NCBI GenBank assembly: GCA_000710935.1
Contig: BAYV01000015.1
Location: 124,001 to 188,000, forward strand
DNA: 64,000 bases
Origin: Iodidimonas nitroreducens
Lineage (GTDB): Bacteria > Pseudomonadota > Alphaproteobacteria > Sphingomonadales > Rhodothalassiaceae
Direction of reading: 5' to 3'
Part shown: positions 1-64,000 of the stretch, piece after piece
How the letters are laid out: every line of letters begins with the position of its first letter
Position numbering within the stretch: position 1 is the first letter of the stretch
Translations under genes and position numbers: made by a program
Notes under the pieces: generated by a model
The model's database searches: none
The model's input: the letters and a program-made list of their open reading frames with translations, nothing else
Told to the model about the DNA's origin: nothing

Positions 1-84
1 CTTCAGCCCGGATCGACCCTTAAAAAGCGGCGAGAGATGACAAGGCGAACCCATCTGAGCGGAAACCCAAAAGGCCCTTTATGA
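1..84 (+). CDS. possible 3' end of an upstream gene (5' end outside window)
   Basis: A frame open from base 1 runs 27 codons to a TGA at 82-84. The last bases form an ATGA overlap with the next start at 81, the usual geometry of translationally coupled genes, and this is the only reason to call it. The encoded tail is basic (it contains KKRREMTRR). Too little is present to name a family. It could equally be a chance open frame in a leader. Confidence 0.3.
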   Translation, partial: LQPGSTLKKRREMTRRTHLSGNPKGPL

Positions 85-1109
85 AATATCGGATTTTGAT
101 CGGCACCTTCCTTCTCGCCGCCCTCGCCTATGGCGCGCTTTGGCATTTTATCGCCAATGAAAGCCGCGATCGGATCAGCACATGGTTTGGCGACCGTGAT
201 CAACAGGCCTTCCGCGCCCAAAATGATCAGATCGATATTTCCGGCTTTCCCTATCGCCTGACCATCAATATCGCCCGGCCCCGCATCGAAAGCCAAAACA
301 GTAAACCGGCATGGGCAGCGGCTGCCGATCAGCTTTTGATTTTCAGCCATCTTTGGACCCCCGATCATCAGGTGGCGCAGGCCCATGATCTAAAAGCTCG
401 GCTGGCCGATCTGCGGCTTCATGCACCCAAAATCATGGCCAGCCTGCTAACGGGCGCACAAGAACAGATGCTGGATATGGATCTGGGGATGGTCAGCTTT
501 GATTTTCCCGCCAGCAAAGGTCAGGTCCTGCCCGCTGAACGGATGCGGCTGAATGGCAAATGGCCCCTGTCTGCCCCCCCGCCATCAGCCCCCGATCAGG
601 ATGAGACCCCGCTTTTGCAAAACGAGCGGGCCGATATCGCCATCCAATTGACCAATCTGGCCCTTGGCCCTTTCGCCCCCGGTGCCCCGGCTCCGGTGAT
701 TTCAAAAATCGAACTGCGTGGCGAATTACACGGCCTGATCACCACCCCGATCACCGCCCAAAGCCTTGAAAAATGGCGCGATGCCGGTGGCACCATCGAA
801 ATCACCGATCTGCAGATCGATTGGGGCCGCCTGCATCTGAAGGGGGATGGCAGCCTGACCCTCGATGAACAGTTACGGCCATTGGGGGCTTTGGCGCTGG
901 TTTTTGAAGAACCGGGCCTTTTGGTCACCTATCTGGCAAAACAGGGGCTGATCGATCCCAAAAGCGCGCCTTATCTGGCCGAGGGTGTAGATCAGATCGC
1001 CATGATGGGGGGGGATCGGGCCATGCGCCTGCCGATCACCTTGCAAGACGGGCAGATCCTGGCCGGCCCTTTTCCGGTCGCAAAAATCAGCCCGCTTTTA
1101 AAACCCTGA
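81..1109 (+). CDS. DUF2125 family membrane-anchored protein
   Basis: A 342-residue protein with a single N-terminal hydrophobic segment (about residues 4-22), followed by a long soluble region that would lie in the periplasm. Length, the early 'GFPYRL' motif and the beta-rich repetitive body fit the DUF2125 family, which is found mainly in alphaproteobacteria and has no established biochemical function. The start at 81 is preceded by AAAAGG with about six bases of spacing and overlaps a possible upstream stop by ATGA. It converges on hisC with only 20 bases between the stops. The family assignment is from recognition of the sequence pattern; the role is unknown. Confidence 0.72.
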   Translation: MKYRILIGTFLLAALAYGALWHFIANESRDRISTWFGDRDQQAFRAQNDQIDISGFPYRLTINIARPRIESQNSKPAWAAAADQLLIFSHLWTPDHQVAQAHDLKARLADLRLHAPKIMASLLTGAQEQMLDMDLGMVSFDFPASKGQVLPAERMRLNGKWPLSAPPPSAPDQDETPLLQNERADIAIQLTNLALGPFAPGAPAPVISKIELRGELHGLITTPITAQSLEKWRDAGGTIEITDLQIDWGRLHLKGDGSLTLDEQLRPLGALALVFEEPGLLVTYLAKQGLIDPKSAPYLAEGVDQIAMMGGDRAMRLPITLQDGQILAGPFPVAKISPLLKP

Positions 1110-1129
1110 AAAGCCGCATGAACGCGCCA

Positions 1130-2221
1130 TTAGCGATTCATGAAGGCTTCCAAAAGCGCTACCACCACTTGGTTCTCCTGCTCGGTGCCCACCGTTAAAC
1201 GCAGGCAATCCGCCAGGCCCTGACCGGGCAGCCAGCGCAATAAATAGCCATGTTCGGTGAGCCAGGCATTGGCCGCTTCGGCCTGATGGTCGCCCGATTG
1301 GGGAAAACGGATCAGCACGAAATTGGTTTGGCTGGGCACCACCTCCAGCCCCAAAGCGCTGATCCGGGCGCTGAGCCACTGCCGCCATTGTACCGTGAAC
1401 CGGGTCGCCTTTTCCGCGAAATCTCGATCCCGCACGGCGGCAATGGCCGCATTCTGCGCGGGCAGATTGGCATTGAACGGCATCCGGATCCGGTTCATGG
1501 GATCGAGCAAAGCGGGCGATCCATAGCCCCAGCCAATGCGCAAGGAGGCCAATCCATAAAGCTTTGAGAAGGTGCGGCTCATCAGCACATTATCATGGGC
1601 CATGGCCAGATCGGTGCCATCGGTATAATCATCGGCATCCACACATTCCGCATAGGCCGCATCATAAACCAGCACACAGCTTTTCGGCAGGCCCGCAATC
1701 AGGCGCTCCACTTCGGCTTTCGGCAGATAAGCGCCGGTGGGATTATTGGGATTATCCAGATAAACGATCCGCGTTTTATCGGTGACGGCGGCCAGAATGC
1801 CATCCACATCCGCCGCCCAGTTTTTATTGGGCACCGCCACCGGGCGCGCCCCCAAAGATTGGGCGATGATCGGATACATCATGAAACCATAGCGGGAATG
1901 GATAATCTCATCCCCTTCGCGCACGAAAGCCTGCGCCACCATATGCAGAATTTCATCCGAACCGGCCCCGCAGATGATCCGATCCGCCGCCAGCCCATGC
2001 ACTTCGGCAATGGCCCGGCGCAGATCAAAAGCATCGGGATCGGGATAAAGATGCATCGACACGGCCGAAGCCACCATCGCTTCAGCGGCTTTGGGGCTCG
2101 CCCCCACCGCCGATTCGTTGGCCGAGAGCTTGACCACCTTTTCAACCCCATCGGCCTTGGCCCGCCCGGCCACATAAGGCGCCAGCGATAAAACCCATGG
2201 ATTTGGCTGCAACATGCCCAT
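1130..2221 (-). CDS. hisC: histidinol-phosphate aminotransferase
   Basis: PLP-dependent fold-type I aminotransferase that converts imidazole-acetol phosphate and glutamate to histidinol phosphate; relatives in this family also transaminate aromatic keto acids. Visible motifs are SANES near residue 34, YPDPDAFDLR, NPNNPTG (about 157-163), DAAYAE and SRTFSKLYGLASLRIGW, whose lysine (about residue 220) binds PLP. An upstream in-frame ATG exists at 2233, but GGGAG lies five bases before the ATG at 2221, so I use that start (363 residues, normal for HisC). It is divergent from metX across about 118 bases. Alphaproteobacterial neighbours often include tyrA; none is seen here. Because no other his genes are nearby, a role in aromatic amino acid transamination is a fair alternative. 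Confidence 0.88.
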   Translation of the reverse strand: MGMLQPNPWVLSLAPYVAGRAKADGVEKVVKLSANESAVGASPKAAEAMVASAVSMHLYPDPDAFDLRRAIAEVHGLAADRIICGAGSDEILHMVAQAFVREGDEIIHSRYGFMMYPIIAQSLGARPVAVPNKNWAADVDGILAAVTDKTRIVYLDNPNNPTGAYLPKAEVERLIAGLPKSCVLVYDAAYAECVDADDYTDGTDLAMAHDNVLMSRTFSKLYGLASLRIGWGYGSPALLDPMNRIRMPFNANLPAQNAAIAAVRDRDFAEKATRFTVQWRQWLSARISALGLEVVPSQTNFVLIRFPQSGDHQAEAANAWLTEHGYLLRWLPGQGLADCLRLTVGTEQENQVVVALLEAFMNR

Positions 2222-2339
2222 AAATGCTCCCATTCGTGCGAAAATTCTGACAAAAGCTTTTAATCAAAGCCAACAGGAAAAGCAAAAGATTGCCGCGCGG
2301 CGCACAAGGCGCTAGCAAGGGGCAAATTTAAAAGGGCTT

Positions 2340-3491
2340 ATGACCGAATTTTCGCCACCCAAAACGCCACCCGGCCATGTGCTGATTCTGGGCGATGCCA
2401 CCCCCCTGCCGCTGGATAGCGGCGGGCATTTGGGGCCGTTTCCCCTTGCCTATTCCACCTATGGCACGATGAATGCCGCCAAAAGCAATGTGATCCTGAT
2501 CGCCCATGCCCTCACCGGCGATCAGGTGGTCAGCGGCACCCATCCCGTGACCAAGCGTCCGGGCTGGTGGGATCGCATGGTGGGGCCGGGCCGGATCATC
2601 GACACCAACCGTTTTTTCGTGATCTGCGCCAATGTCATTGGTGGCTGCATGGGCAGCGCCGGACCTGCGGCCATCAACCCCGCCACCGGGCAGCTTTGGA
2701 GCGCCGATTTCCCCTTCATCACCATTGGCGATATGGTGCGGGCCCAAGCCCGGCTGCTGGATCATCTGGGGATCGATGATCTGTTCATGGCCATTGGCGG
2801 CTCGATGGGGGGGATGCAGGTTTTGCAGTGGCTGCGCGATTATCCCCAGCGTTTATTTGCGGGCGCAGCATTGGCCACCGCCGCCCGCCACAGCCCGCAG
2901 CAGATCGGCCTGCATTCCATCGGCAGGCGGGCCATTCTGGCCGATCCCCATTGGCAGGATGGCCGCTATCATGGCACCGGCCATGCCCCGATTGCCGGGC
3001 TTGAGGTGGCGCGAATGCTGGCCCATCTCAGCTATCGCGCGCCCGAAGAATTCGACAGCCGATTCGGACGCGCTTTGCAAGATCGCGATCAGCCGGCCTA
3101 TGGCCCGGGGATCGATTATCAGGTGGAAAATTACCTTGCCTATCATGGCCGCCGCTTTGTGGAACGCTTTGATCCGGCCAGCTATATTCTGATCACCAAA
3201 GCCATGGATTATTTCGATCTGGCCCCCGATGGGGATCTGGCGGCCCGCTTTGTGGGGGCGAGAACCCACATGTTTTTAGGGGCTTATGAAAGCGATTGGC
3301 TTTACCCCCCGGCACAAACACAGCTTTTGGCCGATGCCATGGCGCGTGCCGATGTGGTGCATATCCATCGCTGCTATCAGGCCATCGCCGGACATGACAG
3401 CTTTTTGCTGGAAATCGAGCCCTTCGATGCCGATTTTGCCCGCTTCATCAATGAAATGGCCACAAAGCGGGGTTTACCAGCACCCCGCTGA
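2340..3491 (+). CDS. metX: homoserine O-acetyltransferase (MetX family)
   Basis: Alpha/beta-hydrolase acyltransferase that activates homoserine for methionine synthesis. It shows the family blocks AHALTGD, NVIGGCMGSAGP and the nucleophile elbow GGSMGGMQ, placing the catalytic serine at about residue 155; a histidine in AGHDSFLLE near the C-terminus completes the site. The 383-residue length is normal. Sequence alone does not settle acetyl- versus succinyl-CoA preference in this family. AAAAGGG lies just upstream of the ATG. In many alphaproteobacteria metX is followed by metW; here the next gene is an unrelated methyltransferase on the other strand. I looked for a SAM riboswitch in the leader and do not see a convincing one. 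Confidence 0.92.
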   Translation: MTEFSPPKTPPGHVLILGDATPLPLDSGGHLGPFPLAYSTYGTMNAAKSNVILIAHALTGDQVVSGTHPVTKRPGWWDRMVGPGRIIDTNRFFVICANVIGGCMGSAGPAAINPATGQLWSADFPFITIGDMVRAQARLLDHLGIDDLFMAIGGSMGGMQVLQWLRDYPQRLFAGAALATAARHSPQQIGLHSIGRRAILADPHWQDGRYHGTGHAPIAGLEVARMLAHLSYRAPEEFDSRFGRALQDRDQPAYGPGIDYQVENYLAYHGRRFVERFDPASYILITKAMDYFDLAPDGDLAARFVGARTHMFLGAYESDWLYPPAQTQLLADAMARADVVHIHRCYQAIAGHDSFLLEIEPFDADFARFINEMATKRGLPAPR

Positions 3492-3519
3492 ACAGCAGAT
3501 GACCGCCAGACAGCGGTTT

Positions 3520-4296
3520 TTAGCTTTCGCCCCCATGGCTTTGAGACAGCGATCCCAAGGCGGGCTTGCGGATCGCCGGGGCAAAAACCGGGCGCTGCAC
3601 CGGCGCATTGGGCACCGCACGATAGATTTGCTTTTCCGCTTCCACGATCAATAAGCCGGCAAGGCTGCCAAGGAAAAGCGCCCCGGATCGTTCGAGAAAG
3701 CGCACCCCCCGCCCTTGAGAAAAGGGCCCGAAAGGCGGAACGAACAGAGATCGGCGGATGCGGGTAACGGGCAGCAGATAACTGGCCAAAGTGCGCTCGA
3801 GCTGTTGACTGCTATAAGGCTGCCCCGATCCAAAGGGCGTGCGCTCGAACCCCGCCCATGTACCTCGGCGGCGGGGCACGATGATGATCACCCGCCCCCC
3901 CGGCGACAGCACCCGCCATAATTCGCGCAATAATCCCGGCAGATGATCGGCCACCTCCAAAGCATGGATCAAAACCAGCCGGTCAAACGATCCATCGGGC
4001 AAGGGCAGGGCATCTTCTTCCACCAAAGCAGTAGCGTTCCGATGGGTATCAGGCCAGTGCACCACCCCTTGGGCGGCCGGCATCAGGGCCACCATACTGG
4101 CTGGCGGCTTTTTCCCCGCCACATCATGGCGCACCAAAAGCTGATCGAGCAAAGGCGGCGCATAGCCGATCCCCGCCACATGCTGGCCTCCCAGATCGGG
4201 CCACAGTCGATCGATCTGATCGGCAATGCACGAGGCCGCGGCCCGGCCCAAGGGCCGCTCATAAAAATTCCGCAGGGCAATCACATCAGGGCGCAT
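3520..4296 (-). CDS. class I SAM-dependent methyltransferase
   Basis: A 258-residue protein with a Methyltransf_11-like core: a degenerate glycine motif (GIGYAPPLL) near residue 42, an acidic loop (ALPLPDGSFDRLVLIHALEV) about residues 96-115, and the post-II motif LSPGGRVIIIVP. The substrate is unknown. Similar proteins are common in alphaproteobacteria. It is not MetW, which is shorter and has a different motif I, despite its position beside metX. The C-terminal third (after about residue 190) is proline-rich and less conserved in appearance. Confidence 0.75.
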   Translation of the reverse strand: MRPDVIALRNFYERPLGRAAASCIADQIDRLWPDLGGQHVAGIGYAPPLLDQLLVRHDVAGKKPPASMVALMPAAQGVVHWPDTHRNATALVEEDALPLPDGSFDRLVLIHALEVADHLPGLLRELWRVLSPGGRVIIIVPRRRGTWAGFERTPFGSGQPYSSQQLERTLASYLLPVTRIRRSLFVPPFGPFSQGRGVRFLERSGALFLGSLAGLLIVEAEKQIYRAVPNAPVQRPVFAPAIRKPALGSLSQSHGGES

Positions 4297-4369
4297 GGGG
4301 TCTCATACAGTTCAATAACCAGCCATCGGATGCGGCCAGCATAGGGAAAAACCCGCTTGCCCGCATCCA

Positions 4370-6076
4370 TCAAACGCTTTTCACCTCATGAAGGAATTTG
4401 CGGATTTCCTGATCAAGCTCGGCGCTCGATCCGCTCACCCCCAAAACCGATTGCTTGATCTGCTGCACCGACTGGCGCATCACATCAGCTTTTCCGCCAA
4501 TATCATCAAGGGTTTGCCGCACATCAGCCGCATCCCCTGCGGCGGCCTGCACATGGCCGGAAATAGCCTCCATCACCTTATTTTGCTGGGCGATTTCCTC
4601 GCCGGTTTCTTTTGATAGCTGATCCACCCGTTGGATGATATCGCCGATCTGTTTCACCGCCCCCGACGCTTCGGTGCTCGATGCCTGAAGGCTTTGGATA
4701 TGATGATCGATATCGCCCGTGGCTTTCGCCGTTTGCGCCGCCAGCGCCTTCACCTCATGGGCAACCACGGCAAAGCCCCGTCCGGCTTCACCCGCACGGG
4801 CCGCTTCGATGGTGGCATTCAGCGCCAGTAAATTGGTTTTCTCGGCAATATCGTTGATCAATGCGGTGATGCTGTTGATTTCTGACGCCACCTTGACAAA
4901 GTCATCAACCGAGATCATCGCCCGGCGCACCCGATCCGCCGCGCCGCTCACTTCTTTGTCCGCCACAGTCTGGCGCTGGGCAATGGCGGCAATCGCCTTT
5001 GACAAGCCCGACATCTCATCGGCAGCAGCTTTCACCGCATCCGAGGCATCTTCGGATAAAGAGGCCGCCTTCCCAGTGCCATCACCCATGATTGTGGTAG
5101 TTTTCTCGATATGTTCGGCCATTTTTTGCAGGCTATCCATGGCTTGGGTCAGCTCTGCCCGGGTTTTGACCACGGTTTGATCAAAGCCATTGATCAGCTT
5201 TTGCAGGGCCCGCTCGCGGCGCACCACCTGCTCGGCCTGCGCCTGTTCCTCATGATGTTTAGCGGTCGCGGCCTGTTCGCGCTCTTCGGCCAGCTTTTGC
5301 CGCATCCGGGCTTCTTTCTCGATCCGTTCGCGGTTCTCTGCTTCAAGCTGCATCCGCTCATGCGCGGCGATCTTGAAGCGTTCGAGACTGCGGGCAAAGC
5401 TGCCAAATTCATCATGGCGCTGCTGATCGGGCACCTTTACCGCCAGATTGCCCTCGCTCAAGGTGGTGACGGTTTCTTCCAGCCGCATCAAGGGCCGGGC
5501 GATCATCACCGCATTCCAAATGCCATAAGCCGCACCTAAAAACCCGGAAAGACAGGCAAAAGACACCAAAATCACCACAATCTTGCTGTTCAAGGCATCT
5601 ACGGGATGATCCAGCCGCTGGGATTGGACGAAAAATTGCGCCGCGATCGGCTCAAGACGGCGGGCAAGGCCATCTTTTGCCCCCCGATCATCAAAAGAGC
5701 GCAGATGCGCCAGCATGGCGTCGGCACTTTCAACCGTGGCGCTGCAATTTTGGGCGATCAGGGGCGATCCCGCCAGCCGCAGAAAAAAGCTGATCGGCCC
5801 TTCTTCCATCAAGGCTCGGCATAAAGCGCCGCTTTCCCTGATTCCGGCCAAGGGGCCATCGGCCTGCATCAGCGCCTGCGGTGCCCCTGGCTGGCTGGGC
5901 AGTTCCGCCAATAGCTGTTCGATGCGGCGGGCCTGATCAAGATGCTCGAAGGTCAAACGATGAAGAATACCGCCATTTTTCAGGATCTGAACCGCGATCA
6001 AAACCAAAAAAGAATAGAGTAGGATCGAACCCGCCACAGCGAATAAACGCCTGCGCACATTGAAGATAGATGTCAT
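4370..6076 (-). CDS. methyl-accepting chemotaxis protein
   Basis: Transmembrane chemoreceptor of about 568 residues. One membrane helix is at residues 11-31, a periplasmic sensor of about 130 residues follows, then a second helix at about 165-187, a HAMP segment to about 240, a long coiled coil, and the strongly conserved signalling hairpin (contains [19 protein letters not shown]) that docks CheA and CheW. No C-terminal CheR-binding pentapeptide is visible. A longer in-frame start exists at 6103, but GGAG lies five bases before the ATG at 6076, which also gives a normal basic N-terminus. No other chemotaxis genes are nearby, so it is an orphan receptor with unknown ligand. Confidence 0.93.
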
Positions 6077-6198
6077 ACGCACTCCAGTCCGGGGCCGAGC
6101 CAATCCTTATGTGCGGCCACCGAACTGAAAACTTAAGGGCGCAAAAGCTAAACAAAATTTAAATTCAGCCCTCACGCCCTGTAAAGTTATTGCGATCA

Positions 6199-6921
6199 TT
6201 AATACATATGCTGGCCACCATTAATCGATAAAGTTGATCCGGTGACAAAGCCTGCATCTTCCGTCACTAAAAAGAGCACACCCCGGGCGATTTCCTCGGC
6301 CTTGCCAAGGCGGCCCACCGGCACTTTAGCGACGATTTTTTCCAGCACCGCCTCGGGCACTGCCGCCACCATATCCGTATCGATATAGCCCGGAGCAATG
6401 GCATTAACGGTGATATTGCTGCGCGCGCCTTCCTGGGCCAAAGCCTTGGTAAAGCCATGGATGCCCGATTTGGCGGCGGCATAATTCACCTGACCATATT
6501 GCCCGGCCTGCCCATTGATCGAGCCGATATTGACGATGCGGCCATATTTGCGATCCCGCATCCCGCCAAATACGGCATGCGACATATTAAAGCAGCCGCC
6601 CAGATTGGTATCGATCACCTGCTGCCACATCTCATGAGACATTTTATGCATGGTGGTATCGCGGGTGATGCCGGCATTATTGACCAGCACATCCACCGGC
6701 CCCAGATCCTTTTCCACCTGCGCACAGCCAGCGGCACAGGCTTCGAAATCCGCCACATCCCATTTATAAACCTTGATCCCGGTTTCTTCATTGAAACGGC
6801 GGGCCCGTTCATCATTGCCGGCATAATTGGCGGCCACTTCAAAGCCATTGTTTTTCAGCATTTTGGAAATGGCAGCACCGATACCACGGGTGCCGCCGGT
6901 AACGATTGCAACTCTTGACAT
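6199..6921 (-). CDS. phaB: acetoacetyl-CoA reductase
   Basis: Short-chain dehydrogenase that reduces acetoacetyl-CoA to (R)-3-hydroxybutyryl-CoA with NADPH, the second step of polyhydroxybutyrate synthesis. The cofactor motif TGGTRGIG is at residues 8-15, NNAG at 81-84, and the catalytic Ser134, Tyr147 and Lys151 sit in the PhaB-like block NIGSINGQAGQYGQ. It ends in the family-typical NGGQHMY. The start at 6921 has GAGGGGAG six bases upstream; an ATG two codons earlier is too close to that site. It lies 60 bases downstream of phaA on the same strand, so the two genes form a phaAB unit. Confidence 0.94.
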   Translation of the reverse strand: MSRVAIVTGGTRGIGAAISKMLKNNGFEVAANYAGNDERARRFNEETGIKVYKWDVADFEACAAGCAQVEKDLGPVDVLVNNAGITRDTTMHKMSHEMWQQVIDTNLGGCFNMSHAVFGGMRDRKYGRIVNIGSINGQAGQYGQVNYAAAKSGIHGFTKALAQEGARSNITVNAIAPGYIDTDMVAAVPEAVLEKIVAKVPVGRLGKAEEIARGVLFLVTEDAGFVTGSTLSINGGQHMY

Positions 6922-6981
6922 GATCATCTCCCCTCAGGGTTGTTTGTTGGGTTTTTTAAAGAAAAGCCAGTGATTGAAAGA

Positions 6982-8157
6982 TCAGGGACGCTCCACACAG
7001 AGCGCAATGCCCATGCCGCCGCCAATGCACAAGGTGGCAAGGCCGCGCTTTGCATCACGCCGGGCCATTTCTTGCAGCAAGGTCACCAGAATCCGGCAGC
7101 CGCTGGCTCCGATGGGATGGCCAAGGGCGATGGCCCCGCCATTCACATTCACCTTATCGGTATCCCAGCCCAGATCCTTGTTCACGGCACAGGCTTGCGC
7201 GGCAAAGGCCTCATTGGATTCGATGAGATCGAGATCCGATGCCTTCCAGCCCGCTTTTTCCAAAGCCGCCCGGCTGGCAGGAATGGGGCCGGTGCCCATC
7301 ACTTCGGGATCAACCCCCGCCACCGCATAGCTGGCAATCCGCGCCAAGGGGGTGATCGACCGGGCTGCGGCCTCATCCGCCGACATCACCACAACCGCCG
7401 CCGAACCATCATTGATCCCGCTGGCATTGCCTGCTGTTACGGTTCCGTCACGATCAAAGGCCGGACGCAGCTTGGTCATCGCTTCCAAAGTGGTGCCATG
7501 GCGGGGATGCTCATCGCTGTCTACCACCACATCGCCCTTGCGGGTTTTGATGGTGATGGGGATGATTTCATCCTTGAACCGCCCGGCTTTCATCGCGGCT
7601 TCGGCTTTTTGCTGGCTGGCCACCGCAAATTCATCTTGCTGATCGCGGGAAATCTGCCAGCCTTTGGCCACATTTTCCGCCGTGGTGCCCATATGATAGC
7701 CATGAAAGGCATCCCAAAGGCCATCGCGGATCATCGTATCGATGAACGAAAGATCGCCCATTTTCTGGCCATTGCGCAGATGCGCCGCATGGGGGGCGAG
7801 GCTCATATTTTCCTGACCGCCCGCAATCACGATGCGGCTATCGCCGGTTTTAACCGCCTGCGCCGCCAAAGCCACCGCCCGCAAGCCCGAACCACAGACC
7901 TGATTAAGCCCCCAGGCCGTGGTTTCCTTGGGCAACCCGGCTTTGATCGCGGCCTGACGCGCCGGGTTCATCCCCTGCCCGGCGGTGAGCACCTGCCCCA
8001 GAATCACTTCGGAAATATCCGTGGGCTGCAGGGCGGCCCGTTGCAAAAGCGCGCGGATGACCTGTTCACCCAGTTCATGCGCAGGAACGCTGCTCAGCCC
8101 GCCATTAAAAGCACCGATAGCAGTGCGTGCGGCGGCCGCAATAACAATATCAGACAT
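6982..8157 (-). CDS. phaA: acetyl-CoA acetyltransferase (beta-ketothiolase)
   Basis: Condenses two acetyl-CoA to acetoacetyl-CoA, the first step of PHB synthesis. The 391-residue length is typical of biosynthetic thiolases. The acyl-binding cysteine is Cys88 in [11 protein letters not shown]; the catalytic histidine is in [15 protein letters not shown] and the second cysteine in CIGGGMG near the C-terminus. AAGGAG precedes the start with seven bases of spacing. It is the first gene of the phaAB pair and is followed by phaB. PhaR, encoded 1.5 kb upstream, is the likely regulator. Confidence 0.95.
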
Positions 8158-8271
8158 ATAAGCGATACTCCTTCATTAAACGATGAACAGGCCCCATGGA
8201 TGCGGCCTTCTTTTTTGACAGATCAATCCTAGAATGGCACGCCTTGGGCGCAGATCAAAGACCCTGATTGC

Positions 8272-8300
8272 CCACAATTTCGTTGATTTTCCACAATTTC
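8272..8300. repeat. direct repeat CCACAATTTC upstream of phaA
   Basis: Two identical 10-mers CCACAATTTC start 19 bases apart (8272 and 8291), roughly two helical turns. They lie between the phaC-like stop and phaA, 115-145 bases upstream of the phaA start. The position fits an operator or activator site for the phaAB promoter, but no protein is known to bind this word, so this is a suggestion only. Confidence 0.3.
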
Positions 8301-8333
8301 CTGCGGATTTCCCGGTTACATTTGAAACCATTG

Positions 8334-9494
8334 TCAGCCTTGCAGCCATTTGGACAAAGGCATCCATAAATCCGTGCGCGCCCGGCGCCCCACGATCATC
8401 CCCACATGGCCGCTTGATGGCCGCACCAGATGATCGGGGTGGAAGCCCGCGACCAGACCAAGGGCACTTTGCGGTGGAACGATGCGATCATTTTGCGGCA
8501 CTGCACAAAAAACCGGCCCGGCATAATCGCGCGCCGAAACCATCTCGCTCCCCATCTGCCAGCAGCCGCGCATGGGGCTATTGAGCACATACCAATCGCG
8601 CAAAACCTCTGTCGCTGCCGGACCGGCCAAAGGCGGGCCTTCATTCAGCCAATCTTCCAGCGCCACGAACAGGCGCGCGTCCGGCCCATCCTGTGGCATT
8701 CTTGCGAAGTGGGAAAATTTCCTGAGGGCGGCATCGGGGCTTAATGAAATAAAAAAGCTCTGGATCAGGTCCATCGGGGCCTCCCCCAGATGCGCAATCA
8801 GGGGCAAAAGGGGCATCGCCATCCGGGCCAGCCCCTGATGCACCGCACCATCAGCATGAAAATCCCATGGGGCCGCCAAACAGGCCAAACGCTCCACCGC
8901 CGCCCCGGCGCGCCCGGCTGCGGCCAGGGCCAAAGTGCCGCCCATGCAATAGCCGATCACCGGCACCGGGCCGCCCCATGCTTCGACCAGATGATCAATC
9001 ATCTGATGGATCCGCGCGCAATAATCGGCCAGCCCAAAATCATGCTCCATCGCGCCGGGCGCCCCCCAATCCAGCAGCATCGGCGCAAAGCCCTGATCAT
9101 ATAAAAAACCGGCAAGGCTGTTATCGGGTAAGAGATCCAATATCGTAGGGGGATTGATCAGTGATGGCACCAGCAAAACCGGCTTGCGAGAGGCCGGGGT
9201 TTGCCCCTTCTCGTCTTCGCCGCCAGAAGATTTCCGCCGCGCCGCCGCGATATCCAAAAGGCTGCTTTGACCGATGGGATGGCGACGTACAAGCCCGCTA
9301 TCAGGCCGCCGAAAGGGATGCGCCCGCCATAAATCAATGCCCTGAAGCGCCAGGGATAATTGATCTGTTCCATTCTTATCCCCCGCAGCGGGATTTTTGG
9401 CATGGGCCATCATCGCCGCCGCGCTCATCATCGCCAGATGCAGACCCAAAGGCTTTGGCCCCGCCCGCAAAGGTGGCTGTTTGCCCCTGGTCAT
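8334..9494 (-). CDS. PhaC-like polyhydroxyalkanoate synthase family alpha/beta hydrolase
   Basis: A 386-residue alpha/beta-hydrolase of the PHA synthase family. The nucleophile elbow is GYCMGG with cysteine (Cys183) instead of serine, and Asp336 (PQNDRIVPP) and His363 (SSGHVGMIVG) complete the Cys-Asp-His triad of polymerising synthases. The length is that of class III PhaC catalytic subunits, much shorter than class I enzymes (about 560-600), and the class I N-terminal domain is missing. No phaE is visible. It lies on the same strand upstream of phaAB and divergent from phaR. The complete triad supports polymerase activity; alternatives are a depolymerase or thioesterase-like role beside a full-size PhaC elsewhere. 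Confidence 0.78.
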   Translation of the reverse strand: MTRGKQPPLRAGPKPLGLHLAMMSAAAMMAHAKNPAAGDKNGTDQLSLALQGIDLWRAHPFRRPDSGLVRRHPIGQSSLLDIAAARRKSSGGEDEKGQTPASRKPVLLVPSLINPPTILDLLPDNSLAGFLYDQGFAPMLLDWGAPGAMEHDFGLADYCARIHQMIDHLVEAWGGPVPVIGYCMGGTLALAAAGRAGAAVERLACLAAPWDFHADGAVHQGLARMAMPLLPLIAHLGEAPMDLIQSFFISLSPDAALRKFSHFARMPQDGPDARLFVALEDWLNEGPPLAGPAATEVLRDWYVLNSPMRGCWQMGSEMVSARDYAGPVFCAVPQNDRIVPPQSALGLVAGFHPDHLVRPSSGHVGMIVGRRARTDLWMPLSKWLQG

Positions 9495-9524
9495 GCTGCA
9501 CCCCCTTGCCCCATGATCATATTT

Positions 9525-9538
9525 TTGTTGCGCAGCAA
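9525..9538. promoter_or_regulatory. possible PhaR operator
   Basis: TTGTTGCGCAGCAA is a near-palindrome between the divergent phaC-like gene and phaR. PhaR-type repressors are described as binding TGC/GCA-rich dyads, and PhaR commonly represses its own promoter and the phasin gene. The match is by resemblance only. Confidence 0.35.
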
Positions 9539-9633
9539 AATGGCCTTCGCACCTGCATCAAATTAACACTTGCCATCGGGCGGTGCTCCGTTGCAAAATC
9601 ATGGGGTGGCATCTGTGAAATGCCAAGCGATTG

Positions 9634-9655
9634 AAAAGGCCCAAAATGGGCTTTT
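9634..9655. other. terminator-like hairpin in the phaR leader
   Basis: The segment AAAAGGCCC-AAA-TGGGCTTTT can fold into a short stem with one bulged G, flanked by A and T runs, so it could act in either direction. It sits 33 bases before the phaR start. It may separate the phaR and phaC transcription units or modulate phaR expression. The stem is short, and the call is tentative. Confidence 0.3.
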
Positions 9656-9687
9656 GTCTTTCATTCATCCCCATAACAGGCAGTTTC

Positions 9688-10302
9688 ATGGCGCAAAAAA
9701 AATCCGATAGCGATCTTGTCATCATCAAGAAATACGCCAATCGTCGTCTTTATAATACCGAAACATCAAGCTACGTCACCCTTGATCATCTGGCGCAATT
9801 GGTGCGCGATGGCCGGGATTTCGTTGTGCGCGATGCCAAATCCGGCGATGATATCACGCGATCCGTGCTGACCCAGATCATTTTCGAGCAGGAAAGCCGG
9901 GGCCAGGAAATGCTGCCCATTCCTTTTCTGCGCCAGTTGATCGGTTTTTATGGCGATCGCCTGCAAACCATGGTGCCGGGCTATCTGCAATCATCGATGG
10001 AAAGCTTTTCGCAAAATCAGGATCGCATCCGCCAGGCCTTTGAGGGCAGCCTCAATCCGGTGCAAACCCTGTCGATCATGGATGAAGCCGCCCGCAAAAA
10101 CATGGCCGTTTTCGAGCAGGCCCTCAAGATGTTTAATCCCTTTGCGGAAAGCCAGGGCACGTCGAGCAGCCAAACCGGCGAGCCCAGTGGCGGTCAGGAG
10201 CAATCAGGCAAAACCACATCCGCCGCAGACAACAAGATTGATCATCTGGAACAGCAATTGGCCATGATGCAAAAACAGCTCGATGATATGCGCAGGAAAT
10301 AA
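9688..10302 (+). CDS. phaR: polyhydroxyalkanoate synthesis repressor
   Basis: DNA-binding PHB sensor-repressor. The first 60 residues carry the PHB_acc_N block IIKKYANRRLYNTETSSYV, which binds DNA, followed by the PHB_acc domain (about residues 65-110, containing LTQIIFEQESRG). The C-terminal 50 residues are Gln/Ser-rich and end in a short amphipathic helix. In characterised species PhaR binds PHB granules and leaves DNA when polymer is present, releasing phasin genes. An in-frame ATG at 9631 exists, but the conserved sequence starts at 9688 with AGG eight bases upstream. It is divergent from the PhaC-like gene. Confidence 0.94.
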   Translation: MAQKKSDSDLVIIKKYANRRLYNTETSSYVTLDHLAQLVRDGRDFVVRDAKSGDDITRSVLTQIIFEQESRGQEMLPIPFLRQLIGFYGDRLQTMVPGYLQSSMESFSQNQDRIRQAFEGSLNPVQTLSIMDEAARKNMAVFEQALKMFNPFAESQGTSSSQTGEPSGGQEQSGKTTSAADNKIDHLEQQLAMMQKQLDDMRRK

Positions 10303-10371
10303 AACCATGGCCCAGGCGGCCTTTTGCAGGGCATCGGATCGTTTCATGATGGCCTTATGGTCAAAGGCTTT

Positions 10372-11622
10372 ATGAGCCCGGCCTTTGTTTTGCTTTTATG
10401 CCTGTTCATCGATCTGGTGGGCTTTGGCATCATCCTGCCGATCCTGCCCTTTATCGTGCAATCCTTTGGCGGCGGCGAGATGACCGGCGGGCTTTTGTTC
10501 GGCATTTATGCGGGCATGGCGGCTTTAAGTGGTCCTTTATGGGGGCGGCTTTCTGATCGTATCGGGCGTAAGCGGGCCTTGATGATGACCCTGTTCGGGG
10601 CCGGGATTTCCTATGTGGTTTTAGGGCTGGCCCATTCCCTGCTCATGGTGTTTATCGCCCGCGCTTTATCCGGGGCAATGGCGGGAAATGTGGGGGTGGT
10701 GATGGCGGCGATGGCCGATCTCACCCCCAATGAAGGCCGAACCAAAGCCATGAGCATGATCGGCGTCAGCTTCGGCCTTGGCTTTGCCGCAGGGCCGGGG
10801 CTTGCTGCCCTTGTGGCGAGCTTTGCCGGAGCCGATGCTTTGGCATTATCCGCCTTTGCCGCCGCGGCTTTGAGCTTTACCGCCAGCATCCTGGCCCTCA
10901 CCCGCCTGCCATCGGATTCCGCCCGGCATGATCCCGCCCACGCTGATTCCAACCGCCCGGATTCTTCCCGCCATGATGATGAGCAGATCATTCGCTCTCG
11001 CCGCTTTCTTGATTTTCTGCGCGGCCCGGAAAAGGGGCTTTTGATGCTGCAATTCGTGATCGCCTCTGCGGCCCAAAGCATGATCTTTGCCATGTCGGGC
11101 TTTTGGGCCAATGCGGTATGGGGCTGGAACGAACGGCAGGTGGGCTTTTTGATGATGAGCGTGGGCCTTGTGGTGGCGTTTCTCCAAGCCTTCGTCGTGG
11201 CCCGGCTGGCTGACCGCTATGGCGAAATCCGCACCTATATGATCGCCTTATCGGCCAGCATCACTGGCTGCATCATGGTTTTGACCCTGCCCCAGCATCT
11301 GATCGCCGTGCTCATCGCCTTTCCCCTGATGATGGGAGGATTAACCCTCTATTTCCCGGTTTTGAACAGTTTGGTCTCCCAGCGCAATGCCGCCCATGTG
11401 CAGGGCGCGGCTTTGGGGCTGGCCAATGGCTTTTCGGCTATCGGCCGGGTGATCGGCCCCACATTAGGCGGCGGGCTGATGATGCTTTATGGCCCTAAAG
11501 CTCCCTTTTTCGCCGCCATGGGCTTTACCTCATTGGGGGTTTTATGGGCCATTCGCGAAATCAGGCGGGTGCCCCGCGCGCCGTCTCCACCGCGCCGGCG
11601 ATCCAGGAAGACAGGTCTTTAG
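10372..11622 (+). CDS. MFS transporter, TetA-like drug exporter
   Basis: Twelve-helix major facilitator (about 416 residues). Motif A GRLSDRIGRKR lies in the loop after helix 2, and the opening 'FIDLVGFGIILPILPFIV' is the signature of the TetA/multidrug proton antiporter group (DHA1). The central loop (about residues 185-205) is unusually rich in His, Asp and Ser. Starts at 10324 and 10357 are also possible; I choose 10372 because AAAGG precedes it and the hydrophobic core starts directly. Its end overlaps the convergent lipoprotein gene by 62 bases, which places its basic, Pro/Arg-rich C-terminal tail in antisense to that gene's 3' end. The substrate is unknown. Confidence 0.82.
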   Translation: MSPAFVLLLCLFIDLVGFGIILPILPFIVQSFGGGEMTGGLLFGIYAGMAALSGPLWGRLSDRIGRKRALMMTLFGAGISYVVLGLAHSLLMVFIARALSGAMAGNVGVVMAAMADLTPNEGRTKAMSMIGVSFGLGFAAGPGLAALVASFAGADALALSAFAAAALSFTASILALTRLPSDSARHDPAHADSNRPDSSRHDDEQIIRSRRFLDFLRGPEKGLLMLQFVIASAAQSMIFAMSGFWANAVWGWNERQVGFLMMSVGLVVAFLQAFVVARLADRYGEIRTYMIALSASITGCIMVLTLPQHLIAVLIAFPLMMGGLTLYFPVLNSLVSQRNAAHVQGAALGLANGFSAIGRVIGPTLGGGLMMLYGPKAPFFAAMGFTSLGVLWAIREIRRVPRAPSPPRRRSRKTGL

Positions 11623-12262
11623 TCATCTCATCAAGGGCGGCATTATAGGCCGCCACGATATCATCGGGCTGGTTTGATGCCGCCGGATGGCTCGCCTTGA
11701 AATGGCGGCTGCCCAAAAGATCGGATGACAAGGCATCCACAAGGCTTGCCAGCAGCGTGATTTCGATGGTCAATCCATCGGATGTCCTGTGCGCATCGAA
11801 GCGGCGCAGATCCATTCGCAGCCGATAATCCACCGGCAGATCGATATTGAAATTGCCCACCGCATCCAAAGCCGGACCATTATCGATGGAGCGCGCCAGA
11901 TAACGCTGCAATAATTGCGGTGTGCGCTCCTCCCAGCGGGCATCGGCCAGATATTCAAATCGGCGATTATCCCGGCTGATGGCAATGCGCACCGTATCCA
12001 GCGCCCCCGATAGCTGCGGTTCTTCGATATAGATCAGCGGCACTCCACCCCGTTCATCCGATAAAAGGGGCAAAGGGTCCAGCCCGTAAATCGCCAAAGG
12101 CGGCCCGCTTGGCCCTAAATTCACCAGCCCGCCGCAGCCCGAAAGCCCCGCCATGATCCCAAGGCCCATGAAAAGCCGGGCAAGGCCCTTGGCCGATGAA
12201 AGCCCATGGCGATGGCGCTTGCCAAGATCTTTTTCATGATGGCCCAAAATGCCCATGATCAT
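11561..12262 (-). CDS. ABC-type transport auxiliary lipoprotein (Mla/PqiC-like)
   Basis: A 233-residue lipoprotein. A hydrophobic stretch ends in the lipobox LSGC (cysteine near residue 43), so the true start may be an internal Met or the protein has a long n-region. The body resembles the ABC_trans_aux / PqiC family that accompanies MCE transporters at the outer membrane. It is the last gene of the four-gene MCE operon and overlaps the mlaD-like stop by ATGA, so it is almost certainly translated with it. Its 3' end overlaps a convergent MFS gene by 62 bases. Confidence 0.82.
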   Translation of the reverse strand: MIMGILGHHEKDLGKRHRHGLSSAKGLARLFMGLGIMAGLSGCGGLVNLGPSGPPLAIYGLDPLPLLSDERGGVPLIYIEEPQLSGALDTVRIAISRDNRRFEYLADARWEERTPQLLQRYLARSIDNGPALDAVGNFNIDLPVDYRLRMDLRRFDAHRTSDGLTIEITLLASLVDALSSDLLGSRHFKASHPAASNQPDDIVAAYNAALDEMTKDLSSWIAGAVETARGAPA

Positions 12263-13206
12263 TTTTCATCCCCCCGATATTCGGGCTGTTGCCCACCAAA
12301 AAGCGCCTCGATCGGGCGATCTTCAAATTTCTGAACCACCATATTGAGCCGCATGGTCAGCCGCCGCAGATCGCCGATCATCCGGGCCACTTCGGGCAGG
12401 CCGGTATTCACAAAGCGCGAAACGCCCTCGCGATTATCGGCCACTAAAAGCGTCAGTTCATCGGCCAGGGCATCTGCTGATCGGGCCATTTCCGCAGCGT
12501 CTGCAAAGGTGCCGCGCACTTCATTTTGCATCAGGCCATCGGTGGTTTCGGCCAATCTGGTAAAAGCCTGAGCGGTTTGTTGAAAATCACGCACAGCTTC
12601 ATCCACCCGCACCAGAACGGCATCGATTCCATCGGCCCGGGCGGCCAGTTCGCCACTCAGCATTTCGATATTTTGCAAGATATTGGCGACCCGCATTTGG
12701 GTATCCGGCCCCAAAAGCTGCTTGATATTATTGACCACCAAAATGGCTTCATTGATCAGATTGGGCGCTTCTTCAAAAACCTGCTGAATAGGCGAGCGTT
12801 CCGAGGGGATTTCCGCCAGTTCGCGGCCTTCCAGCGGTTTGATATCCTCGCCTTCCTGACCGCCGCTGATCTGCACGAAGGCGATGCCGGTAAAGCCCTG
12901 CAATTCAAGGCGGGCCATACTGCCATCCAAAATCGGCACATCAGATTCGATCCGCACCAAAACCCGCACTTTCGATGGATCAGCGCGGGGGATCGAAATA
13001 TCCAGAACCGACCCCACGGGAACCCCATTCAGCCGCACCGCGCTGCCTTCGTTCAAGCCCGCGACCGAACCCTCGAAAAAAATTTCATAGCGGGTATATT
13101 GCTGATCCACATCAACCTTGGCCAGCCAGATGACAAAGGCAAAAAGCCCCGCGATCATCAAAAGCATGAAAAGGCCGATAAGCAGATGATGTGCGCGTGT
13201 CTCCAT
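12259..13206 (-). CDS. mlaD: MlaD-family MCE protein
   Basis: A 315-residue periplasmic substrate-binding component of an Mla-type ABC lipid transporter. It has one N-terminal membrane helix (residues 8-28), then an MCE domain (about 38-115, with AGLNEGSAVRLNGVPVG) and a long helical C-terminal part with heptad-like spacing. MCE proteins form hexameric rings that carry phospholipids between membranes. It is translated after the ATPase gene (73-base gap) and before the lipoprotein (ATGA overlap). It is longer than E. coli MlaD (183 residues) and resembles the alphaproteobacterial form with an extended helical tail. Confidence 0.9.
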   Translation of the reverse strand: METRAHHLLIGLFMLLMIAGLFAFVIWLAKVDVDQQYTRYEIFFEGSVAGLNEGSAVRLNGVPVGSVLDISIPRADPSKVRVLVRIESDVPILDGSMARLELQGFTGIAFVQISGGQEGEDIKPLEGRELAEIPSERSPIQQVFEEAPNLINEAILVVNNIKQLLGPDTQMRVANILQNIEMLSGELAARADGIDAVLVRVDEAVRDFQQTAQAFTRLAETTDGLMQNEVRGTFADAAEMARSADALADELTLLVADNREGVSRFVNTGLPEVARMIGDLRRLTMRLNMVVQKFEDRPIEALFGGQQPEYRGDEK

Positions 13207-13279
13207 CAGATATCTCTTTCAAGCTCGGATAACAAAGCCGGCCAAAGCAGCAGGAAAAGCCGACAAACGAGCCCCGAAT

Positions 13280-14095
13280 TCAGCGCCCACGGGCTTTTTG
13301 CGCCGCGCGGGATCGGGGGCCATGGAAATAGTCTTTCACCCAAGGGTGATCATAGGCAAGCAATTCATCCACAGTACCGGTGACGATCACCTTTTTTTCC
13401 GCAAGAACGGCAATCCGGTCACAGCTTGTGAACAGGGTATCGAGATCATGGGTCACCAAAAAAACAGTGAGCCCCAAAGTATCGCGCAAAGACAGGATCA
13501 TTTCATCAAAAGCCGCAGCCCCGATGGGATCAAGCCCGGCGGTGGGTTCATCCAGAAACACCAGATCGGGATCAAGGGCCAGGGCCCGGGCCAAACCCGC
13601 CCGGCGCTTCATGCCCCCTGATATTTCCGATGGATATTTCGGCCCGGCATGGGCCGCCAGCCCCACCATGGCAATTTTATAGGCGGCGATTTCCTTCATC
13701 AGGCGGGGCGAAAGATCGAAATATTCGCGCAAGGGCACCTGCACATTCTGCGCCACGGTGAGGGATGAAAACAGCGCCCCTTCCTGAAACAAAACGCCCC
13801 ATTCCCCGCGCGCTTCCTTCATTTCCTGTCGGCTCAGGCCCGCCTGATCCCGGCCAAAAACCTTGATCTTTCCGGCATTGGGCTTATGCAGGCCGATGAT
13901 CGAATGCAGCAAAACCGATTTGCCGGTGCCCGATCCCCCCACCACGCCGAGAATTTCCCCGCGCCTGAGATCAAGATCCAGACCATCATGGACCACAAGG
14001 CTGCCAAATTGATTGCGCAGGCCACGCACGGAAACAACCAGATCATCATCTGGCGCATTCTCATTGGATTTCAGGCTCTTGTCCTCAGGCATCAC
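13280..14095 (-). CDS. mlaF: MlaF-type ABC transporter ATPase
   Basis: Cytoplasmic ATPase of the Mla-type lipid transporter, 271 residues. Walker A GGSGTGKS is at residues 53-60, the signature SEISGGMKRR begins near 156, Walker B LVFLDEP with the catalytic Glu at about 183, and the switch histidine is in LVTHD. The 'GGMKRR' form of the signature is typical of MlaF/Ttg2A ATPases. The start overlaps the permease stop by ATGA, and the gene precedes mlaD. The C-terminal tail is basic. Confidence 0.94.
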   Translation of the reverse strand: MMPEDKSLKSNENAPDDDLVVSVRGLRNQFGSLVVHDGLDLDLRRGEILGVVGGSGTGKSVLLHSIIGLHKPNAGKIKVFGRDQAGLSRQEMKEARGEWGVLFQEGALFSSLTVAQNVQVPLREYFDLSPRLMKEIAAYKIAMVGLAAHAGPKYPSEISGGMKRRAGLARALALDPDLVFLDEPTAGLDPIGAAAFDEMILSLRDTLGLTVFLVTHDLDTLFTSCDRIAVLAEKKVIVTGTVDELLAYDHPWVKDYFHGPRSRAAQKARGR

Positions 14096-15279
14096 CAGCC
14101 GATCGTTGTAAAGAAAATGGCAAAAAAGGCATCGAGCACGATAACCAGAAAAATCGATTCCACCACCGCCGTTGTGGTATTTTGACCCAAAGATTCCGCC
14201 GTGCCCTTGGCGCTCAGCCCTTGAAAACAGCCACTGATCGAAATCACTCCGGCAAAAAACACCGATTTGATGAGGCCGATATAAAGCTCGCTCAATAAAG
14301 ACAGATCGCCCATCCGGTTGAGAAATTGAAAAGGCGCGATATCCAGAGTCACCCAGGCCATCAACCCGCCGCCCAAAAGCCCCATCACATCGGCAAAAAA
14401 GGTGAGCAGGGGCAAAACCAGCGCCATGGCCACGAAACGCGGCAAAACCAGCACATCAATGGGGCTGATCCCTAAGGTTTTGAGGGCCGCCACTTCTTCG
14501 CGCATGACCATCGATCCGATCTGCGCGGCAAAGGCACTGCCCGAACGCCCGGCAACGATGATCGAGGTGAGCAGAACCCCCAATTCCCGCAAGACCCCGA
14601 TGCTGACCATATCCACAACCAGAATTTCAGCCCCGAATTGTCGCAATTGCACCGCGCCCTGATTAACGATCACCGCCCCGATGAGGAAGGAAATCAGCCC
14701 CACAATGGGCAGGGATCTCAGGCCCACCACCTCCATCTGATGAACCAGCGGATTGAGCCGAATGCGCGAGGGATTGAGGATGGAATCGAGAATGCGGGCA
14801 AAAACATTGCCCAGAAACGACAGCAAAGCGCCAAAATTGGTCACCAATGACACCGTAGCCAGCCCGATTTCCTCGATTAATTTGAGCAGACCCGGCTCTT
14901 CGGGGGGTTCGATATCGCACGCCACATTGCTTTTGATGATCTGGGCAAGGATCCGTTTCTGGCGCTCATCCCGAAAGCGGAAATCAACGGTGATCTCATC
15001 TTTCTCCAATTGGGTTTGCAGGCGATATAAAAGCCACGCCCCCACCGTATCGAGCCCGGTCAAAGCCGTGAGGTCGATCTCCGCCTTGCTTTGGGTCATC
15101 GGTTTCACACCGGCAACGATCTCTTCCAATGCATTGGCCTGCGCAATCACCCAACGCCCACAGGCCACAAGGCGCAAAACATCGCCCCGCCCATCCAGAT
15201 CAAGGCCGGGACGATCAGCACTGAGACGATCATGATCCTGATTTTCAGCGCTGGGCGCAACTCTGTCCATGGAACTCAC
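14092..15279 (-). CDS. mlaE: MlaE-type permease with N-terminal STAS domain
   Basis: Membrane permease of the Mla-type ABC system, 395 residues. The first 130 residues form a STAS-like domain (LTALTGLDTVGAWLLY), which in other bacteria is the separate protein MlaB. Residues about 140-395 are the MlaE permease, with the family blocks LPIVGLISFLIGAVI, VLRELGVLLTSIIVAGR and SGSAFAAQIGSMVMREE. It is the first gene of the operon and overlaps mlaF by four bases. The fusion explains why no mlaB is present. Confidence 0.93.
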   Translation of the reverse strand: MSSMDRVAPSAENQDHDRLSADRPGLDLDGRGDVLRLVACGRWVIAQANALEEIVAGVKPMTQSKAEIDLTALTGLDTVGAWLLYRLQTQLEKDEITVDFRFRDERQKRILAQIIKSNVACDIEPPEEPGLLKLIEEIGLATVSLVTNFGALLSFLGNVFARILDSILNPSRIRLNPLVHQMEVVGLRSLPIVGLISFLIGAVIVNQGAVQLRQFGAEILVVDMVSIGVLRELGVLLTSIIVAGRSGSAFAAQIGSMVMREEVAALKTLGISPIDVLVLPRFVAMALVLPLLTFFADVMGLLGGGLMAWVTLDIAPFQFLNRMGDLSLLSELYIGLIKSVFFAGVISISGCFQGLSAKGTAESLGQNTTTAVVESIFLVIVLDAFFAIFFTTIGW

Positions 15280-15376
15280 GGTTTATCCATTTTCGGTGCC
15301 ATGAAACGAGCTTAGCGCGCCCAGCCGATATTTCCAATGCAGCAGTTGCCCGCCGCATCATTCCTTCATCCGCCGA

Positions 15377-16594
15377 TCAGCGATTGGCCCCGGTGTGCTG
15401 CACCGCTTCAAGCTTGGCGATCTGATTGCGATGCACCTCATCAGGGCCATCGGCCAAGCGCAGGGTGCGGGCCTGCGCATAGGCATAGGCAAGGCCGAAA
15501 TCATCCGAAACCCCGCCGCCACCATGGGCCTGGATCGCCCAATCGATCACCTCGCACGCCATATTGGGGGCGGCCACCTTGATCATGGCGATTTCCTTTT
15601 TCGCCAGCTTATTGCCCACCTCATCCATCATCCAGGCGGCTTTCAGGGTCAAAAGCCGGGCGCTATCGATGCGGATGCGGGCATCGGCAATGCGTTCCGA
15701 CCAGATGCTTTGGCGCAAAACCGGCTTGCCAAAAGCTTCGCGGGCGGCAAGACGGGTGCACATTTTTTCCAGCGCGCGTTCTGCCAAACCGATCAGCCGC
15801 ATACAATGATGAATCCGCCCCGGTCCCAAACGGCCCTGAGCGATTTCAAAGCCCCGGCCCTCACCCAAAAGCATATGATCGGCGGGCACCCGCACATTGG
15901 TGAAGGTCATTTCCGCATGGCCATGGGGGGCATCATCATAGCCAAAAACCGGCAGCATCCGCTTCACCTCAACGCCGGGCGCATCCATCGGCACCAGAAT
16001 CATCGATTGCTGGCGATAGGGATCGCTGTGATCAGGCGATGATTTACCCATGAAGATCAATATTTTGCAGCGGGGATCGCCAGCACCCGATGTCCACCAT
16101 TTGCGGCCATTGATCACATAATGATCGCCATCACGCAGGATGCTGGATTGAATATTGCGGGCATCGGATGAAGCCACATCGGGTTCTGTCATCGCAAAGG
16201 CGGAGCGGATTTCGCCAGCCAAAAGCGGCTTCAGCCAGCGTTCCTGCTGGGCGGGCGTGCCATAGCGTGTCAGCACCTCCATATTGCCGGTATCGGGCGC
16301 CGAGCAATTAAACACTTCGGATGCAAAGAACGAGCGGCCCATTTCTTCGGCCAAAGGGGCATAATCGAGATTGGTTAAACCGGCCCCCTGATCGCTTTCG
16401 GGCAGGAATAAATTCCACAGCCCTGCGGCCTTCGCCTTGTCTTTCAGCTCTTCGATGATCGCCAAAGGCTGCCAGCGATCACCGCTCGCCACTTCGGCAA
16501 ACATATCGGCTTCACGCGGATAATAATGCGCATCCATGAACGCGCGCAGGCGGGCGAGAATATCCTTGCAACGGGGCGAATAGGCAAAATCCAT
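15377..16594 (-). CDS. acyl-CoA dehydrogenase (ACAD10/11-like)
   Basis: FAD enzyme that introduces a 2,3-double bond into an acyl-CoA, 405 residues. The flavin/substrate block [14 protein letters not shown] and the C-terminal segment containing [15 protein letters not shown] are typical. The overall pattern, with an N-terminal helical domain and [11 protein letters not shown]-like motif (here [16 protein letters not shown]), matches the ACAD10/11 subgroup that handles long or branched or hydroxylated acyl-CoAs. The substrate is not determinable here. It is a single gene on the minus strand between the Mla operon and the aromatic fusion gene, and it lies downstream of that gene's terminator. 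Confidence 0.9.
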
Positions 16595-16701
16595 GATATG
16601 CGATCCTCAAAGCCATGTGACTGTCCCCATTATCGGCCCTGCCCGCCGGGAAAGCCACCGCCAAAAACCGGAGCCTTTTCTATAATTCCATCCCCCCGCA
16701 A

Positions 16702-16738
16702 AAAAACCGGTCGGCGCAAGGCGCACCGGCCGGTTTTT
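16702..16738 (-). terminator. Rho-independent terminator of the pheA-aro fusion gene
   Basis: Read on the minus strand, AAAAACCGG-CCGG... pairs with a GC-rich return arm ending CCGGTTTTTTT, giving a stem of about 13 pairs with small imperfections around a short loop and a run of seven T. It starts about 30 bases after the fusion gene stop. Confidence 0.8.
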
Positions 16739-16766
16739 ATCTGTGATCAATCTGCCCCGGCCCTGA

Positions 16767-18869
16767 TCAGGCCAGTTCTTCCATCATCTGTTCAAACATC
16801 GGGAAGGTGAGTGCCTGCGGGCCATCCGACAAGGCTTCTTCCGGCTTGGGATGGAATTCCACGATCAGGCCATCCGCGCCCACGGCTTTGGCCGCCCGCG
16901 CCATGGGGATCACCATATCACGCCGCCCCACCGCATGGCTGGGATCAACGATCACCGGCAGATGGCTCATTTGCTTGAGCAAAGGCACCGCAGACAGATC
17001 GAGGGTATTGCGGGTCGCCGGCTCGAAGGTGCGGATGCCCCGTTCACACAAAATCACCTGCTGATTGCCTTCCGACAGAATATATTCCGCCGCCTGCAAT
17101 AATTCATCGAGGGAGGCCATCATGCCGCGCTTCAAAAGCACCGGGCGATGGGTCCGCCCCACCAGTTTCAACAGCGGGAAATTCTGCATATTGCGCGCCC
17201 CGATCTGCAAGATATCGGAGTGTTTGGCAACCTCGAGCACCTGATCGGTGGACAGCACTTCCGTTACAATCGGCAGGCCATGGCGATCCCCCGCCTGTTT
17301 CAAAAGATCGAGCCCTTCAAAGCCCATGCCCTGAAAGCTATAGGGATTGGTGCGGGGCTTGAAACAGCCGCCGCGTAAAAGTGTGGCCCCATTCGCCCGC
17401 ACATGTTCGGCACAGGCCATCACCTGCTCTGCCGATTCCACCGAGCACGGCCCGGCAATCACCGTGAAGCCTTTGCCGATGCTGGCCGATCCCACATGGA
17501 TGACCGTATCATCGGGCTTATGCTGACGGCTGGCGAGCTTCCAGCCCTTGGGCGCAGCCGCCACCGGGGCGGCATCGGCTTTAGCCTTTTCCGGGGCCTT
17601 TTTGGTGGCGATTTTTGCGGCTTTCCCCGCTGCCAGATCCACCGCCTGCACATCATGGCGCAATTGATCGGGCGATATTTCGGTGGGGGCCACATCTTCG
17701 GAGGGATAGCAGCCGAGCACTTTCAAAAAGCGCGTGCGCCGGGCCAGATCATCGAGGGCAGCGCGGACCTCGCTATCGCGGGCATTACCCAGAAGGTCGA
17801 TATAGAAAAGCTCTTCCCATGGATTGCCATGGAGGGGACGGGATTCGAGCTTGAGCATATTGATCCCATGATTGCGGAAGACCAACAGGGCATCCACCAA
17901 GGCCCCGGGCTTTTGATCCACCGAAAGCACCAGCGTGGTTTTGGCGGGCACGCTTTCGGGTACAATGGCAGGGGTGCGCGCCACAATGATGAAGCGGGTG
18001 TGATTCTGGCGCTGATTGGCCAGATCGCTTTTAATGTCATATAAACCCCATAGCGCCCCGGCTTCACGCGAGCCAATGGCCGCCGCTTCAGGGCCGGCAT
18101 CCGCCACCCGCTCCATGGCGTGGGATGTGCTTTCGCAATAAACGATTTCCACATCGCCAAGACGGGCGAGGAAATGGCTGCATTGGGCATGCACCTGCGG
18201 ATGCACATAAAGGGCTTTGATCTGCTCGATCTTCTGATCGGGATCGGCGGCGAGCAGGCAATGCTCGATCTTGTGCGTCACCTCACCCACGATGGAAAGA
18301 CCGGTGTGCTGCAACAGATCATACACATCATTGATGCTGCCTGATGTGGAATTTTCGATGGGCAGAACGGCATAATCCGCCTCGCCGCTTTCGGCCTTTT
18401 TGAAAACGCCATCAAAAGTATCGCAGCCCAGTTCCACGATCTTACCTGCCCGCCGAGCAAAATATTTCTGGCACGCCGCCTGACTATAAGACCCCGCCCC
18501 GCCAAGAAACGCCACCCGCTTGAGCTTGCTGCCATCCTCGGCATTTTCCCGGGCATGCAGGCTCGCCTGCTGCAACAAAACCGAATCCTCGATAATGCCC
18601 TGAAACAATTTTGTTACCAGATGCGCATCAAGCCCCAGATCACGGCCCCGGCGGATCATCGACACAAGGCTTTTGCGTTCCTGGGATGTATCGCGCACCG
18701 GTTGGCCGCTTTGCTGTTTGGTTTCGGCGACTTTGAGGCTTAAACCGCGCCGGGTGGCCAAAAGCTCCAGCAGCTTTTGATCGACATCTGAAATTCTGGC
18801 GCGGGTATCATCCAGCCCAATGCTCGCATTTTTGCCGTGGACTGGCTCTTTCGTGGATGGCGTGCTCAT
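16767..18869 (-). CDS. fused chorismate mutase / prephenate dehydratase / ACT / DAHP synthase
   Basis: A 700-residue multidomain enzyme. Residues about 18-105 are an AroQ-type chorismate mutase. Residues 116-300 are prephenate dehydratase, with the catalytic TRF at 291-293. Residues 310-385 are an ACT domain carrying the Phe-binding motifs GALV (322-325) and ESRP (342-345). A Lys/Ala/Pro-rich linker spans about 390-455. Residues 465-700 are a type I-beta (KDOPS-like) DAHP synthase, with AGPCSVES at 472-479 and [12 protein letters not shown] from 503. One chain therefore holds the first shikimate step and the two steps from chorismate to phenylpyruvate, with feedback by Phe expected. There is no frameshift between the parts. 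It is preceded by a Phe-rich leader with an attenuator and followed by a strong terminator, so it is monocistronic. AAGGA lies 11 bases before the ATG. Confidence 0.93.
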
Positions 18870-18890
18870 GATCTGTGGTGTCCTTCACAT

Positions 18891-18920
18891 AAAAAAACCT
18901 CCCGGGGGTTCCGGGAGGTT
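18891..18920 (-). terminator. attenuator terminator upstream of the pheA-aro fusion gene
   Basis: On the minus strand AACCTCCCGG (18920-18911) pairs perfectly with CCGGGAGGTT (18905-18896) around a five-base loop, and the stem runs into a seven-T tract. It lies between the leader peptide stop and the structural gene start, 22 bases before the ATG. The placement is that of an amino-acid attenuator. Confidence 0.9.
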
Positions 18921-18948
18921 TGCTCGTTTCAAAGATGCTGTGTGCTGA

Positions 18949-19032
18949 TCAGCAGCCGAACGGATTCGCAACCTCCCGGATGGGGGGTGTAAAAAAGAAC
19001 CCAAAATAAAAGCTGCAGATTTTTCTATTCAT
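18949..19032 (-). CDS. phenylalanine-rich leader peptide of the attenuator
   Basis: A 27-codon ORF that starts with ATG at 19032 and stops with TGA at 18949. Residues 8-14 read FYFGFFF, and a further Phe is codon 25, so six Phe codons and one Tyr codon fall in a tiny peptide. AGGG lies seven bases upstream. The function inferred is ribosome sensing of charged tRNA-Phe, as in the enterobacterial pheA leader. The peptide itself has no expected product function. Confidence 0.88.
   Translation of the reverse strand: MNRKICSFYFGFFFTPPIREVANPFGC
18970..18979 (-). promoter_or_regulatory. antiterminator arm inside the leader reading frame
   Basis: CCGGGAGGTT here is an exact copy of the 3' arm of the attenuator terminator (18905-18896), so it can pair instead with the terminator's 5' arm (18920-18911), 49 bases downstream. 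It covers leader codons 18-22, just after the Phe cluster. A ribosome stalled at codons 12-14 would leave it free, whereas a ribosome reaching the stop would mask it. Confidence 0.82.
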
Positions 19033-19038
19033 AGGGCA

Positions 19039-19067
19039 TCCCTATCCCCATATCCACGCAATGTCAA
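19039..19067 (-). promoter_or_regulatory. candidate promoter of the pheA-aro leader
   Basis: On the minus strand a perfect TTGACA (19067-19062) is followed after 17 bases by TAGGGA (19044-19039), a poor -10. Transcription would begin at or near the leader ATG, making the leader nearly leaderless. The -35 is strong, while the -10 assignment is uncertain. Confidence 0.4.
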
Positions 19068-19134
19068 TAAAACTTTTCGCCCTTTCACGCAACAACCGGT
19101 CATTTCCTTGATCGCAGGGTTTTTTTATGGCTGA

Positions 19135-19174
19135 TTGGTCATGAGATACAATGTCGTTAAATCCTCATGACCAA
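19135..19174. promoter_or_regulatory. perfect 11-bp inverted repeat, candidate operator
   Basis: TTGGTCATGAG (19135-19145) and CTCATGACCAA (19164-19174) are perfect inverted copies with centres 29 bases apart. They enclose TACAAT, a plausible -10, at 19147-19152. It lies 79 bases before the iminopeptidase start and 100 bases beyond the leader peptide start, so it could serve either divergent unit. No repressor is recognisable from the word. The rest of this 383-base gap holds the attenuator elements listed separately. Confidence 0.5.
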
Positions 19175-19252
19175 ATGGTGTTTTTGTATAGGACCGAAGC
19201 TGATATTAAGATGACGATGTGATTGAAATCAATTGAACCAGGCGCACATATT

Positions 19253-20233
19253 ATGGATATGCCCAGATCAGACCAGCGCAGCCTTTACCCCCCGATTGCC
19301 TGCTATGACACAGGATTTCTCGATACCGGAGATGGCCATCGGCTTTATTATGAAGAATCGGGCCATCCCAATGGCCTGCCGGTGGTTTTTTTGCATGGCG
19401 GACCGGGGGGCGGCACATCGCCGGTGCAGCGGCGTTTTTTTGATCCCAAACGCTATCGCATCATTTTATTCGATCAGCGCGGCTGCGGGAAATCTGAGCC
19501 TTTCGCCAGTCTTGAAGCCAATACAAGCCATCATCTGATCAAAGACATCGAGCATTTGCGCCAAAGCCTTGGCATTGATCGCTGGCTGGTTTTTGGCGGA
19601 TCATGGGGCAGCACGCTGGGGCTTCTTTATGCCCAAAAACATCCCGAGCATGTGATCGGGCTGGTTTTGCGCGGTATTTTTCTGATGCGTGAAAGCGAGA
19701 TCGATTGGTTTTATCGCTGCGGCACCAATGCCATTTTCCCCGAAGCCTGGCAGGCTTTCATCGCGGATATCCCGCCCGAGGAACGGGGCGACCTGATCGA
19801 AGCCTATTATCGGCGGCTGACATCGGATGACGAGCATATCCAATTAAAAGCCGCAAAAGCCTGGAGCCGCTGGGAAAGCAGCTGTGTGACCCTTGTACCC
19901 GAGGAACAGCAGATCAGAGCCGCCGACAATAGCCGCTTTGCCCTCGCCTTTGCCCGGATCGAATGCCATTTTTTCAAGCATTTGGGATTTTTGGATCAAA
20001 GCGAGGCTATTTTGGCCAATGTTCATCATCTGGCCGCTATTCCCACCATTCTGGTGCAGGGCCGCTATGATGCCATCTGCCCGCCGGTTTCCGCCTTTGA
20101 ATTAAAGCAAGCCATGCCCCATGCCGATTTAAGGCTGGTTCCAGTGGCTGGCCATTCCGCGTTTGAGCCGCAGATCGTGCATGAACTGGTGAATGCCACC
20201 GATCATTTCGCCCGGCTTAACAGGCGCGGCTAG
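19253..20233 (+). CDS. pip: proline iminopeptidase
   Basis: Alpha/beta-hydrolase of peptidase family S33 that removes N-terminal proline from peptides. Family blocks are HGGPGGG near residue 50, DQRGCGKS near 80, and the nucleophile elbow GGSWGS near residue 115. Asp (GRYDAICPP) and His (VAGHSAFEP) complete the triad. The length (326 residues) is normal. A TTG start at 19223 is possible; the ATG at 19253, with AGG ten bases upstream, is preferred. It is a single gene behind a perfect inverted repeat. Confidence 0.93.
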   Translation: MDMPRSDQRSLYPPIACYDTGFLDTGDGHRLYYEESGHPNGLPVVFLHGGPGGGTSPVQRRFFDPKRYRIILFDQRGCGKSEPFASLEANTSHHLIKDIEHLRQSLGIDRWLVFGGSWGSTLGLLYAQKHPEHVIGLVLRGIFLMRESEIDWFYRCGTNAIFPEAWQAFIADIPPEERGDLIEAYYRRLTSDDEHIQLKAAKAWSRWESSCVTLVPEEQQIRAADNSRFALAFARIECHFFKHLGFLDQSEAILANVHHLAAIPTILVQGRYDAICPPVSAFELKQAMPHADLRLVPVAGHSAFEPQIVHELVNATDHFARLNRRG

Positions 20234-20305
20234 GCCCAATTCCCGCAGGACGACACAGCCGATGAGGCTGGATGATTTTTCCATTGCAAGCCCTGTTGTT
20301 TTTTA

Positions 20306-20333
20306 TTGATATTGATTATCACTAGCATATAAT
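20306..20333 (+). promoter_or_regulatory. promoter overlapped by a Fur box
   Basis: TGATATTGATTATCA (20307-20321) differs from the 7-1-7 Fur core TGATAAT-N-ATTATCA at one position. It covers the -35 of a good promoter: TTGATA (20306-20311), 16 bases, TATAAT (20328-20333). Binding would block RNA polymerase when iron is sufficient. The expected start is near 20340, 25 bases before a small ORF. The rest of the 351-base gap after the iminopeptidase (20234-20300) shows nothing recognisable. Confidence 0.72.
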
Positions 20334-20365
20334 ATGGCGATCCTGCTTCGAAAGAGATTTCAACC

Positions 20366-20539
20366 ATGCAAATTCTTGGCCTCAGCCCTGCTCAACTTGC
20401 GGCCCTCATCAGTTTGGAACAGCATAATCAGGGTTTTGACACTTTAAGACAAAGGCCTGATCTGAAACTGATCACAGGCAACCGAAATCGTCCGCAAAAG
20501 CGTCCGAAGAAGCGAGCAGAGATTGCACTCATTCTCTGA
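20366..20539 (+). CDS. small 57-residue ORF under the Fur-box promoter
   Basis: ATG at 20366 to TGA at 20537-20539. The N-terminal half is amphipathic (SPAQLAALISLEQHNQGF). The C-terminal part is strongly basic, with RNRPQKRPKKR before a short hydrophobic end. GAAAGAGA upstream is a weak ribosome-binding site. It is the first ORF of the transcript that probably continues into the copper chaperone gene 45 bases on. I do not recognise a family. It may be a real iron-starvation peptide or an untranslated leader. Confidence 0.4.
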   Translation: MQILGLSPAQLAALISLEQHNQGFDTLRQRPDLKLITGNRNRPQKRPKKRAEIALIL

Positions 20540-20584
20540 ATGCGTCAGTCTGATGATCTGTTTATCCTGAGATAAGGAACGATC

Positions 20585-21052
20585 ATGCTGCGCCTTCCCC
20601 GCTTTATCCTGCTGCTTGCTTTTGGCAGCCTGTCCCTTGCCGCCTGCTCCCAAGACGAAGCCCCGTCGCAATCTCCGGCGAAAATCGAGATCAGTGAGGC
20701 CTGGGCCCGGGAAACTCCACAAGGCGCGCCCAATGCCGCCCTTTATCTGACCATAGCCAATGAAGGCGACATTGATGATCGCCTGCTGAGCGTGGCCACG
20801 GATCTTGCCGCCCATGCCGGGATTCACAGCACCAGCGAAGAGGATGGCATGATGCGGATGCGATCGGTTGAAGCGCTTCGCATCCCCGCCCGTGAAACAA
20901 TCAGCCTTGCCCCGGGGGCTCTGCATATCATGCTGATGGGGCTGGAAAAGCCATTGGTGAAAGGTGATGAAATCAGCATCAATCTGATTTTCGAAGAAAG
21001 CGGCGAGCAGATGATCCGCATTCCGGTTCTGGGCATGGGCGAACGGCCCTGA
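20585..21052 (+). CDS. PCu(A)C-type periplasmic copper chaperone, lipoprotein
   Basis: A 155-residue protein with a lipoprotein signal (hydrophobic residues 6-20, lipobox LAAC). The mature part is a DUF461/PCu(A)C cupredoxin-like domain. The copper-ligand pattern His-(10)-Met-(21)-His-X-Met is visible from IHSTSEEDGMM to ALHIMLMGL. Such proteins deliver Cu(I) to cytochrome oxidase. AAGGA lies seven bases before the start. It follows the Fur-box promoter and a 57-residue ORF, suggesting iron-linked expression, which is unusual for a copper chaperone. No oxidase or Sco gene is adjacent. Confidence 0.88.
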   Translation: MLRLPRFILLLAFGSLSLAACSQDEAPSQSPAKIEISEAWARETPQGAPNAALYLTIANEGDIDDRLLSVATDLAAHAGIHSTSEEDGMMRMRSVEALRIPARETISLAPGALHIMLMGLEKPLVKGDEISINLIFEESGEQMIRIPVLGMGERP

Positions 21053-21174
21053 TATCGGCTTTTATCCGGCCATGATAATGCCATATGGGTCCGTTTTTAT
21101 GGATGTGCTTTTTTAGAGATCTTTTAAACGCGCAATAACGTTGATGCGTTCATATGATTTTATCGGAGTTCCTT

Positions 21175-21999
21175 ATGGCTTTTCGTTTTATCGGCGCCCG
21201 CTCAATCCAGCAATTTAGCCATTTTGCCCTGATTGCGTTTTTTTTAATCCTTGGCTTTACGCCCTCGGCTCGCGCCCAATGGTTTATTCCCGGCGATCCT
21301 GAAGACTGGAATGCGCAATTGGGCATGGGCGCGGCTTTAAGGCCGGATTTTCCGGGCGCATCCAATCATATCATCACCCCGGTGCCATTTATCGATCTGA
21401 CCTATAAAAAGCGTTTTTTCCTGAATTCAGGGCGGGGTTTGGGCACATTTCTTTATGGCGATAAAAATGGCCGTCTGAAATATATGCTGGGTATCAGTGC
21501 GGGCCCCAGCCTTGATAATCGCAGCCGCAATGATATCGCAGGCATGCCCCGCGTGGGGCTGACGGCGGAAGGCCGGGTTTTTGGCGAGGTCTTTTTCGAT
21601 AACTGGTCGGTGGAGCTGACCCTTTCCAAAGATATGCTGGGCGAAGGCCATGAAGGGCTGACAGGCGATCTGGGCCTTAATTATACCCAAAGGCTGGAAG
21701 GCAAAAAGGGCCTGTTTCGGATCGGGCCGCAAATTCGCTTTGGCTCGGGTGATTATATGGATAGCTTCTTCAGTGTCACCGCCGATCAAAGCATTGCATC
21801 GGGGCTTAGACCCTTTGATGCCGATGCTGGCCTGCAATCCATTGGCGGGCGCGCCTTTTTAAGCTATCCGCTCTTTGGCAATTGGAATGCGGTGGGCGCA
21901 ATCAGATATTTCCGTCTGGTCTCTGATAGCGCCGACAGCCCGGTTTCCCTCGATAAAGATCAGTTCGGGCTGTTTGCCGCCATTGCCTATCGCTTTTAA
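21175..21999 (+). CDS. MipA/OmpV family outer-membrane protein
   Basis: A 274-residue protein with a signal peptide (hydrophobic core about residues 14-30, cleavage after SARA) and a beta-rich mature body ending in the aromatic residue of AIAYRF, the usual outer-membrane signature. The pattern (NAQLGMGAALRPDFPGA, repeated Gly/aromatic strands) fits MipA/OmpV scaffold or porin-like proteins. Starts at 21154 are possible, but GGAG lies five bases before the ATG at 21175. It converges on the amidohydrolase with six bases between stops. The ligand is unknown. Confidence 0.85.
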   Translation: MAFRFIGARSIQQFSHFALIAFFLILGFTPSARAQWFIPGDPEDWNAQLGMGAALRPDFPGASNHIITPVPFIDLTYKKRFFLNSGRGLGTFLYGDKNGRLKYMLGISAGPSLDNRSRNDIAGMPRVGLTAEGRVFGEVFFDNWSVELTLSKDMLGEGHEGLTGDLGLNYTQRLEGKKGLFRIGPQIRFGSGDYMDSFFSVTADQSIASGLRPFDADAGLQSIGGRAFLSYPLFGNWNAVGAIRYFRLVSDSADSPVSLDKDQFGLFAAIAYRF

Positions 22000-22005
22000 A
22001 AAGCT

Positions 22006-23751
22006 TCAAAGCCCCCCATCAGCCCCCGCAAAGCCCGCATCGCGCCAGATGATTTGGCCATCCACGATGGTCATCACCGCTTTTGTTTTGGGGATATCGG
22101 CGAGATCGATGCTCATAATATCGCGTGAAAAAACACTGAAATCCGCGCGCTTGCCCTTGGTGATGCTGCCCAGCTCATCTTCCTGGAAGGCGGCAAAAGC
22201 AGGCCACAGAGTCAACATTTTCAAAGCGGTTTGCCGATCAACCGCCTGTTCGGGGTGCCAACCCTCGGCCGAATAGCCCGAAATATCCATGCGGGCCACG
22301 GCGGCATAAAATTCGATCATCGGATCGCCGCGTTCCACCGGGGCATCCGATCCGGCAGCAATGATCGTGCCATCGGCAAGCAGATCGCGCCAGGCATAGG
22401 CCCCGGCCAAACGCGCCATGCCCAAACGATCGGGGGCAAAATGCAGATCGCCAATGGCGTGGCTGGGCTGCATCGAGGCAATGATCCCCATTTCAGAAAA
22501 ACGCCCGAGATCCGCAGGGCTGATGACTTGCGCATGTTCGATCCGCCAGCGCGGTTTGGCCACACCGCGATTGTTGGGCGGCACGGCGGCAAAAGCCTGT
22601 TCATACCAATCCAGCACCAGCCGATTTGCCCTGTCGCCAATGGCATGGGTATTCACCTGAATGCCCGCCACCAGCGCCTGCTTCAAAAAAGCCAGCGTTT
22701 CCGCCTCTTTCATCATTAAAAGGCCAGTGCCATCGGCATCCGCATAGGGTTCGAGCAAAGCCGCCCCGCGCGATCCCAACGCTCCATCCATATAAAGCTT
22801 CACCGCCCGGGTACGGATCAGGCCATTCGCCGATTGCTGCGGGCCTTGGGCCATCAGGGCCTCGGCCCCGGATCGTTCGATGGAATTATAAACCCTGATC
22901 CCGATCGCCCCCTCATCGGACAAGCGCTGAAGAACCGGCACATGATCGGGCACCACCGACATATTATGCATCCCGGTCCAGCCATAAGAGCGATAAACCG
23001 CATCGGCCGCCAGAAAAACCTGCGCCAGATCGCGGTCGCCATCGGCGCTCTCCTCATCCACCACCAGCCCCATGGCGGTATCGATCAGCATGCCGTTGGG
23101 CACGCCCGCCTCGTTTTTCAAGATATCGCCCCCGAAAGGCGGCTTTGTTTCAGCATCGATCCCGGCCCCCTCAAGGGCCATGGAATTAGCCACCGCTGCA
23201 TGGCCATCGGCCCGCACCAGAACAATCGGGCGATCCGTGCTCACCGCATCAAGATCCCCGCGATTGGGAAAGCGCCCTTCCGGCCAGTGGGTTTCAATCC
23301 AGCCCCGCCCGATAACAAGGCTGCGATCATCAGCGGGCAGGCTTTTGAGATGCGCCTTGAGCCGCTTTTGCAGATCGCTGATCGAGCTTGTCCCCTCAAG
23401 ATTGAGGGTTAATTCCCTCAAGCCAATGCCATGCATATGGGCATGGGCATCCACAAAGCCGGGAAACAGGGCCGCCCCCGCCAGATCAATGATCTTGGTT
23501 TCATCCGTGGCCAAAGCTTTGGCATCGGCCAAAGAACCGGCATGGATGATCACCCCCTGATCCACCAGAACCGCTTCCACCATGGGCAGGGCATCATCGG
23601 CGGTGTGGATCGGCCCGCCATGAAGCAAAAGGCTGGATGCCCGGGCCACCGTCATGCCCATCGATGCAAAAACCAAGGCCGTGATCAGGGCCATGAACAG
23701 GCCGATTGCAGCAGTTCGCATCTTTTGTTTCGGGCTTGGCACGTGCTGCAT
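22006..23751 (-). CDS. exported amidohydrolase, YtcJ-like
   Basis: Metal-dependent amidohydrolase of the amidohydrolase_3 group, about 581 residues. An N-terminal signal peptide (residues about 12-38, ending VARA) sends it to the periplasm. The metal-binding HAHMHG motif is near residue 120, later histidines are in NTHAIGD and EHAQV, and the catalytic Asp is in AAGSDAPVE. The substrate is unknown; relatives hydrolyse N-substituted formamides or exo-amides. A longer frame continues upstream to 23880, but GGAG six bases before 23751 and the signal peptide decide this start. Confidence 0.88.
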   Translation of the reverse strand: MQHVPSPKQKMRTAAIGLFMALITALVFASMGMTVARASSLLLHGGPIHTADDALPMVEAVLVDQGVIIHAGSLADAKALATDETKIIDLAGAALFPGFVDAHAHMHGIGLRELTLNLEGTSSISDLQKRLKAHLKSLPADDRSLVIGRGWIETHWPEGRFPNRGDLDAVSTDRPIVLVRADGHAAVANSMALEGAGIDAETKPPFGGDILKNEAGVPNGMLIDTAMGLVVDEESADGDRDLAQVFLAADAVYRSYGWTGMHNMSVVPDHVPVLQRLSDEGAIGIRVYNSIERSGAEALMAQGPQQSANGLIRTRAVKLYMDGALGSRGAALLEPYADADGTGLLMMKEAETLAFLKQALVAGIQVNTHAIGDRANRLVLDWYEQAFAAVPPNNRGVAKPRWRIEHAQVISPADLGRFSEMGIIASMQPSHAIGDLHFAPDRLGMARLAGAYAWRDLLADGTIIAAGSDAPVERGDPMIEFYAAVARMDISGYSAEGWHPEQAVDRQTALKMLTLWPAFAAFQEDELGSITKGKRADFSVFSRDIMSIDLADIPKTKAVMTIVDGQIIWRDAGFAGADGGL

Positions 23752-23854
23752 TCTCTGCTCCGCTTCTTTCCTGTCAGGGGGCATCATGGCCCCTAATTCC
23801 CAGATACCCATGGTGCCAAGTTTTCCAATGATAGCAAGAATTTTACGGGATGGC

Positions 23855-24139
23855 TCAATGTTTCCGGTCGCGATCCTCACTGCTATCAGGCCCGCTATCG
23901 GGGTGAAACGCCGAGCGGCGCTTGCGCAATCCCCCGATGATCCTGAGCAACGCCACCACCAAAAAAGCCATCACAATGATCAGCAATAAAAAAAGCAGCA
24001 TCCCATAAATGATGGTTTCCGCCTGTGTCACATCGCTGGCCCCATAGCGCAGATAAAGCCGCCATGCCGCATAAGAGATTCCCAAAGCAGCGGCTGTGAT
24101 GCCGAAGCGCAGCATAGATCCGGACGGTTTTTTCCCCAT
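23855..24139 (-). CDS. small two-helix membrane protein downstream of pspF
   Basis: A 94-residue protein with two hydrophobic segments (about residues 10-28 and 42-66) and a charged, His/Asp-rich tail after GLRKRRS. AAAGG precedes the ATG. It begins 16 bases after the pspF stop on the same strand, so it is probably co-transcribed with pspF. I do not recognise the family; PspD or PspG of enterobacteria do not obviously match. The position suggests an envelope-stress role, but this is only inference from context. Confidence 0.55.
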   Translation of the reverse strand: MGKKPSGSMLRFGITAAALGISYAAWRLYLRYGASDVTQAETIIYGMLLFLLLIIVMAFLVVALLRIIGGLRKRRSAFHPDSGPDSSEDRDRKH

Positions 24140-24155
24140 AAAGGCCTTTCACGAT

Positions 24156-25196
24156 TTAGAGCAGGCCGTGCTTTTTGGCAGCATGGCGCAATTGATCATA
24201 GCTCAGCCCCAGCTTTTGCGCCGTTTCACGCTGATTGAATTTGCACAGACGCAAGGCATCATGCAGCAATATCCGTTCATGATCGGCCACAGCCTGCCGA
24301 TAATCATAGGGTAAATCCAGCGGTTTTTGAACCGCTTGCCCTTCGTCCTTTTCCTCAGATTGAAGGGGAGCGGGCGCGGAGGGCTTCAACACATCTTCAG
24401 GCAGCATGGCCACCGGACGATAGGGCGAGGCGAAAGGATCAAATTGCAGGCGATCTATCGGCTGGTCCGGGGTGCTCCAGCGATAGACCGCGCGTTCCAC
24501 CAGATTTTTCAGCTCCCGCACATTGCCCGGCCATGGATAGGCCAACAAACGATCCCGGGCCGATTGTGTAAAGCCGGGAAAAGCCGACCAGCCCAGTTCA
24601 TGGGCCATGGCGCGGCCAAAATGCTCGGATAGATCAAGGATATCATCAGGGCGCGCGCGCAAGGGCGGCACGGTCAGCACATCAAAAGCCAGCCGATCGA
24701 GCAAATCGGCGCGAAACCGTCCCTCATCGGCCAAAGCAGGCAGATCGACATTGGTCGCCCCGATGATGCGCACATCCACCGACAGCGTATCCGTGCCGCC
24801 CAGACGTTCAAATTCACCATATTCGATGATCCGCAACAGCTTTTCCTGCGCCGCCATGGATAAAGTTGCGATCTCATCAAGAAAAAGGCTGCCGCCATCC
24901 GCCTGCTCGAATCGCCCGGCACGCCGCCGCACAGCGCCGGTAAAGGCCCCGGGTTCCACCCCGAATAATTCGCTATCCACCAGCGTTTCGGGCAAGGCCG
25001 CGCAATTCAGCTTGATAAAAGCCTGATCCCAGCGCCGGGACAGATAATGCAGCCGCGCCGCGATCAGTTCCTTGCCGGTGCCCCGCTCGCCGATCACCAG
25101 AACCGGACGATTGAGCGCTGCCGCTACACTCACCTTATCCATGAGGTCGAGAAAAGCCGGATCACTGCCCAGAATATGAATATCAGTTTTTGGCAT
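24156..25196 (-). CDS. pspF: PspF, sigma-54 activator of the phage-shock response
   Basis: Enhancer-binding AAA+ activator without an N-terminal receiver domain, 346 residues. Walker A GERGTGKE is at residues 36-43, the sigma-54 contact loop GAFTGA at 83-88, Walker B FLDE at 105-108, and a Fis-type helix-turn-helix covers about 315-345 (RETAQKLGLSYDQLRHAAKKHG). The lack of a regulatory domain and the divergent placement from pspABC are diagnostic. In the known system PspA binds PspF and holds it inactive until the membrane is stressed. Its own start region faces the sigma-54 promoter. Confidence 0.95.
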   Translation of the reverse strand: MPKTDIHILGSDPAFLDLMDKVSVAAALNRPVLVIGERGTGKELIAARLHYLSRRWDQAFIKLNCAALPETLVDSELFGVEPGAFTGAVRRRAGRFEQADGGSLFLDEIATLSMAAQEKLLRIIEYGEFERLGGTDTLSVDVRIIGATNVDLPALADEGRFRADLLDRLAFDVLTVPPLRARPDDILDLSEHFGRAMAHELGWSAFPGFTQSARDRLLAYPWPGNVRELKNLVERAVYRWSTPDQPIDRLQFDPFASPYRPVAMLPEDVLKPSAPAPLQSEEKDEGQAVQKPLDLPYDYRQAVADHERILLHDALRLCKFNQRETAQKLGLSYDQLRHAAKKHGLL

Positions 25197-25218
25197 GTTT
25201 GTCGGGGTTCATAATTTT

Positions 25219-25294
25219 TACCAATATTCAGTATTTTTTCCATTAATTTAGGATATATCACAAGACCCAGCGAGACCAGAAAAATACCAATATT
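25219..25294. promoter_or_regulatory. candidate PspF upstream activating sites
   Basis: TACCAATATT occurs at 25219-25228 and again at 25285-25294, in an AT-rich stretch between pspF and the sigma-54 promoter. The two copies start 66 bases apart and lie roughly 70 and 140 bases upstream of the expected start. Position and repetition fit enhancer sites; the sequence has not been matched to a known PspF site. Confidence 0.4.
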
Positions 25295-25340
25295 TTGAAT
25301 TACCTTATTATATCAATAATTTAACACTTTTTTCCAAAAC

Positions 25341-25355
25341 TGGCACAGGCTTTGC
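25341..25355 (+). promoter_or_regulatory. sigma-54 promoter of the psp operon
   Basis: TGGCAC-N5-TTGC is a perfect match to the -24/-12 consensus, with correct spacing, reading towards pspA. It is 329 bases before the pspA start and 70 bases before a small ORF. With divergent pspF this is strong evidence for sigma-54, PspF-driven control. The remainder of the 487-base gap holds the small ORF and a 16-bp duplication listed below. Confidence 0.93.
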
Positions 25356-25424
25356 TTAATACGTGATATCGACACAGCAAATCGGTCGATACCGATAGAG
25401 CATAAAACAAGGATAAACCGATCA

Positions 25425-25589
25425 ATGAATATCCTGACACATGTGGGGGCCGCCCTTTCCAGCACCGATAGCCTGCAATCCGAAACCGATGGCATGGCCC
25501 GGTTTCTGACAAGCACCAACCGCCACCGCGCCGACCAGACATGGGCGCCCCGGCAACGCCGCCGCGATCGCAATCGCCGCAGCCGCTAA
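25425..25589 (+). CDS. small 54-residue Arg-rich ORF ahead of pspA
   Basis: ATG at 25425, TAA at 25587-25589. AAGGA lies about 12 bases upstream. The first 30 residues are polar and neutral, and the last 13 are mostly Arg (PRQRRRDRNRRSR). It is the first ORF after the sigma-54 promoter, with pspA starting 95 bases later. I recognise no family. It could be a new psp-linked peptide, a translated leader, or a chance frame; the ORF context is better than random because of its position and ribosome-binding site. Confidence 0.45.
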   Translation: MNILTHVGAALSSTDSLQSETDGMARFLTSTNRHRADQTWAPRQRRRDRNRRSR

Positions 25590-25607
25590 AAGCCGCAGCC
25601 GCTAAAA
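25576..25607. repeat. 16-bp tandem duplication across a stop codon
   Basis: GCCGCAGCCGCTAAAA occurs twice without a gap (25576-25591 and 25592-25607). The first copy contains the end and stop codon of the small Arg-rich ORF, so the ORF ends identically with or without the duplication. Confidence 0.85.
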
Positions 25608-25683
25608 CCAGAGGCGATGTGAAAAGCGCCCGATAAACCAGCCCGAGTGACGACAGCGAGACAATAAAAAAGGATAATGAACC

Positions 25684-26367
25684 ATGGGTATTTTTTCCCG
25701 TTTGACCGACATCATCAATTCCAATCTCAATGCCCTTCTCGATCATGCAGAAGAACCGGAAAAAATGATCCGGCTGATGATTCAGGAAATGGAAGACACC
25801 CTTGTGGAGGTGCGTTCGGCCGCAGCCAAAACCATCGCCGATCAAAAAGACAATCAACGCCGGTTGAACCGTTTGATCGAAGCTCAGGCCGAATGGCAGC
25901 GCAAGGCCGAACTGGCGCTTTCAAAGGATCGGGATGATCTGGCGCGCGGTGCTTTGCAGGAAAAAGCCAAGCTGGGCGAAATTGCCACCCATCTGCAGGA
26001 AGAGCTTGATCATTTAAGCGAAGCTTTGGGGCGTCATGAAGAAGACGCGCTGAAGCTGGAAACAAAATTGCGCGAAGCCAAGGCCAAGAAATCGACCATT
26101 GAGGCCCGCTATAAAACCGCCCAGAATAATCTGCGGATCAAGCGGACGCTTTATGATAATCGGGTGGAAACTGCCTTTGAACGCTTCGACAAGGTGGATG
26201 CCCGCCTCGACCGCATTGAAGGCGAAGCGCAGGCCCTTGATCTGGGGCGATCAAAAAGCAACAGCCTGGAAGATGAATTTGCCAATCTGGAAACCGAGGA
26301 TGCCATCGAAGCCGAGCTTGATGCCCTGAAGAAAAAAATCACCCCCAGCAAAAAATCAGCCCAATGA
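25684..26367 (+). CDS. pspA: phage-shock protein A
   Basis: Peripheral inner-membrane protein of the PspA/IM30 family that restrains PspF and stabilises damaged membranes. The 227-residue chain begins with the typical amphipathic MGIFSRLTDIINSNLNALLD helix and continues as a long coiled coil with the motif EKMIRLMIQEMEDTLVEVR. AAGGATAATGAACC precedes the start. It is the first large gene behind the sigma-54 promoter, with pspB 12 bases downstream. Confidence 0.96.
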   Translation: MGIFSRLTDIINSNLNALLDHAEEPEKMIRLMIQEMEDTLVEVRSAAAKTIADQKDNQRRLNRLIEAQAEWQRKAELALSKDRDDLARGALQEKAKLGEIATHLQEELDHLSEALGRHEEDALKLETKLREAKAKKSTIEARYKTAQNNLRIKRTLYDNRVETAFERFDKVDARLDRIEGEAQALDLGRSKSNSLEDEFANLETEDAIEAELDALKKKITPSKKSAQ

Positions 26368-26379
26368 TCGGAGCCTCCC

Positions 26380-26616
26380 ATGTCGTTTCTTGAAGTTCCG
26401 CTCATCTTGCTCTTCGCCGTTGTCATCCCCTTGATCGTCATATTTCATTATGCAACCGAAATGAAAAAGACCAAGGGGCTGACCGCCCAGGACGAAGCGA
26501 CATTGGATGAACTGCGCAAGCTTTCCGAAAAGCTTGAAGATCGTATGGAAACCCTTGAGCGCATCCTTGATGATGAAGTGCCAGATTGGAGATCACGTCG
26601 CCATGACACGCTTTAG
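26380..26616 (+). CDS. pspB: phage-shock protein B
   Basis: A 78-residue inner-membrane protein with one N-terminal helix (residues 6-24) and a cytoplasmic coiled-coil tail (TLDELRKLSEKLEDRMETLERIL), exactly the PspB layout. With PspC it senses envelope stress and releases PspA from PspF. Its end overlaps the pspC start by 14 bases. Confidence 0.93.
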   Translation: MSFLEVPLILLFAVVIPLIVIFHYATEMKKTKGLTAQDEATLDELRKLSEKLEDRMETLERILDDEVPDWRSRRHDTL

Positions 26617-26989
26617 CCCCAACAAGCTTTATAAAGATCCGAAAAATGGCAAGATTCTGGGTATTTGCGCCGGTCTTGCCGATTATAGCGGGATCAAGGC
26701 CAATATCCTGCGCGCCGCCCTTGTGATTGGCAGTGTCATTGGATGGTTTGGCCCTCTCCTGGTCGGATATATCGTGCTCTATTTCGTTCTCGATGAAAAA
26801 CCGAAAGATCTTTACGCCAATGAAGAGGAAGAACGCTTTTGGCGCACCGCCCGCACCCATCCCGATGTGATGGCTGTGGATCTGAAAAAGCGCTTTCGAT
26901 CCATCGACCGGCGCATCCAATCGATGGAATCCTATCTCACTTCAAAGCGCTTCAAGCTTGATCGCGAATTACGAAGCCTTGAAGACTGA
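26603..26989 (+). CDS. pspC: phage-shock protein C
   Basis: A 128-residue protein with a PspC domain: the N-terminal KLYKDPKNGKILGICAGLADY block, then a membrane helix (about residues 38-62), then a long charged helical tail (RFRSIDRRIQSMESYL). A longer frame continues upstream inside pspB, but the conserved sequence starts at the ATG at 26603. The 14-base overlap with pspB implies coupled translation. No pspD follows; the next gene is a convergent transporter. Confidence 0.92.
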   Translation: MTRFSPNKLYKDPKNGKILGICAGLADYSGIKANILRAALVIGSVIGWFGPLLVGYIVLYFVLDEKPKDLYANEEEERFWRTARTHPDVMAVDLKKRFRSIDRRIQSMESYLTSKRFKLDRELRSLED

Positions 26990-27031
26990 GCCGGACTGTA
27001 AAATGATGGGGTGCCGGGCCAGGATCAGATC

Positions 27032-28408
27032 CTAAAGCCTGTTCACCTCATCAAATTGTCGGGCAAAAGCCGGGCGAGCGATCATCAGACAGATAAAGGC
27101 AATAGGCATGGCAATCAGCGCCACCACCACATAGGCCCAATCGATCATCTGATCATCGGCAAAAACCTTGGTGGTGAGAAAGCCAAACAGCGTTGGCCCC
27201 AAACCCAGCCCGATGAGATTAATGACGAACAGATAAATGGCCGTCGCCTGCCCGCGCAATTCATTGGGGCTGGCCGCCGCCACCCCGGCATAAGCCGTGC
27301 CCCATACCCAATTGGAAAAAAACACCGCCCCCGAAAGCAGGGCAATCGCCAGCGCGGGCGAGCTGACAAGGGGAAAGCTGAGCGCGAAAGGGGCGCCGAA
27401 CACAATCGACAGGATCAAAATCCGCACATGGGCATCGCTGCGTCCCTGTGCCACCCAGCGATCCGCTAAAATCCCTGCAAAAACAATCCCGGCGGTACCG
27501 AAAATCAGCAGGATCAGGCCAAAGGTCAGGCCGATTTCAGCGGGGCTAAAGCCATGCACCCGGCCAAAAAAAGCCCCGATGAAATAGATCGTGCCATAGC
27601 CCAAAGCCGACAAAAAAGCGATCCCGGTGAAGCCCAGGCCATAAACCCGCCAGCGAGCGAGAAAATAACGGGCCACGTCTTTGATGGGGACCGGTTCGGT
27701 GCTTTGGTTCAGCCTTTCGCGGCGGGGGGGTTCCTTGACAAACAAAAGCATCGCCGCCGAAAGCAAGATCCCCGGCAGGCCAACGATGACGAAGGTCATC
27801 TGCCAGCCGCGAATCTCGCCAAAAAAAGGCAGGCTTTGGGTGGGGCTGGCGCTCACCCACGCAATCACCGCCCCCCCGAATAAAAAGGCAAGAGCCGAGC
27901 CGAGGGGGATGCCCAGCGTATAGATGCTGATCGCCCGCCCCCGTAAATGCGGCGGAAACAGATCGGAAATCAGCGAATTGGCCGCAGGCGTAAGGGTCGC
28001 CTCGCCAATGCCCACCCCCATGCGGGCGATGAACAGCATCCCGAAATTCCGCGCCAGCCCACAGGCGGCAGTGGCCAAACTCCAAAACGCAATGCCAAAG
28101 GCGATCAGGCCCCGGCGGCTTCTGCTATCGGCAAGGCGAGCAAAGGGAATGCCGAAAAATGTATAGAACAAGGCAAAAGACAAGCCCGTGAGCAACCCGA
28201 ATTCCAGATCGCTGACCCCAAGATCGCTTTTGATCGGCCCCACCAAAAGCGCCAATATCTGGCGATCGATGAAAGAAACCGTATAGATCAATAGCAGCAA
28301 AGCCACGATGCCCCAGGCAACGGGCTGCGATGGGTAGGGGATGGGCTGTGTTTTATCGCTTTTTCCTGCGGCATCCTCTGGCCTGTCATGATCCGAATTT
28401 ATAGTCAC
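27032..28408 (-). CDS. Spinster-like MFS transporter
   Basis: Twelve-helix major facilitator of about 458 residues. The opening 'IVALLLLIYTVSFIDRQILALLVGPIKSDL' and the motif RMGVGIGEATLTPAANSLISDLF are those of the Spinster-like group common in alphaproteobacteria. The substrate is unknown. A GTG start at 28408 with GGGA seven bases upstream is preferred over an ATG at 28486, whose extra residues are polar and would overlap the divergent SufE region. There is no partner gene on the same strand. Confidence 0.85.
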   Translation of the reverse strand: MTINSDHDRPEDAAGKSDKTQPIPYPSQPVAWGIVALLLLIYTVSFIDRQILALLVGPIKSDLGVSDLEFGLLTGLSFALFYTFFGIPFARLADSRSRRGLIAFGIAFWSLATAACGLARNFGMLFIARMGVGIGEATLTPAANSLISDLFPPHLRGRAISIYTLGIPLGSALAFLFGGAVIAWVSASPTQSLPFFGEIRGWQMTFVIVGLPGILLSAAMLLFVKEPPRRERLNQSTEPVPIKDVARYFLARWRVYGLGFTGIAFLSALGYGTIYFIGAFFGRVHGFSPAEIGLTFGLILLIFGTAGIVFAGILADRWVAQGRSDAHVRILILSIVFGAPFALSFPLVSSPALAIALLSGAVFFSNWVWGTAYAGVAAASPNELRGQATAIYLFVINLIGLGLGPTLFGFLTTKVFADDQMIDWAYVVVALIAMPIAFICLMIARPAFARQFDEVNRL

Positions 28409-28536
28409 GCGGCAGTCCCTTTCCTTATGACCTCTGGTCCCTGTGATCGAGTGACGGTGAGTGAAAATGCCCCCGCACATTGACATTGACGTTCAGGCGG
28501 GCCAAATCCTCAAGAGAAACAAAGTTGAACAGGCCT

Positions 28537-29028
28537 ATGACCCAATCACAAACACTAAATGCACAATCCCCCTCCATCGCCCTTGGTGATACGGACCTGC
28601 AAATGGTGCGTGATAGCTTTGATCTGATGGATGATTGGGAGGATCGCTATCGCTATATCATTGATTTAGGGCGCAAACTTCCCAAATTGCCCGAGGATGC
28701 CTATCGCGAAGAGAATAAAGTGCGCGGCTGTACCAGCCAAGTTTGGCTGGTCGCCCGGCTGGATGAGGATGGTGCGGATCAAACCGCAGATGAAACCGGG
28801 CCAAGACTTTATCTGGCGGGTGATAGCGATGCCCATATCGTTAAAGGGCTGGTGGCTTTGATGCTGCTGATCTTTTCGGGCAAAAGCCCCGATGCCATTC
28901 TCGATATTGATGCCCGCGCCATTCTTGATGATTTGGGATTGCGCCAGCATCTGTCGCCCATGCGGGCCAATGGGCTGTTTTCCATGCTCGAACGAATCAG
29001 GGATATGGCCCAGGCCGCCAAAGCCTGA
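28537..29028 (+). CDS. sufE: SufE family sulfur acceptor
   Basis: Accepts persulfide sulfur from the cysteine desulfurase SufS and passes it to SufB for Fe-S cluster assembly. The 163-residue chain carries the SufE motif EENKVRGCTSQVW with the active cysteine at about residue 65, and LMLLIFSGKSPDAI in the middle. The ATG at 28537 follows AGG; an upstream in-frame start at 28480 lacks support. It is isolated from other suf genes here and converges on a peroxiredoxin gene. Confidence 0.93.
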   Translation: MTQSQTLNAQSPSIALGDTDLQMVRDSFDLMDDWEDRYRYIIDLGRKLPKLPEDAYREENKVRGCTSQVWLVARLDEDGADQTADETGPRLYLAGDSDAHIVKGLVALMLLIFSGKSPDAILDIDARAILDDLGLRQHLSPMRANGLFSMLERIRDMAQAAKA

Positions 29029-29043
29029 GCGGATAATGCCGCC

Positions 29044-29083
29044 AAAAATTCTGGCCGGCCCCTTAGTGAGAAACCGGCCAGAA
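29044..29083 (-). terminator. terminator downstream of the peroxiredoxin gene
   Basis: TTCTGGCCGG (29049-29058) and CCGGCCAGAA (29074-29083) form a perfect 10-pair stem. Read on the minus strand it runs into TTTTT, so it terminates transcripts arriving from the peroxiredoxin. It lies between the convergent sufE and peroxiredoxin stops. Confidence 0.82.
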
Positions 29084-29109
29084 GCAGATCATTCTTTACG
29101 AACAGAAGC

Positions 29110-29592
29110 TTAAAGCGCTTTCAGCACATATTCGGCGGAAGACACCTCGAAAGCGCCGGGTTCTTCAACAAAAATATCGCTGACGACCCCATCCTTGATG
29201 ATCATCGCATAGCGCTTGGAGCGGATGCCCATGCCAAAGCCGGAGCCATCCATTTCCAGCCCGGCGGCCTTGGCAAAGGCGCCATTCCCATCCGCCAGCA
29301 TCAGGATTTTGTCATCAACATGGGCGGATTTGCCCCAGGCATTCATCACGAACACATCATTGACCGAAAGACAGGCCACCAGATCCACACCCTTTGCCTT
29401 CAACGCATCGATCTGATCCACGAAACCCGGCAGATGGCGGGCCGAGCAGGTGGGCGTAAACGCCCCCGGAACGGCAAAAACAACGGCTGTTTTACCAGCA
29501 AACAGGGCATCGCTGGCAATTTTCTCAGGCCCTTTTTCGCCCATATGGGCCAATTCTACGGATGGAATTTTATCGCCTTTTTGCAGTGTCAT
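29110..29592 (-). CDS. peroxiredoxin (Prx5-like)
   Basis: Thiol peroxidase of 160 residues. The peroxidatic cysteine is Cys49 in PGAFTPTCSARHLPGF, the hallmark of the Prx5/hybrid group. A second cysteine (Cys75, LVACLS) may not be a resolving one, so glutathione or glutaredoxin is the likely reductant. GGAG six bases before the ATG at 29592 fixes the start, although the frame stays open upstream to 29850. It has its own terminator downstream. Confidence 0.94.
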   Translation of the reverse strand: MTLQKGDKIPSVELAHMGEKGPEKIASDALFAGKTAVVFAVPGAFTPTCSARHLPGFVDQIDALKAKGVDLVACLSVNDVFVMNAWGKSAHVDDKILMLADGNGAFAKAAGLEMDGSGFGMGIRSKRYAMIIKDGVVSDIFVEEPGAFEVSSAEYVLKAL

Positions 29593-29713
29593 GGGGTTCT
29601 CCTTGAGCCATGATGAACGGGGATCATAAATCAGACCATATTCATCTGATAATGCGGCTGGAGGATAGCGCGATTGGCGCCATTGTCCAGCCATCTTCCA
29701 CGAAAAAAAAGGA

Positions 29714-30265
29714 TCAGCCGCCCTGCCCCTCGGTTTTGGCCGCTCTATCAGCCAAGCGATCGAGGGCGCGTTCAAGATGATCTTTCCGGGTGCCCGTTGC
29801 AAAGGGGGCCAACAGGCGGGCCATGGGGGTTTGATAGCGCCATGTTTCACGCCAGATCAGCTGGCTGCCAAGGGGGGTGGGCTGAAGCTGCGCCCGCACC
29901 TCGATCTCGGCATCCGCAGCCTCTTGAGCCACCGCCCAAAGGCGGGGCCGATCATAAATCAACTGGGTTTCGCTGATCTGTATGGGCTTGCCATCCACCC
30001 GCAGATAGATCATCCGGGTGGCGCCAATGGCATGGCCTTCGCCGGTGAGAGGGGCAATATCCGTCACCCCGAATTGCCAGGCCACGCGGCTTTCAGGGTC
30101 GCTCAGCAGATAAAAAGCAGCCTCAGGGGGGGCGGGCAGATCAAGGGCGATTTCAATGACCCATTGGGATTTAAGATAAGCATGGGTGAAAAAGCCAAGG
30201 ATCAGCAGCCCGGCCAAAGCCAACCCGCCTAAAATCGCCCATTCCCATGGCTCTTTTTTATGCAT
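29714..30265 (-). CDS. membrane-anchored SRPBCC-domain protein
   Basis: A 183-residue protein with one N-terminal membrane helix (about residues 10-30), then a START/SRPBCC fold (LPAPPEAAFYLLSDPESRVAWQFGV near residues 45-65). Such domains bind hydrophobic ligands; no ligand is evident. The ATG at 30265 overlaps the end of the CCA enzyme gene by eight bases; an alternative ATG at 30283 overlaps by 26. It is the last gene of a run that starts with the DUF1285 gene. Confidence 0.78.
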   Translation of the reverse strand: MHKKEPWEWAILGGLALAGLLILGFFTHAYLKSQWVIEIALDLPAPPEAAFYLLSDPESRVAWQFGVTDIAPLTGEGHAIGATRMIYLRVDGKPIQISETQLIYDRPRLWAVAQEAADAEIEVRAQLQPTPLGSQLIWRETWRYQTPMARLLAPFATGTRKDHLERALDRLADRAAKTEGQGG

Positions 30266-31535
30266 CAAAGCTGTCTCCCGCATTTTTTCCGGGCTTCGGT
30301 TTTTCAGATTTCAAGTCTGCTTGCTTTTCCGCCAATGCCAGAAGCGCGTTTCTCGACAGGCTGAAATCGCTCGCCACCCAGTGCTTTTGCAGCAAACCCA
30401 GGATTTCCCCCATCTGCGGGCCGGCAGGCACGCCCAAGGCCGCCAGATCCGCTCCCGAAACCGGAAACCGAGGCCGGGGCCGGGCCGCAATGGCATCAAG
30501 CTGATCGCGAATTGCTGCCAGCGCCGACGGGCTCATCTCCTGATCCCCAAGCAACAGGCGATCCAGAACCGTGGGGCCGCCCAATGCATAGGCCGCCCGG
30601 CCCAGCGATGGGGGGTCGCAGGCCGGAACCGGCCCTTCCATCGCTGCCAAGCGCTTTTGCTCTGCCCCCGAACATTTGAGCCGCGCCCCCACATGCGCCC
30701 GCGCACCAACCCGGATCACCGCCGCCAAACGCCGCAGGGGATCGCCGATGCCTAAAGATGTTTCCCGCGCGATCAACCGGCGCAAAACCCCAAATTCGGG
30801 ATCGGGCACCTTTTCAGGCAGGATATGCGCCAATATCCCGCCCCGATCCATCAACATCATCACCGGACAGGGATCGGCAGCCGCCAGCAGTTTCAGGCTT
30901 TCGGCGCGAATACGCTCCACCGATAAAATATCCAGCCGATCCGCCAGATCGATGGCGGCCTGCAAGCTTTCCCGATCCGGCTCGCCCCGGCCATAATGGG
31001 CGTGAAAGCGAAAAAACCGCAAAATCCGCAAGGCATCTTCGGCAATCCTCTGGCCCGGATCGCCAATGAATACCACCCGCCCCTTTTGGGCATCCTCAAG
31101 GCCGCCCACCTCATCATAAAGCCGGCCATCAAGATCGGCATAAAGCGCATTCATGGTAAAATCCCGCCGCGCGGCATCAGCGGCCCAATCACCGGTAAAG
31201 CGCACAAGGGCATGACGGCCAAAGCTTTCCACATCATGGCGCAGGGTCGTTATCTCGAACGGGCGATGACCGCTGATCGCAGTGATGGTGCCATGGGCAA
31301 GCCCGGTGGGAACGGTTTTCATACCCGCCGCCCGAAGCCTGTCCATCACCATTCGGGGATCAAGGGATGTGGCAATATCGATATCTGAAACAACCCGGCC
31401 CAAAAGGGCATCGCGCACCGCCCCGCCCACAATCCGGGCCTGATCAGCCCCCAAAGCCATGATCACCGCCACCAGCGCCCGATCATGGGCAAAGGCCCGT
31501 TTCAACAGATCCGCATGGCGTGTGATCACCCCCAT
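30258..31535 (-). CDS. cca: CCA-adding tRNA nucleotidyltransferase
   Basis: Class II nucleotidyltransferase that builds or repairs the CCA end of tRNAs, 425 residues. The active-site motifs are GGAVRDALLG (37-46) and the metal-binding DIDIA (51-55). RRDFTMNAL (about 123-131) and EDALRILRFFRF follow as in the PcnB/CCA family. The alphaproteobacterial proteins of this family lack an HD domain, as here. It starts six bases after the DUF6111 stop and is followed by the SRPBCC gene with overlap. Confidence 0.9.
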   Translation of the reverse strand: MGVITRHADLLKRAFAHDRALVAVIMALGADQARIVGGAVRDALLGRVVSDIDIATSLDPRMVMDRLRAAGMKTVPTGLAHGTITAISGHRPFEITTLRHDVESFGRHALVRFTGDWAADAARRDFTMNALYADLDGRLYDEVGGLEDAQKGRVVFIGDPGQRIAEDALRILRFFRFHAHYGRGEPDRESLQAAIDLADRLDILSVERIRAESLKLLAAADPCPVMMLMDRGGILAHILPEKVPDPEFGVLRRLIARETSLGIGDPLRRLAAVIRVGARAHVGARLKCSGAEQKRLAAMEGPVPACDPPSLGRAAYALGGPTVLDRLLLGDQEMSPSALAAIRDQLDAIAARPRPRFPVSGADLAALGVPAGPQMGEILGLLQKHWVASDFSLSRNALLALAEKQADLKSEKPKPGKNAGDSFDA

Positions 31536-31541
31536 GCCCGA

Positions 31542-31862
31542 TCAATTTTCTTGTGGGGCCACAGGGCTTTGGGGCGGCTCGGTACCGCGTTTTTCAAAAT
31601 GCCCGGGCACCATCTCCCCATCCACCATCCGGGCAGGAACATAGCGCAGATCATCCTGTGCCGGGGGGGTGGATTGGGCATAAAAATAGAAAATCGCCCC
31701 ATAAAGGCCGATAAAGCCCAAACCTGCCCCCATAATGGCATAATCCAGCTTCGGGTTGATTTTGCCCCCCGCGCGCTTGAGATGGCGCACCAGTAAAAGC
31801 CATAAAAAGAAAAAAATGAAGGGCAGCAAAAACAGCCCCAGCCTGATCAATAAAGCACTCAT
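31542..31862 (-). CDS. DUF6111 family small membrane protein
   Basis: A 106-residue protein with two membrane helices (about residues 5-24 and 40-62) and a proline-rich soluble tail. The arrangement Nudix - this protein - CCA enzyme is recurrent in alphaproteobacteria and supports the DUF6111 assignment. Its start overlaps the Nudix stop by four bases (ATGA). The function is unknown. Confidence 0.68.
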   Translation of the reverse strand: MSALLIRLGLFLLPFIFFFLWLLLVRHLKRAGGKINPKLDYAIMGAGLGFIGLYGAIFYFYAQSTPPAQDDLRYVPARMVDGEMVPGHFEKRGTEPPQSPVAPQEN

Positions 31863-32491
31863 AGATTTGGTTCCGATTGTTCTAAAGGCCGTTCATCGCC
31901 CAGCACTTCGGCCAGATTGACCAGCATATGGGCCGTGGCCCCCCAGATATAGAAATCCTGATAAGGCATGGCATAAAAATGCCGCCGCTGCCCGCGAAAC
32001 ATGCGGCTATGGCGCTGATGATTGGTGCTATCGAGGATAAAATCCAAAGGCACCTCGAAGGCATCTGCCACCTCGCGGGAATCGAGCCTTAAATCAAAGG
32101 GCGGAGCCACCATCCCCACCACCGGCACGATCCGAAAACCCGTGACCGTTTCATAGCTGTCGAGCCGCCCCAAAATATCGATCCGATCCGACGTCAGCCC
32201 CACTTCTTCGTGGGTTTCGCGCAGGGCCGTGGCAATGGCATTGGCATCGCCCTCATCGGCGCGGCCCCCGGGAAAGCTGATCTGCCCCGCATGGTGGGAT
32301 AAATGTTCGGCCCGCCGGGTGAGCAGAATGGTGGCCCCTTCGGCACGGGGGATGATCGGCACCAGAACCGCCGCCCGGCGCACCGCATCGCTTTGTTTAA
32401 TCGGGGCATCGGGGCCTTCATAAAGATCATAATCGCTGCGCAGGGCCCGGCGCGGCCCCTGTTGCAATCGCTGGCGGATCAATTCAAGCAC
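31859..32491 (-). CDS. CoA pyrophosphatase (Nudix hydrolase)
   Basis: A 210-residue Nudix enzyme that probably cleaves CoA to phosphopantetheine and ADP. It carries the CoA-pyrophosphatase motif LLTRRAEHLSHHAGQISFPGG immediately before the Nudix box G-ADEGD...RETHEEVGL. It is in a tight run with the DUF1285 gene upstream (three-base gap) and DUF6111 downstream (ATGA overlap). Confidence 0.9.
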   Translation of the reverse strand: MLELIRQRLQQGPRRALRSDYDLYEGPDAPIKQSDAVRRAAVLVPIIPRAEGATILLTRRAEHLSHHAGQISFPGGRADEGDANAIATALRETHEEVGLTSDRIDILGRLDSYETVTGFRIVPVVGMVAPPFDLRLDSREVADAFEVPLDFILDSTNHQRHSRMFRGQRRHFYAMPYQDFYIWGATAHMLVNLAEVLGDERPLEQSEPNL

Positions 32492-32494
32492 GGC

Positions 32495-33094
32495 CTAGTC
32501 CCTTGTCATCTCGTCGAGCACGAAAAAAGATCCCCGGCTCCACAGGCCCAGCATCTCTTTCCCATCTATTGTGAGGGCTTCGGCAAAATCCACAAGCTCA
32601 TAATAAACCGGGCGGGCGATCAGCGCCTCAAGCCGGTTGCGAACAAGGATATAGGGCCGTTTATGGCCATCTTTATCGGCGCTCATCCAGATGGGATGCT
32701 CATCATCGGCAATCACCCGATCCCCCACATGGGTTTCAAAAACCAGCAATTGTTCATCGCCTTCCCGCTCCACATCCACGGATATGGCCAGAAAGGGGGC
32801 ATCTTCGACGGTGATCTTCAATTTTTCCGCCGGGGTTACCAGATAAGTGCCATCATCATCATGGCGCAAAACGCTGGAAAACAGCCGAACCATTTCAGGC
32901 CGGTTGATCGGCGTGCCCATATAATGCCATGTGCCATCGCTTTTGATGCGCATATCGATCTCGCCGCACAGATCGGGCTCCCACAGATGAACCGGCGGAT
33001 AGCGCTGCTTGGAAATCGCCTCGAACAGATCCTTCAGCCGGTTTGGGGCCTCCGCCTGTGGCGCATTTATGGGATTGTTTTTGCTTCTCGTCAT
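32495..33094 (-). CDS. DUF1285 family protein
   Basis: A 199-residue soluble protein with no signal peptide or membrane helix. It matches the DUF1285 pattern: an N-terminal PPVHLWEPDLCGEIDMRI segment and a WHYMGTPI block typical of the family. The function is unknown. It is the first gene of the minus-strand run DUF1285-Nudix-DUF6111-cca-SRPBCC and is divergent from moxR. Confidence 0.82.
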   Translation of the reverse strand: MTRSKNNPINAPQAEAPNRLKDLFEAISKQRYPPVHLWEPDLCGEIDMRIKSDGTWHYMGTPINRPEMVRLFSSVLRHDDDGTYLVTPAEKLKITVEDAPFLAISVDVEREGDEQLLVFETHVGDRVIADDEHPIWMSADKDGHKRPYILVRNRLEALIARPVYYELVDFAEALTIDGKEMLGLWSRGSFFVLDEMTRD

Positions 33095-33220
33095 AGTTCC
33101 GCCTTTCGTCGCGCCTCATCCTTTCTATATAGTATGGGAACAGCATGTCACCAAATGGACTGTCATGGGTTTTTCATGGCATGGCCATTCCGCAGACCGA
33201 CCATAAAAAGGCCCGCCTTT

Positions 33221-34231
33221 ATGAACGAGCACGTCAGCCAGGCAACAAACGCTCCCGCGCATCGCTCTCCCCTTCCAGATAGCGGGCGGGATGCTGAAGC
33301 CGCCATCCACGCCATCCAGCAGATCAAATCCGAAATCGGGCAGCATATCTTTGGTCAGGATCGGGTGATCGAAGAAACCCTGACCACCCTGCTCGGCGGC
33401 GGCCATGCCCTGATCGTGGGGGTGCCGGGGCTGGCCAAAACCCTGCTCGTTGAAACCTATGGCACGGTGCTGGGGCTTTCGGAAAAGCGGGTGCAATTCA
33501 CCCCCGATCTTTTGCCCGCCGACATTTTAGGAAGCGAAGTACTGGAAGAAGATGAGAGCGGCAAACGCCATTTCCGCTTTCTGCCCGGGCCGGTTTTCAG
33601 CCAGCTTCTGATGGCCGATGAAATCAACCGGGCCAGCCCGCGCACCCAATCGGCACTTTTGCAGGCGATGCAGGAAAAGCAGGTATCAGTCGCCGGGGTG
33701 CGCCATCAATTGCCCGAACCCTTTCATGTGCTGGCCACCCAAAATCCCATCGAGCAGGAAGGCACCTATCCCCTGCCCGAAGCCCAGCTCGACCGGTTTT
33801 TGATGCAAATTCATGTGGATTATCCCGATCGCGAGGCGGAACGGGCGATCCTTTTGCACACCACCGGCACCCAAAGCCAAACGCCCAAACAGATCATTGA
33901 TGGCCAGCGCCTGATGCATTTGCAAAGGCTGGTGCGATCCCTGCCGGTGGGCGAAAGCGTGGTCAATGCCATTCTCGATCTGGTGAGGGGGGCGCGCCCG
34001 GGCGCCGATCATCCTGAAATCACCTGGGGCCCCGGTCCCCGGGCGGCACAGGCTTTGATGCTGGGATGCCGGGCCCGCGCCCTCATTGATGGGCGGCAGG
34101 TGCCATCGGTGGATGATGTAAAAGATCTGGCGGTGCCGATCCTGCGCCATCGCATGGCGCTCAGCTTTCCGGCCCGCGCCGATGGCCTGACCAATGATCA
34201 GGTGATCGCCGATCTGGCGGCCAAACTTTGA
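33221..34231 (+). CDS. MoxR-family AAA+ ATPase
   Basis: A 336-residue chaperone-like ATPase. Walker A is GVPGLAKT near residue 67, Walker B LLMADEINRA near residue 130, and the sensor segment ATQNPIEQEGTYPLPEAQLDRF is the MoxR hallmark. AAAAGG lies nine bases before the ATG at 33221; the open frame extends far upstream but overlaps the Nudix/DUF1285 genes antisense. It heads a four-gene operon with DUF58, DUF4159 and a large membrane protein. MoxR proteins usually help insert metal cofactors or assemble partners of von Willebrand domain proteins. Confidence 0.93.
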   Translation: MNEHVSQATNAPAHRSPLPDSGRDAEAAIHAIQQIKSEIGQHIFGQDRVIEETLTTLLGGGHALIVGVPGLAKTLLVETYGTVLGLSEKRVQFTPDLLPADILGSEVLEEDESGKRHFRFLPGPVFSQLLMADEINRASPRTQSALLQAMQEKQVSVAGVRHQLPEPFHVLATQNPIEQEGTYPLPEAQLDRFLMQIHVDYPDREAERAILLHTTGTQSQTPKQIIDGQRLMHLQRLVRSLPVGESVVNAILDLVRGARPGADHPEITWGPGPRAAQALMLGCRARALIDGRQVPSVDDVKDLAVPILRHRMALSFPARADGLTNDQVIADLAAKL

Positions 34232-34244
34232 GCAGGCCCCGTAG

Positions 34245-35207
34245 ATGATGGCATGGCTTCGCTCCTTTTTATCCGCCACGGCCTTGCAACCGGCAAGCGC
34301 CGATGGGTTGGGTGCGGCTTCCGGCCGGGATCCGGTGCCGATCAGCGATCTGTGGCAAAGGGCGCAAAGCCTGGCTGATCGCCTGCCCGCCCACAGCGTG
34401 CGCGCCGATCCGCGTCTCAGGGCCGCCGCACGCGGGGTGCATGGCCGCCGCCGGGCGGGGCCGGGTGATAGTTTCTGGCAGTTTCGCCCCTATGAACAGG
34501 GCGAGCACGCAGCCCAGATCGATTGGCGGCGTTCGGGGCGATCCGATATCCTTTATGTGCGCCAACAGGAATGGGAAACTGCCCAGAATATCTGGATCTG
34601 GATGGATCGTTCCGCCAGCATGCAGTTTGGATCGCGCCCCATGGCCGACAGCAAGGCGGATCGGGCGATCCTTTTAGGGCTGGCCACCGCTCGCCTGCTT
34701 ACGGCTGCGGGCGAACGGGTCGGGCTTTATGGGGTGCATGATCAGGCCATGGGCGGGCGCTTTGGCCTGTCGCGCATGCTGGAAAGCCTTGAAAAAGATC
34801 GCCTGCATGATGATCCGCCTTTTCCCACCGCCACCGCTTTGCCCCGTCATGCCCAGTTAATTTTGATCGGCGATTTTCTGGGGGAAAGCGATGAAACCCA
34901 AAACCGCCTGCGCCAATTGGTGGGTTTGGGGGTGAATGGCCATCTTTTACAGATCATCGATCCCATCGAAGACGATTTCCCCTTTGCAGGCCGCATCCGA
35001 TTTTCGGGAATGGAACAGGAAGCCCCCCTGATCATGGAACGCGCCGAACAGGAAGCCGCCGCCTATCGCAGCCGGATGCGGGCCTGGATCGATCATCTGG
35101 GGGCCATGGCCCGCCGCGCCGGATGGACCCATAGCATCCATCGCACCGATCACAGCCCGGCCCAGGCTTTGCTCGGCCTGATCGCCCTCACCGGCAAGAG
35201 GGGCTGA
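34245..35207 (+). CDS. DUF58 protein (MoxR partner)
   Basis: A 320-residue protein with the DUF58 block RRAGPGDSFWQFRPYEQGEHAAQIDWRRSGRSD (about residues 68-100), followed by a von Willebrand A-like core with the metal-site motif DRSAS (DxSxS) near residue 122. No membrane helix is visible. It begins 13 bases after moxR and shares the TGATG start/stop with the next gene. Confidence 0.9.
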   Translation: MMAWLRSFLSATALQPASADGLGAASGRDPVPISDLWQRAQSLADRLPAHSVRADPRLRAAARGVHGRRRAGPGDSFWQFRPYEQGEHAAQIDWRRSGRSDILYVRQQEWETAQNIWIWMDRSASMQFGSRPMADSKADRAILLGLATARLLTAAGERVGLYGVHDQAMGGRFGLSRMLESLEKDRLHDDPPFPTATALPRHAQLILIGDFLGESDETQNRLRQLVGLGVNGHLLQIIDPIEDDFPFAGRIRFSGMEQEAPLIMERAEQEAAAYRSRMRAWIDHLGAMARRAGWTHSIHRTDHSPAQALLGLIALTGKRG

Positions 35208-38089
35208 TGATTGGTTTAGGCCCCCTTGGTGTGCTGGGATTTACCACGCCTTTTGTGCTGCTGGGCCTGCTGGCCCTGCCGGTGATTTATTATCTGGTGC
35301 GGGCTTTGCCTCCCCAGCCCAAACGCCATCACTTCCCTCCCATTGTTTTATTGGGTGATCTGGCGCACAGCGCCCCGCCCCCCGCCCGCACCCCGCCCTG
35401 GCTTTTGATCATGCGGCTGCTTTTGGCAGCACTTCTGGTGCTGGCCTTCAGTGGCCCGATCTTAAACCCCAGCACCGGGAAAGCGGATGGCAGCACGCCA
35501 ACAGCCGTGGCGGATGAAGCCGCCCTTTTGATCGTGCTGGATGATGGCTGGCAGGCCGCCAGCCGCTGGGACACGCGGATCGCTGAACTGGATCGCCTGC
35601 TGGCCACAGCCGCCCGGCAGCAAAGGCCGGTTCTTTGGCTGCGGACCGCCCCGCCAATCAATGGCTGGCCCCAGGATCAGAACGAGGATGGGGATGGGGA
35701 CGGCAACAGCATCAGCATCGAACCGCAGGCCGCCAGCGATCTGCGGGCCGCTTTGCCCGGCATCACCCCCCGCCCCTGGGCCCCGGATCATCGCCATCTT
35801 GCCCGTATTCTCGAAAGCATCGACCGGCCGATAGCCCAAAGCATCTGGATCAGCGATGGTCTGGATCATCCCGGCAGCGATGCGCTTTTATCACGCCTCG
35901 AGGATATGGGGCCGGTGCGCATTTTCACCGATCAGCCTGCCGATTATCCGCTGGCGCTGTCTCCCCTCAGATCAACGGGCAGCGGGATGGCCACCACCAT
36001 AAAGCGTCCGTCCCGCCCCATGCCCGCCGGGGCCATTCTGGAAGCGCGGGGCGCTGATGGCCGCCTTCTGGCCCAAATATCGGCGCTTTTTGCCGCCAAT
36101 GAAACCACTGCCGAGGCGACATTTGATCTGCCCCGGGAAATCCGCAATCAGGTGGCGCGCATCGACATTGCCGATGAGCAAAGCGCCGGGGCAACGATCC
36201 TGCTCGATGGGCGATCCGGCAGGCCCGCCATCGGGCTGTTTTCCGGGGAAAGCGGATCGGCGCTTCAGCCCCTGCAATCACCGCTTTTTTATCTGCGCCG
36301 CGCCCTTGAGCCCTTTGCCGACCTTTCTGAAGGCCCGCCTGCCGCCCTTTTGCGGAAAAAGCCGGGGGTCATCATTCTTGCCGATATTGGCCGGATCGAG
36401 CCACAGACCGCCGAAAGCCTGAAGCTGTGGGTGGAGGATGGCGGGCTTTTGCTGCGCTTTGCCGGTCCGCATATGGCAGCCAGCCGCAATCAGCTCATCC
36501 CGGTTGCCTTGCGATCAGGGGATCGGGCGGTGGGGGGCGCGCTCTCATGGGAAAAACCGCAGGCATTAGGCAGCTTTAATCCTGATGGGCCTTTTGATGG
36601 GCTGCTCGCGCCCGATGATGTGACGGTGAGCCGCCAGTTGCTGGCCATCCCGAATATCGATCTGGCAGAAAAAACATGGGCCCGGCTGGCCGATGGCACA
36701 CCCCTTGTAACGGCCGCCCGCGAAGGCCAGGGCTGGATCGTATTCTTCCACACCACCGCCAATGCCGATTGGTCGTCTTTGGTTTTATCGGGCCTGTTTG
36801 TGGATATGCTGGAACGGCTTTTGCCCCTTGCTCAGGGCCGCCTTGATGCTGTCTTTCAAAGCGGCGGAAACCGCAGTCTTGCCCATCAGGCTCTGCTCGA
36901 TGGCTTTGGCCGATTGGAACCAGCTGCCTCCGGCATTGCCCCTATCCCCAGCAATGCTTTTGGTGATGTCGCCGCCTCTCCCCAGCATCCCCCCGGCCTT
37001 TATGGGGAGGCACAGGCTCCGCTCGCCCTCTCTATTGTGGCGGCGAATGGCCCGGTGGATGCAGATTTCAGCTTCAAGGAAAGCACCCGGCCCATGATCT
37101 TTTTTGGTGGCGATGCGCCCGGGGAACGCCCCCTTGCGCCGATGCTGTTTTTCCTGATGAGCCTGTTGATCATCGCCGATATGCTGATCAGCCTTGGTCT
37201 GCGCGGGCTGCTGCCTTTTGGGCGGGCCAGAAGGGGTGCATCCAAAGCCTTCAGCGGGCGCGGGCTGGGGGTGCTGGCCGTGATCGGTCTTTCGGTTATG
37301 GGCCTAATGCTGGGCTTATCATGGTCTTCACCGGCGCAGGCGCAGGATCGCCCGATTCTGGATGAGCAATTCGCCATCGATGCCACCACATCCACACGCA
37401 TTGCCTATATCCGCACCGGCAATCCCGAAATCGATGCCCGCAGCCATGCCGCCCTTTATGGTTTGCAGCGTGTTTTAGGCCTGCGCACGGCGGTCAAGCT
37501 GGGCAAGCCCATCGGCCTTGATCCCACCCGCGACCCTTTGGCGCTGTTTCCGCTGGTTTATTGGCCGATCACGGCGGATGCCCCGGCTTTGGACGCCAAA
37601 GCCCTTGATAATTTAAGCCGATTTTTGCGCAATGGCGGCATTGTTTTAATGGATACCGGCATCGATGACAGCACCAGCGATCCTTTGGGCCTTGAAAATC
37701 CAACCGCCCGCGAGGCCCTGCAGCGCACCGTGGGGATGCTTGATCTGCCCCAATTATTGCCGGTGGACCCCGATCATGTGCTGGCCCGCAGCTTTTATCT
37801 GCTCGATGATTTTCCCGGACGGCTCGCTGGCCGCACCTTATGGGCGACCCGGGACTCTTTTGGCAAGGATGCCCTTGTCAGCCCGATTTTAATCGGCGGC
37901 CATGATTGGGCTTCGGCCTGGGCGCTCGATGAATTCGATCATTTCATCGTGCCTCGCCTGCCCGGAGGGGCGCGCCAACGCGAACTGGCCTTTCGCTTTG
38001 GGGTCAATCTGGTGATGTATGCCCTGACCGGCACCTATAAAGCCGATCAGCTTCATCTGCCCGCCCTGATCGACAGGCTGGGGGAATGA
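35207..38089 (+). CDS. BatA-like / DUF4159 membrane protein
   Basis: A 960-residue protein. The N-terminus is an Aerotolerance_N/BatA-type hairpin (TTPFVLLGLLALPVIYYLV, then a second helix at about 65-85). The long centre holds a degenerate VWA and glutamine-amidotransferase-like folds. Two helices lie at about residues 645-665 and 690-715, and the C-terminal 210 residues are DUF4159 (after SSPAQAQDRPILDEQFAID, which looks like an internal export boundary). The function is unknown. It overlaps the DUF58 stop by one base and precedes another large membrane protein by four bases. Confidence 0.85.
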   Translation: MIGLGPLGVLGFTTPFVLLGLLALPVIYYLVRALPPQPKRHHFPPIVLLGDLAHSAPPPARTPPWLLIMRLLLAALLVLAFSGPILNPSTGKADGSTPTAVADEAALLIVLDDGWQAASRWDTRIAELDRLLATAARQQRPVLWLRTAPPINGWPQDQNEDGDGDGNSISIEPQAASDLRAALPGITPRPWAPDHRHLARILESIDRPIAQSIWISDGLDHPGSDALLSRLEDMGPVRIFTDQPADYPLALSPLRSTGSGMATTIKRPSRPMPAGAILEARGADGRLLAQISALFAANETTAEATFDLPREIRNQVARIDIADEQSAGATILLDGRSGRPAIGLFSGESGSALQPLQSPLFYLRRALEPFADLSEGPPAALLRKKPGVIILADIGRIEPQTAESLKLWVEDGGLLLRFAGPHMAASRNQLIPVALRSGDRAVGGALSWEKPQALGSFNPDGPFDGLLAPDDVTVSRQLLAIPNIDLAEKTWARLADGTPLVTAAREGQGWIVFFHTTANADWSSLVLSGLFVDMLERLLPLAQGRLDAVFQSGGNRSLAHQALLDGFGRLEPAASGIAPIPSNAFGDVAASPQHPPGLYGEAQAPLALSIVAANGPVDADFSFKESTRPMIFFGGDAPGERPLAPMLFFLMSLLIIADMLISLGLRGLLPFGRARRGASKAFSGRGLGVLAVIGLSVMGLMLGLSWSSPAQAQDRPILDEQFAIDATTSTRIAYIRTGNPEIDARSHAALYGLQRVLGLRTAVKLGKPIGLDPTRDPLALFPLVYWPITADAPALDAKALDNLSRFLRNGGIVLMDTGIDDSTSDPLGLENPTAREALQRTVGMLDLPQLLPVDPDHVLARSFYLLDDFPGRLAGRTLWATRDSFGKDALVSPILIGGHDWASAWALDEFDHFIVPRLPGGARQRELAFRFGVNLVMYALTGTYKADQLHLPALIDRLGE

Positions 38090-38093
38090 TCCG

Positions 38094-40166
38094 GTGATGA
38101 CCGCCTTATCGCTGAGCTTTGATCCCATCTTTCCCCAATGGGCCCTGATCCTTCTGGGGCTGTTGCTCGGGTTTGCCGGTGTTTATGCCCTGATCCGGCG
38201 GGCGCGCGGGCGCTGGGTGCGGCTGTTGTTCATCAGTGTCCTGCTGGCGGCCCTTGCCGGCCCGCAATTGATCAAAAAAGAACAAACCGCCCTGCCCGAT
38301 ATCACCCTGGCCATGGTGGATCGCAGTGCCAGCAATCGGCTGGATGGCCGCAAGGATGAAACCGACCGGGCGCTGGAAGCGCTGGCGCAAAATATACGCG
38401 AACAGGGCGGCGAATTGCGGGTGGTGACGAGCAATCCCGATGAAGATCGCACCCGGCTGTTTGAGCCTTTGGCCGAAGCTTTATCGGCGGTGCCCAAAGA
38501 TCAGCTTTCAGCCGCCGTGATCATCAGCGATGGCCGCATCGATGATGCACAAGAAGCGCACCGCCTGATCGCCGCCGACCGCCCCATCCACAGCCTGATC
38601 ACCGGGGATCGCAGCGCCATCGATCGGCGGATCAGGATCATTCGCGCCCCGGAATTCGGGCTGGTGGATCGCCCGGTGACATTGGAATTGAGCGTTGAAG
38701 AATACCCCGCCGCCGGCACCGAGCCGGTGGCCCTGACCATTCGGCAATATGGCAAACCCGCGCAAACAAGGATGGTCGAGCCCGGCAAGCCGGTTTCCAT
38801 CACCCTCATGCCCGAACGGCGGGGCGAGATGCTGGTGGAGGTCGATGCCGCCCCCGCTGCGGGGGAAACGATCCTTGTCAATAATCGCGCGCTCTTTTCC
38901 ATCAATGCGGTGCGGGATCGCCTGCGGGTGCTGCTGATTTCGGGCGAACCCCATCCCGGGGAACGGGTCTGGCGCGATACCCTCAATTCCGATCCGGCGG
39001 TGGATCTCATTCATTTCACCATCCTGCGCTTGCCCTCATCCCAAGATCCCACGCCGGTGAGCCAGCTTTCCTTGATCCCCTTTCCCACCGAACAGCTTTT
39101 TGCCGAACAGCTTCATGATTTCGATCTGGTGATTTTTGATCGCTATTCCTTGAGGGGGGTATTGCAGCCCCGCTATTTCACCAATCTGCTGGATTATGTG
39201 GAACAGGGCGGTGCCCTTTTCGTGGCCAATGGGCCGGAATATGCCGAAAGCCTGAGCCTTTATAACACCCCGCTGGCCAGTGTTCTGCCCGCCCGCCCCA
39301 CCGGCCTTGTGAGCGAAAATGGCTATCGCCCCGCGCTCACAAGGATTGGCCGCCGCCATCCGGTCAGCAAAAACCTTGCATCCTTTGAAGCCGGCGCAAG
39401 CGTGGCGATTGGGGATGAAGCCCAATGGGGGCGCTGGTTTCGCCTGATCGACAGCAATGTGGATCAGGGACAGGTGCTTTTGGAAGGCCCCAATGCCATG
39501 CCTTTGCTGGTTTTAAACCATGCCGGCGAAGGGCGTATCGCTCAATTGATGTCGGATCATATCTGGCTATGGGCGCGGGGGATCGAAGGCGGCGGCCCCT
39601 ATCAGGAATTATTGCGCCGCTCGGTTCATTGGCTGATGAAAGAACCCGATCTGGAAGAAACCGCCCTTGAAGCCACCGCCGATGGCGATGAGATCAGGAT
39701 CGAACGCCGCAGCCTGATGCCCGAACAAACCGAGGTGACGGTTGAAGCCCCCGATGGCACGCGCCGCACCGTGACCCTCACCCCTGATGCCGATGGGCTG
39801 GCCCGGGCCACCATCAGCGCCCCCGATCCGGGGCTTTATCGGGTGTTTGACACTGAGGACGAAGCGGTGGTGGGCACCGGCCCTGCGGGCGGACATGAAT
39901 TGTCGCAAATCCTGCCCACCGATCAGATCGTGCGGGATCTGGCGCAGAAAACCGGCGGCGGGGTTTTCTGGCTGGAGGATGGCCTGCCCGATTTCCGCCA
40001 TCCATCTGAAAAGGCCACCGCTTTTGGCGCGAATTGGATTGGATTGCCCAAGCGCAATGCCAGCCGCACCGATGCGCTCAGCCAAAGGCCGCTTTTGCCG
40101 CCCTTAATCTGGGCTTTGCTGCTGGGCGGCCTGCTGGCGATCACATGGTGGCGCGAAAGCCGCTGA
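38094..40166 (+). CDS. large membrane protein with VWA-like and GATase1-like regions
   Basis: A 690-residue protein with two N-terminal helices (about residues 12-33 and 42-60) and one at the C-terminus (about 668-685). Between them, TLAMVDRSASNRL (about residue 70) looks like a VWA metal site. The middle (FDLVIFDRYSL, LLDYVEQGGALFVANGP) is the glutamine-amidotransferase-like fold seen in partners of MoxR operons. The catalytic Cys of true amidotransferases is not visible, so a structural role is likely. It is the last gene of the moxR operon. Confidence 0.8.
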   Translation: MMTALSLSFDPIFPQWALILLGLLLGFAGVYALIRRARGRWVRLLFISVLLAALAGPQLIKKEQTALPDITLAMVDRSASNRLDGRKDETDRALEALAQNIREQGGELRVVTSNPDEDRTRLFEPLAEALSAVPKDQLSAAVIISDGRIDDAQEAHRLIAADRPIHSLITGDRSAIDRRIRIIRAPEFGLVDRPVTLELSVEEYPAAGTEPVALTIRQYGKPAQTRMVEPGKPVSITLMPERRGEMLVEVDAAPAAGETILVNNRALFSINAVRDRLRVLLISGEPHPGERVWRDTLNSDPAVDLIHFTILRLPSSQDPTPVSQLSLIPFPTEQLFAEQLHDFDLVIFDRYSLRGVLQPRYFTNLLDYVEQGGALFVANGPEYAESLSLYNTPLASVLPARPTGLVSENGYRPALTRIGRRHPVSKNLASFEAGASVAIGDEAQWGRWFRLIDSNVDQGQVLLEGPNAMPLLVLNHAGEGRIAQLMSDHIWLWARGIEGGGPYQELLRRSVHWLMKEPDLEETALEATADGDEIRIERRSLMPEQTEVTVEAPDGTRRTVTLTPDADGLARATISAPDPGLYRVFDTEDEAVVGTGPAGGHELSQILPTDQIVRDLAQKTGGGVFWLEDGLPDFRHPSEKATAFGANWIGLPKRNASRTDALSQRPLLPPLIWALLLGGLLAITWWRESR

Positions 40167-40177
40167 TCTCCTGAGCC

Positions 40178-40693
40178 TTATCGCGTCACGGGTTCGAGCG
40201 CCAAAGGATCGGGCAGATCATCAAGGCTGCCAAAAGGCCCGCCCGCCGGATGATAAAGCAGGCGGATGGCATCAAACGGCCCGGGCAGATGGCATGTTTT
40301 TGGCAGAACCGGGCGAAACCCCACCCGGCCATAATAGCCGGGATCGCCGATCAGAAAAACCGGCCCTAAGCCTTTGGCCGATGCCAGATCAAGGCCATGG
40401 CGCATGAGCGCAGTGCCCGCCCCGGTGCCCGCGATGTGCTTTGCCACAGCCAAGGGCCCCAAAAGCAGGCCATCATGGCGAAAATCCGCAGCCCTGATCA
40501 CCAACGGCCAAAAGCGCACCGAGGCCAGCAGCCGATCCCCTTCACGCATCACAAAGCCCATATCCTGCAAAGGCGGGCAGTGATCGCGAAAGCGATAGGC
40601 CGTGCGCCCAAAACGATCAGCCCCGAAAAGATCATCGAGCAAAGCATCAATAGCGGTCGCATCGTCTTCATGTTCCTGATCGAGCTGTCGCAT
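40178..40693 (-). CDS. GNAT family N-acetyltransferase
   Basis: A 171-residue acetyltransferase-like protein. The acetyl-CoA site is represented by LGPLAVAKHIAGTGAGTALMRHGL (motif A) and GDPGYYGRVGFRP (motif B), typical of YhbS-like GNATs. The target is unknown. The start is uncertain: ATG at 40693 follows AAAAGGG very closely, GTG lies one codon earlier, and the frame stays open to 40873. Confidence 0.8.
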   Translation of the reverse strand: MRQLDQEHEDDATAIDALLDDLFGADRFGRTAYRFRDHCPPLQDMGFVMREGDRLLASVRFWPLVIRAADFRHDGLLLGPLAVAKHIAGTGAGTALMRHGLDLASAKGLGPVFLIGDPGYYGRVGFRPVLPKTCHLPGPFDAIRLLYHPAGGPFGSLDDLPDPLALEPVTR

Positions 40694-40872
40694 CACCCTT
40701 TTGCCATCCCCTTCAAATGCCCCCCAAATAACAGTTTGTGATCGCCTTTTGCGGCATTGTTTGGCATTTCGCAACACTGCGTTTCGTTCACAGCCCATGA
40801 CAAAAGCCAAGGACGACGCCATCTTGGAACCATGTACCCGATCAGGGATCGATCTCATCAAGGAGAAGCACA

Positions 40873-41853
40873 ATGGGTCTTTTGGTTGACGGACAATGGC
40901 AGGATGCCTGGTATGATACCAAATCCAATGGCGGGGCCTTCAAGCGCCCCGATACCCGCTTTCGCAATGGGATCAGCGCGGATGGCAGTGGCGATTTCTC
41001 GGCCGAGGCAGGGCGCTATCATCTTTATATCGCCCATGCCTGCCCCTGGGCCAATCGGGCAATGATCCTGCGCCATTTAAAGGGATTGCAGGATATCATC
41101 AGCGTTTCCGTGGTGCATTGGCATATGGATGATGAGGGCTGGCGCTTTGATGACAGCACCCCCGGCGCCACCATCGATCATATCCATGGCTTTCAGCGCC
41201 TGCATCAGGTTTATACGAAGTCCGATCCCCATTATAGCGGGCGGGTAACTGTGCCGGTTTTGTGGGACAAAAAAACCAGCCGGATCGTCAATAATGAATC
41301 GGCGGAAATCACCCGGATTTTGAATAGCGCTTTTGATACAGTACCGGGGATCGGCCATCCCGAGCGCGATTATTATCCCAAAGATCTGCAATTGGAGATC
41401 GATGCCATCAATGAACGCATCTATCATGCGATCAATAATGGCGTTTACAAAGCGGGATTTGCCACCACCCAAAGCGCTTATGAAGAGGCCTTTGATGCCT
41501 TGTTTGAAACACTGGATGCGATGGATGAGCGGCTGGCCACCCGGCGCTATTTATTGGGCGAAAGATTGACCGAAGCCGATTGGCGGTTTTTTACCACCCT
41601 GGTGCGCTTTGATGCGGTTTATGTAGGGCATTTCAAATGCAACAAAAAGCGAATCGCCGATTATCCGCATCTTTCAGGCTATCTGCGCGAGCTGTATCAA
41701 ATGCCCGGCATTGCCGATACTGTGGTTTTCGATCATATCAAGCTGCATTATTATCAAAGCCATGGCAGCATCAATCCCACCGGCATCGTGCCCAAAGGCC
41801 CGGATCTGGATTTAGGGCAGCCCCATAATCGCAATCATCTCAAAGCGGCTTAA
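40873..41853 (+). CDS. yqjG: glutathionyl-hydroquinone reductase
   Basis: Xi-class glutathione transferase of 326 residues that removes glutathione from glutathionyl-hydroquinones. The catalytic motif CPWANR (Cys57) lies in a thioredoxin fold, followed by a conserved [14 protein letters not shown] segment and an all-helical C-terminal domain ending with the family-typical [16 protein letters not shown] precedes the start. It converges on msrB with a four-base overlap of the ends. Confidence 0.93.
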
Positions 41854-42278
41854 AGCTGTTTTGAAGGCGCATTGTTTTCGGGGTGAAAAACCAGCGACAG
41901 AGAATTGACGCAATAGCGCAAGCCAGTGGGCGGCGGGCCATCGGGGAACAGATGCCCCAGATGGCTTTCACACTGCCCACAGCGCAATTCTATGCGCACC
42001 ATGCCATGGCTGGTATCGCGGATTTCCTCGATCTCCGCCCCTTCGATGGCATCGAAAAAGGATGGCCAGCCCGATCCGCTGTCATATTTGCCATCGGATG
42101 AGAATAAAACCGCATCGCACCCCGCACAATGAAAGCGACCGGGCCTTTTTTCCCCCAAAAGGGCCCCGCTGAAAGGCGGCTCGGTGCCATGGCGGCGACA
42201 AACATAAAAGCGTTCCTCGCCCAATCGCGCCAGCCATTGGGAATCGCTTTCAGGCATAGTCTGGTGATCCCTGCTCAT
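41850..42278 (-). CDS. msrB: peptide methionine (R)-S-oxide reductase
   Basis: Repairs methionine-R-sulfoxide in proteins, 142 residues. The zinc cysteines are Cys51 and Cys54 (HCAGC) and Cys100 and Cys103 (RCGQC). The catalytic cysteine is Cys123 in [16 protein letters not shown] is the substrate loop. The ATG at 42278 overlaps the sppA stop by ATGA, so it is translated with the protease gene; a longer start at 42305 would overlap more deeply. Confidence 0.95.
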
Positions 42279-44131
42279 CCGCCACTCACCTCGCAGGCAA
42301 AGCACAGGCTATAGGCGCCTTTTGGATCGCGCATCCAGCCAAGGCTTTGCAGATGCCGCAGGATCGATTGTTCAATCCCGGCCACAGCCTGCATCAGCCC
42401 GCCCTTGTTGCCGCTGGCCAGCAGAGATCGGGGCAACAAAGCCGCCGCATCGCTTTCCGCCATCAGCTGCATCAAAAAGGCTTCAAAAGGATCGGGCTTT
42501 TCCGTGATATGGCGGATTTGATAGGCCCCGTCTTCAAGGCTGGCAAGGCTGGCTGCCGCCTTGATCGCCGCATCGAGCCCACCCAATTCATCCACCAGGC
42601 CCAGATCACGGGCGGTGCTGCCCGCCCACACCCGGCCCTGCGCCACTTCATCCACGGCCTCAATGCTCATTCCCCGGCCTTCAGCCACGATGGAGAGAAA
42701 TTTTTCATAGCCATCTTCGATGGAACCCTGAACCAAAGCCGCCACCGCAGGCGAAAGCGGCCGCGTTATGTCAAAAGCTCCGGCCAATTGCGAAGTGCCC
42801 ACACCATCGCTATGCACCCCCAGTGACGCCAGCGACTCTTCAAAGGTTGCCACCAGACCGAATATGCCAATGGAACCGGTAATGGTTTCCGGCATCGCCC
42901 AGATCTGATCGGCATTGGCGGAAATCCAATAACCGCCCGATGCCGCCACCGAGCCGAAAGACGCCACCACCGGCTTGCCCGCCGCCTTCACTTCGAGCAC
43001 CGCCTGGCGGATCAATTCCGAGGCAAAAGCGCTGCCGCCGGGGCTATCGACACGCAAGACCAGCGCCTTCACCCGATCATTGGTGCGGGCTTCATGGATC
43101 AGCTTCAGGGCGCTTTCCGAGCCGATATCCCCCACCGGCGCCTCGCCCGGGATGATGGTGCCGCGCAAGGTTACCACGGCCAGAAGCGGTCCCTCTTTCT
43201 GTTCGGAGGTAGCGGGCTTTGTCTGCTTCAGATAAGCCTTGAGGCCGATATGGCGATAGCCGTCGTCTTTCTTACCGGCCAGATCCTGCAAGGCCGCAAG
43301 CGCTGCATGGCGGGTTTTCAAGGCATCCACCCATTTCAGATCCACCGCCATTTGCGCCATATCGCCGCCCGCTGCCGCCTGTGCTTCAACGATATTGGCC
43401 AGATGCCCCGACAAAGCCCCATCATCAAGGCCGCGCAGGCGGGTGATATCGGCTTCATAGCTTTGCCACAGGCTATCGAGGAACGCGCGATTGGCCTCTT
43501 TGGCTTCATCCGACATCGAATCCCGGATATAGGGCTCCACCGCCGATTTAAAGGTGCCAACACGGAAAACATGCACATTGGCTTTCAGCTTTGAAAGCGC
43601 TTCGGCAAAATAGGGCTGGAACGATCCATAGCCCGTGATCGTCATTCCGCCAGCCGGATTGAGCCAGATCTCATCGGCATGGGCCGCCAGATAATATTGG
43701 GATTGGGTATAGCTATCGCCATAGGCAATGATTTTTTTGCCGCTGTCCCGGAAGGCATCCAGCGCCTTTCCAAGGCTGTGGAGGGTCGCCGGGCCAGCCC
43801 CGTTAAAGCGTTCGAGATCCATGACCATCAAGCCGATTCGATCATCTTTCGCCGCACGATCAAGCCCTGCAAGCACGGTGCGCAAAGCGATTTCTTCGGG
43901 CTTTTCACCGCGCAGCACGTCCTCAAAGGAGGGCACAGCCTTTTCTTCAACGATCCGGCCTTCAGGATTGAACAAAAGCGCGCCGCCATTGGCGATTTCG
44001 GCTGAGGGCTTATCGCCCATCATCCCGCTCACGGAAATGATCAAGGTCAAAAACAGGATGAAAAAAACCAGCGCCGCCAATGTATTAAACGCGCGAATGG
44101 CCGACCAGATGAAACGGAATATGGCTTTCAT
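42275..44131 (-). CDS. sppA: signal peptide peptidase SppA, long form
   Basis: Inner-membrane serine protease of the 67-kDa type, 618 residues, that digests cleaved signal peptides. It has one N-terminal membrane helix (about 17-37) and two tandem protease domains. The general-base lysine is Lys195 ([12 protein letters not shown]) in the first domain, and the nucleophile is Ser398 ([10 protein letters not shown]) in the second, the split Lys/Ser arrangement of E. coli SppA. It follows the ferredoxin reductase gene by 20 bases and precedes msrB with ATGA overlap. Confidence 0.93.
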
Positions 44132-44151
44132 GAGATGAACATGGTCCCTAT

Positions 44152-45606
44152 TTATGTGCTTGGCTGAGGGATATCTTCAGCCTCGATTGCATCCAGCATG
44201 TCTTGTAAGCGGGCAAATTTCAATCGCGGATGATCACCCCTCGCCGCTTCTTTTTCCCGGGCATCGATTTTCAGCCAATCTTCAAAGCTCACCACATGCA
44301 GCCCGTGGGCCGCGATATAAGCATCGAGCCCGGCAGGGCCCCAATGTTCGGGCGGATACCCCGAAATCTCATGAGGCGAAACGCTCCGGGGGCTTGTTTC
44401 AGCCAGAATGCGGGCGGCGATCTCGGCCCCATCGGGCTTGTTGCTGCCAATGGTGCCTGTGGGGCCGCGCCGGGCCCAGCCCGTGGCATAAAGACCGGGT
44501 CGGATAAGGCCCGCATCATTGACGAAACGGCCCGAGCGCGCATCGAAAACCGCGCCCTTGATGGGGCTGCTTTGATAGCCGATACAACTGATCACCAAAG
44601 CACAGGGCACCTCGAAAAATCGCCCAGTACCGTGCACGCTGCCCGCCTCGATCCGGGTGCGTTCAAGGCGCAAGGCCCGCACCCGGCCCTGATCATTGCC
44701 CAAAATTTCCACCGGGCGGGCATAAAAATGAAAATGCACCCGCACATCCGCCGCCCCTGGCTCGGCTTTACTGGCATCGGCTTCAGCAATTTCGGAAAAT
44801 TCCCGCAATGTGGCCAGCACCTTGCGCTGGCCCGGCGGCATGGCCTGTTCTTCTGAAAAGGATGGCAGATCGGCGGGATCAACCAAAGGCACAGCATGGC
44901 TGAGCGCCCCCATTTCCCGCACTTCCTTGATGGTGAATTTTGCCTGCGCCGGACCACGACGGCCAAAAATATGAATATCATGCATAGGCATGGCAGCCAG
45001 AAGGCGCTCGGCATTCGGATCGATATCCGATTGCGCCAGTTCATCCTTTGTTTTGGCAAAAATCCGGGCAATATCAATGGCCACATTGCCATTGCCGATC
45101 ACCGCCATGGCGGGCGCATCGCCCCCCGCCCGTCTTGAGGCGGCATCACCTAGGGGATCGAGATCGGCATAATCGGGATGCGCATTATACCAGCCGACAA
45201 TGGCCGCCGAGCCATAAACGCCTTTGAGATTTTCGCCGGGCAGGCCCAAAGGGCGATCCTTTCCCGCCCCGGTGGCCAGAACCACCGCATCATAAAGTGC
45301 CAGCAACTGATCGAGGCTGATATCCCGCCCCACACAAAGATGGCCGATGAAGCGCACCCGATCATCTTTGGCCGTTTCATCAAAACGTCCGGTGATCTGC
45401 TTGATGGATTGATGATCGGGGGCAACCCCTGCCCGGATCAGGCCATAGGGGGTAGGCAGGCTGTCGATCACATCGATCCTGACCCCCGGGCTTGCGGGAT
45501 CGGCCCTTTGCGCTTTATCGGTTTGGTCCAATAAGGCCTGGGTGGTATAGAAACCACCCGGCCCCGATCCGATGATGACGATCTGCCGCTCTTTCATCAT
45601 ATCCAT
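44152..45606 (-). CDS. ferredoxin-NADP+ reductase, adrenodoxin reductase/FprA type
   Basis: FAD enzyme of about 484 residues that passes electrons between NADPH and ferredoxin. The FAD motif GSGPGGFYTT is near residue 12, PTPYGLIRAGVAPDH is the adrenodoxin-reductase signature, and the NADP motif is GNGNVAIDIARI. The C-terminal GWARRGPTGTIGSNKPDG is also typical. This is the glutathione-reductase-fold type, distinct from plant-type Fpr. The chosen start is the ATG at 45606; the frame opens at 45633. The same strand carries the DUF3179 gene upstream and sppA downstream. Confidence 0.9.
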   Translation of the reverse strand: MDMMKERQIVIIGSGPGGFYTTQALLDQTDKAQRADPASPGVRIDVIDSLPTPYGLIRAGVAPDHQSIKQITGRFDETAKDDRVRFIGHLCVGRDISLDQLLALYDAVVLATGAGKDRPLGLPGENLKGVYGSAAIVGWYNAHPDYADLDPLGDAASRRAGGDAPAMAVIGNGNVAIDIARIFAKTKDELAQSDIDPNAERLLAAMPMHDIHIFGRRGPAQAKFTIKEVREMGALSHAVPLVDPADLPSFSEEQAMPPGQRKVLATLREFSEIAEADASKAEPGAADVRVHFHFYARPVEILGNDQGRVRALRLERTRIEAGSVHGTGRFFEVPCALVISCIGYQSSPIKGAVFDARSGRFVNDAGLIRPGLYATGWARRGPTGTIGSNKPDGAEIAARILAETSPRSVSPHEISGYPPEHWGPAGLDAYIAAHGLHVVSFEDWLKIDAREKEAARGDHPRLKFARLQDMLDAIEAEDIPQPST

Positions 45607-45669
45607 CGCCCCAAACCCCTGATCCCTTATCAAACCACAAGAAAGGGGGGTTGGCTATCAATCGATCCC

Positions 45670-46716
45670 TCAATCGATCACTTCATTTTTTTCCTGACCA
45701 CGCTTTAGATGAAGCTTTTCGCCATCCGAAAACTGGAAAAAGGCATGCAGAAGCTGAATGCGCGTTTCCCGCTCCAGAAGATCATCGCCCCGGCGGCTGA
45801 AAGCGGTGATATTGCCCACATCCTGGCCCTGATCGGCGCCATAATAATCGGGGGTGGCCATACGCCCCGGTTCCCAGATGATCAGCAGATCATCCTGCTC
45901 GATCCGCCCGCTTTTGCGCAATAATTCCAGGGGCCATGCTTCTTTCCCCACAATCACCACGCGATCCGTGCTGTTGAGCCCTGCGGCCATGCCGGGCAAG
46001 GGCGGCAGATCAACGGTTTGTTTGAGGCTCAAGGGCTGACGGCTATAATCGGAATCGGCAAGAATGAGGGTACCCGGCTGCTTGGCCGCCTGTTTTAAAA
46101 AGGATGCAAAGGAAATAAGGCGTGAAGGCACCACATCCAGCGCCCCATCGGCATGGCGACCGGCAAGGCCAAGACCATTGATCTGCTGCCACCATGTGCG
46201 GCTCGCTTCATCATAAAGGATGATATTCTGGTCATAAGAGGCCCCGGTCAGCCGCAAATTCGTGGTTTGCTCATCCACGACCCGGTGAAAAACCATCGCC
46301 GATGCACAAATCCGGCAATAGGTAACCGCAATCGGCACGCCACCCAATGTATCATTGACGATCCGATGCGCTGCCACGATGCGCATGGGATAGGCCCGCA
46401 AAACACCATTGATCTCAACGGCGATGACCGGTTCCAGATTGCCCGTTATGCCATCAATAGCCACCGGGATAAGGGCCGGATCATCATAAGCCGGGGGCGT
46501 TTCATCATCGCTCAAAACCCGCAGGGCGGTGCCGTCGATCCCCTCTTTGGCCAGATCGATATCGGGCCATGAAGCCTGGAATGATTGGGACACAAGATTT
46601 TGGCTAAAGACCGGCACGGGGTCGAGCACAGCCGCAAGACCGACCAGCAAAACACTGGCAAAAAGCAGGCGGACCTGCCGGGGGGTGATGATCGATCCTG
46701 TCATAGCCTTTATCAT
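45670..46716 (-). CDS. DUF3179 domain protein
   Basis: A 348-residue exported protein. A hydrophobic segment (about residues 15-34) followed by FSQ looks like a signal peptide. The DUF3179 block AYPMRIVAAHRIVNDTLGG...VTYCRICASAMVF (about residues 108-142) contains a CxxC pair that may bind a metal or form a disulfide. The function is unknown. AAGGATGTGAC precedes the start, and part of this site overlaps a tandem repeat. Confidence 0.85.
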   Translation of the reverse strand: MIKAMTGSIITPRQVRLLFASVLLVGLAAVLDPVPVFSQNLVSQSFQASWPDIDLAKEGIDGTALRVLSDDETPPAYDDPALIPVAIDGITGNLEPVIAVEINGVLRAYPMRIVAAHRIVNDTLGGVPIAVTYCRICASAMVFHRVVDEQTTNLRLTGASYDQNIILYDEASRTWWQQINGLGLAGRHADGALDVVPSRLISFASFLKQAAKQPGTLILADSDYSRQPLSLKQTVDLPPLPGMAAGLNSTDRVVIVGKEAWPLELLRKSGRIEQDDLLIIWEPGRMATPDYYGADQGQDVGNITAFSRRGDDLLERETRIQLLHAFFQFSDGEKLHLKRGQEKNEVID

Positions 46717-46724
46717 GTCACATC

Positions 46725-46756
46725 CTTACCAAGTTTCTGGCTTACCAAGTTTCTAG
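46725..46756. repeat. 16-bp tandem duplication at the DUF3179 ribosome-binding site
   Basis: CTTACCAAGTTTCTGG (46725-46740) is followed by CTTACCAAGTTTCTAG (46741-46756), 15 of 16 identical, and a third CTTAC begins at 46757. The first copy overlaps the Shine-Dalgarno sequence of the DUF3179 gene by three bases. Bases 46762-46947 of this 479-base gap show nothing I recognise. Confidence 0.85.
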
Positions 46757-46947
46757 CTTACTATATATTTCCGGCTGTATGCCCGCGATAGTGGCGTTGG
46801 CCAGCCTCTTATGATAGATGATGCCCTTGGTCTTCATAAAAAAGGCCACGCCGGTCACATATCAGCATCAGCATGTAACGATCCCGTCAAAATCCTGTGC
46901 TATGAAATGAGCCTCTTCATGCACAGCGTCAAATGCCCCGGAGAAAA

Positions 46948-47022
46948 AACGCCAGCCCCTTGAACGCCAGCCCCTTGAACGCCAGCCCCTTTAACGCCAG
47001 CCCCTTTAACGCCAGCCCCTTG
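46948..47022. repeat. five tandem 15-bp repeats upstream of groES
   Basis: Five direct copies of AACGCCAGCCCCTTK occupy 46948-47022. Copies 1, 2 and 5 end in TTG, and copies 3 and 4 end in TTT, so a two-copy block change is visible. They end 33 bases before the groE -35 element. The period is not a multiple of the helical turn. Confidence 0.95.
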
Positions 47023-47054
47023 GCGGCTTTTATAAATTTTCTTCTCCCCCGCCC

Positions 47055-47082
47055 TTGACATCCGGCCCCGGCAGCGTAATTA
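47055..47082 (+). promoter_or_regulatory. groESL promoter
   Basis: CTTGACA (TTGACA at 47055-47060) and TAATTA (47077-47082) have 16 bases between them. The CIRCE operator starts 12 bases downstream, over the expected transcription start. A CTTGAC -35 suits both the housekeeping and the heat-shock sigma factor in alphaproteobacteria. Confidence 0.65.
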
Positions 47083-47093
47083 CAGGGCACCCG

Positions 47094-47120
47094 TTAGCAC
47101 TCATTGATGGTGAGTGCTAA
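47094..47120 (+). promoter_or_regulatory. CIRCE operator for HrcA
   Basis: TTAGCACTC-N9-GAGTGCTAA is a perfect match to CIRCE, at 47094-47102 and 47112-47120. It lies 76 bases before groES, so the operon is under HrcA repression that is relieved by heat. Confidence 0.97.
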
Positions 47121-47195
47121 CATGATCCGCGGCATAGGCCGCACGCATATTTTCAAGGGGCATTCCGCACCTTTTAGCCTGTAGGAGGAAACTTC

Positions 47196-47483
47196 ATGGC
47201 ATTCCGTCCGCTGCATGACCGCGTTTTGGTCCGTCGCGTTGAAAGCGAAGAAAAAACCCGGGGTGGTATCATCATCCCCGATACCGCCAAAGAAAAGCCG
47301 CAAGAAGGCGAAATCGTCGCCATTGGCTCTGGCGCCAAAAACGAAAAGGGTGAAATCACCCCGCTCGATGTCAAGGCCGGTGATCGCGTTCTGTTTGGCA
47401 AATGGTCCGGGACCGAAGTCAAGGTTGACGGGGAAGACCTGTTGATCATGAAAGAATCAGACATTCTGGGGATCATTGGCTGA
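47196..47483 (+). CDS. groES: co-chaperonin GroES
   Basis: Lid subunit of the chaperonin, 95 residues, the usual length. The N-terminal [17 protein letters not shown] and the mobile loop [16 protein letters not shown] are those of GroES, and the C-terminal [12 protein letters not shown] is also conserved. GGAGGA lies seven bases before the ATG. It is followed by groEL after 69 bases and controlled by the CIRCE element upstream. Confidence 0.97.
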
Positions 47484-47525
47484 ACGCCATCCCCCATTGT
47501 GCCGAGATCGCTTTCGATAATTTAA

Positions 47526-49214
<1,689 letters not shown>

Positions 49215-49264
49215 GCCCCGCCCTCACCGATCCTTTCAGGGGATCGCTGCAAACCGACAAGACC

Positions 49265-49295
49265 CCGCGGAGCCATCGTGCTCCGCGGTTTTTTT
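49265..49295 (+). terminator. groESL terminator
   Basis: CCGCGGAGC (49265-49273) and GCTCCGCGG (49280-49288) form a perfect nine-pair stem with a six-base loop, followed by seven T. Confidence 0.93.
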
Positions 49296-49398
49296 ATGCG
49301 CCCCGCTTTCAGTGCCGAATGATCGCAGGAGCGGCATGGACAAATGCCACGCGCCTCCCCATAATCCCCCTTCTTTTGATTGATCGGGGATCTAGGCC

Positions 49399-49872
49399 AT
49401 GCGTCCTGTATTCATTCTCATCGCGTTCATAGTGTTTCTGCTCGGTTCCTGCACATCCGAAGGCAAGGATCACCATCATGAACAGGCTAATGGCCTGCTG
49501 ATCCTTGAAGGCGGCGAGACTGTTGCACAAACCATGGATCGGCTCGAACAGGCGGCCACGGCTCGGGGCTTCAAAGTTTTTGCCCGGATCGATCATCAGG
49601 CGGGTGCCGAAAGCATCGATCAGGCGCTGCGCCCCACGCAATTGCTGATTTTTGGCAATCCCGCCGGTGGCACACCCCTGATGCAGGCGGCCCAAAGCTT
49701 TGGCATCGATCTGCCGCTCAAGGCTTTGGTTTATGAGGATGAAACCGGCGCGATCAAAATCGCCTTCAATGATCCCCGCTTCCTTGCCCAACGCCATGGG
49801 CTGCCGAACCCCGAAAGGATGATCCAGAAAATGACCGGACTACTAGAGGCGCTGGCCCAAGCCGCACAATAG
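49399..49872 (+). CDS. DUF302 lipoprotein
   Basis: A 157-residue protein with a lipoprotein signal (hydrophobic residues 5-16, lipobox LLGSC) and a DUF302 domain: the family core MDRLEQAATARGFKVFARIDH and LRPTQLLIFGNPAGGTPLMQ. DUF302 proteins have no agreed function; some respond to metals or antibiotics. His residues just after the lipobox (KDHHHEQ) may bind metal. It is a single gene between groEL and the convergent pccA. Confidence 0.9.
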   Translation: MRPVFILIAFIVFLLGSCTSEGKDHHHEQANGLLILEGGETVAQTMDRLEQAATARGFKVFARIDHQAGAESIDQALRPTQLLIFGNPAGGTPLMQAAQSFGIDLPLKALVYEDETGAIKIAFNDPRFLAQRHGLPNPERMIQKMTGLLEALAQAAQ

Positions 49873-49940
49873 GGCGGGCCCAAACCTGCCGATCCCAAGA
49901 GACCTGCCGATTCCCGCAAATTCAGCTTCAGAATCAGCTT

Positions 49941-51926
49941 TCAGGCAAATTCCAAAATCACCTGATCCACCGCGAGGCTATCGCCCTTTTCGGCGTGGAT
50001 TTTTTCGATCACGCCATCACGCTCGGCGCGCAGGATATTTTCCATTTTCATGGCTTCCACCACGGCCAGCGCCTGACCGGCCCGCACTTCTTCGCCAACC
50101 ACAACATTCAAAGCAACCATCAGCCCCGGCATCGGGCACAAGAGCAGCTTTGAGGTATCGGCGATGTCCTTCACGGGCATATGCCCCATCAGATCATCAA
50201 TCACCGGCGGCACCACCATCACAGTCTGGCGCACCCCGGCTGTAGACAAGCCATAGCCCAGCTTCAGGCGATCAACCTCCAGGGTGATCGCGCGCCCATC
50301 AAGCATGCCCGCAAAAACCGGCGCGCCGGGGGTCCAATCGCTTTCAAGGCTGTGATCATTGCCATTAAGGGTGATCCGCGCCCCTTCTGTGGTGGGGGTG
50401 ATTTTAGCGGTGGCCTTCGCATCATCCAGCCGGATGATCCAATCCACCGCATCCATCATCGGCACACTGGCAATCCGCCCCGAAATGCGGCCATCGCGGG
50501 CGGTGCTGAGCGCATGCATATAGGCAGCAACGGCCATCATGGTGGTTTTGATGGCATCGGTCATGATCCCGCCTTTGAAGCCATCGGGATATTCTTCGGC
50601 GATAAAATTGGTGGTCAATCGCCCTTCGCGAAACCGGGGATGCGCCATCATCGCCGCCAGAAACGGTACATTATGGGCAATGCCGCGAATATAAAAGCGA
50701 TCCAGCGCCCCCTGCATTTCAATGATGGCGGCATCGCGTGTTTCCCCCCATGTCGCGAGCTTGGCGATCATCGGATCGTAAAACATCGAGATTTCGGCCC
50801 CTTCAAAAACGCCGGTATCATTGCGCACCCGATCGCTTTCATGGGGCGGGCGATAGCGTTTGAGCCGACCGATCGAGGGCAGAAAACCGCGATAGGGATC
50901 TTCGGCATAGATCCGGCATTCCATCGCCCAGCCATCAAGGCGCACATCATCCTGAGCAAAGCCCAAAGGCTTTCCGGCGGCAATCTCGATCATCTGTTCC
51001 ACAAGATCGAGGCCGGTGATCATTTCGCTCACCGGATGTTCCACCTGCAAGCGGGTATTCATTTCAAGAAAATAGAAATTGCGGTCTTTGTCGACGATGA
51101 ATTCAACCGTGCCCGCCGATTGATAATCCACCGCCCGAGCCAGCGCCACGGCCTGCGCCCCCATGGCTTTGCGGGTGTCTTCATCCAGAAAAGGCGAAGG
51201 CGCTTCTTCGATCACCTTTTGATGGCGGCGCTGAATGGAACATTCCCGCTCCCACAGATACACCAGATTGCCATGGCTATCGCCCAGCACCTGAATTTCG
51301 ATATGGCGCGGCTCGACGATATATTTCTCGATGAAGACCCGATCATCGGAAAAGCTCGATTTTGCCTCCGAGCGGGCCGAAACATAGCCTTCCCGACATT
51401 CCGCATCATCCCAGGCAATGCGCATCCCCTTGCCCCCACCCCCGGCCGAGGCCTTGATCATCACGGGATAGCCAATGTCGGCGGCGATTTTTGCGGCTTC
51501 ATCGGCATCGGCAATCTCGCCGATATGGCCGGGCACCGTGGAAACCCCGGCAGCCTTTGCCAGGCGCTTTGATTCGATCTTGTCGCCCATGGCCGCAATA
51601 GCATGGGGGCGCGGGCCGATGAACACCAATCCGGCAGCCTCCACGGCTTCGACAAAAGCCTTGTTTTCCGACAGAAACCCAAAGCCGGGATGAATCGCTT
51701 CCGCCCCATGATCAAGGGCAGCCTTGATCAGCACATCCCCCAAAAGATAGCTTTGCGCTGCCGGCGCCGGGCCGATGAACACATGCTCGTCTGCCATCTC
51801 CACATGCAGGGCATCGCGATCCGCCTCGGAATAAACGGCAATCGTGGTGATCCCCATCTTGCGGGCTGTCTTGATGATTCGGCAGGCGATTTCGCCACGA
51901 TTGGCAATGAGGATCTTTTTGAACAT
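49941..51926 (-). CDS. pccA: propionyl-CoA carboxylase alpha subunit (biotin carboxylase and carrier)
   Basis: A 661-residue biotin-dependent carboxylase subunit. Residues 1-450 are biotin carboxylase (FKKILIANRGEIACRII, then the ATP-grasp motif GGGGKGMRIAWDD). About 460-585 is the BT-type linker domain, and the biotinyl domain ends with AMKMEN, whose lysine (about 627) is the usual 34 residues from the C-terminus. The BT domain and length point to propionyl-CoA (or methylcrotonyl-CoA) carboxylase rather than AccC. The ATG at 51926 starts the conserved sequence. The beta subunit is not in this window. Confidence 0.88.
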   Translation of the reverse strand: MFKKILIANRGEIACRIIKTARKMGITTIAVYSEADRDALHVEMADEHVFIGPAPAAQSYLLGDVLIKAALDHGAEAIHPGFGFLSENKAFVEAVEAAGLVFIGPRPHAIAAMGDKIESKRLAKAAGVSTVPGHIGEIADADEAAKIAADIGYPVMIKASAGGGGKGMRIAWDDAECREGYVSARSEAKSSFSDDRVFIEKYIVEPRHIEIQVLGDSHGNLVYLWERECSIQRRHQKVIEEAPSPFLDEDTRKAMGAQAVALARAVDYQSAGTVEFIVDKDRNFYFLEMNTRLQVEHPVSEMITGLDLVEQMIEIAAGKPLGFAQDDVRLDGWAMECRIYAEDPYRGFLPSIGRLKRYRPPHESDRVRNDTGVFEGAEISMFYDPMIAKLATWGETRDAAIIEMQGALDRFYIRGIAHNVPFLAAMMAHPRFREGRLTTNFIAEEYPDGFKGGIMTDAIKTTMMAVAAYMHALSTARDGRISGRIASVPMMDAVDWIIRLDDAKATAKITPTTEGARITLNGNDHSLESDWTPGAPVFAGMLDGRAITLEVDRLKLGYGLSTAGVRQTVMVVPPVIDDLMGHMPVKDIADTSKLLLCPMPGLMVALNVVVGEEVRAGQALAVVEAMKMENILRAERDGVIEKIHAEKGDSLAVDQVILEFA

Positions 51927-52209
51927 GATGCGGTCTTTCCCAGGATCGGTCTTGTTTTCTCGTCCCTTGCTAGCTTGATCTGAACCGTCAGGCAATGCTA
52001 TCCGGCCCTTACTTATGCTTATTGGCAGCGTTGATCATAAAAGACCGCCGGGATAAACAAGATCAACCTTGATTTTCATGCAAAGCGCTCTTATTGTCCG
52101 CGCCTTATCGGCATATGGGTTGCTGCCTTGGCAGAAATCCTTTCACCGAACTTCCATGGAATTTGGCTCGCGCCGACAGACGGTGCGGCATCGAGCAAGC
52201 GAGGACGAG

Positions 52210-52392
52210 ATGGCTGTACCTAAAAGAAAAGTGTCCCCCATGCGCCGCGGTAACCGTCGGTCACATGATAAACTGGAACCTGTGAACTATCAGGAAGATC
52301 CGCACACCGGCGAATATGTGCTGCGCCATCATGTGGATCTGAAAACCGGCATGTATCGCGGCCGTCAGGTGATCACCCCTAAAGGTCAATAA
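52210..52392 (+). CDS. rpmF: 50S ribosomal protein L32
   Basis: A 60-residue ribosomal protein with the typical [20 protein letters not shown] start. It is the zinc-free form: no cysteines are present. GAGGACGAG directly precedes the ATG; the frame is open upstream to 52069 but only this start is conserved. It is followed by a repeat-rich region with a terminator and is not next to plsX, its common neighbour. Confidence 0.97.
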
Positions 52393-52474
52393 GGGGTCAA
52401 TATCCCCTGAGGGGCCTGAGTGGATTCAGTCTCTAGAGGGGCTTTGTGCCTCTTCATAGATGGCCAACCCTATA

Positions 52475-52519
52475 AAAAGCCGACCCCAATCAAAAGCCGA
52501 CCCCAATCAAAAGCCGACC
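52475..52519. repeat. 17-bp tandem repeat containing the terminator arm of rpmF
   Basis: AAAAGCCGACCCCAATC occurs at 52475-52491 and 52492-52508, and its first 11 bases are repeated once more at 52509-52519. Each copy carries the AAAAGCCGACC that forms the 5' arm of the terminator immediately downstream. Confidence 0.92.
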
Positions 52520-52544
52520 AGAGAGTGTCTCCGGTCGGCTTTTT
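52509..52544 (+). terminator. rpmF terminator
   Basis: AAAAGCCGACC (52509-52519) pairs perfectly with GGTCGGCTTTT (52533-52543) around a 13-base loop, giving an 11-pair stem ending in a T run. It may also work on the minus strand for the convergent AhpD-like gene. Confidence 0.87.
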
Positions 52545-52584
52545 CTGTTCTATGCCTGATGGGGGGATTTATGCCTGATGAGGC

Positions 52585-53154
52585 TTATTCCGCTGCCTGG
52601 CTTTTGGGTTCAGTCCATTCCAAAGGCTTGAACTGATCATCGAGCTTGGGCTCCATCATGTGATTCGCGTAATTCGACAGGGTTTTTACGCCCACGCCCA
52701 ATACCACTTCCAGAATATTCTGGTGATTATAGCCAGCATCAAGGAAGGCCTTCACATCCGCATCATCGGCATAGCCGCGCTTTTCAACCACGGCATCGGT
52801 AAAGCGGCGCAGGGCTTCGAGCTTTTCATCCGGCAGCGTTTTATCGCCGCGCAGGGCGCTCAGCACATCCTCATCGATTTTTGCCATTTTGGCAGCGCCG
52901 GAATGGGCGGCCATGCAATAATCACAGCCATTGCGGCGGCTAGCCGTGAGCAGAACCACCTGGCGTTCCACCGGTGTAAAGCTGGTTTTATCAAAAATCC
53001 CGGCCAAAGTGGCATAGCCTTCCAAAGCCGCAGGCGCATTCGCCAAACCCCCCAGAATATTGGGTAGGAAGCCATATTTTTCTTTGGCTTTTTCAAGAAT
53101 CGGGCGCGATCCTTCCGGGGCACTTGCAGCATCATGGAATTTGAAGTCGGACAT
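52585..53154 (-). CDS. AhpD-like carboxymuconolactone decarboxylase family protein
   Basis: A 189-residue alkylhydroperoxidase-like protein. The redox pair is CDYC (Cys77 and Cys80) followed by His84 in MAAHS, and the surrounding AVLLTASRRNG-like helix (here VVLLTASRRNG) is typical of AhpD/CMD folds. It probably acts as a thiol peroxidase or disulfide reductase. The ATG has GGAG-type spacing (AGGAGG seven bases away). It is a single gene convergent with rpmF. Confidence 0.88.
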   Translation of the reverse strand: MSDFKFHDAASAPEGSRPILEKAKEKYGFLPNILGGLANAPAALEGYATLAGIFDKTSFTPVERQVVLLTASRRNGCDYCMAAHSGAAKMAKIDEDVLSALRGDKTLPDEKLEALRRFTDAVVEKRGYADDADVKAFLDAGYNHQNILEVVLGVGVKTLSNYANHMMEPKLDDQFKPLEWTEPKSQAAE

Positions 53155-53338
53155 CTCATCCTCCTGTTTGGGAAAGCTTAGACGATAAAGCCTGAGGCGA
53201 TCATAAAGGCGCCAGAACCGGCGTCATGCTACAATCTGGTGTTTATGGCGGTGATAACCACCCCCTCACAAAAATGTGTGGCCCAAAAAGCGCGAAATCC
53301 ACGCTTTCGCTTTACCGATCCTATGATATGTCAATTTC

Positions 53339-53716
53339 ATGACACATCAGATAGTGCAAAGCATGGAAGGCTGGAAGCTGGAAGACGGCACACCCGTGAC
53401 CGCCGATGATCTGGCCCGCGAAATCACCCTTGTGCCCCGCACGCGCTTTTGGCGGCTGAGCCATATCGCTTTATTGTGGCCCCGGCACAGCGATCCTGAT
53501 TCGACGGCACAGGCTGGCGGATTTGCCGATGGCTATGCGCTGGAGCTGACCCCGGCCCCCGATGGCGTGATCTGGCTTTTACAGCCGGTGAATGGCGATC
53601 CCCTTGATCGCCAAACCGGTTTTGCACCCAATGGGCGGGCCGCCGTGATGGCGGCCTTTGATAAGATGTCACAAGATTATGCGCAAAAACAGGCCCGCGC
53701 CCTCATCAGCCCCTGA
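53339..53716 (+). CDS. hypothetical 125-residue protein
   Basis: A soluble protein without signal peptide, membrane helix or cysteine. It contains a Trp-rich middle (RFWRLSHIALLWPRHSD) and an Ala/Lys-rich C-terminal helix (AAFDKMSQDYAQKQARAL). No family is recognised. It is divergent from the AhpD-like gene and converges on greA (18 bases between stops). The ATG at 53339 lacks a strong ribosome-binding site; the second Met at 53363 is an alternative. Confidence 0.6.
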   Translation: MTHQIVQSMEGWKLEDGTPVTADDLAREITLVPRTRFWRLSHIALLWPRHSDPDSTAQAGGFADGYALELTPAPDGVIWLLQPVNGDPLDRQTGFAPNGRAAVMAAFDKMSQDYAQKQARALISP

Positions 53717-53734
53717 AGAACTTAGCGGATAGAC

Positions 53735-54208
53735 TTAGCGATAATCGACCTTTTCGATCTCGAAATATTTCTCGCCCGATGGCGTGGTCACTTCAACCTC
53801 ATCGCCCACAGAGCGACCGATCAAAGCCCGCCCAATCGGCGAGCTATAGGAAATCCGACCCTGTTTCACATCCGCTTCTTCCACCCCCACAATCTGATAA
53901 ATCGTTGATTTATCATCCTCATCGAGCAAGGTGATGGTGGCACCAAACATGACCTTATCGCCCTTCAAGGTCGTGGGATCGATCACTTCAGCGCGGCTGA
54001 GCTGATCTTCAAGCTCCATCACCCGGGCTTCGATCAGGCCCTGTTTTTCCTTGGCGGCATGATATTCGGCATTTTCCGACAGATCACCATGGGCGCGCGC
54101 TTCTTCGATCGCACGCACCACAGCGGGCCTATCCACCGATTTCAAACGGTGAAGCTCCGTCCTGAGGCTTTCAAAACCAGAAACCAGCATCGGGATTTTT
54201 TCGGTCAT
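53735..54208 (-). CDS. greA: transcription elongation factor GreA
   Basis: A 157-residue factor that rescues backtracked RNA polymerase by stimulating cleavage of the transcript. The N-terminal coiled coil contains [21 protein letters not shown] with the tip acidic residues, and the C-terminal globular domain ends [21 protein letters not shown]. The ATG at 54208 gives the standard length. It lies 119 bases downstream of carB on the same strand. Confidence 0.97.
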
Positions 54209-54327
54209 CTCTCGTGCTCTTATTGTTGCAATGATGGAAATCAAAAGCCGGGCGCATCAAAAGCAGATCATCCTGCCCTTATGCGACCGGCAAAGCTGTG
54301 GGTCTTCGCCTGAAACGATCCTTCAAG

Positions 54328-57300
54328 TCAACCCGTATTGTCAGAGTATGATTGTAAGGGCGCGACTTCAAGCATTCCTCGCTGGCTGGCATATAAAGCC
54401 ATCACCGCAGCCCGCGCCCCGGCCAATGTGGTGTAATAGGGTGTTCCCATGGTCAGCGCACTGCGCCGGATTTCAAAGCTATCCGACAGGGACTGACTGC
54501 CCGATGTGGTGTTGAACATCAAATCGATTTCGCCATCCTTTAAAAGATCAACAATATGGGGCCGCCCTTCCGCCACCTTGTTTACCAACCGCACCTTCAT
54601 GCCATGTTCGGCCAGAAATCCGGCCGTGCCGCGGGTGGCGATGATCTCGAACCCCAAAGCCACCAGATCGCGCACCACCGGCATGATTGCGGCTTTATCG
54701 GAATCGCGCACGGAAACGAAGACCAGCCCGCTTTCGGGCAGAATAGTGCCCGCGGCGATCTGGCTTTTCAAAAAGGCCCGGGCAAAATCCTTGTCGATTC
54801 CCATCACTTCGCCGGTGGAGCGCATTTCCGGGCCCAAAATCACATCCACACCGGGGAAACGGGCAAAGGGGAAAACCGCTTCCTTCACCGCCACATGGCG
54901 GCGGGGAAAGGGGCTGAGATCGAAATCGGCGAGCCGCGCCCCTGCCATCAGCCGGGCGGCGATCTTGGCAATGGGTACCCCTGTGGCCTTGGCCACGAAA
55001 GGCACCGTGCGGCTGGCCCGGGGATTCACCTCAATCAGATAAATCTCCTCGCCCACCACGGCAAATTGCACATTCATCAGCCCACGCACGCCCAATTCCA
55101 AGGCCAGCGCTTTTGTCTGGTCTCCGATGGCGGCAACAATGGCATCGGAGAGGCTATAGGGGGGCAGGGAACAGGCGCTATCGCCGGAATGAATTCCCGC
55201 TTCCTCGATATGTTCCATGATGCCGGCCACATGCACATCTTCCCCATCGCATAAGGCATCCACATCCACCTCGATGGCATCGCGCAAATAGCCATCCACC
55301 AGCACCGGGCTATCCCCCGATACCTTCACCGCTTCCCGGATATAACGTTCGAGCTGGGCATGATCATTGACGATTTCCATCGCCCGCCCGCCCAAAACAT
55401 AAGAGGGCCGCAATAAAACCGGAAAGCCGATGCGTTCGGCAATGGTGATCGCTTCGGCAGCGGACCGCGCCATGCCATTGGGCGGCTGTTTCAGGCCCAG
55501 CGTTTTCAGCATGGTGGCAAAGCGATCCCGATCTTCGGCGCGATCAATGGCATCGGTGCTGGTGCCCAGAATGGGGACGCCCGCCTGCTCCAGCCCCTTG
55601 GCGAGCTTCAGGGGCGTTTGCCCGCCAAATTGCACCACAACCCCGGCCAGCGTGCCCCGGCGCTGTTCGGCGCGGACGATATCAAGCACGGTTTCATGGG
55701 TCAGCGGCTCGAAATACAGGCGATCCGATGTATCATAATCGGTGGAGACGGTTTCCGGGTTGCAATTCACCATGATGGTTTCATAGCCAGCCTCAGACAA
55801 AGAAAAACAGGCATGGCAGCAGCAATAATCGAATTCGATGCCCTGCCCGATCCGATTGGGCCCACCGCCCAGAATCATCACCTTGCTGCGATCGCTGATT
55901 TCGGCCTCGTCTTCGGGGGGCATCATCTTGCCGGTCAGGGCATTCAGGATACCGGTTTCATAGGTGGAATAAAGATAAGGGGTTTGGGCATCGAATTCCG
56001 CCGCACAGCTATCGATGCGCTTATAAACCGGGGTCACCCCAAGACGATGGCGCAGGCTGCGCACATCGGCTTCCATCAGGCTGCCCAGATGCGCCAAACG
56101 CTCATCGGAAAAGCCGAGCATCTTCAGTTCCAAAAGGCCCTGGGCATCCTGAGGCAGGCCATGGCGGCGCACATTGTCCTCGGCATCGGTGATGCGCTTG
56201 ATCTGGCCCAGAACCCAGGGATCATAATGGGTGATGGCGGCCACATCGGCCACATCCATCCCCAAACGAAAGGCCTGAGCAATCCGCAACAGGCGTTCAG
56301 CCACCGGCTGCACCAAAGCCGCCCGAATGGTATCCAGATCGGGGGCTTCGGGATCATAGCCTTCGATCTCCACATCATCGAGCCCGGTAAGTCCGATTTC
56401 CATCGAACGCAGGGCTTTTTGCAGGCTTTCAGGAAAAGAGCGGCCAATCGCCATCGATTCGCCCACCGATTTCATCGAAGTGGTAAGGGTCTTGTTGGTA
56501 TGGGGGAATTTTTCAAAGGTAAAGCGCGGGATTTTGGTCACCACATAATCGATGGTCGGCTCAAAAGATGCCGGGGTCACGCCGGTGATGTCATTATCCA
56601 ATTCATCAAGGGTATAGCCCACCGCCAGCTTGGCGGCGATTTTCGCAATGGGAAAGCCGGTGGCTTTGGAGGCGAGCGCCGAAGATCGCGATACCCGTGG
56701 ATTCATTTCAATGACCACCAGCCGCCCATCTTTGGGATTGACCGCAAATTGCACATTCGATCCGCCGGTTTCCACGCCGATTTCGCGCAGCACCGCAATC
56801 GATGCATTGCGCATCACCTGATATTCCTTGTCGGTCAGGGTCAGCGCCGGGGCCACGGTGATCGAATCGCCGGTATGAACCCCCATGGGATCGAGATTTT
56901 CAATGGCACAGATGATGATGCAATTATCGGCGCGATCCCGCACCACTTCCATCTCATATTCTTTCCAGCCCAGAACCGATTCTTCGACCAGAATTTCCTT
57001 CACCGGCGAGGCATCGAGCCCAGATTTCACGATCGCCTCGAATTCCTGCCTGTTATAGGCAATGCCGCCACCCGTGCCGCCCATGGTGAACGAAGGCCGG
57101 ATGATCGCTGGCAGGCCGGTTTCAAGCAGGATGTCCTGCGCTTCGGCCAGGCTGTGGGCCACGGCCGATTTTGGGCTTTCAAGGCCGATTTTATCCATGG
57201 CCTGCCGAAACAAAAGGCGATCTTCCGCCTTGTTGATCGCCTCTTCATTGGCGCCGATCATGGTCACGCCATAGCGTTTGAGCACCCCGCTTTTCGACAG

Positions 57301-57603
57301 CGCCAGCGCCGTATTGAGCGCGGTTTGCCCGCCCATTGTGGGCAATAAAGCATCGGGGCGTTCCTTGGCGATGATCTTTTCAACGATTTCAGGCGTGATC
57401 GGCTCCACATAGGTGGCATCGGCCAATTCAGGATCGGTCATGATCGTGGCGGGATTGGAATTCACCAGAATGATGCGATAGCCTTCCGCACGCAAAGCCT
57501 TCACCGCCTGCGTGCCGGAATAATCGAATTCACAGGCCTGCCCGATGATGATCGGCCCGGCCCCTATGATCAGGATCGAGGATATATCAGTGCGCTTGGG
57601 CAT
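54328..57603 (-). CDS. carB: carbamoyl-phosphate synthase large subunit
   Basis: A 1,091-residue synthetase that makes carbamoyl phosphate from bicarbonate, ATP and ammonia for arginine and pyrimidine synthesis. Two homologous ATP-grasp halves are evident ([20 protein letters not shown] at the start; [19 protein letters not shown] near residue 575), followed by the MGS-like allosteric domain in the last 150 residues. It starts 29 bases after carA on the same strand. Confidence 0.98.
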
Positions 57604-57632
57604 TTCTTTTCCTTGAGCGAATAACGCAAAGG

Positions 57633-58811
57633 CTATGTTTGGGAGGCCGAGGCGGCCTGATCCACAAACCGACTGAACAGATCGAAATTATCCTGCGGCC
57701 CGGGCGAAGCTTCGGGATGCTGCTGCACCGAAAAGATGCGGCCATCCTTGGCTTTCAGGGCGCAGATCGTACCATCGAACAGGGAAAGCTGGGTGATCGC
57801 CACACCCTGTTCGGCCAGATTGTCTTTGGCCACCGCAAAGCCGTGGTTCATCGCGGTGATCGAAACCCGCCCGCTTTCAATATCCTTCACCGGATGATTC
57901 GCTCCGCGATGCCCCTGCTGCATCTTCACCGTGCGTCCACCCAGCGCCAATCCCAATATCTGATGGCCAAGGCAGATGCCAAAAACCGGCAGGCCGGATG
58001 CGATCAGATCCTTGATCATCGGCAGGGCATAGCCCGCCGTTGCCGCCGGGTCTCCCGGTCCATTCGATAAAAATACCGCATCGGGCGCCAGCGCCATGAT
58101 CTCGGTGAATGAGGTCTCGGCAGGCACCACCGTCACCCGCGCCCCTGCCGAGGCCAGATTGCGCAGAATATTGCGCTTGATCCCGAAATCCACCGCCACG
58201 ATATGGGCCCGCGCCTGATCAAGCCGGCCATAGCCGCCTTCGCGTTGCCACAGGGTTTCCTGCCAGGGATAAGGGGTGGATGTGCTGACATCCCGCGCCA
58301 GTTCCATCCCATGCAAACCGGGCCATGTCCGGGCCTTTTCCACAAGCGCCGGCAGATCAAACTGGCCTGCCCGATCATGGGCGATCACCCCATTGGGGGC
58401 CCCATGGGCGCGGATATGACGGGTCAGCCGCCTTGTATCCACACCGCTAATGCCGATCAGGCCCTGATCTTTGGCCCAATCTTCAAGGCTGTGTTCGGAT
58501 CGCCAGTTCGATGGCGCGGGCACGGGCTCGCGCACCACGAAACCACGGGCGGCGGGTGTGGCGCTTTCCATATCTTCGCGATTGGTGCCCACATTGCCGA
58601 TATGGGGAAAGGTAAAGGTGATGATCTGCCCGGCATAAGATGGATCGGTGAGAATTTCCTGATAGCCTGTCATCGCCGTATTGAAGCAGATTTCCCCAAC
58701 CGCCTCGCCGGTGGCCCCTATGCCTTCGCCATGATAAACACTGCCATCCGCTAAAACCAGAACGGCTGTTTTTAGCCGGTTGGAGAGGTCTTCCGTCGGG
58801 AGATCATCCAT
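57633..58811 (-). CDS. carA: carbamoyl-phosphate synthase small subunit
   Basis: A 392-residue glutamine amidotransferase partner of CarB. The catalytic cysteine is Cys280 in FGICLGHQ, with His and Glu in [11 protein letters not shown] near the C-terminus. CGGAAG lies seven bases before the start. It is the first gene of carAB and has a 5' leader of about 130 bases containing a 20-base direct repeat. Confidence 0.97.
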
Positions 58812-58833
58812 ATCAGAACTTCCGGTCTTTGGG

Positions 58834-58869
58834 TTTGGTACCGCTCTGGGGGATTTGGTACCGCACTGG
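58834..58869. repeat. 20-bp spaced direct repeat in the carA leader
   Basis: TTTGGTACCGCTCTGG (58834-58849) and TTTGGTACCGCACTGG (58854-58869) match at 15 of 16 positions with a 20-base period. Each contains the palindrome GGTACC. They lie 23-58 bases before the carA start, in the transcribed leader if the promoter upstream is right. Confidence 0.85.
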
Positions 58870-58946
58870 AATGTTGCAGCCTCGGGCAGATAGGTTTAGG
58901 GAGTCCCATCCTGATGGCGCGAGAAGGAGGGGTTAAACCGCCGCGG

Positions 58947-58975
58947 ACATTAGTGAATGCGACGGCCAAGGTCAA
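58947..58975 (-). promoter_or_regulatory. carA promoter
   Basis: On the minus strand TTGACC (58975-58970) and TAATGT (58952-58947) are spaced by 17 bases. The expected start is near 58940, giving a leader of about 130 bases before carA. Confidence 0.62.
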
Positions 58976-59091
58976 GACGGCGTGGGCCCCCTCAAAGATC
59001 CACCCCCATAACCACCAAAGCGCCTGACCAGAACCAGAGACCAACTGGACGATAAGCGCCAAAAAAGACCAACAGGGACAGGAATAAAGCC

Positions 59092-59550
59092 ATGACTTTA
59101 CGTGAAAAATTGAATGCCGCCGTGAAGGATGCCATGCGCGCCAAAGAGCAGCGCAAGCTTTCCACCCTGCGGCTGATTCTGGCCGCCGTGAAGGATCGGG
59201 ATATCGTGCGCCGCACGGAATCGGATGAGCGCGATGATGATCTGATCATCAGCGAAATCATGGCCCGCATGATCAAACAACGGCATGACAGCATCAAAGC
59301 CTATGAAGAAGGCGGTCGCCTTGAACTGGCGGAAAAGGAACGCGAGGAAATCGACATCATCTCGGCCTTTCTCCCCCGCCAATTAGGGGACGAGGAAATC
59401 GAGACCGCCTGCCAAGCGGTGGTCGATGAGCTGGAGGCCACAGCCCTCAAGGATATCGGCCGCTGTATGGCCGTGCTGAAAGAACGCCATGTCGGGCAAA
59501 TGGATTTCGCCAAAGCCAGCCAGAAGGTAAAAGCGATCCTGTCGACCTGA
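59092..59550 (+). CDS. GatB/YqeY domain protein
   Basis: A 152-residue protein of the GatB/YqeY family, related to the tail domain of the aspartyl/glutamyl-tRNA amidotransferase subunit B. The layout is the family's: a helical N-terminal half (LREKLNAAVKDAMRAKEQRKLSTLRLILAA) followed by the small tRNA-binding-like helical domain. The exact role is unproven. It begins with AGGA upstream and is first in the yqeY-dnaG-rpoD run, which is conserved in alphaproteobacteria. Confidence 0.94.
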   Translation: MTLREKLNAAVKDAMRAKEQRKLSTLRLILAAVKDRDIVRRTESDERDDDLIISEIMARMIKQRHDSIKAYEEGGRLELAEKEREEIDIISAFLPRQLGDEEIETACQAVVDELEATALKDIGRCMAVLKERHVGQMDFAKASQKVKAILST

Positions 59551-59641
59551 AGAACGGGCGTGATGATCTTGTCTCCCCGATGCCGGGTCGCTTAGTCTTT
59601 GGCCTCGGCTTTGGGCCTGTTTTGGCTCCCCATCGCGATGG

Positions 59642-61588
59642 ATGAACTCAAAGATGCGTTTTCCACCCCGTTTCATGGATGAATTGCGCGATCGGGTGCC
59701 CCTTGGCGATCTGGTCAATCGCAAGGTCAAGCTCAACCGGGCGGGGCGCGATCTGAAGGGCCTGTGCCCTTTTCATAGCGAGAAAACGCCGTCTTTTCAT
59801 GTGGTGGAAGACAAGAATTTCTATCATTGCTTTGGCTGTGGGGCCCATGGCGATGCCATAAGCTGGCTGATGGAAAGCGAAGGGCTGAGCTTTCCCGAAG
59901 CGGTGGAGCAACTGGCACAGATTGCGGGCATGGCCCTGCCCAAGCCCGATCCCCAAGCCCGCCAGAAGGCAGAAAAATCGGCCAGCCTTTTTGAAGTTTT
60001 AGAGGCGGCGACCCATTGGTTTCAGCAGGAATTGGGCGGCGCATCGGGGCGGGCGGCCCGGCGCTATCTGCTGGATCGCGGCCTTGATACCGAAATCATG
60101 CGCCGCTTTCGGCTGGGCTTTGCCCCCGATTCCTATGAAGCCCTGAAAGATGCCCTGGTGGCACAGGGGCTGCACGTGCCCCAGCTTATCGACGCGGGCC
60201 TTTTGAAACCATCGGAGAAGGGCGGCGCGCCCTATTCATGGTTCAGAAACCGGATCATCTTTCCCATCAGCGATCGTCAGGGCCGGGTGATCGCCTTTGG
60301 CGGGCGATCGATGGAACCTGATAATCCGGCCAAATATCTCAATAGCCCTGAAACCGAGCTGTTTCACAAGGGCCACAGCCTTTATAATCTAGCCAATGCC
60401 CGCAAACCCGCGCATCAGGCGGGCAGCGTAGTGGCGGTGGAAGGCTATATGGATGTGATCGCACTGGCGCAGGCGGGGATCGATCATGCCGTCGCCCCTT
60501 TGGGCACCGCCCTCACCCCTGAGCAGATCGCCCTTTTGTGGACGATGAGCGCCGAACCGATCCTGTGCTTTGATGGCGATCAGGCTGGCCAGCGGGCCGC
60601 CCTGCGTGCCGCCGAACGCTGCCTGCCCCTGCTCAAACCGGGGAAATCCCTGCGCTTTGCGATCCTGCCCGAAGGGCTTGATCCCGATGATCTGCTGCGC
60701 CGGGATGGCCCCAAGGCCCTTCAGGCCGTTCTGGATGCCGCCGAACCCTTGTCCGAACTGCTCTGGCGCAGCCTGATCACCGGTAAGGATATTGGGACGC
60801 CCGAACGCCGCGCCGGTTTGGAGCAAACGGTCTTCAACATGCTTACAAATATTACGGATGAGAAAATCCGAGGCTTTTATATCCGCGATTTTCGGGATCG
60901 TTTCTATCGCCTTGGCCGCCCCGCTGCATCGGGCCGGGCAGCGGGCCGGGCCGCGGGCAAGGGCAGTTTCCAAAACCGTTTTCAAAGTGGGTCTTTGGCC
61001 AGATCATTGGGCAGTTCTGTGAGCCGTTTTCACCATCCGGGCATGGCCCCCGGCCCCGCATCGCCGCAGTTGAAAGCGAGTCGTCTGGGTCGCAATACCC
61101 CCGGGCCGGACCGCATTCTTTTTGAACAATTGCTCTGTCTTTATGCCATTAACCATCCATTGCTGGCGGAAAGCCATGCCGAGGCTTTGGCCCTGGTCGA
61201 TTTCACCGACAGCGCGCTTGACAAATTGCGTCAGGAAATCCTAGTCACCCTCAGTTCAGGGAAAGGTCTTGATCAAGGCGCACTGAAGGACCATTTGGCA
61301 AAGAACGGTTTCAAGGGGATTGTTGCGCAGCTTATGAGTTCGCCACTGCTGAGACCGGCATGGTCGGCCTGGCCCGAAGCCACCGCACAGGAAGCCGCCA
61401 TTGGCTGGCATCATGTGATGGCGCGTTTGCGGCGGCTGGCTTTGAGCGATGAGATTGCTGCCGCAGAAGCAGCCTATAGGGATCATGGAAGCGATGAAAC
61501 GCTGCGACAGCTTGTTCATTTGAAGCAGGAATATGACCTGACCGAAGGCACCGAGGCCGAATTGGAAGGCTATGTCTTTCGGCAATGA
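59642..61588 (+). CDS. dnaG: DNA primase
   Basis: A 648-residue primase that makes RNA primers at the replication fork. The zinc ribbon (CPFH...HCFGCG) is at residues 42-67, the TOPRIM domain contains VEGYMDVIALA and LCFDGDQAG (about 265-320), and the C-terminal 150 residues are the helicase-binding region. An ATG at 59654 (MRFPPRF) would match family N-termini better than 59642; neither has a strong ribosome-binding site. It precedes rpoD by 93 bases. Confidence 0.96.
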   Translation: MNSKMRFPPRFMDELRDRVPLGDLVNRKVKLNRAGRDLKGLCPFHSEKTPSFHVVEDKNFYHCFGCGAHGDAISWLMESEGLSFPEAVEQLAQIAGMALPKPDPQARQKAEKSASLFEVLEAATHWFQQELGGASGRAARRYLLDRGLDTEIMRRFRLGFAPDSYEALKDALVAQGLHVPQLIDAGLLKPSEKGGAPYSWFRNRIIFPISDRQGRVIAFGGRSMEPDNPAKYLNSPETELFHKGHSLYNLANARKPAHQAGSVVAVEGYMDVIALAQAGIDHAVAPLGTALTPEQIALLWTMSAEPILCFDGDQAGQRAALRAAERCLPLLKPGKSLRFAILPEGLDPDDLLRRDGPKALQAVLDAAEPLSELLWRSLITGKDIGTPERRAGLEQTVFNMLTNITDEKIRGFYIRDFRDRFYRLGRPAASGRAAGRAAGKGSFQNRFQSGSLARSLGSSVSRFHHPGMAPGPASPQLKASRLGRNTPGPDRILFEQLLCLYAINHPLLAESHAEALALVDFTDSALDKLRQEILVTLSSGKGLDQGALKDHLAKNGFKGIVAQLMSSPLLRPAWSAWPEATAQEAAIGWHHVMARLRRLALSDEIAAAEAAYRDHGSDETLRQLVHLKQEYDLTEGTEAELEGYVFRQ

Positions 61589-61681
61589 TGTGGCAAATGA
61601 GGGGGTGGGACTCATGGCGCATCGAGGATGAAAGATGGACGTGACGACTTTTGACGTTTTTGAAAACAAGAGACACAAATA

Positions 61682-63814
61682 ATGGCATCCAGCCCCGACG
61701 CACATGACGCCATCGACGCCCGCGAAGACGGTGATAGCCCGATCCTTGATATGAGCGAGGCCTCTGTCAAAAAGATGATCAGCCGTGCCCGCGAGCGCGG
61801 CTATATCTCTTATGACGAGATCAATAAAGCCCTGCCCAGCGATGAGATTTCATCTGAAAAGATCGAAGACATCATGAGCCTTCTTTCTGAGATGGGGATC
61901 AATGTGATCGAGGGCGACGAGCCCGAAGAAGACGGCGACAGCGATCAGGAACCCATCCTCACCACCAAAAAGAAAACCCCCGACAGCCGTGCCCCCGCTG
62001 CCGAGGACGATGACGACGAAGACGATGATGACGGCGATGAGGAAGAAGCCTTCAAGGTTTCGACAGTGAAATCCGAAAGCGATCGCACAGATGATCCCGT
62101 GCGCATGTATCTGCGCGAAATGGGATCGGTGGAATTGCTGTCGCGCGAAGGCGAAATTGCCATCGCCAAGCGGATCGAAGCCGGCCGCGAAACGATGATC
62201 CAGGGCCTGTGCGAAAGTCCCCTCACCTTTCAGGCTTTGGTGTCCTGGTCGCAGGCCTTGAATGAAGGCCGGATGCTTTTGCGCGATATCATCGATCTTG
62301 ATGCAACCATGGGCGGTGGCCCGGAAGCCGCGGTGGCAGCCGCCAGCGCGAGCAATGACCCGCAAAGCGCCGATAGCGATGCTTTAAGCGACCCGACAAC
62401 CGAGCCAAAGGCCGCTGATGATGAGGGGGCGAGCGCCGCCACGGCCAAAAATGCACCCGCATCGGCTGACGACGAGGGCGGCCCTGAGGACGAGCAGCCC
62501 GCAGCCCGCATCGGCGATACCGATGATGATGATGATGACGACGAATCGAATATGTCGCTGGCTGCCATGGAAGAGCATTTAAAGCCGGAAACCCTCGATA
62601 AATTCGAGGCCATCACCACCACTTATAAAAAGCTTTATCGCCTGCAGGATGCCCGGCTTGAAGCCGCCGCCGCAGGCGAGGAACTGACCACCGCCAGTGA
62701 ACGCAAATATACCAAATTGCACGCCGAACTGGTGGCGCTGCTGCGATCCGTGCGGTTCAATAATCTGCGCATCGAAGAATTGGTGGATCAGTTATATTCC
62801 TTGAACAAGCGGCTTTTGGCTTTGGGGGGCCGGGTTTTGCGCATGGCGGAAACCTATAAAATCCCGCGTTCCGATTTTCTCAATGAATATATGGGCCAGG
62901 AACTCGAAGAAAACTGGCTCGACCGGGTCTCCACCAAAGACAAGAAATGGGCCAAATTCGCCGCTGCCGAAGCCACGGCCGTTGCCAATATCCGCGATCA
63001 GGTGGCGGAAATTTCCAATGAAACCGGTTTGCAGGTTGCGGAATTCCGACGCATCGTGCACACCGTGCAAAAAGGCGAAAAAGAAGCCCGGATCGCCAAA
63101 AAGGAAATGGTTGAAGCCAATCTGCGGCTGGTCATCTCTATCGCCAAGAAATACACCAATCGCGGCCTGCAATTCCTCGATCTCATTCAGGAAGGCAATA
63201 TCGGGCTGATGAAGGCGGTGGATAAATTTGAATATCGCCGGGGCTATAAATTTTCGACCTATGCCACATGGTGGATCCGGCAGGCGATCACCCGCTCCAT
63301 TGCCGATCAGGCGCGCACCATCCGCATTCCCGTGCATATGATTGAAACCATCAATAAGCTGGTCCGCACGGGCCGCCAGATGCTTCATGAAATCGGCCGG
63401 GAAGCCACCCCCGAAGAACTGGCCGAACGCCTGTCGATGCCGCTGGATAAGGTCCGCAAGGTGATGAAAATCGCCAAGGAACCGATTAGCCTTGAAACCC
63501 CCATCGGCGATGAAGAAGATAGCCATCTGGGCGATTTCATCGAAGACAAAAACGCCATTCTGCCCGTGGATGCGGCGATCCAATCGAACTTACGCGAAAC
63601 CACGACCCGGGTGCTGGCCTCCCTCACCCCACGTGAAGAGCGGGTTTTGCGGATGCGCTTTGGGATCGGCATGAACACCGATCACACTCTGGAAGAAGTG
63701 GGCCAGCAATTTTCGGTGACCCGCGAACGCATCCGCCAGATCGAAGCCAAGGCCCTGCGCAAGCTGAAACATCCCAGCCGATCCAGAAAGCTCAGAAGCT
63801 TCCTTGATACCTGA
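61682..63814 (+). CDS. rpoD: RNA polymerase sigma-70 factor RpoD
   Basis: The housekeeping sigma factor, 710 residues. Region 1.1 is about residues 22-75. An acidic stretch (about 107-122) separates it from region 1.2 (about 139-172). A low-complexity Ala/Asp-rich insertion with a second acidic run (about 210-292) lies in the non-conserved region. Region 2 contains [19 protein letters not shown] for -10 recognition, and region 4.2 ([18 protein letters not shown]) binds the -35. It follows dnaG as the last gene of the macromolecular-synthesis run. Confidence 0.98.
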
Positions 63815-63822
63815 TCCGCTGC

Positions 63823-64000
63823 TCAATCCTGCGGCTGTTCGGCTTTTTCATAAGCTTGAAACAGGCCAAGGCCGCAGGTCGTGCCCGCAACCGGGCTGTG
63901 ATTGATCACCGTGATCAGATCGGTATTGCAAAGCCGCCCGGTGCTGGTGGAATAGGAAAAGCTTTCATAAAAACCCAATTGCGAGCAGCGATGGGGGAGC
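63823..64000 (-). CDS. 3' part of an unknown gene (5' end outside window)
   Basis: An open frame of 58 codons ends with TGA at 63823-63825 and continues off the right edge. The tail is Cys-containing (RCSQLGFYESF, RLCNTDLITV, TTCGLGLFQAYE) and ends in EQPQD. The composition and NAT/ATC codon bias match neighbouring genes, supporting a real coding end. It converges on rpoD with eight bases between stops. No family is recognised. Confidence 0.6.
   Translation of the reverse strand, partial: LPHRCSQLGFYESFSYSTSTGRLCNTDLITVINHSPVAGTTCGLGLFQAYEKAEQPQD

Follow-up and report, generated by a model that had tools for sequence, protein, structure and literature searches.

A putative, probably leaderless phenylalanine attenuator before a chorismate mutase–prephenate dehydratase–DAHP synthase fusion gene of Iodidimonas nitroreducens

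INTRODUCTION

Why should a short reading frame crowded with phenylalanine codons, followed by a terminator, stand before a gene for a fused aromatic enzyme in an alphaproteobacterium, and where might such an arrangement have come from? The locus in question lies in a 64,000 nt stretch of the Iodidimonas nitroreducens genome (contig BAYV01000015.1, positions 124,001 to 188,000), referred to here as the window. A preliminary description, made from the letters of the sequence and its open reading frames, had recognized there a complete set of parts for ribosome-mediated attenuation by Phe-tRNA. We have followed this up by comparing homologous loci, folding the leader RNAs with the ribosome at successive positions and placing the enzyme in phylogenetic trees. 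We consider it very probable that the element is a Phe attenuator, possibly responding to Tyr as well, which acts from a probably leaderless mRNA on a gene for chorismate mutase (CM), prephenate dehydratase (PDT), ACT and DAHP synthase (DAHPS) domains, and that the PheA part of this gene, most likely together with the attenuator, stems from the Gammaproteobacteria.

RESULTS

Parts of the putative attenuator

The 27-codon leader with FYFGFFF at codons 8–14 was found as it had been described, at 19032–18949 on the minus strand (Table 1). Codons for Phe, the end product, are clustered in it, which is one hallmark of an attenuator, and an intrinsic terminator, another such hallmark, is predicted between the leader and the structural gene. 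This terminator (18921–18895, minus strand) is indeed a perfect 10-pair stem, or one of 11 pairs if an extra A–T pair is counted, with a loop of 5 nt; a run of seven T residues at 18897–18891 starts inside the stem, and the pair count is the highest among the 11 terminator-like sites listed for 16500–19300. The 10-base copy of the terminator 3' arm had been correctly placed at 18979–18970, but it covers codons 18–21 and not 18–22. On both strands of the window together, 12 short ORFs (8–60 codons) reach at least four Phe/Tyr in eight codons, and the leader ORF is the only one of the 12 with a strong terminator within 130 nt downstream. The part of the leader behind the Phe run forms a duplex of −19.8 kcal/mol with the terminator 5' arm, as against a mean of −8.0 for 1000 shuffles (p 0.001), and the fold of the whole leader has a z of −2.32, with 4 of 200 shuffles equally stable.

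Table 1. Features of the putative attenuator and the gene behind it (positions in the window)
Feature	Position	Strand	Basis and remarks
Leader peptide ORF, 27 codons, MNRKICSFYFGFFFTPPIREVANPFGC	18949..19032	-	ATG at 19032, stop TGA 18951-18949; sequence reading and homologous leaders
Sensor codons 8-14, FYFGFFF (5 Phe, 1 Tyr)	18991..19011	-	Sequence reading, ribosome-position folding
Region 1, ACACCCCCC, rich in C and possibly a protector arm, adjoining region 2	18982..18990	-	Suggested by sequence and MFE fold; weak in the window leader
Region 2, CCGGGAGGTT, copy of terminator 3' arm; would pair with region 3 to form the antiterminator	18970..18979	-	Duplex test, p 0.001
Region 3, terminator 5' arm AAACCTCCCGG	18911..18921	-	Fold, duplex test, terminator scan
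Region 4, terminator 3' arm CCGGGAGGTTT; T run continues to 18891	18895..18905	-	Fold, duplex test, terminator scan
-35-like hexamer TTGACA, 35 nt upstream of the leader ATG	19062..19067	-	Sequence reading; same hexamer (at least 5/6) at 35-37 nt in 6/6 f1 leaders
Possible -10 TAGGGA, 17 nt spacer	19039..19044	-	By eye; poor match to TATAAT; not listed by promoter scan
Gene under putative control of the attenuator (700 aa), with domains for chorismate mutase type II, prephenate dehydratase, ACT and DAHP synthase I (beta type)	16767..18869	-	Pfam, catalytic motifs
Terminator-like hairpin after the gene	16712..16728	-	Consensus match only

Conservation of the leader

Seven genomes of the family of the window (f1, called Iodidimonadaceae in this analysis; Alphaproteobacteria) were searched, and six have the gene, the genome without a match being G005, which is 64% complete. 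A Phe/Tyr leader and a terminator precede the gene in 6/6 of the gene-bearing genomes, that is, in five besides that of the window, and the leader is kept while the gene products share 55–86% protein identity. The leader reads MIMQRSFFYFGFYFTSPTGEVV in G002 and MNISRSFTYFGFFYTPPTGKGAHPFAD in G001 and begins with MSSIRTFYFGRFYFFRPAGG in G006 and with MSRSRSYYYFGIFTFRPCGG in G004, each with a terminator behind it; G003, whose gene is without the DAHP synthase part, has the leader MDVKMTSARLGFFAFFTGFPQGGAG (the terminators of G003 and of locus L006 were read by eye). The terminator arms of G004 and G006 have GGCGGG in place of GGGAGG and the copy in the leader changes along with them, a three-way covariation.

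Phe/Tyr-rich ORFs followed by a terminator also occur before homologous genes of several gammaproteobacterial families: outside f1 we found such leaders in Alteromonadaceae (MKLCNRNIIARFFVFITFI and others), in the MAG Gpa_12, in Vibrio-like and enteric-like families and in Shewanella-like f231, f242, f251, f254, f247 and f230, labels such as Shewanella-like being our own reading of the genome families. In the wider set a leader was present at 58 of 74 loci, 51 of them recognized by scan and seven accepted by eye, most of these seven with only three Phe/Tyr in eight codons; the scan alone was empty at 23 of the 74, and scan and eye together found no leader at 16. Eleven further loci yielded nine leaders, L143 giving none and L141 being without upstream DNA. 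Homologous leaders thus have both the Phe codons and the paired arms on which the preliminary description had staked its claim, and for 19 of the 21 leaders examined the duplex between the arms was better than that of shuffled sequences (p<0.05), the exceptions being L003 (p 0.242) and L006 (p 0.078).

The arrangement is not a general feature of alphaproteobacterial pheA genes, a notion that we rejected because none of 22 PDT loci from the same order (one of which, L017, offers only 100 nt of upstream sequence) had an ORF with at least three Phe/Tyr in eight codons followed by a terminator; the best density at these loci was four in eight codons (L010 and L022), the others having at most three. 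For the class II DAHP synthase of f1 we also rejected a leader, as none of the five loci read was convincing.

The Rfam model Phe_leader (RF01859) aligned with the window element over its full length (model positions 1–125 of 125) with 29.6 bits and an E value of 0.0062, and at the gathering score of 55 bits this is no match. The relatives L073 (68.4) and L096 (79.0) exceed that score, and the model found nothing at E≤1 in L002–L006 of f1 and in L034 of the Alteromonadaceae. The window leader probably functions as RF01859 does and is a likely divergent homologue of it, but the curators' rule does not make it a member.

Predicted switch with the position of the ribosome

In a folding analysis with the ribosome set on each codon in turn and the nascent RNA truncated immediately ahead of region 4, both alternative structures were predicted and the RNA switched between them with ribosome position. 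In all of the 21 leaders folded, which are a hand choice across families and mutually related, region 3 was sequestered in the antiterminator as long as the ribosome stood on the Phe/Tyr codons, and it was freed 0–4 codons past the last of these (hand count). For the window leader the antiterminator value was 0.91 with the ribosome on the Phe/Tyr run as against 0.04 at the stop codon, so that the predicted element includes an antiterminator which competes with the terminator in dependence on the ribosome. An antiterminator on the run that weakened at the stop codon, by cut-offs fixed after the first folding results had been seen, was found in 21/21 leaders at footprint offsets of 12, 14, 16 and 18, and in 73 of 420 shuffled controls at offset 16; at this offset L002, L004, L005 and L033 retained 0.41–0.49 antiterminator at the stop codon. 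At full length and equilibrium the terminator won in 20 of the 21 leaders (0.86–1.00), the exception being L005, with the antiterminator even then (terminator 0.00). When RNA cut before region 4 was folded with no ribosome, the window leader (0.91) and several others favoured the antiterminator, which suggests that the protector arm is weak and that termination would need translation. The conserved leaders and the switching predicted for them support the view that the parts for attenuation by Phe-tRNA are complete.

Position of the putative promoter and alternative readings

Seven groups together comprise 37 leaders, and in 35 of these a TTGACA-like hexamer (at least 5/6) lies 35–37 nt ahead of the ATG, as against 0 of the 21 other leaders; the families were pooled into these two sets after the distances had been seen, and the background is 34 in 3770 positions. 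All leaders agree within groups except those of the Alteromonadaceae (15/17): the hexamer is there in f1 (6/6), Gpa_12 (1/1), f231 (4/4), f251 (2/2), f254 (1/1) and f242 (6/6) and is absent from f230 (0/4) and from f208, f204, f258 and f248 (0/17 together). In L069 and L072, which account for the two misses, TTGCAC stands at 35 nt. These figures are based on 58 leaders; among later ones, L106, L110 and L111 have TTGACA at 36–37 nt (by eye), and of nine others six have a match of at least 5/6 at 35–37 nt, L138 has it at 38 nt and L140 and L142 are without it. The spacer measures 17–18 nt in 5/6 f1 leaders, and the −10 element ends 6–7 nt before the ATG; transcription would therefore begin on the ATG itself and leave no space for a ribosome-binding site (in G003 no good −10 was seen). 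Both this spacing and the conserved hexamer lead us to think that the leader mRNA is probably leaderless, with its start codon at or within 1–2 nt of the transcription start.

Leaderless leader-peptide RNAs are not new in principle, since the trpL leader RNA of Sinorhizobium meliloti is described as beginning at its ATG (PMC7298713) and the ilvB leader transcript of Corynebacterium diphtheriae as starting at the start codon (PMC5784534). In the open-access literature searched we found no earlier report of leaderless Phe leaders, and no paper on pheA attenuation in alphaproteobacteria or Alteromonas.

The most serious alternative, which we nevertheless regard as unlikely, is that the same attenuator lies within an ordinary 5' leader, transcribed from a start further upstream, the TTGACA at 35–37 nt not being the promoter in use. 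The −10 of the window is weak, a sigma-70 scan lists no promoter there, and the best hexamer of the f204, f208, f230, f258 and f248 leaders is found elsewhere, at 56–74 nt in 15 of the 21 (the full TTGACA of the f230 leaders L128 and L132, at 22–23 nt, fits no promoter for them). However, the hexamer keeps its distance in 35 of 37 leaders while the leader codons diverge; even the two misses keep TTGCAC at the same place, four f1 relatives have TATGGT or TATCCT (by eye) where a −10 ought to be, and trpL of S. meliloti provides a precedent for a start at the ATG. The near (35–37 nt) and far classes of hexamer have changed at least three times on a tree of 97 rows and four times on one of 68 rows. 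Because the early-branching Gpa_12, f251, f1 and Alteromonadaceae have the near form, this may be the older state, a reading limited by midpoint rooting and long branches.

If, on the other hand, the terminator were constitutive, the freed leader RNA might serve as a trans-acting small RNA, or encode a functional peptide, as rnTrpL and peTrpL do, and control in cis would be secondary. A terminated leaderless RNA would resemble rnTrpL as described in PMC7298713, but we give this explanation little credence, since the leader peptides, compared by eye, have hardly anything in common apart from their Phe/Tyr runs and the residues that the arms impose, and since arms and codons keep a constant arrangement with respect to the sensor codons, as attenuation in cis needs; the two roles are, besides, not mutually exclusive. 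That a chance ORF precedes a simple terminator can practically be dismissed: no transcript is known for the leader and the next strong ORF upstream (19223–20233, plus strand) is divergent, but the ORF–terminator combination is the single one of its kind in the window, the leader is conserved among f1 members and the duplex and switch tests did better than shuffles.

The putatively regulated gene and its fused DAHP synthase domain

The gene that the attenuator would control is preceded by AAGGA at 18885–18881 and is probably transcribed alone; a terminator-like hairpin stands after it (Table 1). Its ACT domain scores 25.8 bits, under the Pfam cut-off of 27, and its DAHP synthase domain has the catalytic and metal-binding motifs of family I-beta (Cys, His, Glu and Asp) intact. 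The ligands correspond to positions 102, 272, 298 and 309 of the Thermotoga maritima enzyme 1rzm, hand-counted on the alignment. A tRNA match was noted shortly past the end of the fusion gene in G004 (L005, 3765–3849).

By eye, from the motif tables, the fused domains range from intact (five f1 fusions, Gpa_12, L087, L088, L091 and L138–L140) through partly lost (L089, L090, L141–L143 and f242) to those with the motifs mostly gone (f231, f258, L098, L105 and L129). Graded decay with the reading frame still open was seen in L073, L074, L086, L089, L090, L092–L099, L102–L105, L129, L135, L136 and L141–L148. The decayed domain of gammaproteobacterial lineages is possibly a pseudoenzyme with a kept, perhaps regulatory, role. 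We rejected the idea that the fusion is unique to f1, since the order of G775 has many genomes with a fusion, whether intact or decayed. Free-standing DAHP synthases 54–64% identical to the fused domain were observed within the order of G775, in G815 (C19:11412-12185) and many f247 genomes.

The genome of the window (G000) has one class II DAHP synthase besides the fusion, so that a single DAHP synthase in this organism was rejected; the genome search found no other family I enzyme. No prephenate dehydrogenase match (PF02153) was obtained in G001 and G002, which have a gene for a biopterin-dependent hydroxylase (PF00351), probably phenylalanine hydroxylase, and in at least these two species Tyr may therefore come only from Phe. 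Both families are represented in G000 and G003, and G004 and G006 have PF02153 alone. A second, weak prephenate-dehydratase-like match (24–28% identity) was seen in the genus of the window (G002:C7:8750-9427 and G001:C3:31595-32242).

Gammaproteobacterial affinity of the PheA part

Searched with the CM-PDT part, 385 genomes drawn from the Alphaproteobacteria gave no match at E≤1e-60 except that of the window itself, five others matching by the DAHP synthase part only, and 398 genomes drawn from the phylum gave 52 matches at E≤1e-70, its own included. In a CM-PDT tree of 97 rows (reduced from 104 by removal of near-duplicates and second ORFs; the DAHPS tree was reduced from 38 to 36 rows) the f1 sequences form a clade (100/98) within gammaproteobacterial sequences, so that the AroQ-PheA part groups with CM-PDT of the Gammaproteobacteria rather than with PDT of the Alphaproteobacteria. 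A single clade of the f1 CM-PDTs and the 22 PDTs of the same order was rejected (AU p 0.0096), and with it a vertical alphaproteobacterial origin of the CM-PDT part. On these trees the simplest reading is a transfer of the PheA part from Gammaproteobacteria into the f1 ancestor. Because the leader occurs on both sides, the attenuator most likely came along as one unit with it.

Tyr codons and the state of the enzyme

The preliminary description had suggested that the Tyr codon at position 9 might add Tyr sensing. Tyr codons are indeed found in the leaders of 9 of 12 intact fusions vs 2 of 53 others (Fisher p 3.4e-7, a value inflated by kinship), and the densest eight codons hold 15 Tyr and 50 Phe in the intact-fusion leaders as against 2 Tyr and 253 Phe in all others. 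On the tree, however, this comes down to four independent pairs, with one or two in the expected direction and almost none against, which is not significant; 200 random pairings gave on average 1.3 in the same direction and 0.0 in the opposite one. A claim that Tyr codons are exclusive to intact fusions had to be weakened, as the non-intact L142 and L147 have Tyr and as L138, with L033 and L087, brings the intact fusions lacking a Tyr codon to three. The counts lend indirect support to the suggestion that codon 9 of the window leader may sense Tyr-tRNA.

DISCUSSION

In the mechanism that we propose, transcription would start on the leader ATG or directly beside it, and a ribosome would initiate on the leaderless mRNA. 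Under a shortage of Phe-tRNA this ribosome would stall on codons 8–14, region 2 would be free to pair with region 3, the 3:4 terminator would be blocked and the enzyme would be made. With ample Phe-tRNA the ribosome would move over region 2 toward the stop codon and leave region 3 for region 4, so that the terminator would form and transcription would end at about 18891.

The closest counterpart is the pheL leader of enteric pheA (RF01859), with which the window element shares the Phe-rich leader peptide, the competition among regions 2, 3 and 4, the CM-PDT gene downstream and a match to the full-length model, and L073 and L096, which have the same −35 spacing, pass its gathering score. The window element differs in scoring under that threshold, in its alphaproteobacterial host, in the Tyr codon within the run and in the third enzyme domain. 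Moreover, the best hexamer of enteric-like and Vibrio-like leaders lies mostly at 56–74 nt, whereas the −35 of the window lies at 35 nt, so that its mRNA is probably leaderless. In this last respect it would resemble S. meliloti trpL, also an alphaproteobacterial amino-acid attenuator whose RNA is reported to begin at the leader ATG (PMC7298713), although trpL/rnTrpL senses Trp and controls trpE(G). The leaderless or RBS-less ilvB leaders of corynebacteria, with transcripts described as starting at the leader start codon (PMC4046766, PMC5784534), would be similar in the same way.

There are also partial parallels for the mixed sensor and for the fusion. The aroF gene of Corynebacterium glutamicum encodes a DAHP synthase. 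PMC4046766 gives a putative Phe-Tyr-Phe leader for it, and this is a precedent for a sensor with Phe and Tyr codons, though one from the Actinobacteria, before a separate gene and called putative in that paper. The domain order CM-PDT-DAHPS recurs in Shewanella oneidensis, whose aroQ-pheA with a fused aroA(I-beta) pseudogene has been called ‘bizarre’ and ‘of unknown origin’ (Song et al. 2005, PMC1173090), in a text that holds this subclass of DAHP synthase to be unusual in gram-negative bacteria. Shewanella-like genomes have the Phe leader, and a candidate Phe attenuator has been described as conserved in Shewanella (PMC3223726). In contrast to the domain called a pseudogene there, that of the window has its motifs intact, and its intact relatives may offer a source for the Shewanella domain.

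The mechanism proposed here is known, but its setting is unusual; the start is probably leaderless, and the make-up of the enzyme may be linked to the choice of sensor codons. Three points had escaped the preliminary description: the origin in the Gammaproteobacteria, the likely absence of a 5' leader and the occurrence of the fusion elsewhere. One may go further and suppose that a leaderless attenuator and a CM-PDT-DAHPS cassette crossed between classes as a whole, with sensors that tend to read Phe and Tyr where the DAHP synthase is live and for Phe alone where it is dead or absent, the leaderless form being older and the 5' UTR of enteric pheL derived. A live fused DAHP synthase would then feed the whole aromatic pathway. 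We offer this wider scheme tentatively and think it rather doubtful as it stands, but the adaptation of sensor codons to the downstream enzyme is a testable idea.

The presence of this leader in the Iodidimonadaceae would extend the Phe attenuator to an alphaproteobacterial family, where the regulatory RNA probably travelled with its gene. Its relatives add a considerable number of candidates for leaderless leader-peptide mRNAs, which are open to start-site mapping in culturable marine bacteria, and they provide intact counterparts and a graded series of decay for the fused DAHP synthase domain of Shewanella.
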